The notes under the pieces were generated by a model. The model was given only the letters and a program-made list of their open reading frames with translations. It searched no databases and was not told the DNA's origin. A program made the translations under genes and the position numbers. Below are positions 1 to 37,873 of a stretch of 37,873 nt of DNA, piece after piece. Origin of the DNA: a virus; IMG/VR virus record IMGVR_UViG_3300025009_000254, positions 1-37,873 of that record; one strand, 5' to 3'. The first letter of the stretch is position 1; every line of letters starts with the position of its first letter.

Positions 1-142
1 AAGGCTTCTATCACAGCGGCCACAGCATTGAGCCCGGCCTTGCCAAATGCTTTCCCCCCCTCTTCGCCCAGCACAAGCGCCGACCCGAAAGCCTCGGCCA
101 TTTGCATAGCACCGTCCATGGCAGTCTCGGCAAGCTCGATCT
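1..142. repeat. Terminal overlap, left copy (same as 37732-37873)
   Basis: Bases 1-142 equal 37732-37873 except position 56 (C) against 37787 (A). The repeat lies inside the tape-measure coding frame, so the simplest reading is a circular or circularly permuted genome of 37,731 bp whose assembly ends overlap. A functional direct terminal repeat is less likely. The mismatch changes a Trp codon (TGG, right copy) to Gly (GGG, left copy). Confidence 0.9.
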
Positions 143-1631
143 GCCGCTTTCGCTGTTCGGTTATTTCGTCGTTTATCTGCCGGATAAGCTCAAGCCTGCC
201 CTCTTCCTCTTCGATGGCAAACCCTACCGCTGTACTGTACGCGGTTATCCTAGGTACAAGATTCTCTGATGACCCATCTATCTGCCGCGCCGATATAGCC
301 CACTCGCGCGCAAGCGATACGATGTTCTCATACAGTTTATTGCTGGTGGTTATAAGCCCGTTTGAATCGGCAATCAGTTTTTCAGCTTCGGTAAATGCGG
401 CATTGGATAGGGTCTGGTAATCAAGGAACGTGCCGCGTGCTTCGGCCATGCGTTGCTCTGCTATTTCAGTATCCTTGAGCGTAGCCAGCGCCTTGTCATA
501 CATGGCTTGAGCCGCCGCGTTGCGCTTGTTCCTTGCTTCGGTCGCCGCCGCTGACCGTTCGTTGGATTCAGCAAGTAGCCGTTCATCTTCGGCTCTTTGG
601 GCTACGACCCTGGCAACTTCCTTTTCCATTTCAATCTTGGTTTGCAGTGCGTCACGCAGTGCGATTGCTTCTTTTTGGGCCATCTCTAAAGACGCACGCT
701 CACGCACTGATTTGGCCTTGCCTATAAGCTCTTGCCGTGCGGCTATTGATTCGGTGATCCTGTTCAGTTCTTTGATGTTCTGATCTTCAGATCCTTTGCT
801 CAGCATTTCATCAAGGGCGCCGTTGTACATGTCGAGCGCGGCAGTGGCAACCGGCAATAGCTTGTTCCCTATCTCGGCAAGGAACATTTTGGTATTGTCC
901 ATCGCCGTTGAGAACTTGCCCTCTGCAGTTTCTGATACTTTCTGCATCATGCCATTGTAAAGCCCGCCCTCGCTGGTTAGGCTTACAAGGGCTTTTTCAA
1001 CGTCTGCAAATCCAATCTTCCCGGCTGATACCATCTTGAAAACTTCCGCCCCGGTCTTGCCGGTCTGCTTCTCAAGCTCGCCCATGATCGGGACGCCAGC
1101 CTCAATAAAGCGGTTAAGTTGCTCCATGGAAGCGACACCCTTTGAGCGAAGCTGGCCGAATGCGAGTGTCAGCCTGTCGAGCTTTTCAGGATTGCCAAGC
1201 GCAACGTCACCAAGCATCCGGAGCTTTTCGGTTATCTCATCCACGGGAACGCCGACAGATAAAAGCTGTTTGCCAGCGGCGGTTATGTTTTCAAGCTCAA
1301 GCGGCGTTTTGGCCGCAAGCCTGTTCATGTCATCAAAAAGTTTATTACCTATCGCCATACTGCCAGTCAGTACGGAAAACTCCATCTTGACGCGCTCTTG
1401 TGCGGCGGCAAGTTTGATTGATGTTGAAACAAGGGTAGCGGTGGAGTTGATTAGTTTCTGAGCGGCGGATACAGCCAGCCCGTAACCAGTGGTATATCCG
1501 GCAATGGACTTTGCAAGCCCTACGCCGGTTTGTGTGTTTGTTTTGTTTACTTTGTCAAGTGCGGATAGCTTGGCTATTGCGGAGTCTGTTTCTGCCTTAA
1601 CTACAATCTTGATCTCGTCTATAGTCGCCAC
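1..1631 (-). CDS. Tape measure protein, N-terminal and central part (gene continues at 37731)
   Basis: Sets tail length and is ejected with the DNA in siphoviruses. The start is GTG at 1631, preceded by GGAGG seven bases upstream, just after the stop of the chaperone extension. The frame stays open to base 1 and is in phase with the segment ending at 37389, giving about 657 residues in the circular genome. The first 250 residues resemble the conserved tape-measure N-terminal domain (phrases such as AAKTPLELENITAAGKQLLS and VPIMGELEKQTGKTGAEVF). Residues about 290-460 are rich in Ala, Glu, Lys and Arg and look coiled-coil. For this family the length is short to average and predicts a tail near 100 nm (inference at about 0.15 nm per residue). 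Confidence 0.93.
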   Translation of the reverse strand, partial: MATIDEIKIVVKAETDSAIAKLSALDKVNKTNTQTGVGLAKSIAGYTTGYGLAVSAAQKLINSTATLVSTSIKLAAAQERVKMEFSVLTGSMAIGNKLFDDMNRLAAKTPLELENITAAGKQLLSVGVPVDEITEKLRMLGDVALGNPEKLDRLTLAFGQLRSKGVASMEQLNRFIEAGVPIMGELEKQTGKTGAEVFKMVSAGKIGFADVEKALVSLTSEGGLYNGMMQKVSETAEGKFSTAMDNTKMFLAEIGNKLLPVATAALDMYNGALDEMLSKGSEDQNIKELNRITESIAARQELIGKAKSVRERASLEMAQKEAIALRDALQTKIEMEKEVARVVAQRAEDERLLAESNERSAAATEARNKRNAAAQAMYDKALATLKDTEIAEQRMAEARGTFLDYQTLSNAAFTEAEKLIADSNGLITTSNKLYENIVSLAREWAISARQIDGSSENLVPRITAYSTAVGFAIEEEEGRLELIRQINDEITEQRKRQIELAETAMDGAMQMAEAFGSALVLGEEGGKAFGKAGLNAVAAVIEA

Positions 1632-1633
1632 GC

Positions 1634-1960
1634 TTAACCTCCGCTATTCTTCGGCCTGTCAATGGCACGATCCAAAAAACTGAACAGGTCTATGCTTTCG
1701 ATATGCACGGCCAGCTGCTCTGCCCACCCGCCATTATACGCGTATTTGCCGAAAGTTGCCAGCCGGTCATAGATCATGTACAACTCAAAATACTCATCGT
1801 CACGGCCAAAGTTCTCAAGGTGCCACTCCTCCGCATCGTCAACGCCAAGCCCGTTGGTAACTAATATAGGATGGCTTGTGATCCCGGGTATTTCTTCAAT
1901 TATTCCTTCTGGCCTGTTTTCTGGCCATCCTTTTCTGGCTGAATAAAATCCGGCAATAAT
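1634..1960 (-). CDS. Tail assembly chaperone, -1 frameshift extension (GT-type)
   Basis: This 108-codon frame has no good start of its own. It is entered from the upstream chaperone gene (1900-2319) by a -1 slip on the nine-A run at 1960-1968, which contains the canonical heptamer A-AAA-AAA in the right phase. The extension begins IIAGFYSARKGWPENRPEGI and ends DRPKNSGG, with its stop TAA two bases before the tape-measure GTG. The fusion would be about 228 residues. Tail chaperone pairs made by frameshifting just upstream of the tape measure are a hallmark of siphoviruses, so position, slip site and open frame agree. A homopolymer sequencing error is the main alternative. Confidence 0.82.
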   Translation of the reverse strand: MIAGFYSARKGWPENRPEGIIEEIPGITSHPILVTNGLGVDDAEEWHLENFGRDDEYFELYMIYDRLATFGKYAYNGGWAEQLAVHIESIDLFSFLDRAIDRPKNSGG

Positions 1961-2319
1961 TTTTTTTTAGTCTCTTCGGAAAGAGTAAGGTTCAGGAATA
2001 TTTGCACCCACATGGATACCAGAATTCCGTCAAGCTCACCAGCGCCGATCTTCAGGTCCAGCAGCTTGTCTATGGTATCAACCTTTTGATCGTCAGAATC
2101 GTACAGCCGGTCTATCCTGGTCACTGCAAGCCTGACCAGTTCGGCTACGTCTGTCCTTGCAAAGTCTACCGATGGCCGCTTGCTTTTTTCTTTCCAGATT
2201 ATATGCGAGTTGATAATGGCTTTTTCCTCGACTGACAAAGGCCGGTGCCAGTAGTCAAATGAATTATCCCCGGTCCCGAATGTTTCTTTTGTCTCGGACT
2301 TTACAAGCTGTACTTTCAT
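1900..2319 (-). CDS. Tail assembly chaperone (G-type)
   Basis: A 139-residue protein between the tail tube gene and the tape measure, the standard place of the G-type chaperone that binds the tape measure during tail assembly. It is acidic and helical in its second half (LDLKIGAGELDGILVSMWV) and ends with a hydrophilic tail. The reading frame crosses a nine-A slippery run at codons 118-120, from which a minority of ribosomes would enter the -1 extension. The start ATG at 2319 follows AAGGGGAGAAA. The terminator before it suggests that its level is kept below that of the tube protein. The sequence itself is not recognisable; the assignment rests on order and frameshift. Confidence 0.82.
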   Translation of the reverse strand: MKVQLVKSETKETFGTGDNSFDYWHRPLSVEEKAIINSHIIWKEKSKRPSVDFARTDVAELVRLAVTRIDRLYDSDDQKVDTIDKLLDLKIGAGELDGILVSMWVQIFLNLTLSEETKKKLLPDFIQPEKDGQKTGQKE

Positions 2320-2332
2320 TTTCTCCCCTTGT

Positions 2333-2359
2333 AAAAATACAGGCGGGTTTTACCCCGCC
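2333..2359 (-). terminator. Intrinsic terminator after the tail tube gene
   Basis: Downstream of the tube stop codon the minus strand reads GGCGGG, a six-base loop and CCCGCC, followed by TGTATTTTT. The six-bp G+C stem plus U-tract is a typical rho-independent terminator. It probably reduces transcription from the abundant tube gene into chaperone and tape measure. Confidence 0.8.
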
Positions 2360-2364
2360 CGTTG

Positions 2365-2853
2365 CTATGCGGTCGTGCAGACCTGGATTTTCGAGATCGG
2401 CAAAACGGACATATTGAAAGTCGCCTTGCTCTTCACCCCGACATTGACCTTGAAGGATTCGACGTACCCCTTGAAAGAATGCTTGCGCTTGTTGACCGTA
2501 TCGGTTGCGTTGAACACGTAGACCGTATTGGTTGAAGCCACAACCCCTTCGTGGAATATCGCACCGACCAAAGTTTTCTGCGTGGTGTCCCCTGGATCGT
2601 AATTGCCAGATATTGCTATCGGGTCAAGTGTGATTCGTCCGGGCACGTTCTTGTCTATGGTGTCCTCAAAGCTGGACACGTCATTCATCTGCTTCGTTCC
2701 GCCCAGGTCTATGGTGTCGCACCCGCCGATAGTCGTACAGGTTCCGGCAGTAAACCGTATGGCGTCGGCGTCGGTTGAACAGGCCGTGCAGGTTGCCCCA
2801 GTGTGCAGCTTTACCAGCCAGTTATATCCGAGCGACCTTGTAGTTGCGCTCAT
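2365..2853 (-). CDS. Major tail tube protein
   Basis: A 162-residue protein with the size, position and character of siphovirus tail tube subunits: a beta-rich chain with conserved-looking phrases such as DVSSFEDTIDKNVPGR and ISGNYDPGDTTQKTLV, and a C-terminal stretch near KVNVGVKSKATFNMSVLPIS. It precedes the chaperones and tape measure. Unusual is a cysteine-rich loop near residues 22-45 (TCTACST, then GTCTTIGGCD), plus a Cys close to the C-terminus. The stop is TAG and is followed directly by a terminator hairpin, as expected for a highly expressed gene. Confidence 0.85.
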   Translation of the reverse strand: MSATTRSLGYNWLVKLHTGATCTACSTDADAIRFTAGTCTTIGGCDTIDLGGTKQMNDVSSFEDTIDKNVPGRITLDPIAISGNYDPGDTTQKTLVGAIFHEGVVASTNTVYVFNATDTVNKRKHSFKGYVESFKVNVGVKSKATFNMSVLPISKIQVCTTA

Positions 2854-2856
2854 ATA

Positions 2857-3498
2857 TCATACCCCCATTCGCGCTAGATCCAGCGCGCATTGTTTGTAGC
2901 CATTCGAGAAGGCAACGGCAAGCCGCGCCTCGTCCTCTTTGCCCTCGAACTCCTGAACGCGGTTCTGAGCCGCCCCCAGCAGCTTCTTAGAAGCCTCGAC
3001 TATTGGATCGCGCTCATGGCAATAGACCCATCTTTGGTTGAATATCGCAGACCCGTGCGAGATATCAACCGTTATGCCAGATCCGCGAAGCATCCCGATC
3101 CAGTAAAAAAATGATTGCCTGAACTGATTATACTCCGTATCGGTCGCAAGATCAATTCCGTAAAGTACGACCTCATATTTTTCGCATTTATCAAATTGAT
3201 CTGCTAATATCCATGCCATCATATAATCAAAAGAAAACTGAAAAACCGGACCATAGCAATTAACTAAGCCATCAATGGGCAATGGTTCACATTTGATTAA
3301 ATCGTCCTTGCGCCCATCGGTCATTACTGGGCACCCATAACCGTTTAAACGCATGGCATCATATTCTTTGTGGACCTCGAACACTCGATCGACCCTTGGC
3401 AGGATCTTGGCTACGCTTGCCGTTGTCCATATCTCGCCATCGAAGTTGTCCGATTGCCTGGTTGTGGTTCCATTTCCTACCAGTGCGATTCTTTTCAT
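2857..3498 (-). CDS. Rossmann-like phage protein of tail operons, function unknown
   Basis: The ATG at 3498 overlaps the previous stop (ATGA); a longer upstream frame exists but is not needed. The 213-residue protein begins KRIALVGNG, a beta strand plus glycine-rich loop like a nucleotide-binding Rossmann start. It continues with the pattern EIWTTASV, PRVDRVFEVHK, SFDYMMAWILA, VVLYGIDLATDTEY, IGMLRGSGITVDI. I recall this arrangement from a family of phage proteins of unknown enzymology, often compared with glycosyl- or nucleotide-sugar enzymes. The C-terminal 50 residues are a helical extension. Codon use is A+T-richer than its neighbours and the gene interrupts the tail genes, so it looks like a cargo gene. 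Modification of a virion component is only inference. Confidence 0.7.
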   Translation of the reverse strand: MKRIALVGNGTTTRQSDNFDGEIWTTASVAKILPRVDRVFEVHKEYDAMRLNGYGCPVMTDGRKDDLIKCEPLPIDGLVNCYGPVFQFSFDYMMAWILADQFDKCEKYEVVLYGIDLATDTEYNQFRQSFFYWIGMLRGSGITVDISHGSAIFNQRWVYCHERDPIVEASKKLLGAAQNRVQEFEGKEDEARLAVAFSNGYKQCALDLARMGV

Positions 3499-3680
3499 TC
3501 GATTATTTCCGTATCTTTCATTATCCGGCTTTTGATCGCTTCGGCTATTTCTCTGGCTATAGGCTCGTAATTTTTCCCAGCAAGCCTGAGCTTTATCGCC
3601 TGCCACAACGTAATCCCGGTATTAATTTTAACTACAACGTGTACTTTTCCCACAATTTCATGTCTTTCAAACATTGCCAT
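3495..3680 (-). CDS. Small conserved-looking protein in neck/tail cluster
   Basis: The start ATG at 3680 is chosen because AAGGAGG lies six bases upstream; a longer open frame exists. The product is 61 residues, with a beta-rich N-terminal half (VGKVHVVVKINTGITLWQAI) and a helical basic end (REIAEAIKSRIMKD). It is coupled to the Rossmann-like gene by ATGA overlap and follows the tail terminator gene. Function unknown. Confidence 0.7.
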   Translation of the reverse strand: MAMFERHEIVGKVHVVVKINTGITLWQAIKLRLAGKNYEPIAREIAEAIKSRIMKDTEIIE

Positions 3681-3690
3681 GATAACCTCC

Positions 3691-4086
3691 TTATGCCCTC
3701 GTATAATCGACCATTGCGTCGAACTGGAATTGCCAAGCATTCCCGGTTAGTTCTATATCACGTACACCATTGCAGACTATCCGCGTCACGCTTACCCCAT
3801 CGCTCCATGGGGCAAGGTGGTTCAATATCTTCCTGGCAGCAAGTGCAATTGATTTTCCTGCTTTGGTTGCACAGACAAAGTCGTATTGGATTCGAGCGGT
3901 GCCGGTGTCGAGATTGTCGAATCCCTCCTCCTCTGTTGAGTCGGATATCACGTTGTAAAATCCGTAAGGCTCGACCGCTCCATCCGGCGCGCTATAAGGG
4001 TAAAGCCCCCCGGTCAGCGTTGCCAGCCATGCGGTGCTGGCTCGGAGCTTTACGTCAAGGGCTTGTTCGATTGACGCGCTCGCCAT
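3691..4086 (-). CDS. Tail terminator/completion protein (DUF3168-like)
   Basis: A 131-residue protein in the tail terminator position, directly after the HK97 gp10-like gene and one gene before the tube region. Its layout matches DUF3168/gp17-like tail completion proteins: N-terminal helix with IEQALDVKLRAS, a middle PYGFYNVISDSTEEEGFDN segment, then RIQYDFVCATKAGKSIALAARKI and a C-terminal strand WQFQFDAMVDYTRA. It starts inside the preceding stop (TAATG). These proteins cap the finished tail tube and join it to the head connector. The family call is from memory of the pattern. Confidence 0.75.
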   Translation of the reverse strand: MASASIEQALDVKLRASTAWLATLTGGLYPYSAPDGAVEPYGFYNVISDSTEEEGFDNLDTGTARIQYDFVCATKAGKSIALAARKILNHLAPWSDGVSVTRIVCNGVRDIELTGNAWQFQFDAMVDYTRA

Positions 4087-4532
4087 TACTTGGCCCCCTG
4101 CGGATTTGGATTGTACGCTTCCTTAATCGCCGTTTTGATTACACTTTTACGCCTAGCCTCGCGCGCGCCCTTGCTGTAGTCAATGGCTGGCCGGAGATAC
4201 GGCTGGCGTGGATAGTTTGGCATATCCTTCCGTCCGTACTCTACCGGGCCAGCGTACTCAAGGTTCGATCCGACATAGCCCGAATCGTCACCTGGCTTCC
4301 TGAGTCTCGCTGATATCGGGGCTGGTTCGTCTCCGCCCTGGTTGAATCCGCCGGTGTCATCGTTAGTCGCCCACATGATTGAGTTCTTAAGCTGGCCCTT
4401 GTCAACAGGTACAAGCTCTTTGGCAAATCCGGTCAGAATCACGCATTCACCTTTTACAAGTTTTCCCACCGTTTTCGGCGTGATTATCTTTGAGTAGTCG
4501 ATATGGCTCGGGTCTATGGTAACGCCGATCAT
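4086..4532 (-). CDS. HK97 gp10-like tail/neck protein
   Basis: A 148-residue protein with the typical gp10-like features: LVPVDKGQLKNSIMW near residues 40-55 (the usual P-V-x-T/K-G-x-L-x-x-S motif), a central NLEYAGPVEYGRKDMPNYPRQP, and YLRPAIDYSKGAREA leading into a basic helical tail. This family acts at the head-tail interface. Its ATG overlaps the stop of the frame-corrected DUF2158 gene upstream (ATGA), which supports the original frame of that gene. Confidence 0.85.
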   Translation of the reverse strand: MIGVTIDPSHIDYSKIITPKTVGKLVKGECVILTGFAKELVPVDKGQLKNSIMWATNDDTGGFNQGGDEPAPISARLRKPGDDSGYVGSNLEYAGPVEYGRKDMPNYPRQPYLRPAIDYSKGAREARRKSVIKTAIKEAYNPNPQGAK

Positions 4533-4688
4533 TTACCAATCGACTTTACAAGAGCATTTATTGGAAACTCTTCTATCCAATATTTGTCGTATCCCCCAAA
4601 CCATGAACACTTTACAATATCGCCAGACTCCTATAACAGTCATCCATGGGCCGCCACTTTTCAGTTTGACAACTTCTCCTATGCTCAT
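4529..4688 (-). pseudogene. DUF2158-like small protein, frameshifted
   Basis: From ATG 4688 the frame reads MSIGEVVKLKSGGPWMTVIG, the classic start of DUF2158/YodC-like proteins. As written it then runs out of frame to a TAA at 4533. Shifting by one base near 4625 restores the expected remainder: GDIVKCSWFGGYDKYWIEEF, then PINALVKSIGK. It ends in TGA at 4529, overlapping the next ATG. The corrected product is about 53 residues, normal for the family. The local sequence GTCTGGC looks like GTCTCTGGC that lost a CT pair. Real mutation, assembly error or recoding cannot be told apart here. Confidence 0.72.
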
Positions 4689-4699
4689 ACATTTCTCCT

Positions 4700-5038
4700 T
4701 TACAGTAATGCTTCTGGGGTTTCCTTGACATATACCTCTTGATGATGCCCCGGCAACTCCGGGAACGTCTTCGGCGGCATGACGATCTCGAACGTGCGTG
4801 AATTCCATTTGATCTTGTGCGTGCTCAGCACGGCCACGCTGGACGGCAGGCAGAAAAACCCGTCCGCCCGCGCCTCGACTGCCCCGCCCACCCTCGCACG
4901 GTCGCCGCTTGTTTCGGTAAACGAACCCTTGAATGGCGAGCCGGTTATAGCTGACCATGCGTTGTCATAGGGCCAGATTACCGCAGCGGTGTAATCATAA
5001 ACAGCTATCGACTGCGTGAATAATCGCTCAATACCCAT
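4700..5038 (-). CDS. Head-tail adaptor/stopper-like protein
   Basis: The start at 5038 has GAGG six bases upstream and overlaps the previous stop by 11 bases. The 112-residue product has the make-up of small phage head-closure proteins: N-terminal FTQSIAVYDYTAAVI, a middle SFTETSGDRARVGGAVEARADGFF segment and C-terminal WNSRTFEIVMPPKTFPELPG. Its place between the gp6-like connector and the gp10-like gene fits a stopper (SPP1 gp16-type role). The family is inferred mainly from context. Confidence 0.6.
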   Translation of the reverse strand: MGIERLFTQSIAVYDYTAAVIWPYDNAWSAITGSPFKGSFTETSGDRARVGGAVEARADGFFCLPSSVAVLSTHKIKWNSRTFEIVMPPKTFPELPGHHQEVYVKETPEALL

Positions 5039-5708
5039 CGGGCACCTCGCCAATCATCGTACCGCCCTCGGCGCTTGTCGGGCCTATCGGAAAGTACGTC
5101 CGGTTTTCATTGATATGCCACTGTATCGTTCCGCGTCCAAGCCGGTGCATCTTCCATGGCTTCAGTGATGCAAGCAGTTCGTCCGGATAGCCGCCTGCAC
5201 TGATCTTGCGGGTTTCGGAATAGTTGCCCAGGCTCATCGAAGTTATCCCGGAACTGCTGGAGTTGGCAAGCTGGTAACCGATCATCCTGGACGCAATCAA
5301 TTCGATCGGCTTTGGGAAGCTTGCAAGATCCACCCGGACATTGTAGCCATCGGTCGATTGTAGCTCGTCCACTACCGGCTCTGTTACAGTCAGATAGGTA
5401 TCGGCAACGGCGGACACGGTATACAGGCCATCGTTGAGCCTTGACCCGCTAACCATGATTGACCCGCCAATCGGATAGGCCATCGCAGTAAACCCGCCCG
5501 CGTCTAGCCGTATGGTGTATGTAGTCTCGGTTACGTCAAAGTATATCTCGTCGGAGATTATGTCATAATCCTTGACCCGGAAATAGTTGTTACACTCGGC
5601 GATTATGTCAGCGTAGACTATCGGGATCAAAAGGGATATAAGCGCGTCCCTGGTTGCGTCCGTATCGGTGATCCGGAGGAAGGCTTTAACATTCGCAAGG
5701 CTTACCAT
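5028..5708 (-). CDS. Head-tail connector, gp6-like
   Basis: The start ATG at 5708 follows GGAGGAAACC, which decides it over the longer frame to 5759. The 226-residue protein begins VSLANVKAFLRITDTDATRD, matching the N-terminus of gp6/gp15-like connectors (xxLxxVKxxLRIxxxxxDxxI), then LISLLIPIVYADIIAECNNYF. It carries a beta-rich insertion (residues about 60-135). The C-terminal helix and SMSLGNYSETRKISAGGYPD are also typical. It sits beneath the portal in the neck. Confidence 0.8.
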   Translation of the reverse strand: MVSLANVKAFLRITDTDATRDALISLLIPIVYADIIAECNNYFRVKDYDIISDEIYFDVTETTYTIRLDAGGFTAMAYPIGGSIMVSGSRLNDGLYTVSAVADTYLTVTEPVVDELQSTDGYNVRVDLASFPKPIELIASRMIGYQLANSSSSGITSMSLGNYSETRKISAGGYPDELLASLKPWKMHRLGRGTIQWHINENRTYFPIGPTSAEGGTMIGEVPDGY

Positions 5709-5771
5709 GGTTTCCTCCAAAAAAGCGGGCAGAGCAGGGGAAGGAGGAGCAAACCCCACCCCGCCCGCTGG

Positions 5772-6302
5772 TTATTCCTCATACCAGAAAAGGGTATAGT
5801 ATCCTGCCGTCGCGGTTACGGCTCCGATGTTGGTGAATGTGATGGAGTACATAGTGTCAGGTTTCAGCACCCGCTCTTCACCACCAGCGCTGTCACCGCC
5901 TACCCGGTTTGACTCCCCGCCACTGCCTACCGCGTCCTGGTAAATCGTTCCCTCATTGCCAGCCGTTGATAGTGTGGCCCCGGTGAAAACCTTGACCTCT
6001 GATTTGTTCGGCGCGTTGCGGTTGAGATTTTGCGGAGTGGCAGCGGTGCCGCCTGTCATGACCGCACTTTGGGTCATGGATATTGCCAGTGCGTTGGCTG
6101 TAGAGCTTAGCTTGGCTGGCCTGAAATGGATTATCTTTCCGGCGGGCATGGCAGGGGTCTTGAATGAAATGTGTTCAACCCCGGCGGCCGCTATGCTGCC
6201 TGTTACGCCAATCAGTACGTACGCTTTTTTTTCGTGGATGTACGAATGGTCGCTGTTGATCGTGGTAAGGAAGCCTGTCCAGAAGTCACGGATGAACGAC
6301 AT
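5772..6302 (-). CDS. Virion-associated beta-rich protein, function unknown
   Basis: A 176-residue protein in the block between capsid and connectors. It reads as a beta-sandwich: SFKTPAMPAGKIIHFRPAKL, TPQNLNRNAPNKSEVKVFTG, and VLKPDTMYSITFTNIGAVTA followed by a C-terminal LFWYEE. I recognise the overall pattern from small structural proteins of other phages, but no role is established. Surface decoration or fibre attachment is an inference from position. It overlaps the preceding gene by 17 bases. Confidence 0.72.
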   Translation of the reverse strand: MSFIRDFWTGFLTTINSDHSYIHEKKAYVLIGVTGSIAAAGVEHISFKTPAMPAGKIIHFRPAKLSSTANALAISMTQSAVMTGGTAATPQNLNRNAPNKSEVKVFTGATLSTAGNEGTIYQDAVGSGGESNRVGGDSAGGEERVLKPDTMYSITFTNIGAVTATAGYYTLFWYEE

Positions 6303-6522
6303 TGCGCGGCCTCCCTTTTTTCTTTGGCTCTTCCTGGTTTTCGGGTTGCACCGGAATTGTAATTGCTGGATCGGGCTTTATGTCTCCGGTGTACTCGTAC
6401 CGCTTTTTGAGCTGCGCTATCTCTGCTTTGTCGTTGGTGGAATAAACCCCATTGACAAAGCGGATATAGCGGCTCTTTTCAGGTATGTACACAAGGCCAT
6501 TGCCCTTGAAAAGAACCGCCAT
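6286..6522 (-). CDS. Small protein of the capsid region
   Basis: A 78-residue hydrophilic protein with an ordered-looking first half (SRYIRFVNGVYSTNDKAEIA, QLKKRYEYTG) and a charged, proline-rich tail (EEPKKKGRPRN) resembling an AT-hook. It lies between two virion-surface genes. Short proteins of this type often occur in this position as head components, but the function is unknown. Confidence 0.7.
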   Translation of the reverse strand: MAVLFKGNGLVYIPEKSRYIRFVNGVYSTNDKAEIAQLKKRYEYTGDIKPDPAITIPVQPENQEEPKKKGRPRNVVHP

Positions 6523-6524
6523 GG

Positions 6525-7226
6525 TCAGCCTCTCACCGCTATGGTGATAAGTTCATGCACGGTCAAGGTTCCGGCGGCAGCAGACCCGGCACGGAAACCG
6601 ATTGAAGGTGTCAGCACTTCGGTGGTTACGCTTGTGCCGAAACTTGCCACGATCGACCCGTCAAACCTTGCGGTCAAAGTGTAGCCATCCCATGCAAACT
6701 CATACCAATGGGCAGATGTGTCAAGGGTAAAAGCGGCGGCTGTGTTAAGCTCGGCGTTGGCCGTGTAGGTCTTGAAATAACCTGCGGTCACTGCGTCCAG
6801 CTTGGAGAAAAACGCTCCGCCTGCGGCTACCGCAAGAGCATGGGCAGAGCTTGCGGCTGTCAGTGTTGTATCAACGCCACAAAGCCCTACGATCAGGTCT
6901 TTCTGTGTGGCCTCGGACGCTGTAAGCTTGGCGCCGAAATACAAAGGCTTGCCAGCCTCGAGCTTGAACCGGCTACCCAGTTTCTGGATGTTGTCTCCGT
7001 CGTACTCTGTACCGCCGGTGGTTATGAGCATCCTGGCATCAGGCAGAACGGATGCGGTAATGGGTGAAGTGCCGGTAGCGGTGACCGTCCAGTCTGCGGC
7101 CCGGTAGGTGTCAAGAATGTCTTTATCTACCGAACCCCATGCGTCAAGCCAGCGCCATGGGTAGCGTGAATCCACAAGGGCGACCGCGTTCTCTGATCCC
7201 CCTATTTTAGAAAGGTTGATAGACAT
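6525..7226 (-). CDS. Lectin-like (concanavalin jelly-roll) virion protein
   Basis: A 233-residue protein. The central and C-terminal parts read as a jelly roll: SRFKLEAGKPLYFGAKLTAS, DLIVGLCGVDTTLTAASSAH, HWYEFAWDGYTLTARFDGSI and GFRAGSAAAGTLTVHELITI. The phrase YEFAWDG..LTARFDGSIVAS is a typical edge of concanavalin-like domains. Located just downstream of the capsid and a second decoration candidate, it is probably displayed on the head and may bind glycans, which is inference. Confidence 0.68.
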   Translation of the reverse strand: MSINLSKIGGSENAVALVDSRYPWRWLDAWGSVDKDILDTYRAADWTVTATGTSPITASVLPDARMLITTGGTEYDGDNIQKLGSRFKLEAGKPLYFGAKLTASEATQKDLIVGLCGVDTTLTAASSAHALAVAAGGAFFSKLDAVTAGYFKTYTANAELNTAAAFTLDTSAHWYEFAWDGYTLTARFDGSIVASFGTSVTTEVLTPSIGFRAGSAAAGTLTVHELITIAVRG

Positions 7227-7236
7227 TGCGTGCTCC

Positions 7237-7659
7237 TTATGCGGTGAAGGTGACTACGAAGGTATCGGTGTCAGTCCCTCCCCGTAGATTGGTATAGGTG
7301 ATGGTAAGGGTAGCTGTTTCGGTGTCCAGCCAGTCAGCTGCATCGCCTGAGAATACTACCGATCCCTTGCCCATGGTGACAGCCGGGCTTGCATCGTCGA
7401 CCGATGCTGTGCCTGCGGTTGAAGTGTCGGCGGCTCCGGCTCCGACTACTCCGGTATAAGGGATTACCAGTCCGCTGTTTTCCCCAACAAGGTAGAATGG
7501 GACTGTGTAGCTCCATGCGGCAGCGGTTGGCTCCGGCGTCACGTTGGCCCGGTCTATTACGACAAGTACTGCGTCTGCGTTGAAGTCGGCCTGTGCTTTC
7601 CACAGTTCCGCGTTGCGCGGTGTCAGTCCGCCCAGAAAATCCAAAGATCTCTTGCTCAT
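7237..7659 (-). CDS. Putative Ig-like capsid decoration protein
   Basis: A 140-residue acidic, Thr/Ala-rich beta protein directly after the major capsid gene, separated from it by a stable hairpin. The C-terminal half (SVVFSGDAADWLDTETATLT, then ITYTNLRGGTDTDTFVVTFT) has the alternating pattern of an Ig-like fold. Only position and composition support the role. Confidence 0.65.
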   Translation of the reverse strand: MSKRSLDFLGGLTPRNAELWKAQADFNADAVLVVIDRANVTPEPTAAAWSYTVPFYLVGENSGLVIPYTGVVGAGAADTSTAGTASVDDASPAVTMGKGSVVFSGDAADWLDTETATLTITYTNLRGGTDTDTFVVTFTA

Positions 7660-7675
7660 TGTGGCCTCCGTTCGT

Positions 7676-7725
7676 GACAGGCGGCCCGTCTACCGCCTGT
7701 CTATTTGGCTCGCTCAGGTAGCGAG
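7676..7725 (-). other. Tandem hairpins behind the capsid gene
   Basis: Two perfect hairpins overlap and follow the capsid stop codon: AGCGAG/CTCGCT arms at 7709-7725 and a nine-bp stem at 7676-7684/7693-7701 with an eight-base loop. No U-tract follows, so these look like mRNA stabilising or processing structures, or weak terminators, that set capsid mRNA above downstream genes. Confidence 0.5.
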
Positions 7726-8691
7726 ATTGGTCAAGGTGCCGTGGAAGTATGCAGATCCGTAGTCAATGCCAAGCTGTGCGTACAGCTGGCCTTTTTCGGA
7801 AGCGCCGGTCTTTGACAGGGCTTCATACCCTACGATTCCGTCAATGGTGGCAAGGCCTGGGACCGGCTGGATAACCAGATTGGCCTTGCTCATGTCGAAT
7901 ACTCCCAAAGTGCCAGCGGGCATGAAGCGGGACCATACAACCTCGGCACGGCCAAAGTCAGTATCGATAACGACGATGTCAAGTCCGCCCTCGTTGCGGG
8001 AAGTCGGGACATAGCCATACTCGGCACTGATCCGCTGTTTGTCGGCGGCGGTACAGAAGATAGCCAGCCTGCCAAACTCGGCACCATTGGTTGCCATCTC
8101 GAGCATAAGCTCATCAAGATTTGCCTTGCTGAACGCGGCGGCTGAACAGTCGACAGTGTTGATGGTGCAAGCGGCTATGATCCCGCGCATCTTGTTGGCT
8201 ACTGCGGCTGAGGTGGATTTGGCATAGGTGCCCTGCAATGCGGAGAACTCATAATCACGGTAGATGTGCTGCAAGGCCACCATCTTCTGAAATGCCAGTT
8301 CATCGGCGACAGGGTTGGTGCCAGGCGCGGCGCTGGTTGCGTAGCCTGAGGTGCCGTTCTCCACAAAGCGGAGCTTAGCGGCATTTGACATCTTCGAGTA
8401 GGTCACATTGACCGCTTCGTGGAAGATCTGGGTCACGTTCAGTTCGTTCACGCGCTCGAACGCAATCGCGGTCGGAGCGGTGACAGATGCGGCCTCGGTT
8501 ATGGCGGGCTGAGCGGCTGTCTCGTGGGCATAGCGTCCGGACATTGCAAACTCGTCATTCGAGGTCAGCATCCGGCTGTTCATCCGGGACATGAAAGGAT
8601 AGTTGATTGCGTCGGCAGTGAAGATCGTCGGCGCGGTTATGTTGGGCACATTCCAGTTAGTGGTGTACCCGGTGCTTGTATCATTGGCCAT
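7714..8691 (-). CDS. Major capsid protein, SU10/DUF5309 type (HK97 fold)
   Basis: A 325-residue protein matching the SU10-type capsid family in order: TTNWNVPNITAPTIFTADAI at the N-terminus, then QPAITEAASVTAPTAIAFER, NVTQIFHEAVNVTYSKMSNA, LQHIYRDYEFSALQGTYAKS, DELMLEMATNG, and a late GIDYGSAYFHGTLTNL. The length is usual for the family, with no extra domain. It overlaps the scaffold gene upstream by 11 bases and is followed by hairpins. It forms the icosahedral shell. Confidence 0.92.
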   Translation of the reverse strand: MANDTSTGYTTNWNVPNITAPTIFTADAINYPFMSRMNSRMLTSNDEFAMSGRYAHETAAQPAITEAASVTAPTAIAFERVNELNVTQIFHEAVNVTYSKMSNAAKLRFVENGTSGYATSAAPGTNPVADELAFQKMVALQHIYRDYEFSALQGTYAKSTSAAVANKMRGIIAACTINTVDCSAAAFSKANLDELMLEMATNGAEFGRLAIFCTAADKQRISAEYGYVPTSRNEGGLDIVVIDTDFGRAEVVWSRFMPAGTLGVFDMSKANLVIQPVPGLATIDGIVGYEALSKTGASEKGQLYAQLGIDYGSAYFHGTLTNLAT

Positions 8692-9361
8692 TGGTTGCTC
8701 CTAATTCCTGTATTTCGGCCTGCAACTTCAAGGCTTCCTGGAAGCGTTTCTGCCCCATGAGCCCGGCATAGGCCGCCTGCATTTCGGCAAGTTTACCGGC
8801 TGGAGGCTTGGCGTTTCCGCCTTGTGGCGCCCCCACGTTCCCGTACTTGCCTTTCATTTCAGATTCATGGAAAGCCTTGGCATAAGCCTTCATGCTTGAT
8901 GCAAATGCCTTCACGGTATCTGTCGTTTTCAGATCGTCCTCGTCGATGAACCTCTCGACATAATCAACAGGGATTCCCTCGGTCGCCGCTACCTTGAGCG
9001 CCACGGCCTTCAGCTTCTCCCGTTTGGCCTCTGCCTTTTCCGCTTCGCGCTCTGCCTTGATCTGGGCCAACTCCAGCTTGATCGGGTCAGTCTCAGGCCC
9101 TGTCAGCTCCTTGATCTTTGCATCCAGCAGCTTGGGGAACTTGTCGGCCATGAATCTTTCATCATGGGCGGCCACTCGGACTGATATCTCCGAATCCAGC
9201 GCGGCCTTGAAATCCTTGTTACCGGCTATGAATGCGGCGGCCTTGTCCTTGGAGTCTATCCCCGCTACCGGATTGGCAGCAGTAATTGCATCCTGGATAA
9301 CCTTTTCCGCCTCGGCACGCTCCGCTTCCGGAAGCTTTGCAATAATGTCCTTCAGGTTCAT
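8681..9361 (-). CDS. Capsid scaffolding protein (gp20/DUF4355-like)
   Basis: A 226-residue, highly charged, mostly helical protein immediately before the capsid gene. A long coiled segment (KLELAQIKAEREAEKAEAKR at about residues 95-115) is followed by a Gly/Pro-rich linker (GAPQGGNAKPPAGK) and a short C-terminal helix (QKRFQEALKLQAEIQELG) that would contact the capsid protein. Composition, length and position are those of scaffolds, which guide procapsid assembly and are then removed. Confidence 0.87.
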   Translation of the reverse strand: MNLKDIIAKLPEAERAEAEKVIQDAITAANPVAGIDSKDKAAAFIAGNKDFKAALDSEISVRVAAHDERFMADKFPKLLDAKIKELTGPETDPIKLELAQIKAEREAEKAEAKREKLKAVALKVAATEGIPVDYVERFIDEDDLKTTDTVKAFASSMKAYAKAFHESEMKGKYGNVGAPQGGNAKPPAGKLAEMQAAYAGLMGQKRFQEALKLQAEIQELGATNGQ

Positions 9362-9411
9362 AATCTGTCCCTCCCGCCGACGTCGTACCCCGGCACGATC
9401 AATAGTCTAAA

Positions 9412-9429
9412 ACTTAACACACGTTAAGT
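9412..9429. other. Short perfect palindrome before the scaffold gene
   Basis: ACTTAAC-ACAC-GTTAAGT in the 81-bp gap between MuF and scaffold genes; on the minus strand it is followed by TTTAG. It could be an operator or a weak terminator that separates portal/MuF from scaffold/capsid transcription. No clear promoter hexamers accompany it. Confidence 0.35.
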
Positions 9430-9442
9430 ATTTTTGCAAGTG

Positions 9443-10435
9443 TCACAATTTGACCTTTGGCCAGCCTTTTTCTGGCGTCCATCCGCGTGGGGTTGCCCAT
9501 TGCGCAAAGGTCTGGTAAGGCACGATACCTTCATCTCTTATCCGGCGTACGCTTGGCTCTATGCCTTCGAGTACGTCGTAAACGGCACACCGGCAGTTGA
9601 TGTCATCCGCTGCAACTCCAAACTCTCGCGGTTGAGGCGCGCTCACCCCGTCGATCCAGAATAGCCCGTTCTCATCAGCGTACTCGCCATCCAGCCTGGC
9701 ATGGCTTAACCTAGTCCGGCTGTCAAGTGTGGCGCTCCATCGCTTGAGAACATCAAGCCCGGCCTCCACCGCCTGCCCATGGCTAGCCTCGGCCCCCTCT
9801 GACCAGCACCGGCCTGCCTCGGTTCGTACCACGCGCATGGCCTGCCAGAGTCCCTTGTCAAACTCGGCCTTGATCGACCTGGCCACTTTGGTATAGCTCT
9901 GGCCCATGGTTATGCCCCGAACGATAGCGGCTTGCGTTTTGTATATCCCGTCCGTTGTGTTTTTCTTCCAGGTCGAGACAATATCAAGCCCGGATACGTC
10001 CGAGTAGACGGCGGATCGGATAGCGGCTATGGGAAGCGACGGGAAGCCGAGGCTTACCCCGGTCGCCTGCGAGTAGGCCCATTCATTCCGGTAGTACCCA
10101 TCCTGGACGGATTGCGCGCTTGCATCCTCGGTCAGATTGACCCCGGCCTTTTCCAGCTTTTTCATTTCGGTAGTCAGATTGTCCAGCCGGTTGTAAAGCT
10201 GGTTGTAGTGGATTGCATCTTCCTTGCGGATATAGACGCCGTTCACCGGATCATCAAGCCCGACCTTGGCATACAGACTGGCAATCTGGGCAAGCGTGGC
10301 TTGGTAGCTGGCTTTGTAATTGGCCAGTAAAACCCGGTCAATTATCTTTTGCCTGGCCTCCCATGCTAGAAATTGGGATTCCTGTAGCTTGGCAAGGTCG
10401 GCAAAATCAGGCATCCGGCTCTGTCCCAGGCTCAT
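9443..10435 (-). CDS. MuF-like head morphogenesis protein
   Basis: A 330-residue protein with a clear Phage_Mu_F domain in its C-terminal half: VVRTEAGRCWSEGAEASHG, then VLKRWSATLDSRTRLSHARL, NGLFWIDGVSAPQPREFGVA and the signature DDINCRCAV. Members lie next to the portal and are minor head proteins taken into the procapsid. The gene overlaps the portal gene by 29 bases. An alternative start at 10414 (MPDFADL) would overlap by only 8 bases. Confidence 0.9.
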   Translation of the reverse strand: MSLGQSRMPDFADLAKLQESQFLAWEARQKIIDRVLLANYKASYQATLAQIASLYAKVGLDDPVNGVYIRKEDAIHYNQLYNRLDNLTTEMKKLEKAGVNLTEDASAQSVQDGYYRNEWAYSQATGVSLGFPSLPIAAIRSAVYSDVSGLDIVSTWKKNTTDGIYKTQAAIVRGITMGQSYTKVARSIKAEFDKGLWQAMRVVRTEAGRCWSEGAEASHGQAVEAGLDVLKRWSATLDSRTRLSHARLDGEYADENGLFWIDGVSAPQPREFGVAADDINCRCAVYDVLEGIEPSVRRIRDEGIVPYQTFAQWATPRGWTPEKGWPKVKL

Positions 10436-11795
10436 CTGCCGGCGTGTCCATATCTGGTATGGCCTGGCTGCGCTCCATCTCCTGCGCTACCTCCTCGATA
10501 TCAGGCACAAGGCTTGTCGGCAACAGTTTAAGCGCCGTCCTGATCGGCAGGCTGGCCCCGGCTACCTTGCCGAACATATCAACGGCGGATTGAAGGTCAA
10601 AGGGCAGATTCCGCGTGAACCGGATTGACACCTGTGGCCTGTCCTGCATATTGGCTTTCAGGTTGCCGGTCACATTCTGGATCAACCGAATACGCCACTG
10701 AAGGAACCGGGAAAAGTAGGCTTCATAGGTTGCGCTGGCGTACTCGAACGGCAAGAGCTTGTAAGCAAGTGAGATGCCGCTTATCTGGCCGGTCGTGGCT
10801 ATGTCTTTGTTGTCAAACAGCATCATCATGTCGTACGAAAGGCGCTCAAATAGTTCATCGGCGTTCTTAACAAACGCTATTGGTATGTCTTTAACTAGGA
10901 ACGAGACCGCCTTTGTGACGTCATCATCAAGTCCTTCAAACGTTCTGGTTATTCGTAACTTGTCCACCTCTGACAATCCAGTTTCATCAAGCTCGGTATC
11001 CAGTCTGTTTTTCATCAACAGGTACGAATTGCTGAACCGTTGCGCCTCGTTCGCGTAATCCTCTGAAACTATCCTGTCCCTGAAGTCAATGATTGACAGC
11101 ACGTGGTCAAACAGGTTTTCACCATGACGGCTAATCTTTCCAATTGCCCATGGAACCTCGCCGTAGGCGTGGGATTCCCGGCCAGTCTCAACCAGCTTTT
11201 CAAGGCTTTCACCTTCATAGTGGACTATCTCGGATTGGTCATAGGTCGTTACTTTTTTTATATCCTTATCGCCATCGTTGACCGTGTAGTACCGGATCAT
11301 GCCTTTCAGTTTCGGCGGTAGTGAATCGTCCCAAAGCGGTATGCACTGTTCAGGCGGGACCTCGACAAACCGGGCTTGCCCATCCTGCGTATAGTGGTAC
11401 TCATATGTCAAGCCGTGGGCGCACGCGGTTTCAAACTCTTCATGCGTGGTCAACCCTTCATCGTTTGCGTCAAATATCGGTTGTAGTACGCCCGTGAAAT
11501 AATCAGCTTTGCCGTTTATCGCCTGCTTGACTTTGGCAATCGCACCCTTGATACCGGCTTTCGGTGCGGCATCCGGCGTGGAATAGCTTATGCTGTTTTC
11601 CCCGGCCATGTAGCCGGATACGATGGTAACTGCCTTGCGGACAATAGGAATTGATATCCGGTTGTCTGGTTCCTCGTGGGCAGACCGTCCCAGAATGGCT
11701 ACGTTCTTCCCCTCCATGTATTTCCGCTGGTTGAATATCTTGGACACCCGCCCGGCATCCGCGTCTATGATCTTCTTGATCGTGGCTGTATCCAT
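10407..11795 (-). CDS. Portal protein, SPP1 gp6-like
   Basis: A 462-residue protein at the portal position after the large terminase. It has the SPP1 gp6-like layout: an N-terminal RKAVTIVSGYMAGENSISYS segment near residues 49-68, a wing with PEQCIPLWDDSLPPKLKGMI and YYTVNDG, the stem/clip with DIATTGQISGISLAYKLLPF, and a Pro/Asp-rich tail. The dodecameric portal is the vertex through which DNA enters and leaves. It has its own promoter upstream. Confidence 0.92.
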   Translation of the reverse strand: MDTATIKKIIDADAGRVSKIFNQRKYMEGKNVAILGRSAHEEPDNRISIPIVRKAVTIVSGYMAGENSISYSTPDAAPKAGIKGAIAKVKQAINGKADYFTGVLQPIFDANDEGLTTHEEFETACAHGLTYEYHYTQDGQARFVEVPPEQCIPLWDDSLPPKLKGMIRYYTVNDGDKDIKKVTTYDQSEIVHYEGESLEKLVETGRESHAYGEVPWAIGKISRHGENLFDHVLSIIDFRDRIVSEDYANEAQRFSNSYLLMKNRLDTELDETGLSEVDKLRITRTFEGLDDDVTKAVSFLVKDIPIAFVKNADELFERLSYDMMMLFDNKDIATTGQISGISLAYKLLPFEYASATYEAYFSRFLQWRIRLIQNVTGNLKANMQDRPQVSIRFTRNLPFDLQSAVDMFGKVAGASLPIRTALKLLPTSLVPDIEEVAQEMERSQAIPDMDTPADEPGTEPDA

Positions 11796-11812
11796 GATAC
11801 CCCCTGAGCTGG

Positions 11813-11841
11813 ATTATATAGCTTTTATTAACTGGTTGCAA
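11813..11841 (-). promoter_or_regulatory. Sigma70-type promoter before the portal gene
   Basis: TTGCAA (11841-11836), 17-base spacer, perfect TATAAT (11818-11813) in the 46-bp gap between large terminase and portal. The predicted transcript starts about 11806, just upstream of the portal ribosome site AGGGGGTATC. It would let structural genes be expressed more than terminase. Confidence 0.72.
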
Positions 11842-13308
11842 CTATAGGCCAAGAGCGCCCGCCGATGTGCCCGCTCGGATCGGAGCCCTGCCGATCTGGA
11901 ATTGATACCCGCATGAAAGATTGTCTACCTGATCGTCATGCTCCTTGCCTAGCCCGTCAAAACGCAATAACTCATCAATCCAGTCATCATTCCACGCGGC
12001 GCGTTTGACGTGGACGTGTCCCGGCGCTTCAAATATTGGCTCAAGCGGTACTGCCCTGGTTGCCTTGTCGCCTTTGCCCATTATGACTTTATTCCAGTTT
12101 ATTTCTGGCATGGCTTTTTTCAAATACGGGTATGCATCCTTTGCGTCAAGGCTGGACTCTACGCATTGCCTTACCGTGGTTCCATCCATCCGGGCGATGG
12201 TCTTTATCTTTGCGTCACGCTCTGGGGCATCGTCTCTGGTCCGTACCACGTCGGCTATCCACAGATGGGGTACTGGATCACCTGGCCTGCGCTCGAATGC
12301 CAGTTTCGTTCCGGACGTCCAGTCTGGATCATCGCCTCCGCGCTGCTGTGCCGTGTGTGCAAGATCCCATGCCCTAATCCAGTACAAGCGCCTGTCGGAT
12401 GGAACCTCATCATACCATTCGATATTCTCGATGCTAAACCGTCCACCTGTACGGATCATAGGGTTACAGTCGAGGATTGACGAACTGGAATATTTGCCAA
12501 GTGTGGCGTATTGCCTTAAATACCACTGCTTGCCGAACCGCTCCTCAAAAAGATACTCGCCGGGATATTGCCCATCTCCGGTATAGTCTGCGGCTTTGGC
12601 TGGGAACTGCATCATTTCAAACTGCGGAAAGTCTGGATCTTCTTTCATGGCTTTTTTTATGCGCCCGGTTATATCGTCCCAGTGCCACCATGTAGCAAGG
12701 ACTATGACTATTCCAACAGGGGCGACACGGGTCATGAAGTCGTTGGTGAATGCATCCCATGCGTTATTGCGCTGTACAAGGCTTTCAGCCTCGGCCCTGC
12801 CTGACAGGTAATCGTCAAGTACGCCTAGAGCGTATCCGGATCCTGTCATGTGACCGCCTAGCCCTGTTGCCATAAGCCCGCCCCCGCAATCGGTAAGGTA
12901 GTGGTCTTTCCGGTTTGTATCTGTTGACAGTCTCAAGTTAGGGTAGATTGCCTTATATTTATCGGTGTCAATGACCCCCCTGGCAAAAGCTGAAAACTCG
13001 ACGGCCTTGTCCGCTGCGTATGAAACTTGCATGACCTCTGCGCTTGGAAACTCTCCAATAAAATGAGGCCCTAAGTATCTGGATACTATGTCTGATTTGC
13101 CTGATCGGTGGTGAACGTTGATTAAAAGATATGTTGTTTTCCCATCACGGTAATCATCAAACGCTTTATCAATCCTTGAGCATATCCGGCGGGTATGGAA
13201 ACCATGGATAAACGGCGATGATCCGCGCCAGCACGCGCCCATGAATGCCTCGTGCGACATTTGGGCATCAAGGGTTACAAGTTCTATTTCTTCAGCTTCG
13301 GTCAGCAT
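11842..13308 (-). CDS. Terminase large subunit
   Basis: The 488-residue packaging motor. The ATPase half has a Walker A variant HHRSGKS (residues 66-72), Walker B LGVLDD (161-166) and the coupling motif LATWWHWDD (204-212). The RNase H-like nuclease half starts with the first acidic motif RAWDLA (about 312-317) and continues with TTVRQCVESSLDAKDAYPYL. Length and order fit the Terminase_6/6C type. It overlaps the small subunit by 17 bases. Its TAG stop is followed in frame by sequence overlapping the portal gene, evidence that TAG is a true stop here. Confidence 0.95.
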   Translation of the reverse strand: MLTEAEEIELVTLDAQMSHEAFMGACWRGSSPFIHGFHTRRICSRIDKAFDDYRDGKTTYLLINVHHRSGKSDIVSRYLGPHFIGEFPSAEVMQVSYAADKAVEFSAFARGVIDTDKYKAIYPNLRLSTDTNRKDHYLTDCGGGLMATGLGGHMTGSGYALGVLDDYLSGRAEAESLVQRNNAWDAFTNDFMTRVAPVGIVIVLATWWHWDDITGRIKKAMKEDPDFPQFEMMQFPAKAADYTGDGQYPGEYLFEERFGKQWYLRQYATLGKYSSSSILDCNPMIRTGGRFSIENIEWYDEVPSDRRLYWIRAWDLAHTAQQRGGDDPDWTSGTKLAFERRPGDPVPHLWIADVVRTRDDAPERDAKIKTIARMDGTTVRQCVESSLDAKDAYPYLKKAMPEINWNKVIMGKGDKATRAVPLEPIFEAPGHVHVKRAAWNDDWIDELLRFDGLGKEHDDQVDNLSCGYQFQIGRAPIRAGTSAGALGL

Positions 13309-13771
13309 TGTTTATCTTGGCGGCAAGTTCGGCTATGCGTACTTTGCGCTCTGCTGCTGTCATCAATAGCGGCTCCCCGCCTGCCCCGGTAATCTCCTGT
13401 CTGTCGTGCCAGTGGTGGTTTTTTAGCCAGAAAATAGACCCCGTGCATTTATCCCTTGTGCTTAACCTGGCTTCATGCTCGGCCTCGATCTTTAGCCGCG
13501 CCCTTTTTATAAGGTCGGAAAAATCATCATCTTTTGTTTCAAGGTCGTATATCGCGCCCCTGGTATTATATCCAAGATGGTATGCAAGCCCCGCCATGGT
13601 TGCCGGGTTCTCCCTGACTATCGGGTTGCCGTTCTTGTCTACCGCTACCTGTTCTATCCCGTCGCTATTGGTGAAGGTAAGCGGAGACGGTACGCACTCA
13701 TCGAAATAGTTTTGTATCGCTTCGTCAAGCTCTGCGGCGGTTTTGTACTTTGACGGTCTGCCTGCTGGCAT
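13292..13771 (-). CDS. Terminase small subunit
   Basis: A 159-residue DNA-recognition protein. It starts PAGRPSKYKTAAELDEAIQN, has the HTH-like ATMAGLAYHLGYNTRGAIYD segment (residues about 57-76) and the family signature GSIFWLKNHHWHDRQE (about 111-126). The start at 13771 follows AGGAGAG. It selects the packaging site and recruits the large subunit. Its position immediately behind the two tRNAs makes the non-coding region upstream a candidate place for cos/pac. Confidence 0.92.
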   Translation of the reverse strand: MPAGRPSKYKTAAELDEAIQNYFDECVPSPLTFTNSDGIEQVAVDKNGNPIVRENPATMAGLAYHLGYNTRGAIYDLETKDDDFSDLIKRARLKIEAEHEARLSTRDKCTGSIFWLKNHHWHDRQEITGAGGEPLLMTAAERKVRIAELAAKINNADRS

Positions 13772-13782
13772 AATCTCTCCTA

Positions 13783-13854
13783 AGCCCCCGGAAGGAATCG
13801 AACCCTCGCCTGATGATTACAAATCGCCTGCTCTGCCTTCTGAGCTACAGGGGC
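13783..13854 (-). tRNA. tRNA-Thr (anticodon UGU)
   Basis: A 72-base cloverleaf: acceptor GCCCCTG/CGGGGGC with one GU pair, D-arm GCTC/GAGC, anticodon stem GGCGA/TCATC with one C-A mismatch, loop TTTGTAA (anticodon TGT), four-base variable region, T-arm GAGGG-TTCGATT-CCTTC, discriminator T. It reads ACA codons. CCA is not encoded. The mismatch and discriminator U make it slightly irregular but probably functional. Confidence 0.88.
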
Positions 13855-13860
13855 AAATAG

Positions 13861-13932
13861 TCGGGGCAGATGGAGTCGAACCACCCATTGACGGTATCAA
13901 AAACCGTTGACTAGCCGCTTGCCTACACCCCG
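13861..13932 (-). tRNA. tRNA-Gln (anticodon UUG)
   Basis: A 72-base cloverleaf: acceptor CGGGGTG/TGCCCCG with a C1-G72 first pair, anticodon stem ACGGT/ACCGT, loop TTTTGAT (anticodon TTG), T-arm GGTGG-TTCGACT-CCATC, discriminator A. It reads CAA and, by wobble, CAG. C1-G72 is a departure from the U1-A72 or G1-C72 usual in bacterial tRNA-Gln. It is transcribed before tRNA-Thr from the late promoter. Confidence 0.88.
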
Positions 13933-14277
13933 TAACGTTGCCCCGTGTATCGCGTCGGGGCGGCCGGGAAGTCTTTCCTGTCTGCCATCGGTTTTCAGTA
14001 AGTATGCCCACCGAAAAACGGACTACCGCGCCTTTTTCGCCGCGCTCCTTAGCTACTCCTGTTTGGCTCTGAATCGCCCCGGTTATACCAAACCAGAAAA
14101 GGCCCTTATCGACCGCACCTTAATAGGCCGTCCCAGCCGGGCACCAGCTCTTGGAAGCGGCGCGAATTGCACGCGCAAGCTGGGCAGCTTCGACTAGTGC
14201 GCTTCCATCGTCACTTTGTCGGTCCAGGCTGTGACCGCCTGTGGTATCCCACCGCTTCGGGCGCACCGTTGGCCATA
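13933..14277 (-). ncRNA. Structured non-coding leader between late promoter and tRNAs
   Basis: About 345 bases without a credible gene; the only frames are short or overlap the tRNAs. The minus strand is full of perfect stems: 14266-14261/14202-14197 (6 bp) closing a domain with hairpin 14252-14249/14244-14241; an H-type pseudoknot of 14240-14237/14229-14226 with 14235-14231/14214-14210; adjacent hairpins 14190-14186/14181-14177 and 14176-14172/14164-14160; 14039-14033/14018-14012 (7 bp); and 13960-13956/13945-13941. Large phage RNAs such as GOLLD and ROOL also lie beside tRNAs, though they are longer. A cos/pac site may overlap. Function unknown. Confidence 0.5.
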
Positions 14278-14283
14278 AACTCA

Positions 14284-14312
14284 ACTGTACCGCATGTATG
14301 GGCAGTTGTCAA
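14284..14312 (-). promoter_or_regulatory. Late-region sigma70 promoter
   Basis: TTGACA (14312-14307), 17-base spacer, TACAGT (14289-14284); start predicted near 14277. It is the only strong promoter between the early cluster and terS and would drive the structured RNA, the tRNAs and the late operon. Its -35 box overlaps the stop codon of the HExxH remnant. Confidence 0.78.
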
Positions 14313-14473
14313 GGTTTCAATCTATACCCGGCTGAATATACACCTACTGCCATTCGGTGTATCTGTTCCTCAGTTAGGCCGAGTAGTAGTTCTTCATCCA
14401 CAACGTGCATCACTTCATGCAGCAGGGTTTCATCTTGCTGCTCCTGGCTGACATCGCTGTTAGTCCTTATCAA
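14309..14473 (-). pseudogene. C-terminal remnant of a HExxH metallopeptidase-like phage protein
   Basis: The frame encodes up to 54 residues from a possible TTG at 14473: DVSQEQQDETLLHEVMHVVD, then EELLLGLTEEQIHRMAVGVY and SAGYRLKP. LLHEVMHVVD contains the zinc motif HExxH. It is the typical end of an ImmA-like phage protein family whose complete members have an N-terminal half of similar or greater length. No good start or ribosome site is present and the in-frame upstream codon is TGA, so it reads as the 3' end left by a deletion. Confidence 0.6.
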
Positions 14474-14498
14474 GGCATATGATTGGTCGCTCTTTCAT
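14460..14498 (-). pseudogene. 5' remnant of a HAD-like hydrolase gene
   Basis: GGAGGTGGAGGA precedes ATG 14498, which overlaps the preceding stop as ATGA. The reading frame gives MKERPIICLDKD and stops. Complete phage HAD-like proteins begin in the same way and continue after CLD with FDGV. This is a properly coupled gene start with its body missing, joined near 14470 to the remnant above. Confidence 0.5.
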
Positions 14499-14632
14499 TC
14501 CTCCACCTCCCCGGCAAGGATAGCGGCGCGTAGTATTTGAGTTTCGGCATGCGTCAAAAATGGTCTGCATTTTTCCACCGCCCGATCAGCCGCATCCCGG
14601 AGCCGTGCGTTCTCGGCTTCAGCGGATTTCAC
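14495..14632 (-). CDS. Possible short ORF (45 aa), perhaps the tail of the preceding gene
   Basis: From GTG 14632 this frame encodes KSAEAENARLRDAADRAVEK and ends AAILAGEVEE, with its stop overlapping the next ATG. It is in the same frame as the upstream gene, from whose TAA (14675) it is separated by 14 further open codons (KDAVVIPETIRKQI). It may be the C-terminal part of a gene starting at ATG 14737 (KEFFVMIVPDDAYIKTRLM, after AAGGAGC) that was cut by an ochre codon. A helical ENARLR segment resembles ENERLR in the upstream protein. Confidence 0.35.
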   Translation of the reverse strand: MKSAEAENARLRDAADRAVEKCRPFLTHAETQILRAAILAGEVEE

Positions 14633-14674
14633 AATCTGCTTCCGTATTGTTTCAGGAATGACGACAGCATCTTT

Positions 14675-15091
14675 TTACATAAGCCGTGTTTTAATGTAGG
14701 CATCGTCGGGCACAATCATGACAAAAAACTCTTTCATCCTTTGCTCCTTCCCCAGCGCGAGACGGGCTTTGCGTATTACGTTAAGCGTTGTTGATTTGCA
14801 TCCAACCTGTGTTGCCGCTGGAAATGCTTCCATGCCTATATCATCATCGTATAATGCAACCAATGGTTCTAGCGCCTCCCTAAGCCGTTCGTTCTCGGCT
14901 TGGAGTAGCTTGATCCACGATTCAGGATCTTCCACCCCTTCTAGCGCATTGACACAAGCCACAATGCGACGGGCGTTGGCTACTCCAATTATTTGACCTA
15001 TTTCTGGCTGCCCGTCTTGAGCAACTATTGTCCGCTGATTAGGCCAAGCCTCTTCTACCAGTTTCCATGGCCCCTTTGTATATTCACTCAT
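14675..15091 (-). CDS. Hypothetical early protein
   Basis: A 138-residue protein starting MSEYTKGPWKLVEEAWPNQR and with VANARRIVACVNALEG, a pattern shared by many small phage proteins of unknown function. A heptad-like segment LLQAENERLREALEP follows. The last 20 residues, beginning at an internal ATG with its own AAGGAGC site, may originally have been the start of a separate gene. The frame overlaps the antirepressor stop by ATGA. Confidence 0.75.
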   Translation of the reverse strand: MSEYTKGPWKLVEEAWPNQRTIVAQDGQPEIGQIIGVANARRIVACVNALEGVEDPESWIKLLQAENERLREALEPLVALYDDDIGMEAFPAATQVGCKSTTLNVIRKARLALGKEQRMKEFFVMIVPDDAYIKTRLM

Positions 15092-15768
15092 TTCCCTGTC
15101 CTTTCTATGGTCTTGCGGATAAACTCAACGCCTTTTTGGTACACAAGCGTTTTCAGGCTTATCTGCGGCTCGCCATAGCGGTCATTGTAGGTCTGCTCAA
15201 TAACCCTGAAGTACCCGGCGTCCTGATATTGGCGGTACGGCACATTCCGGTCATCAAGTATGCTTTGATCACGGAGAAACTGGAATATCTTATTGCGCCC
15301 CCATCCGTGAAGGTTCAGGGCAGCGGCGACATCGCGCATTTGTAGCGCGGTCTTTGAATCTGCCACCTGATCGAAAAAAGCGGCCTTTGGCTCAAGCTCG
15401 GCTATACGCTTGTTGCCTTTCTGGATCAGTTCATTCGCGGCTTGAAGAGCGCGGGCAAAGACAAGTTCAGGGGTATTCCATGCTTGCTCGACCTGAATAA
15501 AGTATGCCCTGACTTCCTGACCTTTTGCCGTGCGCTCCATCATGGCTACATGCTTGGCGGTGTCGATTGTCAGATAGTATTCAACCGATGGACGGCCTCC
15601 GGTACTTTCTAACATTCTTGTTAAAAAGTCCTGGCCCTATTCAAAGTCGCTTATCCGGTCGGCTATCCAGTTTCCAAACTGGCGCTTGCTTTCCAGCTTG
15701 TCCCACAGCTCACGGGCACTGACCATTGGCTGGCCTTCGTACTCTTCGACCTTGATTAAGTCGTTCAT
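15088..15768 (-). pseudogene. Phage antirepressor (AntA + KilAC), interrupted by an in-frame amber codon
   Basis: From ATG 15768 (ATGA overlap with the upstream gene) the frame reads MNDLIKVEEYEGQPMVSARE, LWDKLESKRQFGNWIADRIS, DFE, then TAG at 15639-15637 (codon 44). It continues without a shift: GQDFLTRMLESTGGRPSVEY, YLTIDTAKHVAMMERTAKGQ and EVRAYFIQVEQ. Together this is a textbook AntA domain, with the amber replacing a residue of the usual F-x-E/N-x-Q-D-F segment. Residues about 120-226 form a KilAC DNA-binding domain (QMRDVAAALNLHGWGRNKIF ... LVYQKGVEFIRKTI). Restart at ATG 15615 would give a protein lacking half of AntA. Such proteins relieve prophage repression or modulate regulators. 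Confidence 0.8.
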
Positions 15769-16439
15769 AGATCACTCCTTTCAAGTCTTTCAAGGTTGCG
15801 CTTCTTGGCAACGGTCGCAAACTCGCTAAGCCGTTCGATCAGCTCAAGGACTTTGCTATAGGGCGGCTCGGGTAAATGGTTGTTACCAGAATCGGCACCG
15901 ATGTTGACTTGTACTGGATCACAGCGCTTTATGAGCTCCACCAGGGGTTCAAGGTCGAAGTCCATAATCGGCTCGATAGTGACGTATTTTAGCGAATTAC
16001 CAATAACTCCCATCCAATACGCCCTATCTTCTGGCCGCGGAGAACTTGCCATTATTTCAGGATACCAGCGGTTTGATTCTATCGTTGTGCATGTTACATA
16101 ATCAAAATCACAATAAGATAAATCATCGTTCATGAACTCAGGATTTTTACTCTGGAATAAATACTTGTTGCGTCCATAAAACTCGCAATGTTTCAGCGTT
16201 GCCTTTAACCAATATCTCGGAATTCCCTTGGCGAATATGTCACAACTCGAACCAACAAAGATAAAATTATCCTTGCCAAGATCGGTTTTCAGTTCCTTCT
16301 CATCAAACCGAGCCGCCTTGAGTTTGCCCCAACGTTTCATATAGCAATAGCTGCAATCGTGGGGGCACGTGCCCTTAATGGTGTTCCATGTATGAGTTAC
16401 AAAATCATACATATTGCCTTTGGCTATGTTTAGACCCAT
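15765..16439 (-). CDS. DUF5131/Gp37-like, radical-SAM-type iron-sulfur protein
   Basis: ATG 16439 is chosen because GGAG lies six bases upstream. The 224-residue protein has a Cys cluster CPHDCSYC (C-x3-C-x2-C, about residues 25-32) following HTWNTIKG, the arrangement of a radical-SAM [4Fe-4S] site. DNFIFVGSSCDIFAKGIPRY, FQSKNPEF, YVTCTTIESNR and LKYVTIEPIMDFDLEPLVEL follow, matching the TIM-barrel pattern of the phage DUF5131 family. Substrate unknown; nucleic-acid or nucleotide modification is a guess. It is preceded by two promoters and a hairpin terminator, so expression may need readthrough. Confidence 0.78.
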   Translation of the reverse strand: MGLNIAKGNMYDFVTHTWNTIKGTCPHDCSYCYMKRWGKLKAARFDEKELKTDLGKDNFIFVGSSCDIFAKGIPRYWLKATLKHCEFYGRNKYLFQSKNPEFMNDDLSYCDFDYVTCTTIESNRWYPEIMASSPRPEDRAYWMGVIGNSLKYVTIEPIMDFDLEPLVELIKRCDPVQVNIGADSGNNHLPEPPYSKVLELIERLSEFATVAKKRNLERLERSDL

Positions 16440-16452
16440 ATTAATCTCCAAT

Positions 16453-16522
16453 AAAAAAAGGTCTATGAGAATCCCCCGGCATGGGTTAACCTGCTAGTGG
16501 GCAGGCTGGATTCTCATAAACC
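16453..16522 (-). ncRNA. Small terminated hairpin RNA or attenuator (unit A)
   Basis: The arms 16522-16508 and 16474-16460 pair over 15 bp (one GU) and are followed by seven U (16459-16453). The 33-base interior can fold into CCTGC-CCACTA-GCAGG and CCC-ATGCC-GGG, giving a three-way junction. The start predicted from the promoter at 16558-16529 is about 16522, exactly the first base of the stem, so the whole transcript would be a 70-nt self-terminated RNA. The ribosome site of the DUF5131 gene follows six bases later. Confidence 0.62.
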
Positions 16523-16528
16523 TCTTGT

Positions 16529-16558
16529 AAGTTACGCCCCCACTAGGGCCGCTGTCAA
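16529..16558 (-). promoter_or_regulatory. Sigma70 promoter P2 of unit A
   Basis: TTGACA (16558-16553), 18-base spacer, TAACTT (16534-16529). The start predicted near 16522 coincides with the base of the terminator stem. Confidence 0.65.
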
Positions 16559-16586
16559 GTCGGGATGCCGCCCGCCTGACAAGTAA

Positions 16587-16615
16587 AATATACCACGGCT
16601 TTGATCGGCTGTCAA
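16587..16615 (-). promoter_or_regulatory. Sigma70 promoter P1 of unit A
   Basis: TTGACA (16615-16610), 17-base spacer, TATATT (16592-16587). The -35 region is part of GAATATGATTGACAG, which recurs exactly at 27013-26999 before unit C. It lies directly after the stop of the zinc protein gene. Confidence 0.75.
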
Positions 16616-17197
16616 TCATATTCTCATGTTTCCGCGTAACTGCTTGACCCGTGCGTCCAGTTCATCCCTGGCTTGCCGTTCCTCTTGGTCTGCGGTGTAC
16701 CGTTCCTTGAGTCGCTTGGACTTGTTGAACCATACCCCTTGCGGCTTACCCTTGCCGTAGTTCCCGTTGGCGAACTTCTGCAAATAGCTCTCGTACCATT
16801 CCGGCACATGGCCCAAAGTCACGCTTGCCCGGTACATAAGCGTCCAGCATCGTTGAAAACCGCAGTTAGGGCAGCGATCATGTATGTCTAGGTCTATCTG
16901 CTGGTCATCGGTTGGCGCCGGATGGTACTTGTAATCCTCACCGCAGCAGTCGCACTGGATCGGCATTGAAGCGATATAAACTGGCTGCGTGAAGGATACC
17001 CCTGCCTTGCGGCAGGCGTCCTTGATATCCTTGACGCCGATTTTCATTGACGCCTTGGCTTCGTCCAGGATCGTATCGAATACCAGTTGCCGGTCTTTCT
17101 CTGGGATGCTCTGCGCTACCCTGTCCATCTCGGTTATCATGGCCGATGATGGTTTTGGGAAACATTCGATCAGCTTGTCCACCAGGTCAATGCTCAT
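16616..17197 (-). CDS. Zinc-binding protein paired with the DUF4373 gene
   Basis: A 193-residue protein. An N-terminal helical domain (LVDKLIECFPKPSSAMITEM ... DTILDEAKASMKIGVKDIKD) is followed by a two-knuckle zinc site CDCCGEDYKYH...DRCPNCGFQ (residues about 83-113) and a basic C-terminal helix rich in Lys/Arg (FNKSKRLKERYTADQEERQA). Its ATG overlaps the stop of the DUF4373 gene, suggesting a joint role in replication initiation, for example as helicase loader or accessory factor. This is inference from order; no family is recognised. Confidence 0.72.
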   Translation of the reverse strand: MSIDLVDKLIECFPKPSSAMITEMDRVAQSIPEKDRQLVFDTILDEAKASMKIGVKDIKDACRKAGVSFTQPVYIASMPIQCDCCGEDYKYHPAPTDDQQIDLDIHDRCPNCGFQRCWTLMYRASVTLGHVPEWYESYLQKFANGNYGKGKPQGVWFNKSKRLKERYTADQEERQARDELDARVKQLRGNMRI

Positions 17198-18144
17198 CGG
17201 CCAGCCTCCTTGTTCCTGGCCCGGATTGCTGCCAGCTCCTCCTTGGCCTTCCTGACCTCGCGCTCTGTCCGATCCTCTTCGGGTTCATGCTTGATGATCT
17301 TGCAGCGGTCAAAAGGCTTGGCATCGTCGCCGTAACTATCCGGGCCTGACTTCATAAAGCCTGGGAAGCCTGCAAACTTTGGGAAGGCTTCATGCTCGGA
17401 AGATCCTAGAATCTGGCAATAGTTGTCAATCGCCTTGATTACCTCATCGGCGGTGTACGTGCCAAGAGTGCGTAATGCTGGCCCGGTCTGATCGGGCGGC
17501 ATGGATATGATCAGGTGCCGGAACTTTGGCAAGGCAGGCTGGCTGTTCCAGTGTTCGCGGATGCGGTCAAGGTCTTTGCCTGCGGTTGTCTTTGGTTGAT
17601 TTGATGGCTCTGGTGAAAAAGGGAAGGACTCTTCTTTTTCTTTACTATCCTCTTCTTTACTTTCCTTTCCTTTTCTTTGTGGCATAAACTCGCCAGACAA
17701 TCCATTACTTACAGTTTTATCCTCGCCAGTAAACGCAATTTCCTCCCCTGTAAACCATTTTGCTATGTTTAAATCCAGTTCTTTATCTATTGTCTTGATC
17801 AGCCTTGCAGAGTCAGTAACAATTTTTACCCATCGTTTTTGAATACCAGAAGATGTTAAAATATCCAGCTTTTCATACACGCCTTTATGGAAAAGTGATT
17901 TTGATATTGCAAAACTAATTATTTCATCAAGGCTTTTTTCGTCTATATGATTAGATGCAGCAAACAAAAGTTTCGTATCTTCATCCCATTTTAAGGCGTA
18001 CCCTTCATGGTAAATCATCTTGAATAATTCAACCATACAGCCTATCCCGACAAGGCCAAACCGGGCTTTTACAAGCTGCATTTTAACGTCCCATTCTGTA
18101 TCTAATGGGAAATAATCTAAGCCCTGTTTAGGTGATCTGCCCAT
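17194..18144 (-). CDS. DUF4373 (Lin1244/Lin1753-type) replication-associated protein
   Basis: A 316-residue protein whose first 110 residues show the DUF4373 pattern: GLDYFPLDTEWDVKMQLVKA, RFGLVGIGCMVELFKMIYHE, YEKLDILTSSGIQKRWVKI. Such winged-helix-like domains are common in phage and plasmid replication initiator/DnaD-like proteins. A charged linker (about residues 145-175, with lysine/glutamate runs) leads to a C-terminal region with TADEVIKAIDNYCQIL, like the second domain of such proteins. It begins one base after the TAG of the small HTH regulator and shares its promoter. Confidence 0.8.
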   Translation of the reverse strand: MGRSPKQGLDYFPLDTEWDVKMQLVKARFGLVGIGCMVELFKMIYHEGYALKWDEDTKLLFAASNHIDEKSLDEIISFAISKSLFHKGVYEKLDILTSSGIQKRWVKIVTDSARLIKTIDKELDLNIAKWFTGEEIAFTGEDKTVSNGLSGEFMPQRKGKESKEEDSKEKEESFPFSPEPSNQPKTTAGKDLDRIREHWNSQPALPKFRHLIISMPPDQTGPALRTLGTYTADEVIKAIDNYCQILGSSEHEAFPKFAGFPGFMKSGPDSYGDDAKPFDRCKIIKHEPEEDRTEREVRKAKEELAAIRARNKEAGR

Positions 18145-18145
18145 A

Positions 18146-18325
18146 CTAGTCTACCAATATAGGCCGCACTGTTTTTGATCTAAGTAGCTTTTTAGGGATC
18201 TGTGCTTTTTCAAGCAAAGCGTATAACGTAGGCTTGCTTATTCCGTAATGCTCGCAAACTTGGGCCACGCTCATTGTGTTATAAAACCTAGATAGCTCTT
18301 TCCTAGATACTACAACATTAGTCAT
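18146..18325 (-). CDS. Small HTH DNA-binding protein
   Basis: ATG 18325 with GAGG eight bases upstream is preferred over GTG 18334. The 59-residue protein carries a resolvase/MerR-like helix-turn-helix, MSVAQVCEHYGISKPTLYAL, followed by a basic stretch (IPKKLLRSKT). It is the first gene behind a very good promoter and precedes the replication gene, so it may control this operon. It is the only candidate repressor-sized regulator in the genome. Confidence 0.75.
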   Translation of the reverse strand: MTNVVVSRKELSRFYNTMSVAQVCEHYGISKPTLYALLEKAQIPKKLLRSKTVRPILVD

Positions 18326-18344
18326 ACTCTTCACCTCTATCGGT

Positions 18345-18373
18345 ATATTAATCTTACTTTGGCATTATGTCAA
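18345..18373 (-). promoter_or_regulatory. Sigma70 promoter of the replication operon
   Basis: TTGACA (18373-18368), 17-base spacer, TAATAT (18350-18345); start near 18338, followed by AGAGGTG and the HTH gene. Confidence 0.8.
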
Positions 18374-18410
18374 GCGTCCTGCGTTGCGTCTGTGTCGTGT
18401 CGGAACCAGT

Positions 18411-18605
18411 TCAAATTATTCTTTCCCCATCGTCAAGCACTGACTTTGCCATTCGAATTATTTCCCTGCCCACTATTAGCGCTTGATGGGCAGGAAGCCG
18501 TATTGTACCACTATCATTAATTGAGCCGCCCGGCACTAGAACACTGACAGCTATTTCACAATCATGATCTTCGTCCACAGAAACAGAACACGCATGAAAA
18601 TACAT
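18411..18605 (-). CDS. Hypothetical protein behind hairpin unit B
   Basis: The start ATG at 18605 follows GGAGG with five bases spacing; the longer upstream frame runs through the hairpin and promoter and is rejected. The 64-residue product is MYFHACSVSVDEDHDCEIAV ... GTIRLPAHQALIVGREIIRM ... LDDGERII, a beta strand pair followed by helices. Function unknown. It is the only gene directly downstream of unit B. Confidence 0.72.
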   Translation of the reverse strand: MYFHACSVSVDEDHDCEIAVSVLVPGGSINDSGTIRLPAHQALIVGREIIRMAKSVLDDGERII

Positions 18606-18615
18606 AGAAGCCTCC

Positions 18616-18689
18616 AAAAACAAAAAGGCCTTGTATCCTGCCGCTGGCGGCGTTAATGGAGTGTCAGCTCCAAAACAGGATACAAAGCC
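18616..18689 (-). ncRNA. Small terminated hairpin RNA or attenuator (unit B)
   Basis: Arms 18689-18676 and 18640-18627 pair over 14 bp (one GU) and are followed by UUUUUGUUUUU (18626-18616). The interior contains GGAG-CTGACA-CTCC and a small CGC-CGCCA-GCG hairpin, so the fold is a three-way junction like unit A. The promoter at 18725-18696 predicts a start at 18690-18689, again at the base of the stem, giving an RNA of about 74 nt. Stem sequences differ from unit A: the architecture is shared, not the sequence. Confidence 0.62.
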
Positions 18690-18695
18690 TCTGAA

Positions 18696-18725
18696 AATAT
18701 AAGCCCTGACAGGCTCGCTTATCAA
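18696..18725 (-). promoter_or_regulatory. Sigma70 promoter P2 of unit B
   Basis: TTGATA (18725-18720), 18-base spacer, TATATT (18701-18696). The spacer contains GAGCCTGTCA, which is repeated 36 bases upstream (18752-18743), a possible operator pair. Confidence 0.65.
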
Positions 18726-18752
18726 CACGCCGCCAGTTGCGTTGACAGGCTC

Positions 18753-18781
18753 ATTCTACACCTATCGCCGGGTTGCGTCAA
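18753..18781 (-). promoter_or_regulatory. Sigma70 promoter P1 of unit B
   Basis: TTGACG (18781-18776), 17-base spacer, TAGAAT (18758-18753). It begins within a few bases of the upstream gene's stop. The tandem arrangement P1-P2-hairpin repeats that of unit A. Confidence 0.68.
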
Positions 18782-18783
18782 GG

Positions 18784-18978
18784 CTAGCAAGGGTATCCTT
18801 CGTGCAGTTCACCGTCGCTATCATAAGCATAAAAATGGCTATCGAATGCTTCACAGGCTTCATTGCCACATTTGTATATTTCCCCGCGCTTGTCTATTCC
18901 AGACATCCCGCTCCCGGTATATTTTCCAAAATAATCATGATCTAAAAGCTCTTGTTCGCAATATGGGCATACTGGCAT
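18784..18978 (-). CDS. Small zinc-ribbon protein
   Basis: The start ATG at 18978, two bases after the previous stop and behind AAAGGAAT, is preferred over the longer frame. The 64-residue product has CPYC at residues 4-7 and CGNEAC near residue 37-42, four Cys that can hold one zinc, and an acidic aromatic tail ending YPC. DNA/RNA binding or protein interaction is possible; function unknown. Confidence 0.72.
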   Translation of the reverse strand: MPVCPYCEQELLDHDYFGKYTGSGMSGIDKRGEIYKCGNEACEAFDSHFYAYDSDGELHEGYPC

Positions 18979-18980
18979 AG

Positions 18981-19157
18981 CTATTCCTTTCCCCGGTAAT
19001 CTGGACACGCCGGGCATGTCTTTGTTTCCTCAAGCGATGCGGCAAGCACTTTACCAGCCGCGCCTAGTGCGGATAAAAGCTGTTCTGTTTCCCGGAAACA
19101 CGCGGTAAAGTCGGCGCAGGTCCCGCAGGTGCGCGGGAATTGGATTAGGGTATCCAT
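18981..19157 (-). CDS. Cysteine-rich small protein (58 aa)
   Basis: ATG 19157, three bases after the SSB gene, to TAG 18981. The product starts MDTLIQFPRTCGTCADFTAC and ends TCPACPDYRGKE, with a helix (ETEQLLSALGAAGKVLAASL) between. C-x2-C pairs near both ends suggest one zinc site closing a hairpin. It fits exactly between SSB and the zinc-ribbon gene. Confidence 0.7.
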   Translation of the reverse strand: MDTLIQFPRTCGTCADFTACFRETEQLLSALGAAGKVLAASLEETKTCPACPDYRGKE

Positions 19158-19159
19158 GG

Positions 19160-19594
19160 TTAAAAAGTCGGATATTGATCGTCAAACTCTGGCTGTTGCG
19201 CTGGCTTTGACTGATGGCTTGCCGGGGTAGTGCCGTAGCCTAGATCGCCGCGTGGCTTGTCTGTGGGCTTGTCCTGGCTCTTGCCGCCTAGAAGCTGGAT
19301 CTCATTGGCGTTGACTTTGACTCGAGATTGCTTGACACCATCCTTTTCCCAATGATCTTCGAAGGCTTCACCGGATACGGCTACCTGGGTTCCCTTGATC
19401 ATAAACTGGGCCAGGCTTTCGGCACGCTTGCCCCAGAGCGAGCAATTCCAGAATGACGGTTCCTTTACCCACTCATTGCCTTTTTTGGCCCGCCGGTCTG
19501 TAGCTACGGTAAAGCCAAGAATCGGATCTCCTGACTGCGTGTAGCGCAACTCTGAATCTTTCGTGAGCCTGCCTACGATAACTATTGATACCAT
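19160..19594 (-). CDS. ssb: Single-stranded DNA-binding protein
   Basis: A 144-residue SSB. The OB-fold is clear: VSIVIVGRLTKDSELRYTQS, ILGFTVATDRRAKKG, PSFWNCSLWGKRAESLAQFM, IKGTQVAVSGEAFEDHWEKD, RVKVNANEIQLLGG. A flexible Gln/Pro-rich linker ends in an acidic tip EFDDQYPTF, the usual docking site for partner proteins, although not the exact DDDIPF. It coats ssDNA during replication and works with the ERF/YqaJ recombination pair encoded upstream. Confidence 0.95.
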   Translation of the reverse strand: MVSIVIVGRLTKDSELRYTQSGDPILGFTVATDRRAKKGNEWVKEPSFWNCSLWGKRAESLAQFMIKGTQVAVSGEAFEDHWEKDGVKQSRVKVNANEIQLLGGKSQDKPTDKPRGDLGYGTTPASHQSKPAQQPEFDDQYPTF

Positions 19595-19633
19595 TTCAAG
19601 TCCCTTCTTTATCGGTTAGACGATTGTCTACAA

Positions 19634-19705
19634 CTAATCCTGTTCGCCGATTACGATACCGATCAGGCCGATTATTATAGCCATAGCCAGTAGTGCGCCG
19701 GTCAA
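19634..19705 (-). CDS. Possible 23-aa transmembrane microprotein
   Basis: TTG 19705 overlaps the stop of the preceding gene (TTGA) and has GGAGG six bases upstream. It encodes GALLAMAIIIGLIGIVIG as its core with a short EQD tail, a single membrane helix. It is very short, so translation is uncertain, but spacing and coupling are correct. Confidence 0.42.
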   Translation of the reverse strand: MTGALLAMAIIIGLIGIVIGEQD

Positions 19706-19830
19706 AAGTGTCCTCCCTTCCTGATCCAGTCACGGAATGCCAGATACGCTGGCCCGAAGGCCAGTGTTGCCAGCACGACAACCACGGCATCGAGAACAGC
19801 GCCAGCAATGACATATTCAAGAGCGTACAT
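19702..19830 (-). CDS. Small membrane protein (42 aa)
   Basis: ATG 19830 lies within the end of the preceding gene (14-base overlap). It encodes MYALEYVIAGAVLDAVVVVL, then ATLAFGPAYLAFRDWIRKGG, then HF: one membrane helix followed by a basic tail. Function unknown; it lies in a tandem of two microproteins before SSB. Confidence 0.6.
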   Translation of the reverse strand: MYALEYVIAGAVLDAVVVVLATLAFGPAYLAFRDWIRKGGHF

Positions 19831-20083
19831 CTTTGGCCTCCGCTTCGATCATGGCATCGGCTTGCTCGAAGGCCCAACTGGCAAGAGTTTTTGCAACTAC
19901 ATCAGGGAAGTAAGAGCAGAGTCCAGTTAGCGCCTGTCCAGCGTACCACTGGCGAAGGGTCATATCTTTTGCATGTTTTTCTATTGGACCCGGCGCTATC
20001 ATGTAATTTTTACGAATACTTTGACAATCAGGGCAAAAATTTGCTGAGTCGGCAATTGGCACACCACAATGTATGCATTTCAT
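19817..20083 (-). CDS. Zinc-ribbon protein with phage-type C-terminal helix domain
   Basis: ATG 20083 overlaps the previous stop (ATGA). The 88-residue protein begins with a zinc ribbon CIHC...FCPDC (residues 3-25) and continues with MTLRQWYAGQALTGLCSYFP and SWAFEQADAMIEAEAK, a helical module common in small phage proteins. The fusion of the two is less usual. Function unknown. Confidence 0.75.
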   Translation of the reverse strand: MKCIHCGVPIADSANFCPDCQSIRKNYMIAPGPIEKHAKDMTLRQWYAGQALTGLCSYFPDVVAKTLASWAFEQADAMIEAEAKDVRS

Positions 20084-20577
20084 AACCACACCGTCCGCTC
20101 CTTGAGTTCCTCCACCGTACACCGCAAGTCGATCAGGTTGCCGTCATCATCGACAAGGCGGAACACATTCAATACAAAGCCACAATTCTGAATAATAAAC
20201 ATACTGCCACTTGCACCTTTGTATTGCCCTATCATTAGCCGACCAGTACCTTCTGAAAACGCCACCCATTCTCCCGTCTCGGGTTGCCATTTGATGTAGG
20301 GTTTGGCATATCGGTATGCATGGCCATTGGCTCGGTATAAATAATCAATATATCCATCAAGTGGGTATGGCCCAACCCATGCATTGTCATCATCACCACG
20401 ATAAAGAGCCAGTACTCCTAATGCCGCCCAGTTTGGGCAACCTTTCGGGCGCTGGATTGTCAACTTTGATTTGTCCATTGTTTTCTTCCTTCCGTATTGC
20501 AACAGTTTATCGCAAGCTGCTTTCCAGACTTTTAGGTCATCTGGAGTTGGCCAGCAGTTCCAGGATTCTTGTATCAT
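20080..20577 (-). CDS. Hypothetical early protein
   Basis: ATG 20577 overlaps the previous stop (ATGA), giving 165 residues. The first 33 residues are helical (IQESWNCWPTPDDLKVWKAA). An internal MDKSKLTIQRPKGCPNWAAL with its own AAGGA site may be a second start of a 132-residue beta-rich domain (YPLDGYIDYLYRANG, GSMFIIQNCGFVLNVFRLVD). No family recognised. Confidence 0.72.
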   Translation of the reverse strand: MIQESWNCWPTPDDLKVWKAACDKLLQYGRKKTMDKSKLTIQRPKGCPNWAALGVLALYRGDDDNAWVGPYPLDGYIDYLYRANGHAYRYAKPYIKWQPETGEWVAFSEGTGRLMIGQYKGASGSMFIIQNCGFVLNVFRLVDDDGNLIDLRCTVEELKERTVWL

Positions 20578-20927
20578 TTGCCGTGCTCCTCTTCCCACCT
20601 GAGCATGGCCATGTGCCGCTTGTCCTCTATGCGCTTGTCGTACTTTTTCGACCGGGCAATGGTTCCGAGCGGATCATCCACATACAGAGGATGGCCTATG
20701 TCGATTTCCTCGACCTCATTAAAGGCCTCTTCCTTTTCCATGCACTCGCCGCAAAGCCTGTGTCCAGGGATTCCGGTCATGCAGTCCTGACAGTAATACA
20801 GGTGGCATTCGGGGCACTGGAAAGCATCGCAATCGTCTACGACCTCCCCGCAATCAGCACAAGTGCGCTTTTGCATTTCCTGTCTGGCTTCGGCTTCTGA
20901 CCGGCGGTAGGTGTCAACGTCGTTCAT
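20574..20927 (-). CDS. Cross-brace zinc protein (RING/FYVE-like spacing)
   Basis: A 117-residue protein with eight Cys in four C-x2-C pairs between residues about 23 and 62: TCADCG, QCPECH, YCQDCM, LCGECM. This is dense enough for two zinc ions in a cross-brace or double ribbon. The C-terminal half is acidic, then basic and helical. It may mediate protein-protein contacts with the host. No specific family can be claimed. Confidence 0.75.
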   Translation of the reverse strand: MNDVDTYRRSEAEARQEMQKRTCADCGEVVDDCDAFQCPECHLYYCQDCMTGIPGHRLCGECMEKEEAFNEVEEIDIGHPLYVDDPLGTIARSKKYDKRIEDKRHMAMLRWEEEHGK

Positions 20928-21075
20928 TGATCTGCTCCCGTTCCTCGCTTTCCTTGACGGCCTGCATGACTACCATCCGGCACCAGGTACCGGTAGCCAT
21001 CCGTCCAGCCTCGCGCTCTTTGGCAGCTACGACACGGGCTTTTTCTTCATCGGTCAGTGTAATCTGGATCAGCAT
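20914..21075 (-). CDS. Ribbon-helix-helix-like small protein
   Basis: ATG 21075 overlaps the preceding gene by seven bases; the stop overlaps the next gene by 14. The 53-residue product MLIQITLTDEEKARVVAAKE ... GTWCRMVVMQAVKESEE has the beta-strand, two-helix plan of Arc/MobC-type DNA-binding proteins. It may be an early regulator. Confidence 0.65.
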   Translation of the reverse strand: MLIQITLTDEEKARVVAAKEREAGRMATGTWCRMVVMQAVKESEEREQINERR

Positions 21076-21257
21076 ACTTTCACTTCCTTTCCTATCAGCT
21101 TGTTTTCGGCAAATACGCCTTGCCTTGTAATCTCGCAGGGTATCCCTAGCTGGTCTACCCGGTGCAAGATATCGCGCTCTGTCCAGTCCGGTTCCGATTC
21201 GTGGTTCCAGACTGGATCGGTGATGGTAAAAAAGCGGGTGCGCTTAAAGCCTTGCAT
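21069..21257 (-). CDS. Hypothetical early protein (62 aa)
   Basis: ATG 21257 comes one base after the preceding stop; the longer upstream frame is rejected. The product is MQGFKRTRFFTITDPVWNHE ... TERDILHRVDQLGIPCEITR ... KLIGKEVKVC. No family recognised. Confidence 0.68.
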   Translation of the reverse strand: MQGFKRTRFFTITDPVWNHESEPDWTERDILHRVDQLGIPCEITRQGVFAENKLIGKEVKVC

Positions 21258-21258
21258 G

Positions 21259-21453
21259 TTAGTTTCGAACCTGGTAAAGATAGGCAAAATCCCCAGCCAA
21301 GGCGTCCATCGAATTGTTCCACGCCTCAACAGTGGTATATTCAGGTTTGCCCCACTTATTAACATGGTCCACCACGTAGATTTTTTCAGCGTCGATTGGA
21401 TACCCGCAAACGTCAGTTTCTGCTGTAATCTCTGAGCCCTTAAACTGCTGCAT
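21259..21453 (-). CDS. Hypothetical early protein (64 aa)
   Basis: ATG 21453 with AGGAGG five bases upstream, first gene behind the promoter at 21509-21482; the longer frame reads through that promoter. The acidic product contains VCGYPIDAEKIYVVDHVNKW and DALAGDFAYLYQV. Function unknown. Confidence 0.75.
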   Translation of the reverse strand: MQQFKGSEITAETDVCGYPIDAEKIYVVDHVNKWGKPEYTTVEAWNNSMDALAGDFAYLYQVRN

Positions 21454-21481
21454 ATCGTCCTCCTGTATCTGATCTAATACC

Positions 21482-21509
21482 AGTATACACCATCTATATA
21501 TTCTGTCAA
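21482..21509 (-). promoter_or_regulatory. Early sigma70 promoter
   Basis: TTGACA (21509-21504), 16-base spacer, TATACT (21487-21482), in an A+T-rich gap. The sequence around the spacer (ATATATAGATGGTG) resembles the spacer of the promoter at 24608-24581. Confidence 0.78.
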
Positions 21510-21568
21510 TAGTTTTATAGATTATTTTATGCTTTTTTATATGGTCTGTGTAGTGGTTTTGGGGTAAA

Positions 21569-21859
21569 CTACTTAAAATCAGCTTGAACCAGCGCGACAA
21601 TCTCCGCGCACTTGTCCGGCTTGAATCCGCAGTTCATCGCTGAATTACAGGCTCCCCGATGGGTGCAAGCCTTATTGTGCGGGCTGTCGATCACGGCGCG
21701 GCCAAAGCGCTTCAGGTTCATTTTGCTTTGGCATATTTTATGGGCTACCTCGAAGCTATTGATATCCACCGGCAGCCCGCAGGCTTGGCATATTCCACCG
21801 TCCCGGCTGTAGATGGCAAGACGCTCTTCGTGCAAGGCTAGTTTCTGGCGGTCGGTCAT
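21569..21859 (-). CDS. HNH-type endonuclease
   Basis: ATG 21859 overlaps the previous stop (ATGA). The 96-residue protein has a CQAC knuckle (residues about 24-27), then SFEVAHKICQSK with the catalytic-type His, and NKACTHRGACNSAMNCG, which supplies the Asn/Cys part of the fold. Small free-standing HNH proteins can be nicking or homing enzymes, or packaging-associated enzymes. It lies far from terminase here, inside the early recombination cluster. The stop is TAG. Confidence 0.75.
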   Translation of the reverse strand: MTDRQKLALHEERLAIYSRDGGICQACGLPVDINSFEVAHKICQSKMNLKRFGRAVIDSPHNKACTHRGACNSAMNCGFKPDKCAEIVALVQADFK

Positions 21860-22059
21860 TTGTTTTTTACTGTCAGTATTAATGATTCGTCCGTCCCTTG
21901 CCTGGCCCATCCACCTTGGCAGTTGTAAAAACTGCCAGACATCACTTTGGCGTCAAGACTGTATTTGTCAAACGCACCAATAGCCTGCTTTTCAAAGTCG
22001 CTTTCAGGCGTAAGCACAAGCTGAGTATTCCCGTCCATAATCAATACTGCTGTTTTCAT
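21856..22059 (-). CDS. Hypothetical early protein (67 aa)
   Basis: Two ATGs compete. The second, at 22059, is seven bases from AGGAGG and is preferred; the first is only one base away. The product MKTAVLIMDGNTQLVLTPES ... GSFYNCQGGWARQGTDESLI is a beta-rich small domain of unknown role. Confidence 0.72.
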   Translation of the reverse strand: MKTAVLIMDGNTQLVLTPESDFEKQAIGAFDKYSLDAKVMSGSFYNCQGGWARQGTDESLILTVKNK

Positions 22060-22090
22060 CTTCATTCCTCCTGTAGTTTCTGGCGGGCGG

Positions 22091-22300
22091 TCATCTTAAC
22101 TGTTTTGGGTCTTTCTTTCCCGCCTTGGTAAAAACATCATGCCTGAACCGGTCGCAAAGTGCAGACAAAGCATCTTCATCAACTTCAGATAGCGACCATT
22201 TAAGCGATTCAGCAAACCCGTCTTGCCGTGGCTTTGGATCGGATTGCCCTATCACATAATTGGGCACTGTGAACGGTTGCAGTTTAATCTTCATTTCCAT
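22091..22300 (-). CDS. Hypothetical early protein (69 aa)
   Basis: The same start problem as its neighbour: GGGAGGA lies seven bases before ATG 22300, which is preferred over 22306. The product contains FTVPNYVIGQSDPKPRQDGF and VDEDALSALCDRFRHDVFTK. Unknown. Confidence 0.7.
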   Translation of the reverse strand: MEMKIKLQPFTVPNYVIGQSDPKPRQDGFAESLKWSLSEVDEDALSALCDRFRHDVFTKAGKKDPKQLR

Positions 22301-22302
22301 CT

Positions 22303-22746
22303 TCATTCCTCCCGTAAAACTATCCCCATCTCCCCGGCCAGGATGTGAGCTTCCTCAATACACCATGAGCATTGCAGGCTGTCCATGTCGGCCTCACTGA
22401 TTGGCATGGCCAGCCCATCGGCCAAAGAATAAACGATTGATCCATCAGGGCGCTGCTTGAGTGGCAAGCCCCGGCTTATCGCCTTGCGCTTGACGTACAA
22501 CTTGACATCGGCAAAGTCGTTTCCGGTTTCGTTGGCTATTTGCTGACATGCGCCGTTGAAATGATGGTTCTGGCTGTATTCTCCGGTTGACCGTAGCTTC
22601 CGGTATTTCTTGATCTCGACCGTGTACAGCCCGTCGCCTATTTCCTTGATAAACCGTGCGTACTCTTGGCGATAAATAGGCGGCACCTCGAAAGACACCG
22701 CGCAAGCTGTGCCTGTTTTTATCCGGGATACCGCTTTGAGTTTCAC
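22303..22746 (-). CDS. Recombination-cluster protein, possibly NinB-like
   Basis: GTG 22746 overlaps the YqaJ stop (GTGA). The 147-residue protein has a beta-rich N-terminus (TVEIKKYRKLRSTGEYSQNH) and helical HFNGACQQIANETGNDFADV, KLYVKRKAISRGLPLK, SEADMDSLQCSWCIEEAHIL and a C-terminal AGEMGIVLREE. The RS-x-x-QN...helix plan and its place beside ERF/YqaJ recall NinB/Orf-type recombination mediators. That link is tentative. Confidence 0.72.
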   Translation of the reverse strand: MKLKAVSRIKTGTACAVSFEVPPIYRQEYARFIKEIGDGLYTVEIKKYRKLRSTGEYSQNHHFNGACQQIANETGNDFADVKLYVKRKAISRGLPLKQRPDGSIVYSLADGLAMPISEADMDSLQCSWCIEEAHILAGEMGIVLREE

Positions 22747-23360
22747 TGCATGTTCCTCAGCTTTTCGGTCAGTTCGTCAAGCTCGGCCATGAACCGCTTT
22801 ATACCTTCAGTCACCAGATCAACCGGTAACTCTGCCCGGGTGAATCGCTTGCACCAGTAGCAGAGATTGTCTGGCAAGGCAGGATCGAACGATACAAAGT
22901 CCCACCAATCGGCCTGATAATTGATCAGGTTCCCGGTCATCTGGTAGATGTACGGCGTGTCAATCTTGCCGGTCATCATGGTTTTTATGTGCTTCTTGGT
23001 CTTTGGGCACTTAACCTCAATCCCACCTCCGGGAAGGATCAGGCCATCAGGCGAGCTCCAGAATCCTGGTATTGGTCCGTCATCTTTGCCGGGATGCTCG
23101 GTCACAATCTGAAAGGTTCGGACCTCGTAAGTTCCACGCGCCAGGGCTTCATTCTCTGTCCCGTCCTCGATCCATGACGGCGCCCGGTGGAATTGCTCGT
23201 AAGGCTTGCCGGTCAAGCGCTCACAAGCCAACTCGTACAGGTAATCCTCCCGCGTGGTTGCCATTGCTGAACCTTTGCCCTCGGCCAGCATGTCAGATAT
23301 CCGGGAGGCTGAGGGTTTGCCTAAGCGGGCGGCTCTCCATTCGTCGGTTCCCTGGATCAT
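22743..23360 (-). CDS. YqaJ/lambda-exonuclease-like viral recombinase nuclease
   Basis: A 205-residue member of the lambda exo/YqaJ family. IQGTDEWRAARLGKPSASRI is the family N-terminus, DGTENEALARGTYE (about 67-80) carries the conserved Glu, and SSPDGLI...GGIEVKCPK supplies the catalytic D105, E115 and K117. YIYQMTGNLINYQADWWDFV is the usual helix. It would degrade 5' ends to leave ssDNA for the ERF annealing protein two genes upstream. Confidence 0.92.
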   Translation of the reverse strand: MIQGTDEWRAARLGKPSASRISDMLAEGKGSAMATTREDYLYELACERLTGKPYEQFHRAPSWIEDGTENEALARGTYEVRTFQIVTEHPGKDDGPIPGFWSSPDGLILPGGGIEVKCPKTKKHIKTMMTGKIDTPYIYQMTGNLINYQADWWDFVSFDPALPDNLCYWCKRFTRAELPVDLVTEGIKRFMAELDELTEKLRNMQ

Positions 23361-23515
23361 GGATCTATCCGTTTCGCCATAATTAACCCTATCGCTGCAA
23401 GTAGCGTTACATATATGGCTTCGTCAATCTGGCCTTTCAGCATTAACACAATGCCAGTCGCCATAAGAATCACAGACACCGCCATTTCGGTAATAAACCA
23501 CACTATCTTTTTCAT
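23357..23515 (-). CDS. Small membrane protein between ERF and YqaJ
   Basis: ATG 23515 overlaps the ERF stop and its TGA overlaps the YqaJ ATG, both as ATGA. The 52-residue product MKKIVWFITEMAVSVILMAT, then GIVLMLKGQ, then AIYVTLLAAIGLIMAKRIDP has two membrane helices. The placement between two recombination enzymes is odd. It could tether or be a superinfection factor (inference). Confidence 0.75.
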   Translation of the reverse strand: MKKIVWFITEMAVSVILMATGIVLMLKGQIDEAIYVTLLAAIGLIMAKRIDP

Positions 23516-24288
23516 GGGCTTAACCTCTTGATCAGATCATTCTTGACGGCGATAAGCCTTGCTTGCCCTGCCTTGTCATTTTTCAGGGAATTAAAATGCT
23601 TCCTGTGGCAGACCATAAGTGCGTCAACCGTGGTCTGCTGGCTCATTTCCTCAAGCATGGGCCGGAGCTTGTCTTCAAGGTCGGTAACCTCTTCCGGTGT
23701 TTCGTCATCCTCACCGTATACGGTTATCCCGAAGCCGCCCTTAAAAGCGTATCGGTCGGCAAACGTAGCAGCTCCGGCTCTCTGTTTTGACGCACTGCTA
23801 AAATTATTGGCAGGTTCTATGTCGGCATCAAAATACGTGTCTTCCTCATGTCCGTACCCTGAGATAACACAATGCGACCTGACTTCACCTTCTTTTATTG
23901 TTTCATGATTGAATCGCCATGAAAAGCCGTGGTCATTGATTGTCTTGCCGTTGGCTTTAATCAGATCTTCAATAGCGGCATAATAATACAGAATCTTGCC
24001 CGACCTGTCTTTGACTGGCCTGGTTTTCTCTACAGGCACCAAATCTTTCTGCATAAGTGCAAAGTTTTCGTTAAAATGTTGCTTTGCAAGCCTAGCCTCA
24101 GTCCTTTCCTTGAGTGCAGTATACCGGTCAAGAACGTCAATATTCCCTGCGGTAAATATCAGTTCCATGAGCCGTTCTTCCTGAGTGATACCGGTGGCTG
24201 GCTCAAAATGCTTTTTAGCCACTGCGGTTAATTCGGGCGCGGCCTTTGCCGGTTCGGTTTCAGTTTCAGGATCAAATAAATCTGACAT
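23512..24288 (-). CDS. erf: ERF family single-strand annealing protein
   Basis: ATG 24288 follows GGGGGAATCA; the longer frame is rejected. The 258-residue protein has the ERF core: LAKQHFNENFALMQKDLVPV, KILYYYAAIEDLIKANGKTI, NDHGFSWRFNHETIKEGEVR, CVISGYGHEEDTYFDADIEP, and SSASKQRAGAATFADRYAFKGGFGI, whose AxTYxxRY-like end is diagnostic. It anneals complementary ssDNA in phage recombination and probably genome circularisation. Confidence 0.92.
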   Translation of the reverse strand: MSDLFDPETETEPAKAAPELTAVAKKHFEPATGITQEERLMELIFTAGNIDVLDRYTALKERTEARLAKQHFNENFALMQKDLVPVEKTRPVKDRSGKILYYYAAIEDLIKANGKTINDHGFSWRFNHETIKEGEVRSHCVISGYGHEEDTYFDADIEPANNFSSASKQRAGAATFADRYAFKGGFGITVYGEDDETPEEVTDLEDKLRPMLEEMSQQTTVDALMVCHRKHFNSLKNDKAGQARLIAVKNDLIKRLSP

Positions 24289-24298
24289 TGATTCCCCC

Positions 24299-24556
24299 TT
24301 AATCATCTTCATCATCCGGGTCTGGCCATGGCAATGTATCTGCATAATCAGCCATGTTTGACATCATATCTTCCGGGTTATCCGCATAGACGCACATAAA
24401 AGCGCCAATTATACAACGCATTTCTTCAAGCCCTTCCTTGATCTGCTCAAACGAATCATCAAGGCCGTTTTCTGCCACGGCTTCACGGTAGGCATTTACC
24501 GTTTTCCGGTACGCTTCACCCATGTTTCGCCTCAATCCATCAATACTTACTCTCAC
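24299..24556 (-). CDS. Acidic early protein (85 aa)
   Basis: GTG 24556 behind AAGGAGGAAACA, first gene after the promoter at 24608. The product is helical with a strongly acidic C-terminus (DTLPWPDPDDEDD) and contains GEAYRKTVNAYREAVAENGL and LEEMRCIIGAFMCVYADNPE. Unknown; the acidic tail could be DNA-mimic-like, which is speculation. Confidence 0.75.
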   Translation of the reverse strand: MRVSIDGLRRNMGEAYRKTVNAYREAVAENGLDDSFEQIKEGLEEMRCIIGAFMCVYADNPEDMMSNMADYADTLPWPDPDDEDD

Positions 24557-24580
24557 TGTTTCCTCCTTCGGATACCATCA

Positions 24581-24608
24581 ATTCTAGCATATCTATATAG
24601 TTTGTCAA
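24581..24608 (-). promoter_or_regulatory. Early sigma70 promoter of the recombination cluster
   Basis: TTGACA (24608-24603), 16-base spacer, TAGAAT (24586-24581), with an A/T-rich upstream element; start near 24574. Confidence 0.78.
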
Positions 24609-24624
24609 GGTTTTTTATTGATTT

Positions 24625-26865
24625 TTATTGTTCGTCAAAATTAAGTATCCCAGTTGTAGTGTGCTTTTCGCACTCGGTAAGATTCTCTACAGCCTGGTTA
24701 TAGTAGGACTGTTTAAGCTCGATTCCCACAAACCTGCGGCCAAGCCGGATTGATTCGTACCCCTCCGACCCTATCCCTGCAAAAGGCGACAATACCAGGT
24801 CGCCAGGGTTTGTCCAAAGCTGCAATGCCCTATGAATTACCTGCAACTGCAATGGGCAAATATGGCGCTCATCCTTGTCATCCCTGGCGCTCCGGTGCTG
24901 CAATGTATCCGATGGGTTGATATCCATCCATACCGGGCTGGCGTACCGCTGCCAGATGTCGATTGACAATCGGCCTTGACTGGTAAAGGTGGACTGGTCG
25001 CCTTCGAAGTGGTCAAGCTCTCCGTGTACCGGCTCCGGGTTGGCTCCGGGTTTCCGCATAGTCACAAGGTAATCCGGCACTCCCTGGCGGCTCATGCACG
25101 AATCCTTGACAATCTGCTTGTGCAGTAGCCCGATAGCCTTTGTCCTTTGCATGGCGGTTACCGGATCTTTCCATATGCAGACCTCGGAATGGAATATGAA
25201 CCCTTCGGACTGGAAAGCCCTGATCAAGTCTCCCCGGAAGTCGGATATACCGATATATCCATGATGGGTCTTTGTAGTGGGCAAATTCATACAGTGGAAT
25301 GATACAAGCCTGCCTGGCTTCAATACCCTGTACAGTTCTTTGACAAGAAACTGGAAGTGTCTTGCGAATTCCTCCTCATCCTTTGCGTTGCCCATGTCAC
25401 GGTCGGATGCGCTGTAAGTGTACAGGCTGGCAAATGGTGGAGAGAATACGGAAAAATGAATTGACTCATCGTCAAGCTCTTTCACGCGTTCCACGCAATC
25501 GCCAAGCATCATTCGCCAATTGTTGCCGTGCCGATCATCGGTATTGTAATCGTCCTTTGTACGTTCGATTCCGCGTATGTTTTCTGTGTTTATTTCATGC
25601 ATGTTTTCAACCATCATTTCAGCCATGCGCATTGCATCATCCTCCTTGCGCTGGATATTCTTTACCACTGCTCCTTCAATGTCGCTTGTGATAACCCGGC
25701 ACTTGACTGGATACTTCTGGCCAAACCGCCAGCATCGGCGCACGGCCTGGTAGAACGCTTCGTATGAATCAGACAATCCGACAAAAAATACATTGTGACA
25801 AGATTGCCAGTTCATCCCGAATCCGGCAATCTTTGGCTTCGTGACAAGCACCCTGATTTTACCTTCCGAGAATTCCAGCATAGACTTGACCTTGTGCGAT
25901 TCGCTATCGGCACCTTTGACCTCAACGGCATCCGGTATCAGCTTTGTCAACTCTGCTGATTCGTCGTTCAGGTCGCACCATACAAGGCACTGATCCTTTG
26001 TAGCGTTGACAATATCGGCGCACGCTTGCACCCGGTCTGATATGGTAGCCCTTCGCGCTCCCTGCCTTTCCTGCAAGGTTTGGGCTTCCATGGCAAACAG
26101 CATCCCGTCTGCTGGATCCTCGCTATGAACAGTGACTTGTGACATTTCAAGCGGTGGCAGAATGAAGTTGTTATCATCATATCCAAGGTCGGACGGCTTG
26201 CGGATCATGACCGCCCATGAGCAAACCCATCGCCAGAACTCGGATTCCGCATGACCCTTGATTCTCCATTGTGAAGTGTCGCCACCATCATGGACAAAGA
26301 ACATGGACAGCATTTCGGTCCGGGTCATTGATCCAAGGAACTCCGCATGGTTGCCAAGTTCCATGAAATCGTTGGGTGCCGGAGTTGCCGTACAAGCAAG
26401 CCGGTACTGAACATCGCCGAAACGCTCGATCAGGTCTGTCCGGTATTTTCCGGTGTAGCTTTTCAGTATTGACGATTCATCGAGTACTATCCCGGTGAAC
26501 ATGTCCGGGTCAAAATGCTCTATCCGCTCATAGTTGGTTATGGTCACTCGGCTTGATATCTCGCCGTCCGGGCTGTATCTGACTTCATCCTCGTGGAACT
26601 TCTGAGCCTCACGGATGGTCTGTGCCGATACCGCAAGCGGAGCCACGATCAATACGCGCCCTGGTATGTGATGCGCCCATTCAAGCTGCATCGGTGTCTT
26701 GCCCATTCCGCAATCGGCAAAAATGGCAGCACGTCCACGCTTCAATGCCCATTTGACTATATCCCGCTGAAAGTCAAAAAGCATCGGGTTAAGATCCGGT
26801 ACTACTGCAAGCCCTGTTGGCCTGTCTATGATCTTTTTCTTTCTCAAGAACTCGTCATATTCCAT
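24625..26865 (-). CDS. SF2 (SNF2-like) helicase fused to a DNA methyltransferase
   Basis: A 746-residue two-enzyme protein. Helicase: Walker A ADCGMGKT (50-57), VLIVAPLAVSAQT (71-83), DESS box (129-132), TATPAP (159-164), then the second RecA lobe with GFGMNWQSC and the arginine-finger motif QAVRRCWRFGQ. Methyltransferase: MMLGDCVERVKEL, motif IV SPPF (475-478), KELYRVLKPGRLVSFH, and motif I LSPFAGIGSEGYESIRLGRRFVGIEL (from about 692), i.e. beta-class N4/N6 order with the recognition region between. It probably moves on DNA and methylates it to protect the phage from restriction. Catalytic residues look intact. Preceded by leader unit C. Confidence 0.92.
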   Translation of the reverse strand: MEYDEFLRKKKIIDRPTGLAVVPDLNPMLFDFQRDIVKWALKRGRAAIFADCGMGKTPMQLEWAHHIPGRVLIVAPLAVSAQTIREAQKFHEDEVRYSPDGEISSRVTITNYERIEHFDPDMFTGIVLDESSILKSYTGKYRTDLIERFGDVQYRLACTATPAPNDFMELGNHAEFLGSMTRTEMLSMFFVHDGGDTSQWRIKGHAESEFWRWVCSWAVMIRKPSDLGYDDNNFILPPLEMSQVTVHSEDPADGMLFAMEAQTLQERQGARRATISDRVQACADIVNATKDQCLVWCDLNDESAELTKLIPDAVEVKGADSESHKVKSMLEFSEGKIRVLVTKPKIAGFGMNWQSCHNVFFVGLSDSYEAFYQAVRRCWRFGQKYPVKCRVITSDIEGAVVKNIQRKEDDAMRMAEMMVENMHEINTENIRGIERTKDDYNTDDRHGNNWRMMLGDCVERVKELDDESIHFSVFSPPFASLYTYSASDRDMGNAKDEEEFARHFQFLVKELYRVLKPGRLVSFHCMNLPTTKTHHGYIGISDFRGDLIRAFQSEGFIFHSEVCIWKDPVTAMQRTKAIGLLHKQIVKDSCMSRQGVPDYLVTMRKPGANPEPVHGELDHFEGDQSTFTSQGRLSIDIWQRYASPVWMDINPSDTLQHRSARDDKDERHICPLQLQVIHRALQLWTNPGDLVLSPFAGIGSEGYESIRLGRRFVGIELKQSYYNQAVENLTECEKHTTTGILNFDEQ

Positions 26866-26879
26866 GTTGCCCTTTCAAT

Positions 26880-26960
26880 AAAAAAAGCCCCCAGCCGGTG
26901 AGAGACGGCAAAGGGCTTAAGCGTTCGCGAATCGCTCCCGGAGTCTCTCACCCCTCCGGC
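26880..26960 (-). terminator. Leader/attenuator of the helicase-methylase gene (unit C)
   Basis: Two folds compete. Fold 1 pairs GCCGG and TGAGAGAC (26960-26943, five-base bulge) with GTCTCTCA and CCGGC (26906-26894). Fold 2 is a terminator: AAGCCC (26918-26913) with GGGCTT (26890-26885), followed by seven U (26886-26880, partly in the stem). The 3' arm of fold 1 lies in the loop of fold 2 while its 5' arm lies outside, so the two cross and cannot both form without a pseudoknot. A hairpin around TTCGCGAA fills the middle. This is the layout of an attenuator or antiterminator. Confidence 0.6.
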
Positions 26961-26976
26961 AACGATCTATTGACTA

Positions 26977-27005
26977 ACGGTATCACGGGTTCGGCTGTCT
27001 GTCAA
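26977..27005 (-). promoter_or_regulatory. Sigma70 promoter before unit C
   Basis: TTGACA (27005-27000), 17-base spacer, TACCGT (26982-26977). The 15 bases GAATATGATTGACAG (27013-26999) are identical to those before unit A at 16623-16609. The promoter lies in the 3' end of the HTH-like gene 26983-27300. Confidence 0.68.
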
Positions 27006-27300
27006 TCATATTCCGTTTTTCCGCTTCCTCGATTACCCATCCGGCCCATGGTGCAGGATAGCCCAGGCTGGAACTGATCTGTTCAAGGCTCAGGCCTGAT
27101 GCTCGTAATCCGAGTACAATCCCGACCTGTTGGACGCGCAAGCTGAACGCTTCGGCCATGGCTTGTTCCTTGGCTTCCTTCTTGTCTTTGCGCCCACGTG
27201 TATTGTCATAGTCAACCGTCGGCGGGCGCGGCGCTGTAAGGCGTAGGTGTATCGGCGCGTTGTGGTTGGCGCCTATCCATGGCGGGATAACTGGACTCAT
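26983..27300 (-). CDS. HTH-like small protein
   Basis: A 105-residue protein whose ATG overlaps the previous stop (ATGA). After a Pro-rich, basic N-terminus (TAPRPPTVDYDNTRGRKDKK) comes VQQVGIVLGLRASGLSLEQI, SSSLGYPAPWAGWVIEEAEK, a helix-turn-helix pattern. It may be a regulator or a DNA-packaging/replication accessory factor. Its end overlaps the promoter of unit C. Confidence 0.72.
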   Translation of the reverse strand: MSPVIPPWIGANHNAPIHLRLTAPRPPTVDYDNTRGRKDKKEAKEQAMAEAFSLRVQQVGIVLGLRASGLSLEQISSSLGYPAPWAGWVIEEAEKRNMIDRQPNP

Positions 27301-27464
27301 TTGACACCAGCCTCTTCAAACAGTTTTGACCACTTGTGAACCCACTCTTCAAGGTTCAATGCTTGTTTGCGGAATATCTGGAGTTCATAGGCTATGGCAA
27401 CCTGATCCTCTTTGGACAGCTCCCCGGCCAGTCCTTTGGTTATCAGTTCATCGGTTTTACTCAC
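27297..27464 (-). CDS. Small helical protein (55 aa)
   Basis: GTG 27464 overlaps the YopX-gene stop (GTGA) and its TGA overlaps the next ATG. The product SKTDELITKGLAGELSKEDQ, then VAIAYELQIFRKQALNLEEW, then VHKWSKLFEEAGVK is all-helical. Unknown. Confidence 0.72.
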   Translation of the reverse strand: MSKTDELITKGLAGELSKEDQVAIAYELQIFRKQALNLEEWVHKWSKLFEEAGVK

Positions 27465-28096
27465 TGACCTTTTCCTTTGTGCCTATCTTTGTATTCCTGT
27501 ATTTCATTTTTAGGCTTTTCGCTTTCATTGCCAAATCTCTGACACCCGCCACCTGTGCGGTACTTGGCCTGATCTTCTTCGCTCAAGCTCCAAAAATCGT
27601 TGACAATATCAACCACATAACCGGGCACCCGCTGGTATGGATTCCCGCTTTTATTTAGCGGCCATGGCCCACCGCCACCAGGTAGTTCTATGACTATTCC
27701 CCTGTACTCGTAAATCCTCGGGCCGCAGATATAGCCGGTCATGGTAGCAACTCCGGGTTTTTTGTGGATGTTGCCGATGACCGATATGGCATGGTTGACC
27801 ACAAAACACTTGACGTAATCATGAAACATTGATGATGTTTTTGCTGAACTATACACCACACAGGCACACCCATCGACTGTAGCGATTCTTGCAAGCCATT
27901 TATCTCCCTGCCCGTCGTTAAGCTCGACAATATCCCCTTCATAAATCTCCCGGCCATTCTTGTCACAAAGCCCTGTAAACTGTTCAACGGCGTATTGTTC
28001 GCATTCAAGCTCATGCAAAAACATATCCCGTACTGTATCGGGATGCATGTATTGCTTGCGGTCGTTTACATAAACCCGAAATTTTATTTCACGCAT
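27461..28096 (-). CDS. YopX family protein with extra C-terminal domain
   Basis: ATG 28096 follows GGAGGGGAAAG; the longer frame is rejected. Residues 1-115 are a YopX domain: MREIKFRVYVNDRKQYMHPD, QFTGLCDKNGREIYEGDIVE, and the closing VIGNIHKKP. The other half is a second module, TGYICGPRIYEYRGIVIELP, GGPWPLNKSGNPYQRVPGYV and AKYRTGGGCQRFGNESEKPK, which elsewhere looks like an independent small phage protein. A fusion, or loss of a stop and start, is likely. Function of both is unknown. Confidence 0.82.
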   Translation of the reverse strand: MREIKFRVYVNDRKQYMHPDTVRDMFLHELECEQYAVEQFTGLCDKNGREIYEGDIVELNDGQGDKWLARIATVDGCACVVYSSAKTSSMFHDYVKCFVVNHAISVIGNIHKKPGVATMTGYICGPRIYEYRGIVIELPGGGGPWPLNKSGNPYQRVPGYVVDIVNDFWSLSEEDQAKYRTGGGCQRFGNESEKPKNEIQEYKDRHKGKGQ

Positions 28097-28250
28097 CTTT
28101 CCCCTCCGCTCTGTAAACCGTGCGCCCGTGTTCGTCAACCTCTGGTATTGGGCGTTCGTCAATCCAGTTGCTTGACGCTACATTCAGGCAACACATAACC
28201 ACAAACACAATGCCGCCGCCGATGAATAGACCGGCAATAAATTGGATCAT
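28089..28250 (-). CDS. DUF3789-like small membrane protein
   Basis: ATG 28250 overlaps the stop of the transglycosylase gene (ATGA). The 53-residue product begins MIQFIAGLFIGGGIVFVVMC and continues CLNVASSNWIDERPIPEVDE, the one-helix, CCLxxAS pattern of DUF3789 phage proteins. Its stop overlaps the YopX start. Unknown role in the membrane. Confidence 0.75.
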   Translation of the reverse strand: MIQFIAGLFIGGGIVFVVMCCLNVASSNWIDERPIPEVDEHGRTVYRAEGKDA

Positions 28251-28771
28251 TTAAAAACCTCCTTGACATATCTCTCTGTCTTATCCGGCCACGGACGGGA
28301 TTTTGCCCGCTCCGGCCCGCAGTTGTACGCGGCTACGGCATATTGCCAGTCACCGAACGTCTTGTAATTCGATGCCAGATACCTAGCCGCGACCTTGATC
28401 GACACCAACGGATTGAATGGGTCTATTATCTGCCCATTGTTGAACCGATTGGAAAAGTCGATCAGATACCGGCTGTTGAGCTGCGCTATTCCAAGATCCC
28501 ATGTGCCGCTGTCGGCGTTATAATTTTCTGCGTACTCGTAATAGCCAGATTCATAATCAATAACACCGGCCAATATCCACGCTGGCACCCCGGCGGCTTT
28601 GGCTTCCATCTCTATCACGCCCCGGTACGGAAATGGCGCATCCCACATTGGGGACAGGTCGTACCCCGGGCCTGATGTGATGGCCGGTACCGCTATCTGG
28701 TATCCAGTCGCCGACCCCTTGATTGGGTAGGGGATGGATAGAATGGCGATGCAGACCATCAAGGCTTTCAT
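28247..28771 (-). CDS. Secreted lytic transglycosylase (SLT domain)
   Basis: A 174-residue protein with a signal-like N-terminus (MKALMVCIAILSIPYPIKGS) and a soluble lytic transglycosylase domain: GVPAWILAGVIDYESGYYEY with catalytic Glu about 74, WDLGIAQLNSRYLIDFSNRF, SIKVAARYLASNYKTFGDWQ and AVAAYNCGPERA. It cleaves peptidoglycan glycan strands from the periplasm. It lies in the early region, 3 kb from the lysis cassette, so it may serve entry, spread or wall remodelling rather than timed lysis. Confidence 0.9.
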   Translation of the reverse strand: MKALMVCIAILSIPYPIKGSATGYQIAVPAITSGPGYDLSPMWDAPFPYRGVIEMEAKAAGVPAWILAGVIDYESGYYEYAENYNADSGTWDLGIAQLNSRYLIDFSNRFNNGQIIDPFNPLVSIKVAARYLASNYKTFGDWQYAVAAYNCGPERAKSRPWPDKTERYVKEVFK

Positions 28772-28774
28772 GGC

Positions 28775-28975
28775 TCAACTCTTTGGCAAGTACGGGCTAC
28801 AGTACATAAGGTCTTTGGCCGGTGGCTTCAGGAAATGCGACGGGGTCAGCGGGCCGGGAAAAAACCTTGCACAAGCCGGGCATAACCTGTGGCTTTTTAC
28901 ACCCTGGCACAATGACTCCAGATCGTAGCGCCTTACATCGGCGTGGTAGGCTCCGGGTTTCCATCCTGTTTGCAT
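28775..28975 (-). CDS. Small Cys-containing protein (66 aa)
   Basis: ATG 28975 follows AGAGGTGACCA and sits three bases after the previous stop. The product contains VRRYDLESLCQGVKSHRLCP, ACARFFPGPLTPSHFL and MYCSPYLPKS. The CxxC pair plus outer Cys may bind zinc. Spacing to both neighbours is normal, supporting a real gene. Confidence 0.62.
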   Translation of the reverse strand: MQTGWKPGAYHADVRRYDLESLCQGVKSHRLCPACARFFPGPLTPSHFLKPPAKDLMYCSPYLPKS

Positions 28976-28978
28976 TGG

Positions 28979-29260
28979 TCACCTCTTGACCTTGGCCATG
29001 CGACGGCGGGCGGCTTCAAAAGCGGCAAAATCCCGGTCATGGTAACTTGCCGCTACCTGCTTTGACCATTTCTTTATTGTGCGCCTATACCAGCGGCCTA
29101 CCATGTCGGCGTTGCGTTCCCTGAACGACTTGGATAGCCATGCCTTGATCCGATCTTTCCAGTTTGCCTTGAGTTGATCAGCGCCTTGCTTCCATAGGTT
29201 GCGGCGGCTGGCTTCCCGGTAGGCTATTGCCCGTGCGCGTTTTGCCTGCTTGTTGTTCAT
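28979..29260 (-). CDS. Basic helical protein (93 aa)
   Basis: ATG 29260 overlaps the previous stop (ATGA). The protein is very rich in Lys/Arg and Trp (NNKQAKRARAIAYREASRRN, WYRRTIKKWSKQVAASYHDR), which suggests nucleic-acid binding. No family recognised. Confidence 0.7.
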   Translation of the reverse strand: MNNKQAKRARAIAYREASRRNLWKQGADQLKANWKDRIKAWLSKSFRERNADMVGRWYRRTIKKWSKQVAASYHDRDFAAFEAARRRMAKVKR

Positions 29261-29574
29261 GCACACAGCCTCTTGTACTTTCTGCCACGCTGGCGCATGT
29301 ATACGCCGTACCGCTGGCCGAAAGATCCTTTCGGTACGTCCGGGCCGAGGTAAATGTATGGGCCTTTGACACAATAGCCATTCCAACCACGGCGCATAGA
29401 AAACAGGCCGGTAAAAAAGTCTATAATCCGGTCAAAAAATGCGCGAAGCCGACCGGTCTGTATGACCTTCTTTGCGTGGCTTGGCTTGCCCTTATAGTAA
29501 GCCATTGCCTTCTTGGTCTGCCTGTAGTTCAGGTCAATCCGTGCGGTGTCCCTCTTTGCAAACTCATTCTTCAT
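29257..29574 (-). CDS. Basic hypothetical protein (105 aa)
   Basis: ATG 29574 follows GGGGGATCAC; the longer frame is rejected. The product has a basic N-terminal half (NYRQTKKAMAYYKGKPSHAK), a hydrophobic-aromatic middle (FFDRIIDFFTGLFSMRRGWN) that may sit on a membrane, and a basic end. Unknown. Confidence 0.7.
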   Translation of the reverse strand: MKNEFAKRDTARIDLNYRQTKKAMAYYKGKPSHAKKVIQTGRLRAFFDRIIDFFTGLFSMRRGWNGYCVKGPYIYLGPDVPKGSFGQRYGVYMRQRGRKYKRLCA

Positions 29575-29594
29575 GTGATCCCCCTTGTGAAAAT

Positions 29595-29999
29595 TTATTC
29601 CAGTTCTTTGCAATTCCCAAAATACATTGCGTTTAACATTTCTTGCGTTTTTCTGCCATACTTTCCTGATTCTATTTTTTTTCTTAAATATTCAGAAAAC
29701 TTAGTTTTTCTTGATTCTATCCGCAAATTGATAATCACGTATGTAGTGTTTAATACTGGCTTAACCGCACGAATCAATTCCATTTCAATTTCATCTAGTT
29801 CTTCAATCGGGCACTCGAAAAAATATGCTTTGTCAAAATCCTTGGACCCTATATGGGCTGAAACCCTGACTTCTATAGACCTTGACTGCCCGATATAAAC
29901 AACTTCATTGTTTTTAACCAAAAAATATATGCCAGCGTGAAGTTCGACCGGCATAAGTTTTTTACCGTACGTTTCCATTATTTCCCTGGCTCTTGTCAT
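29595..29999 (-). CDS. GIY-YIG domain protein
   Basis: A 134-residue protein with GIYFLVKNNEVVYIGQS (GIY at 23-25, YIG at 35-37), then RVSAHIGSKDFDKAYFFECP and LDEIEMELIRAVKPVLNTTY, giving the conserved Arg, His, Glu and Asn of the nuclease fold. The segment is visibly A+T-richer than its neighbours, a sign of recent arrival. It lies in the operon by ATGA overlap. A free-standing homing-type or repair-like nuclease is likely. Confidence 0.85.
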   Translation of the reverse strand: MTRAREIMETYGKKLMPVELHAGIYFLVKNNEVVYIGQSRSIEVRVSAHIGSKDFDKAYFFECPIEELDEIEMELIRAVKPVLNTTYVIINLRIESRKTKFSEYLRKKIESGKYGRKTQEMLNAMYFGNCKELE

Positions 30000-30223
30000 G
30001 GCAATTTCACCATTCCGGTCTTTATGGCCTCTGTGATAACAGGAGCCATAAGTTTAACGTCCGAATAGAGCCGCTCAAACTGTATCCGTTTATCCCGACC
30101 TTCCCGCCTTGTGATCCATTCTTCAAACGCAATATGCGCTATTTCGTGCCTGATTTTGGGGTTCGATATGTACCGGCTGGCCCGATCCCATTCAGCCTCG
30201 TTTATGTCGTACTGAATCCTCAT
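29996..30223 (-). CDS. Small early protein (75 aa)
   Basis: ATG 30223 behind GGAGG (eight bases), first gene after the palindromic promoter. The product RIQYDINEAEWDRASRYISN, PKIRHEIAHIAFEEWITRRE is helical and charged. Directly controlled by the palindrome it may be a regulator, but no motif proves it. Confidence 0.7.
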   Translation of the reverse strand: MRIQYDINEAEWDRASRYISNPKIRHEIAHIAFEEWITRREGRDKRIQFERLYSDVKLMAPVITEAIKTGMVKLP

Positions 30224-30237
30224 TCTGGTTGCCTCCT

Positions 30238-30294
30238 ATGGCGCTAAATAGTACAGTCCTGTAATAGTATAGCGCCATTTGAATAATCCTGCAA
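30238..30294 (-). promoter_or_regulatory. Early promoter with nested palindromic operator
   Basis: TTGCAG (30294-30289), 17-base spacer, TATACT (30271-30266). ATGGCGCTA at 30238-30246 is the perfect inverted match of TAGCGCCAT at 30270-30278. An inner palindrome TACAG-TC-CTGTA (30252-30263) has almost the same centre. The 41-bp structure covers the -10 box and the start, as expected of a repressor site; as RNA it would be a strong 5' hairpin. Confidence 0.68.
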
Positions 30295-30300
30295 CAGTTA

Positions 30301-30639
30301 TTATTTTGGCTTGCTGTAGGGGATTTCGGCCTCGTGCAATAATCTTGCCTTTACATCCTCGACACCATGCGCAACAAACGCAACCCCGCCGCTCTTGTCT
30401 ATGGCTGACAGGAAGTCAATCTGGGCCTGGCTGACCTTGCCGTAATCGGTCTTGCACTCGATGGCAAGGAAGCGACCGTCATTGAGTATCCCTATGATAT
30501 CGCTCGACCCAACCTTCCCGTACTGGACCATCCGACCGTTGGCGCGGAAGGCCCCCGAGTTTGACCGCCATGCAAATATGCCGGAAACCCTGAGATATTC
30601 CAGTATATCGGCTACGATCTTTCCCTCGGGCGTGCTCAT
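30301..30639 (-). CDS. VRR-NUC domain nuclease
   Basis: ATG 30639 overlaps the previous stop (ATGA). The 112-residue protein is a minimal VRR-NUC: EGKIVADILEYLRVSGIFAW, RSNSGAF...MVQYGKVGSSDIIGIL with Asp about 47, and GRFLAIECKTDYGKVSQAQI with Glu 61 and Lys 63, then VAHGVEDVKARLL. These stand-alone nucleases act on branched or single-strand DNA in many phages. Confidence 0.9.
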   Translation of the reverse strand: MSTPEGKIVADILEYLRVSGIFAWRSNSGAFRANGRMVQYGKVGSSDIIGILNDGRFLAIECKTDYGKVSQAQIDFLSAIDKSGGVAFVAHGVEDVKARLLHEAEIPYSKPK

Positions 30640-30890
30640 CGCATGGCCTCGATAGTCAACCTCTGGACCTGCTGGTTCCAATCTTCCACGGCTTCCTTGA
30701 TTGTCGGCTTATTCATTCCCTGGAAACCGCACGTACAAGCCACCCGTACAAGGCTATAGGCTACCGATACAATCATCGGCAACCGCCTACAAGTGCAAGC
30801 GACAGGCAGCGGATTGGCTCCGGTCGTGTCTTTGATCTGATCCTGAATTCGGTCGCGGGCTTGCTCTGATCCTGGGTATTTTCTGTCCAT
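30636..30890 (-). CDS. Small early protein with Lar-like zinc pattern
   Basis: An 84-residue protein and the first gene behind the promoter at 30939. Two Cys pairs (VACTCRR and VACTCGF) followed by TIKEAVEDWNQQVQ recall the restriction-alleviation Lar-type zinc ribbon whose end is a conserved ...EA...WN helix. The match is loose; the anti-restriction role is inference. Confidence 0.65.
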   Translation of the reverse strand: MDRKYPGSEQARDRIQDQIKDTTGANPLPVACTCRRLPMIVSVAYSLVRVACTCGFQGMNKPTIKEAVEDWNQQVQRLTIEAMR

Positions 30891-30910
30891 AAATCCCCCT
30901 TAGACCTATA

Positions 30911-30939
30911 ATCATATGGCAGGATTCTGTGTCTGTCAA
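30911..30939 (-). promoter_or_regulatory. Leading early promoter
   Basis: TTGACA (30939-30934), 17-base spacer, TATGAT (30916-30911), with an A/T-rich upstream element at 30940-30960. It opens the early region right after the late operon ends. The ten bases TTGACAGACA recur at the unit C promoter. Confidence 0.82.
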
Positions 30940-31087
30940 ACAGATTTTATATATTTTTATGGATTATAGCGGTTGTGTTAAGTTGTTTTGGCGATTGTAC
31001 TATACAAGAATACCCCTCTGCGGGCATGATCCGCATGGTACCCGGCTCCCGGTCTGGGCTGGCATGAGGCTGTACAAGGGGTTTGGA
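30940..31087. other. Non-coding boundary between late and early regions
   Basis: About 150 bases without a gene. It contains an A+T-rich stretch next to the early promoter, the inverted repeat TTGTA-CTA-TACAA (30995-31007), and a G+C-rich part with a GCGG/CCGC hairpin (31020-31034). No U-tract terminator is seen for the late operon. It is a candidate for a regulator site or replication-related element. Confidence 0.4.
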
Positions 31088-31546
31088 TTATTTGGTCAAT
31101 GCGATGGCCCACCCTGTAGCGGCGGCTGCCACTGCGGCAATAGCGGCTGTTTTCCATCGGGTCCGCGAGCGTTGCGCGTCGGCTATGGCTTTATCTGACT
31201 TTTTGCGCTCGTCAAGGCGGGCTTGCTCGGATATCGTTAACTGCTTGTTCGATTCCGTCAAGGAGAATTGCAACCCGGCGGTTTCGATCCGTGACGCTTC
31301 CAGCAATTCTTGCAGCTTCTTCGAGTCTAATTCCGACTCGGCCAGCTCTTGCCTGAGCGTCATCCAGAGCTGATCGAAGATCGTCCATTTTCCGGTCGGC
31401 TTCACTTCTGGCAAGCTCAAGCTCGGCTGCAATGGCGGCAATGGCTGGATCGGCGCTTCTTCGGCCCGCGCTATACCCAAGGCCATAAAGAGCAAGAGCA
31501 AAAGCAAGAGTGCCGCCGATGATCCATAGGTATTTCTGCACATCAT
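31088..31546 (-). CDS. Signal-peptide and C-terminal TM protein, probable spanin partner
   Basis: A 152-residue frame with a strong signal-like segment (SSAALLLLLLLFMALGIARA, then EEAP), a Pro-rich stretch, a coiled region (LAESELDSKKLQELLEASRI, ESNKQLTISEQARLDERKKS) and a C-terminal membrane helix (KTAAIAAVAAAATGWAIAL). No lipobox is present, so it is not a textbook outer-membrane lipoprotein. It overlaps the i-spanin-like frame along its whole 330 bases. ATG 31546 sits too close to GGGGGG; ATG 31543 is better. Confidence 0.62.
   Translation of the reverse strand: MMCRNTYGSSAALLLLLLLFMALGIARAEEAPIQPLPPLQPSLSLPEVKPTGKWTIFDQLWMTLRQELAESELDSKKLQELLEASRIETAGLQFSLTESNKQLTISEQARLDERKKSDKAIADAQRSRTRWKTAAIAAVAAAATGWAIALTK
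31212..31541 (-). CDS. i-spanin (Rz)-like protein, embedded reading frame
   Basis: GTG 31541 has GGGGGG five bases upstream, the best-spaced start in this area. The 109-residue product has an N-terminal membrane helix (LWIIGGTLAFALALYGLGYS) and then a long Ala/Arg/Glu coiled-coil (DPAIAAIAAELELARSEADR, KMDDLRSALDDAQARAGRVG), the i-spanin plan. It follows the holin candidate by a two-base overlap. Nested spanin genes are a known feature, although usually the lipoprotein partner is the smaller one. Confidence 0.65.
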   Translation of the reverse strand: MQKYLWIIGGTLAFALALYGLGYSAGRRSADPAIAAIAAELELARSEADRKMDDLRSALDDAQARAGRVGIRLEEAARIAGSVTDRNRRVAILLDGIEQAVNDIRASPP

Positions 31547-31737
31547 CCCCCCTTTGGCTTTGTCATGGAATCAGCCGCAATGTATATGCCTATTATCATT
31601 TGAAACAATCCAAGCACAATTCCAACCCATGCCGGAGCGTCAGCTCCACTTGTCATAAGCCAAAATATGATAATAGTAGTCATGATGATTGCCCATAGAC
31701 ATATCCACCAGCGGCGGGATTGCCATTTGTTATACAT
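31543..31737 (-). CDS. Holin-like membrane protein (64 aa)
   Basis: ATG 31737 overlaps the end of the peptidase gene; longer frames are rejected. The product YNKWQSRRWWICLWAIIMTT, then IIIFWLMTSGADAPAWVGIV, LGLFQMIIGIYIAADSMTK has two membrane helices with a short turn and a basic N-terminus, like class II holins. Between a peptidoglycan hydrolase and spanins this is the expected gene. Confidence 0.72.
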   Translation of the reverse strand: MYNKWQSRRWWICLWAIIMTTIIIFWLMTSGADAPAWVGIVLGLFQMIIGIYIAADSMTKPKGG

Positions 31738-32143
31738 GGGTGAATATCCTTGACGATACGGCCTTGCCTTTGCGTACGGTGGTGCTGTCGCCATACGGGT
31801 CATACTCAACTGATCCATCCGAAGCGCACAACACAAAGTGGCTGTACAGTATGCCGGTGCCTTGAAGCTCATATCGCATTATCATGACCTCTTCGGGCTC
31901 GGGCTTGTATGTCACTGAATCGTGCCGCACTGCCCACTTGATCCCGGTCATCATGCCAATAATCAAATCGGGTTTGACCACAAAACAATCCGAGTCCATC
32001 CACCGGGCCAAAGTTGCGTCATTGTAGATCTGAACCGCGTCTATTCTTTTGCCGGTCATCCTTTCGGCAGCCCTGACTATCGAAAGGAAATAGCATCCAT
32101 AACGCCCTATTGTGCCCATTACCCGTTGCCGTGGCTCAATCAT
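31730..32143 (-). CDS. DUF261-like cysteine peptidase, candidate endolysin
   Basis: ATG 32143 follows GGAGG with four bases. The 137-residue protein has GRYGCYFLSIVRAAERMTGK with Cys 17, later YSHFVLCASDG with His 102 and VEYDPYGDS with Asp 115. This Cys-His-Asp order is that of C39/papain-like peptidases and fits DUF261. In the lysis cassette, between two TM proteins, it is the best endolysin candidate. It lacks a signal peptide, so it would need a holin. Activity is inferred. Confidence 0.72.
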   Translation of the reverse strand: MIEPRQRVMGTIGRYGCYFLSIVRAAERMTGKRIDAVQIYNDATLARWMDSDCFVVKPDLIIGMMTGIKWAVRHDSVTYKPEPEEVMIMRYELQGTGILYSHFVLCASDGSVEYDPYGDSTTVRKGKAVSSRIFTHV

Positions 32144-32159
32144 AAAACCTCCATATAGC

Positions 32160-32471
32160 TCATATATTGCCTGTAAGGAAATCATCAAACTGAGCGAATG
32201 CAGTCAAAACCCCGCTATGGGCATCGGTGACATTCCCGTTGCACTTGCCGTCACGTATCGCTTCAAGCGTGGCCTTGTGTGCCGCAAGCGACGGCCTTTG
32301 CAGCTTGGCCAGCATTCCTATAGCCATGGTTTGCCTATGATCCGCTTCCACCAGCTTGTCTATCTTTTTTGACAGACCGATGATGTGTTTGGCAAGCCAT
32401 ACAAGGGCAAGCAAGGCCCCAGACCCGACTGCGGCGATGAACGCCTCCCATAAAGTAATCGCTGTTTCCAT
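32160..32471 (-). CDS. TM plus coiled-coil protein, holin or antiholin candidate
   Basis: ATG 32471 follows AAGGGAAACC. The 103-residue product has one N-terminal membrane helix (AFIAAVGSGALLALVWLAKH) and a helical soluble part (IIGLSKKIDKLVEADHRQTM ... SLAAHKATLEAIRDG). It starts the lysis cassette after the tail genes. Confidence 0.7.
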   Translation of the reverse strand: METAITLWEAFIAAVGSGALLALVWLAKHIIGLSKKIDKLVEADHRQTMAIGMLAKLQRPSLAAHKATLEAIRDGKCNGNVTDAHSGVLTAFAQFDDFLTGNI

Positions 32472-32513
32472 GGTTTCCCTTTCATCCAGACAGTTTTCAA
32501 AGCGTAGTTATGT

Positions 32514-34349
32514 TCAGGAATTATAACCACCGGCGGCTGTGTCCGCACATGCATTTGTGGTTCCAGAATCGGCGTAAGATTGAGTTGCCCCGGTGCCATA
32601 CGGAATTGAATCTCCGGATGATTTGCATTGTTGCACTGATTTGCACTGGTAAAACCCATACTCATCTGTTGCCGATGATACATTTGAAGCTGTACTGCAT
32701 ACAGTTATTCGAGTACAATTGTCAAATGAATTTATAGTGGCAGTTGCGCCTGATGTTGTATTATCGGAACTGGAACATGACGACATGTTGGTGCAGAAAA
32801 TATATGAATAAACCGAGGCATTTGATCCAGTTGTACTATTGTTGATACTTGTACAAGATGAAATATTTATGCAATTTCCGAACGAATATAGATAGCCATT
32901 AGTACCAGAGGTGCTATTGCCATCGCTTGTGCATGCAATAATATTTGTACAATATCGATATGAATATAGTACCGATGCTCCTGATGCCGAATTACCCATA
33001 CTTACACAAGAGCTAACATTTGAACAATTATAAAATAAATACAAAATAGCTGATGTGCCTGTTACGGCAACGGTATTATTTGAAGCGGTACATTGTGTTG
33101 AAAATAATTCATAAAAACAAAAGAAACTAAGAGATCCAGATGTTGATTCAAAAGAATAATTATTTATATCTATTTTATTTGCCTTGCCAGTGGTTTGCCC
33201 GTCTATTATTTTTGCCAAACCAGTGGTAATTGTTATACTGCTTCCATCTCCATTTATTGCAAATGAATCTATCGCGGAATCCGTAGAAGTACTGAAATCA
33301 ATTATTGTTACCGAGCTAGCATCTTTAGGTTTAAGTATTGTACTAGCACCTGCGCCAGTTAATACTATGTTTGACTTCATTGTAATGGTGTTGTCTATCT
33401 GATATGTACCGGCAGTAAGTTGTACAATACCTCCACCTAGTGAATTTGAATAATCAATTGCCGCCTGGATCTGCACATCATCATCGGTCCCGTCGCACTT
33501 GTAGTCATACGTCCCGTCGTACTCAACGCTGGCTACTGTTACTATATTGGATCGATTGACTCGCCGCTTGGGGCTTCCCCCGGATGCGAGGCGGGTGGCA
33601 TAAAGAGTTGATTTAGCCCAGGATTCCTCAACCTCCCGCAGGAGCAGAGAAGTAGTACCAATGCCACCGTTAGTCTTTTCGCAGTCAACCGCGTAAATTT
33701 CCACTGTCGTGTCGATGTATTCATTTGAATCGGCCCTCCCTGCCTGGAACGTGTACCAGTCGCCGACCTCGTACCAATAGGCAAGGCCGGGTATCTGGAC
33801 TGCGTACATATGCTTTTTCTTTCCAAGGAACTTATACCAGTAATCGGCTATTTTTGCTACCTGTTCAGCATCGACTATGAACTCGTTGCCGACTTCAAAT
33901 ACCTTTTCCCCGTTGCGCCTGATATCATCATCGCGCTTGAGCTGGTCATGGATCAATTCTCCGTTTTCGCCGGAGTACATCATGATACGCTTGCCGTCAA
34001 TGGTGGCCGATGTTAGGTAGGCGTCAAAGCCGCGTTCGTTCTTTAGGGTTAGTATTGCCCGGTCCGGGTAGCTGGTGGTGTCAAGCGTGCGGGTTAGTGC
34101 ATTGATTGCGGATTCAGATACCGGAATGGTTGCCCTTACTGACCGCTCCCTAAAAACCATATCGACAACTGCCAGTATTTTTGCAGTTTTAGGAGGCGGC
34201 TTGTATTTGCCTTTTGCCAGCTGTTCCTTGAACTCATCCTGGTTTAATCCGAGCGCAGTTGTTATATCAATCGTGGCTTCGGTATAGGCGTCTTTTATTC
34301 CGGTTATTGCGTCATTGACACCATGGAATAGCCAGTTTACTAAGCCCAT
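32514..34349 (-). CDS. Tail-tip protein with cysteine-ladder beta-helix
   Basis: A 611-residue protein. Residues 1-265 form a tail-associated domain, with YEVGDWYTFQAGRADSNEYI near 190. From about 270, VEYDGTYDYKCDGTDDDVQI and GGGIVQLTAGTYQIDNTITM are the start of a pectate-lyase-type beta-helix. From about 420 there are at least five tandem turns of 24-26 residues, each with C-x5-C (e.g. CTNIIAC, CINISSC, CTNMSSC) and a STSG/TTSG corner, forming a cysteine ladder. This part is A+T-rich. Probable receptor-binding or depolymerase spike, acting outside the cell. Confidence 0.82.
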   Translation of the reverse strand: MGLVNWLFHGVNDAITGIKDAYTEATIDITTALGLNQDEFKEQLAKGKYKPPPKTAKILAVVDMVFRERSVRATIPVSESAINALTRTLDTTSYPDRAILTLKNERGFDAYLTSATIDGKRIMMYSGENGELIHDQLKRDDDIRRNGEKVFEVGNEFIVDAEQVAKIADYWYKFLGKKKHMYAVQIPGLAYWYEVGDWYTFQAGRADSNEYIDTTVEIYAVDCEKTNGGIGTTSLLLREVEESWAKSTLYATRLASGGSPKRRVNRSNIVTVASVEYDGTYDYKCDGTDDDVQIQAAIDYSNSLGGGIVQLTAGTYQIDNTITMKSNIVLTGAGASTILKPKDASSVTIIDFSTSTDSAIDSFAINGDGSSITITTGLAKIIDGQTTGKANKIDINNYSFESTSGSLSFFCFYELFSTQCTASNNTVAVTGTSAILYLFYNCSNVSSCVSMGNSASGASVLYSYRYCTNIIACTSDGNSTSGTNGYLYSFGNCINISSCTSINNSTTGSNASVYSYIFCTNMSSCSSSDNTTSGATATINSFDNCTRITVCSTASNVSSATDEYGFYQCKSVQQCKSSGDSIPYGTGATQSYADSGTTNACADTAAGGYNS

Positions 34350-36586
34350 CAGATGTCCTCCGCGTATTTCATCTCAATAATTTCGGAGCCTTGTACGGTA
34401 ATCATTTCCCCGTCTGCTATCGGATGCTTCATGTTTCCGTCATCGTCACTGGTAAATATACCAGCACTTGACCCGCTCCACAACTGCTTGAGCGATGATT
34501 CTTTTACAATTATAACTCCATGCGCTTTTACTGCATTTGCCGACTGGACATCAAGCCGCGCGGTAATTCCGGCAAAGTTTTCAATGCTGCCCAGGCTCGG
34601 TCTGTCGTCGCTGTTATAGCGCACCTTGAATGACAGCACACCATCCGGGGTCATGCCGATGTAACTTGCGATTGAAGCATCCCCGATCTTCTTGATCGCT
34701 TCCCATACGGTCTTGCCCCGCTCGACAAGTGCGTATGGATGCTCGACCGCTACTGTGTCAGCGTCGATTGCCAGCGTGTCATACGTGGTAGTTTCGGCAT
34801 CATCGGCATTGCATACTCCGCTGGCGCCGTAGTTTGCGTTGACCAAGAAGTAGTCAATAGGGTCTATGCCCCTGGTCAGCATCACTCCGTCTACGTAGAA
34901 GGTCGAGGTTGCCACCGCATAAAAGGTAATCCTTAGCTGAGTACATGATCCGGATTGTATTTCCCTTGCTACGGTAACGCGCGTAAACTGCCCGGTATCG
35001 GTTCCGCAGTCAACACTTGTTCCGGTCCCGATAAGCGTTCCGGTATTGTCAAGCTCTTCAATGGTCAGCCGGACAGCAGATGCAGTGCCCTGGTAGACGA
35101 ACGCCGAGAAGTTGAACTGATCTCCGATGTCCAGCAGGTCAGTAGTTTCAAACTCAACTACCTGCGTCACCTTGTCGCCGATGGTATCGGCAATGCACTT
35201 CATGGAGTAGGTGCCGAACTGTGCGACAGTACTTGACCGCTCGAAAGTAGACATGCCGGTATTGAGCCAGGAGTTTCCTATTGTCGCATTCTCAAAGCTG
35301 GAATTGCCAGCGTAGTTGCGGATCTCCTTCAGTGACACCAGCCTGGTTATGGCGTGCAGCAGGCTGGTGGTTTCGTCTGATGGCTTTGAGAGATCGAAAC
35401 TATCGAACCCATGTGCTGCCCGGAGTTTGGTTTCTCCAAGCTCTGATATCCCATCCTCAAGCTTGACCGATACGTCGCCATAAAACCTATTCGGGCTTGA
35501 CCGCCTGAACGCTCCAGGGGTTGCGCGTCCGATGAATAGCGGTTCGCTGTGTGATGTCAGGGCTGGCCCGATTGGCCCGGACGGGAACAGGGTATCGGAC
35601 GGGTAAAGAGTGTCAGACGGGTAAAGCGCCGATCCGCCTGATATCGTATCAAGCTGGCTTTCAATCTCGAACTCTACCCGGTTCTGAAGGTATTTCTGAG
35701 GCCCGTTGTACCTGCCGTTGAACGGGTCGAACGCGTCGTATTGATCGTCCGAGAAAGATCCGTTGACATTGTGCAATGATAGATTGGCCGTGTTCGCTCC
35801 GGCGCTTCCGGTTAGCGGATTCTCCACTGATTTTGACAGGTTGAAAGACTTGACCCCACGCATGTCACCTTCGGCAAAGACGCGCGGAATGCGGATGCGC
35901 TCGCGGCCAAGGGTCAAGCCATTGAAGTCAAAGACTATCTGCCGGTCGGCCTTGTATGTTTTAAACTCTCCGGTAGCCAACGCCTCGTCAAGCTCATGGA
36001 TGATCCAGTATGAGGATTGCGCGGCCACTGCCGGGAAAAACGATATTGAATTAAGCGGTACAAATGATCCGGCGCTTGGCGTCTGTGTATCGTTGGCAAT
36101 GTCATTCTGTCCGATCCGCACATGCAACCCGGCCAGCTTGCCCACGTTGTCAAACCATGCCCGGATGTAAAGCCAGTTATTGATATCTGTGGTGAAAGCT
36201 GGCGTTGACATGGTAGTAGTCAGGGCTTGAATCACATCTATGGTATCGGTCGTGGCATTGTAGATTATCGAAAATTGAGCTGCTGTACCGCAGGAAAACA
36301 ACGTCTGGTTTGCGGCTACGGTATACGCAAACTGCGGCTTGAACCAGCCTTCAAGAATAAACCTTTGCGGCATGGTGTACAGGTAAGTGAGACTGGTACT
36401 TGTCCCGCACTGAAGCCTGAACGTCCCGCGCATGTTTTCATCAACAGTATTTTTTACATAACTGATTCCGCTTGCGGTCATGGCAGGGAATAATCGCCCC
36501 CGTGGGTTGAAGTAGAAATTGTGGCTATGGTTCCAGTTTGTGCGGAGGTCGTTCTTCCAGTCGGCATCTACATATTTCAGTGCCAT
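34349..36586 (-). CDS. Large tail protein with lectin and carbohydrate-binding-like modules
   Basis: A 745-residue tail-tip protein. Residues about 50-220 look like a LamG/concanavalin domain (RFILEGWFKPQFAYTVAANQ ... YIRAWFDNVGKLAGLHVRIG). The middle has a tail-hub-like segment with the tandem hexapeptide YPSDTL-YPSDTL-FPSG. Residues about 440-575 resemble a CBM (NSSFENATIGNSWLNTGMST ... TFYVDGVMLTRG). The C-terminal 150 residues are tail-baseplate-like. It shares bases TGATG with the beta-helix gene, so the two are co-translated and probably assemble together. Confidence 0.8.
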   Translation of the reverse strand: MALKYVDADWKNDLRTNWNHSHNFYFNPRGRLFPAMTASGISYVKNTVDENMRGTFRLQCGTSTSLTYLYTMPQRFILEGWFKPQFAYTVAANQTLFSCGTAAQFSIIYNATTDTIDVIQALTTTMSTPAFTTDINNWLYIRAWFDNVGKLAGLHVRIGQNDIANDTQTPSAGSFVPLNSISFFPAVAAQSSYWIIHELDEALATGEFKTYKADRQIVFDFNGLTLGRERIRIPRVFAEGDMRGVKSFNLSKSVENPLTGSAGANTANLSLHNVNGSFSDDQYDAFDPFNGRYNGPQKYLQNRVEFEIESQLDTISGGSALYPSDTLYPSDTLFPSGPIGPALTSHSEPLFIGRATPGAFRRSSPNRFYGDVSVKLEDGISELGETKLRAAHGFDSFDLSKPSDETTSLLHAITRLVSLKEIRNYAGNSSFENATIGNSWLNTGMSTFERSSTVAQFGTYSMKCIADTIGDKVTQVVEFETTDLLDIGDQFNFSAFVYQGTASAVRLTIEELDNTGTLIGTGTSVDCGTDTGQFTRVTVAREIQSGSCTQLRITFYAVATSTFYVDGVMLTRGIDPIDYFLVNANYGASGVCNADDAETTTYDTLAIDADTVAVEHPYALVERGKTVWEAIKKIGDASIASYIGMTPDGVLSFKVRYNSDDRPSLGSIENFAGITARLDVQSANAVKAHGVIIVKESSLKQLWSGSSAGIFTSDDDGNMKHPIADGEMITVQGSEIIEMKYAEDI

Positions 36587-36598
36587 GTTTCCCCCGGT

Positions 36599-36802
36599 CT
36601 ATTTACTCCACGCCGCAAGTGCTATTCTTTTTACTTCGTCCGGCTGGTTTTCAATGTCAACATCTTTTTCAAGCACGTACCGATGATAAGTATAAGACAA
36701 CTCTTCCCCATCTTCAAGAATGGATATTCTTTGTCTAACCTGCACGTGCCCCGATTCTGGTAATACTTCTATGCGCTCGGTGATAATTCTTTTTTCCAGC
36801 AT
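36599..36802 (-). CDS. Small tail protein (67 aa)
   Basis: A beta-rich protein, LEKRIITERIEVLPESGHVQ, VRQRISILEDGEELSYTYHR, ending DEVKRIALAAWSK. Such short proteins commonly lie between tape measure and tip genes. Stop TAG, followed 12 bases later by the next ATG in the same frame. Confidence 0.72.
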   Translation of the reverse strand: MLEKRIITERIEVLPESGHVQVRQRISILEDGEELSYTYHRYVLEKDVDIENQPDEVKRIALAAWSK

Positions 36803-36814
36803 CTAGTGACCCCT

Positions 36815-37387
36815 TTATACTGCATGGTATGAAAACGAAAAATAAAACCTATCTGCCGCAGCAACAGTAGAGCAGTCAATAATAAACTTTATTGTTGCTA
36901 TGGCTTCAGCCTCGGCAACAGCTGGGATCAAAGAATACGCGGATTTAAGATACGTTACAGAACTGCCAAACCTACCTGAGATTTCGGTCAAATCCAATAT
37001 TGTAAAAGGCAAGTTCATTGTAAGGAATGTCCCGACCGGAGATGAAACAGAATCTATAATCAAAGCTCCCTGGATGTGTACTTTGCGACCGATACGCGTG
37101 TAACTGCATTCATTGAAACTAGCGCTTATGGTTACTGTGCCTGATGTCCCCGGTGTTAGCGTGGCTGTAAAATATCCTTCTTCGTAATCATCAAGGGTAT
37201 TAGCTCCGCTTGACGGTACTTGCATAGCCGGAAACCTGACCCCGGCAAGATATGGTACTCCGGTTCCCTCATTGCCGCCAACTGCATCATAAGCAACCTT
37301 CAGCGCATCTTCCACCTTTTGCAGATTAGTAGCGTTTATCGCCGGTGCCTGCCCGTTGACCCATGTAGTTTTAGTATAGCTTCCCAT
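36815..37387 (-). CDS. Tail appendage-like protein
   Basis: ATG 37387 comes one base after the tape-measure stop. The 190-residue product starts GSYTKTTWVNGQAPAINATN LQKVEDAL, a recurrent N-terminal anchor of phage tail appendages. It then has TLDDYEEGYFTATLTPG, the YEEG-W/F-T motif common in fibre domains, and a beta-rich remainder. Attachment to the tail tip and surface binding are inferred. Confidence 0.75.
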   Translation of the reverse strand: MGSYTKTTWVNGQAPAINATNLQKVEDALKVAYDAVGGNEGTGVPYLAGVRFPAMQVPSSGANTLDDYEEGYFTATLTPGTSGTVTISASFNECSYTRIGRKVHIQGALIIDSVSSPVGTFLTMNLPFTILDLTEISGRFGSSVTYLKSAYSLIPAVAEAEAIATIKFIIDCSTVAAADRFYFSFSYHAV

Positions 37388-37388
37388 C

Positions 37389-37873
37389 TCAATACCCCCT
37401 GTCAGCCTGTGCGATACCGGACAATGCAAGGGCTTGTACCTGCCGCTCTGCTATTACCGACCCGCCTATATTCTGGATTATCGTTACCCCGCCACCCATG
37501 CCGCGCTTGTTGTTTGCGCCACCGAATGCAAACGGCTCAGGGCCTGCTTCGCCTGCAAGGAATAGGGTAGGCTTGGTGACTATGCCGCTTCCGCCTTCAG
37601 CCATTGGAATGGCTTTGACTACACCGGATGCCGCAAACAAGCCAGCCGCAGCCGCCGCGTGTCCTGCCGCGCTTGCCTGCATGCCCGGCGTGAAAAACTC
37701 TGCTATGGCCATTGCTGCATACTGTCTGGCAAAGGCTTCTATCACAGCGGCCACAGCATTGAGCCCGGCCTTGCCAAATGCTTTCCACCCCTCTTCGCCC
37801 AGCACAAGCGCCGACCCGAAAGCCTCGGCCATTTGCATAGCACCGTCCATGGCAGTCTCGGCAAGCTCGATCT
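37389..37873 (-). CDS. Tape measure protein, C-terminal part (continues at 1)
   Basis: This is the end of the tape-measure gene that begins at 1631; the overlap 37732-37873 duplicates bases 1-142. The C-terminus shows the family's typical close: a hydrophobic Ala-rich helix (SAAGHAAAAAGLFAASGVVK), GIVTKPTLFLAGEAGPEPFA and a Gly-rich tail with GGGVTIIQNIGGSVI. The stop is TGA at 37389. The apparent ATG at 37850 is internal. Confidence 0.93.
   Translation of the reverse strand, partial: IELAETAMDGAMQMAEAFGSALVLGEEGWKAFGKAGLNAVAAVIEAFARQYAAMAIAEFFTPGMQASAAGHAAAAAGLFAASGVVKAIPMAEGGSGIVTKPTLFLAGEAGPEPFAFGGANNKRGMGGGVTIIQNIGGSVIAERQVQALALSGIAQADRGY
37732..37873. repeat. Terminal overlap, right copy (same as 1-142)
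   Basis: Matches bases 1-142 apart from A at 37787 against C at 56. This copy keeps the Trp codon. Confidence 0.9.

Follow-up and report, generated by a model that had tools for sequence, protein, structure and literature searches.

Rfam includes profiles for GOLLD and ROOL; the solved ROOL is 659 nt long, and GOLLD is often over 800 nt (PMC12286853). What these RNAs have in common with the locus described here is a noncoding stretch adjoining phage tRNAs. Another resemblance is to phage tRNA clusters that are transcribed together with late genes: there too, a single strand carries a promoter, an untranslated leader, the tRNAs and the late genes, and remnants of tRNAs are found in such clusters. 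The late leader of lambda (6S RNA) is likewise the untranslated start of a late transcript.

The window, i.e., the whole stretch of DNA that was analysed, was the IMG/VR virus record IMGVR_UViG_3300025009_000254 (37,873 bases). On its minus strand, replication genes and an anti-repressor are followed by broken reading frames, a promoter, an untranslated leader of ~345 nt (13933–14277), a tRNA-Gln gene with the anticodon ttg (13860–13932, Rfam tRNA match of 43.1 bits) and a tRNA-Thr gene with the anticodon tgt (13783–13854, 58.2 bits). Located 3' of the tRNAs on the same strand are the genes for the small terminase subunit (terS, 13292–13771; Pfam GP3_package, P22 gp3-like, phrog_606), the large terminase subunit (terL, 11842–13308; phrog_38), a portal protein, a Mu F-like protein, a scaffold protein and an SU10-type capsid protein. 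Based on this gene order, we interpret the locus as the start of a late operon. A preliminary description, made from the sequence alone, had placed a noncoding stretch between the promoter and the tRNAs. Both tRNAs and the promoter were found, with no convincing gene between them, and the layout supports a noncoding stretch that opens the late (packaging) operon and is probably transcribed. The best explanation of the segment, to which we assign a probability of roughly 0.6, is an ordinary late-operon 5' untranslated leader carrying one tRNA remnant. Compared with the phage tRNA clusters mentioned above, the leader is long, and its single remnant has no D-arm.

The predicted promoter is of the sigma70 type (TTGACA-17-TACAGT, 14284–14312, minus strand) and matches the consensus at 10/12 positions. 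It overlaps the stop codon of an upstream peptidase remnant, and transcription is predicted to start near 14277. The preliminary description had called this promoter strong. Both boxes are indeed present, but the −10 box TACAGT is poor, and of the minus-strand promoters whose TTGACA is perfect, six in all, this is one of the two weakest (the promoter at 18373 likewise matches 10/12 positions). From this host-type promoter, we infer, a transcript would cover the leader and both tRNA genes and continue into terS, terL and the genes for the head. Excision of the tRNAs by RNase P and tRNA 3'-end nucleases would then leave the leader as a separate 5' fragment with its end at ~13933. The feature that RNase P recognises is the stacked helix of acceptor and T-arm, so an element within the leader that possesses an acceptor stem and a T-arm (14206–14152, see below) may be another substrate of this enzyme.

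The segment had been introduced as highly structured, and we compared its folding with that of shuffled sequences. The minimum free energy of the 351-nt segment (13933–14283) was −135.5 kcal/mol, corresponding to a z-score of −1.2 relative to dinucleotide shuffles, 12 of 100 of which folded equally well. The mean z-score of 351-nt pieces across the window was −0.5 (sd 1.0), and the two halves of the segment, folded separately, had z-scores of −0.14 and −0.29. Watson–Crick stems of at least 6 bp numbered eight, versus 4.0 ± 2.1 in shuffles, and eight of the 100 shuffles reached this number. The perfect stems and the H-type pseudoknot of the preliminary description (14210–14241, minus strand; CAGGC/GCCTG, with the loop GTCAC pairing with GTGAC) can be drawn where they were placed, but they do not exceed chance expectation: H-type pseudoknots of 5 + 5 bp were present in 53% of shuffles. 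The leader folds no better than expected by chance. Its G+C content is ~0.59, compared to 0.50 in the surroundings, and stems can be drawn in a sequence this rich in G+C anyway; in a G+C-rich phage leader, they are no evidence of an ornate RNA. When the same test was applied to positions 16580–16455 of the window, the z-score was −6.5 and none of 200 shuffles folded as well, indicating that the test can detect structured RNA in this window.

A search of the interval against Rfam, which had been proposed as a check, returned the tRNAs alone, even at an E-value of 10. The identity of the leader as GOLLD or ROOL is excluded by the Rfam models together with length: the leader matches neither covariance model, and at ~345 nt it is about half as long as these RNAs or shorter. 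It also differs from both in having no unusual fold and no conserved sequence. Covariation and an abundance of pseudoknots mark the folds of GOLLD and ROOL; in the leader, fold and pseudoknots were within chance, and the searches yielded no homologue in which covariation could be looked for. Using blastn, we found only short, chance-level matches to the leader in 50,697 phage records and 72,556 plasmids. Patterns of its translated frames had no match in IMG/VR and GTDB genomes, and a pattern of the tRNA-Gln had no match in IMG/VR. With no Rfam match, insufficient length, a fold within the range of shuffles and no homologue, the proposal of an ornate RNA that is GOLLD/ROOL-like or of a new class was not borne out; the analysis does not establish the leader as a new RNA class.

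The same place was inspected in relatives. No close relatives were found when TerS or TerL was the only query. Relatives were reached through alignments and through the capsid protein; the capsid-found loci do not share the terminase region. In total, 78 IMG/VR loci were retrieved that encode a related small terminase. In locus L104, a promoter is followed by ~205 nt, tRNA-Gln (ttg), ~150 nt and terS. In L095, tRNA-Thr (tgt) is located ~150 nt before terS, and still further from terS lies a marginal tRNA (29.1 bits). In L118, a promoter is followed by a ~100-nt leader that closes with a terminator hairpin, and a second promoter stands between this leader and terS. The L118 leader (3858–3960) comprises a closing stem GGGTC/GACCC, two hairpins and the terminator-like hairpin, after which the second promoter begins. 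None of the leaders of these relatives resembled that of the window in sequence. The site before terS is thus a common one for tRNAs and noncoding leaders, which fits the interpretation of the segment as a leader and lends no support to one conserved RNA. More generally, phages with related terminase genes repeatedly place promoters, tRNAs, tRNA-like pieces or noncoding leaders before terS, and the sequences are mostly dissimilar.

Some of these phages do share sequence at this site. L104 (1201–1663) and L130 (2330–2905) have noncoding sequence in common before terS, with 102 nt at 98% identity and other parts diverged to 69%. Comparison of the leaders of L104, L130, L141, and L125 revealed a hairpin element, TGACAGCCGGGAAAGACCGGCA, with a 21-nt core. 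It was detected in 21 IMG/VR stretches, ~17 of which were distinct in surrounding sequence, while a reversed control pattern had no match in the contigs searched whole. Copies of the element (TGACAGCCGGGAAAGRCCGGCA) are located at 1404–1424 in L104, 2500–2520 in L130 and 285–305 in L141, and are also found in L179, L185, L188, L195, and others. A flanking TGACA is kept in most copies, though it lies outside the search pattern. The copies in L104, L179, L185, and L188 lie 5–16 nt upstream of tRNAs, and the flanks of the element have no obvious common fold.

These observations bear on the possibility that transcription of the window's leader from its promoter, followed by RNase P cleavage at the 5' end of tRNA-Gln, yields a dedicated, structured noncoding RNA that belongs to an undescribed class and acts independently in the infected cell. 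The promoter, the lack of a gene, the raised G+C content and the adjoining tRNAs are all in keeping with such an RNA, as is the conserved noncoding sequence before terS in some other phages with a related small terminase (L104, L130, L141 and L125). However, the conserved element of those phages is missing from the window: no copy was found near the interval, and none in the window under a longer pattern. Fold energy, stem count and the pseudoknot were all within chance, and neither an Rfam match nor a homologue in the searched collections was found. We therefore consider a dedicated RNA unlikely.

The longest perfect stem of the segment is more plausibly an acceptor stem, part of a tRNA-like element of 55 nt (14152–14206, minus strand). 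This element consists of an acceptor stem GGAAGCG/CGCTTCC, a 9-nt linker, a hairpin with a 4-nt loop, a T-arm GCGCG-TGCAATT-CGCGC and a discriminator A. It shares with tRNA (RF00005) the 7-bp acceptor stem, the 5-bp T-stem with a 7-nt loop and the discriminator A, but lacks a D-arm and has the 4-nt-loop middle hairpin in place of one with a 7-nt anticodon loop; its T-loop, TGCAATT, has a G at position 55, which is a T in tRNAs. Folded alone, the element formed the acceptor stem, one short hairpin and the T-arm (−22.2 kcal/mol). Within the fold of the whole leader, the probability of its stems was only ~0.24. By criteria written after the element had been seen, only three places on the minus strand of the window have the acceptor/T-arm geometry, namely this element and the two genuine tRNAs; the plus strand has one, and of 3000 shuffled leaders, six contained it. 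The tRNA covariance model did not report the element up to E-values of 5 and 10.

A counterpart was found in the relative L118, whose large terminase is 68% identical to that of the window. When the leader was compared with all fetched relative loci and 27 whole relative contigs, matches were at chance level except for a weak one to the T-arm and acceptor region in L118. The contig of this relative (L200) carries GCACGTTCGATTCGTGCCGCTTCCAAG, representing the T-arm and the 3' acceptor strand of a tRNA-like sequence, and GCGCGTGCAATTCGCGCCGCTTCCAAG of the window is identical to it at 23 of 27 positions. One pair of the T-stem shows a compensatory change between the window and L118, from G-C to A-T. 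In the window, the full acceptor partner GGAAGCG is present upstream of the T-arm. On the minus strand of L200, positions ~1584–1501 are tRNA-like, with an acceptor stem, a T-arm, a possible D-arm and a 20-nt loop in place of the anticodon loop; this sequence was seen neither by ARAGORN nor by the tRNA model. We also considered whether the L118 match could derive from the end of a host tRNA copied into an attP site, and did not favour this, as searches of the window contig and the L118 contig revealed no tyrosine or serine integrase, and the window element has its own 5' acceptor strand, which an attP would not have.

The tRNA-like fold at 14206–14152 is probably real. With moderate confidence, we interpret it as a decayed or reduced tRNA, and under the preferred reading of an ordinary late leader it would be what is left of an older tRNA. 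If the element were functional, the late transcript of this phage would contain a compact mimic of tRNA. A bolder version, in which the whole leader is a functional RNA built on this D-arm-less mimic, recognised by RNase P or host tRNA enzymes, released beside the tRNAs late in infection, and the first of its class with no sequenced relative, appears to us improbable.

We then asked whether the leader might be a decayed protein-coding stretch, i.e., the remains of a gene at a border between modules that had received tRNA insertions. In the frame starting from TTG at 14284 on the minus strand, the 240-nt codon-usage maximum was 0.168, compared to 0.031 ± 0.048 in shuffles, only one of 150 of which was as high. 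The RNY bias of the same frame was 0.34, versus 0.21–0.23 in the other frames. Immediately upstream, at 14313–14675, the sequence contains broken frames and a truncated peptidase remnant, as would suit such a border. On the other hand, G+C content at codon position 2 in this mildly coding-like frame was 0.59, outside the 0.37–0.47 of this phage's genes. The frame has an internal stop and continues into tRNA-Gln, and no frame of the leader had a match in any protein search. The remains of a gene are possible, yet less likely than the leader reading, and overall we regard this origin as rather unlikely.

The broken frames themselves extend over 14313–14731 on the minus strand, where a stop lies within an SD-led ORF and an HExxH peptidase has no N-terminus. 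The latter (14313–14500, minus strand), directly upstream of the promoter, is an M78/IrrE-like frame with no proper start, either a remnant or truncated. Its PHROG match was weak (E-value of 2e-5), and its Pfam M78 match was below the cut-off. These broken frames represent either a decaying module border or assembly errors.

Two further interpretations concern the position of the segment. One, raised in the preliminary description as an alternative, is that it is a cos or pac DNA packaging site just upstream of terS with no role as RNA. The segment adjoins the small terminase gene region, and the presence of tail-protein genes close to the contig's high end suggests that the assembly is circularly permuted, in which case the contig ends need not equal the genome ends. 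However, only two weak direct repeats were found near the tRNAs, rather than an iterated set, and two tRNA genes separate the interval from terS. Furthermore, the small terminase belongs to the P22 gp3 family, and the pac site of P22 sits inside gene 3. A packaging site is thus very unlikely here.

The other is that the leader has a regulatory role, controlling read-through into the late genes as in lambda 6S/Q or HK022 put. Its position between the early and late modules would be appropriate. In contrast to the lambda late leader, whose intrinsic terminator is overcome by an antiterminator, no leader terminator was found by a simple scan of the minus strand between 12500 and 16500 (detecting only loops of 3–8), and no antiterminator gene, Q-like or other, was recognised among the neighbours tested. 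We consider this kind of control highly improbable at this locus, for which the ordinary late leader with a tRNA remnant is the preferred reading.

A different part of the window (16590–16450), which includes the positions with the z-score of −6.5, is strongly structured. At 16615–16445 on the minus strand, a promoter TTGACA-17-TATATT is followed by ~125 nt with three hairpins, the last of which has a long near-perfect stem and is followed by a run of seven Ts. The element had no match in Rfam. It lies directly before a DUF5131/radical-SAM gene (16451–15765) and is a candidate for either a small RNA or an attenuator leader. It is far better structured than 14283–13933 and is a much better RNA candidate.
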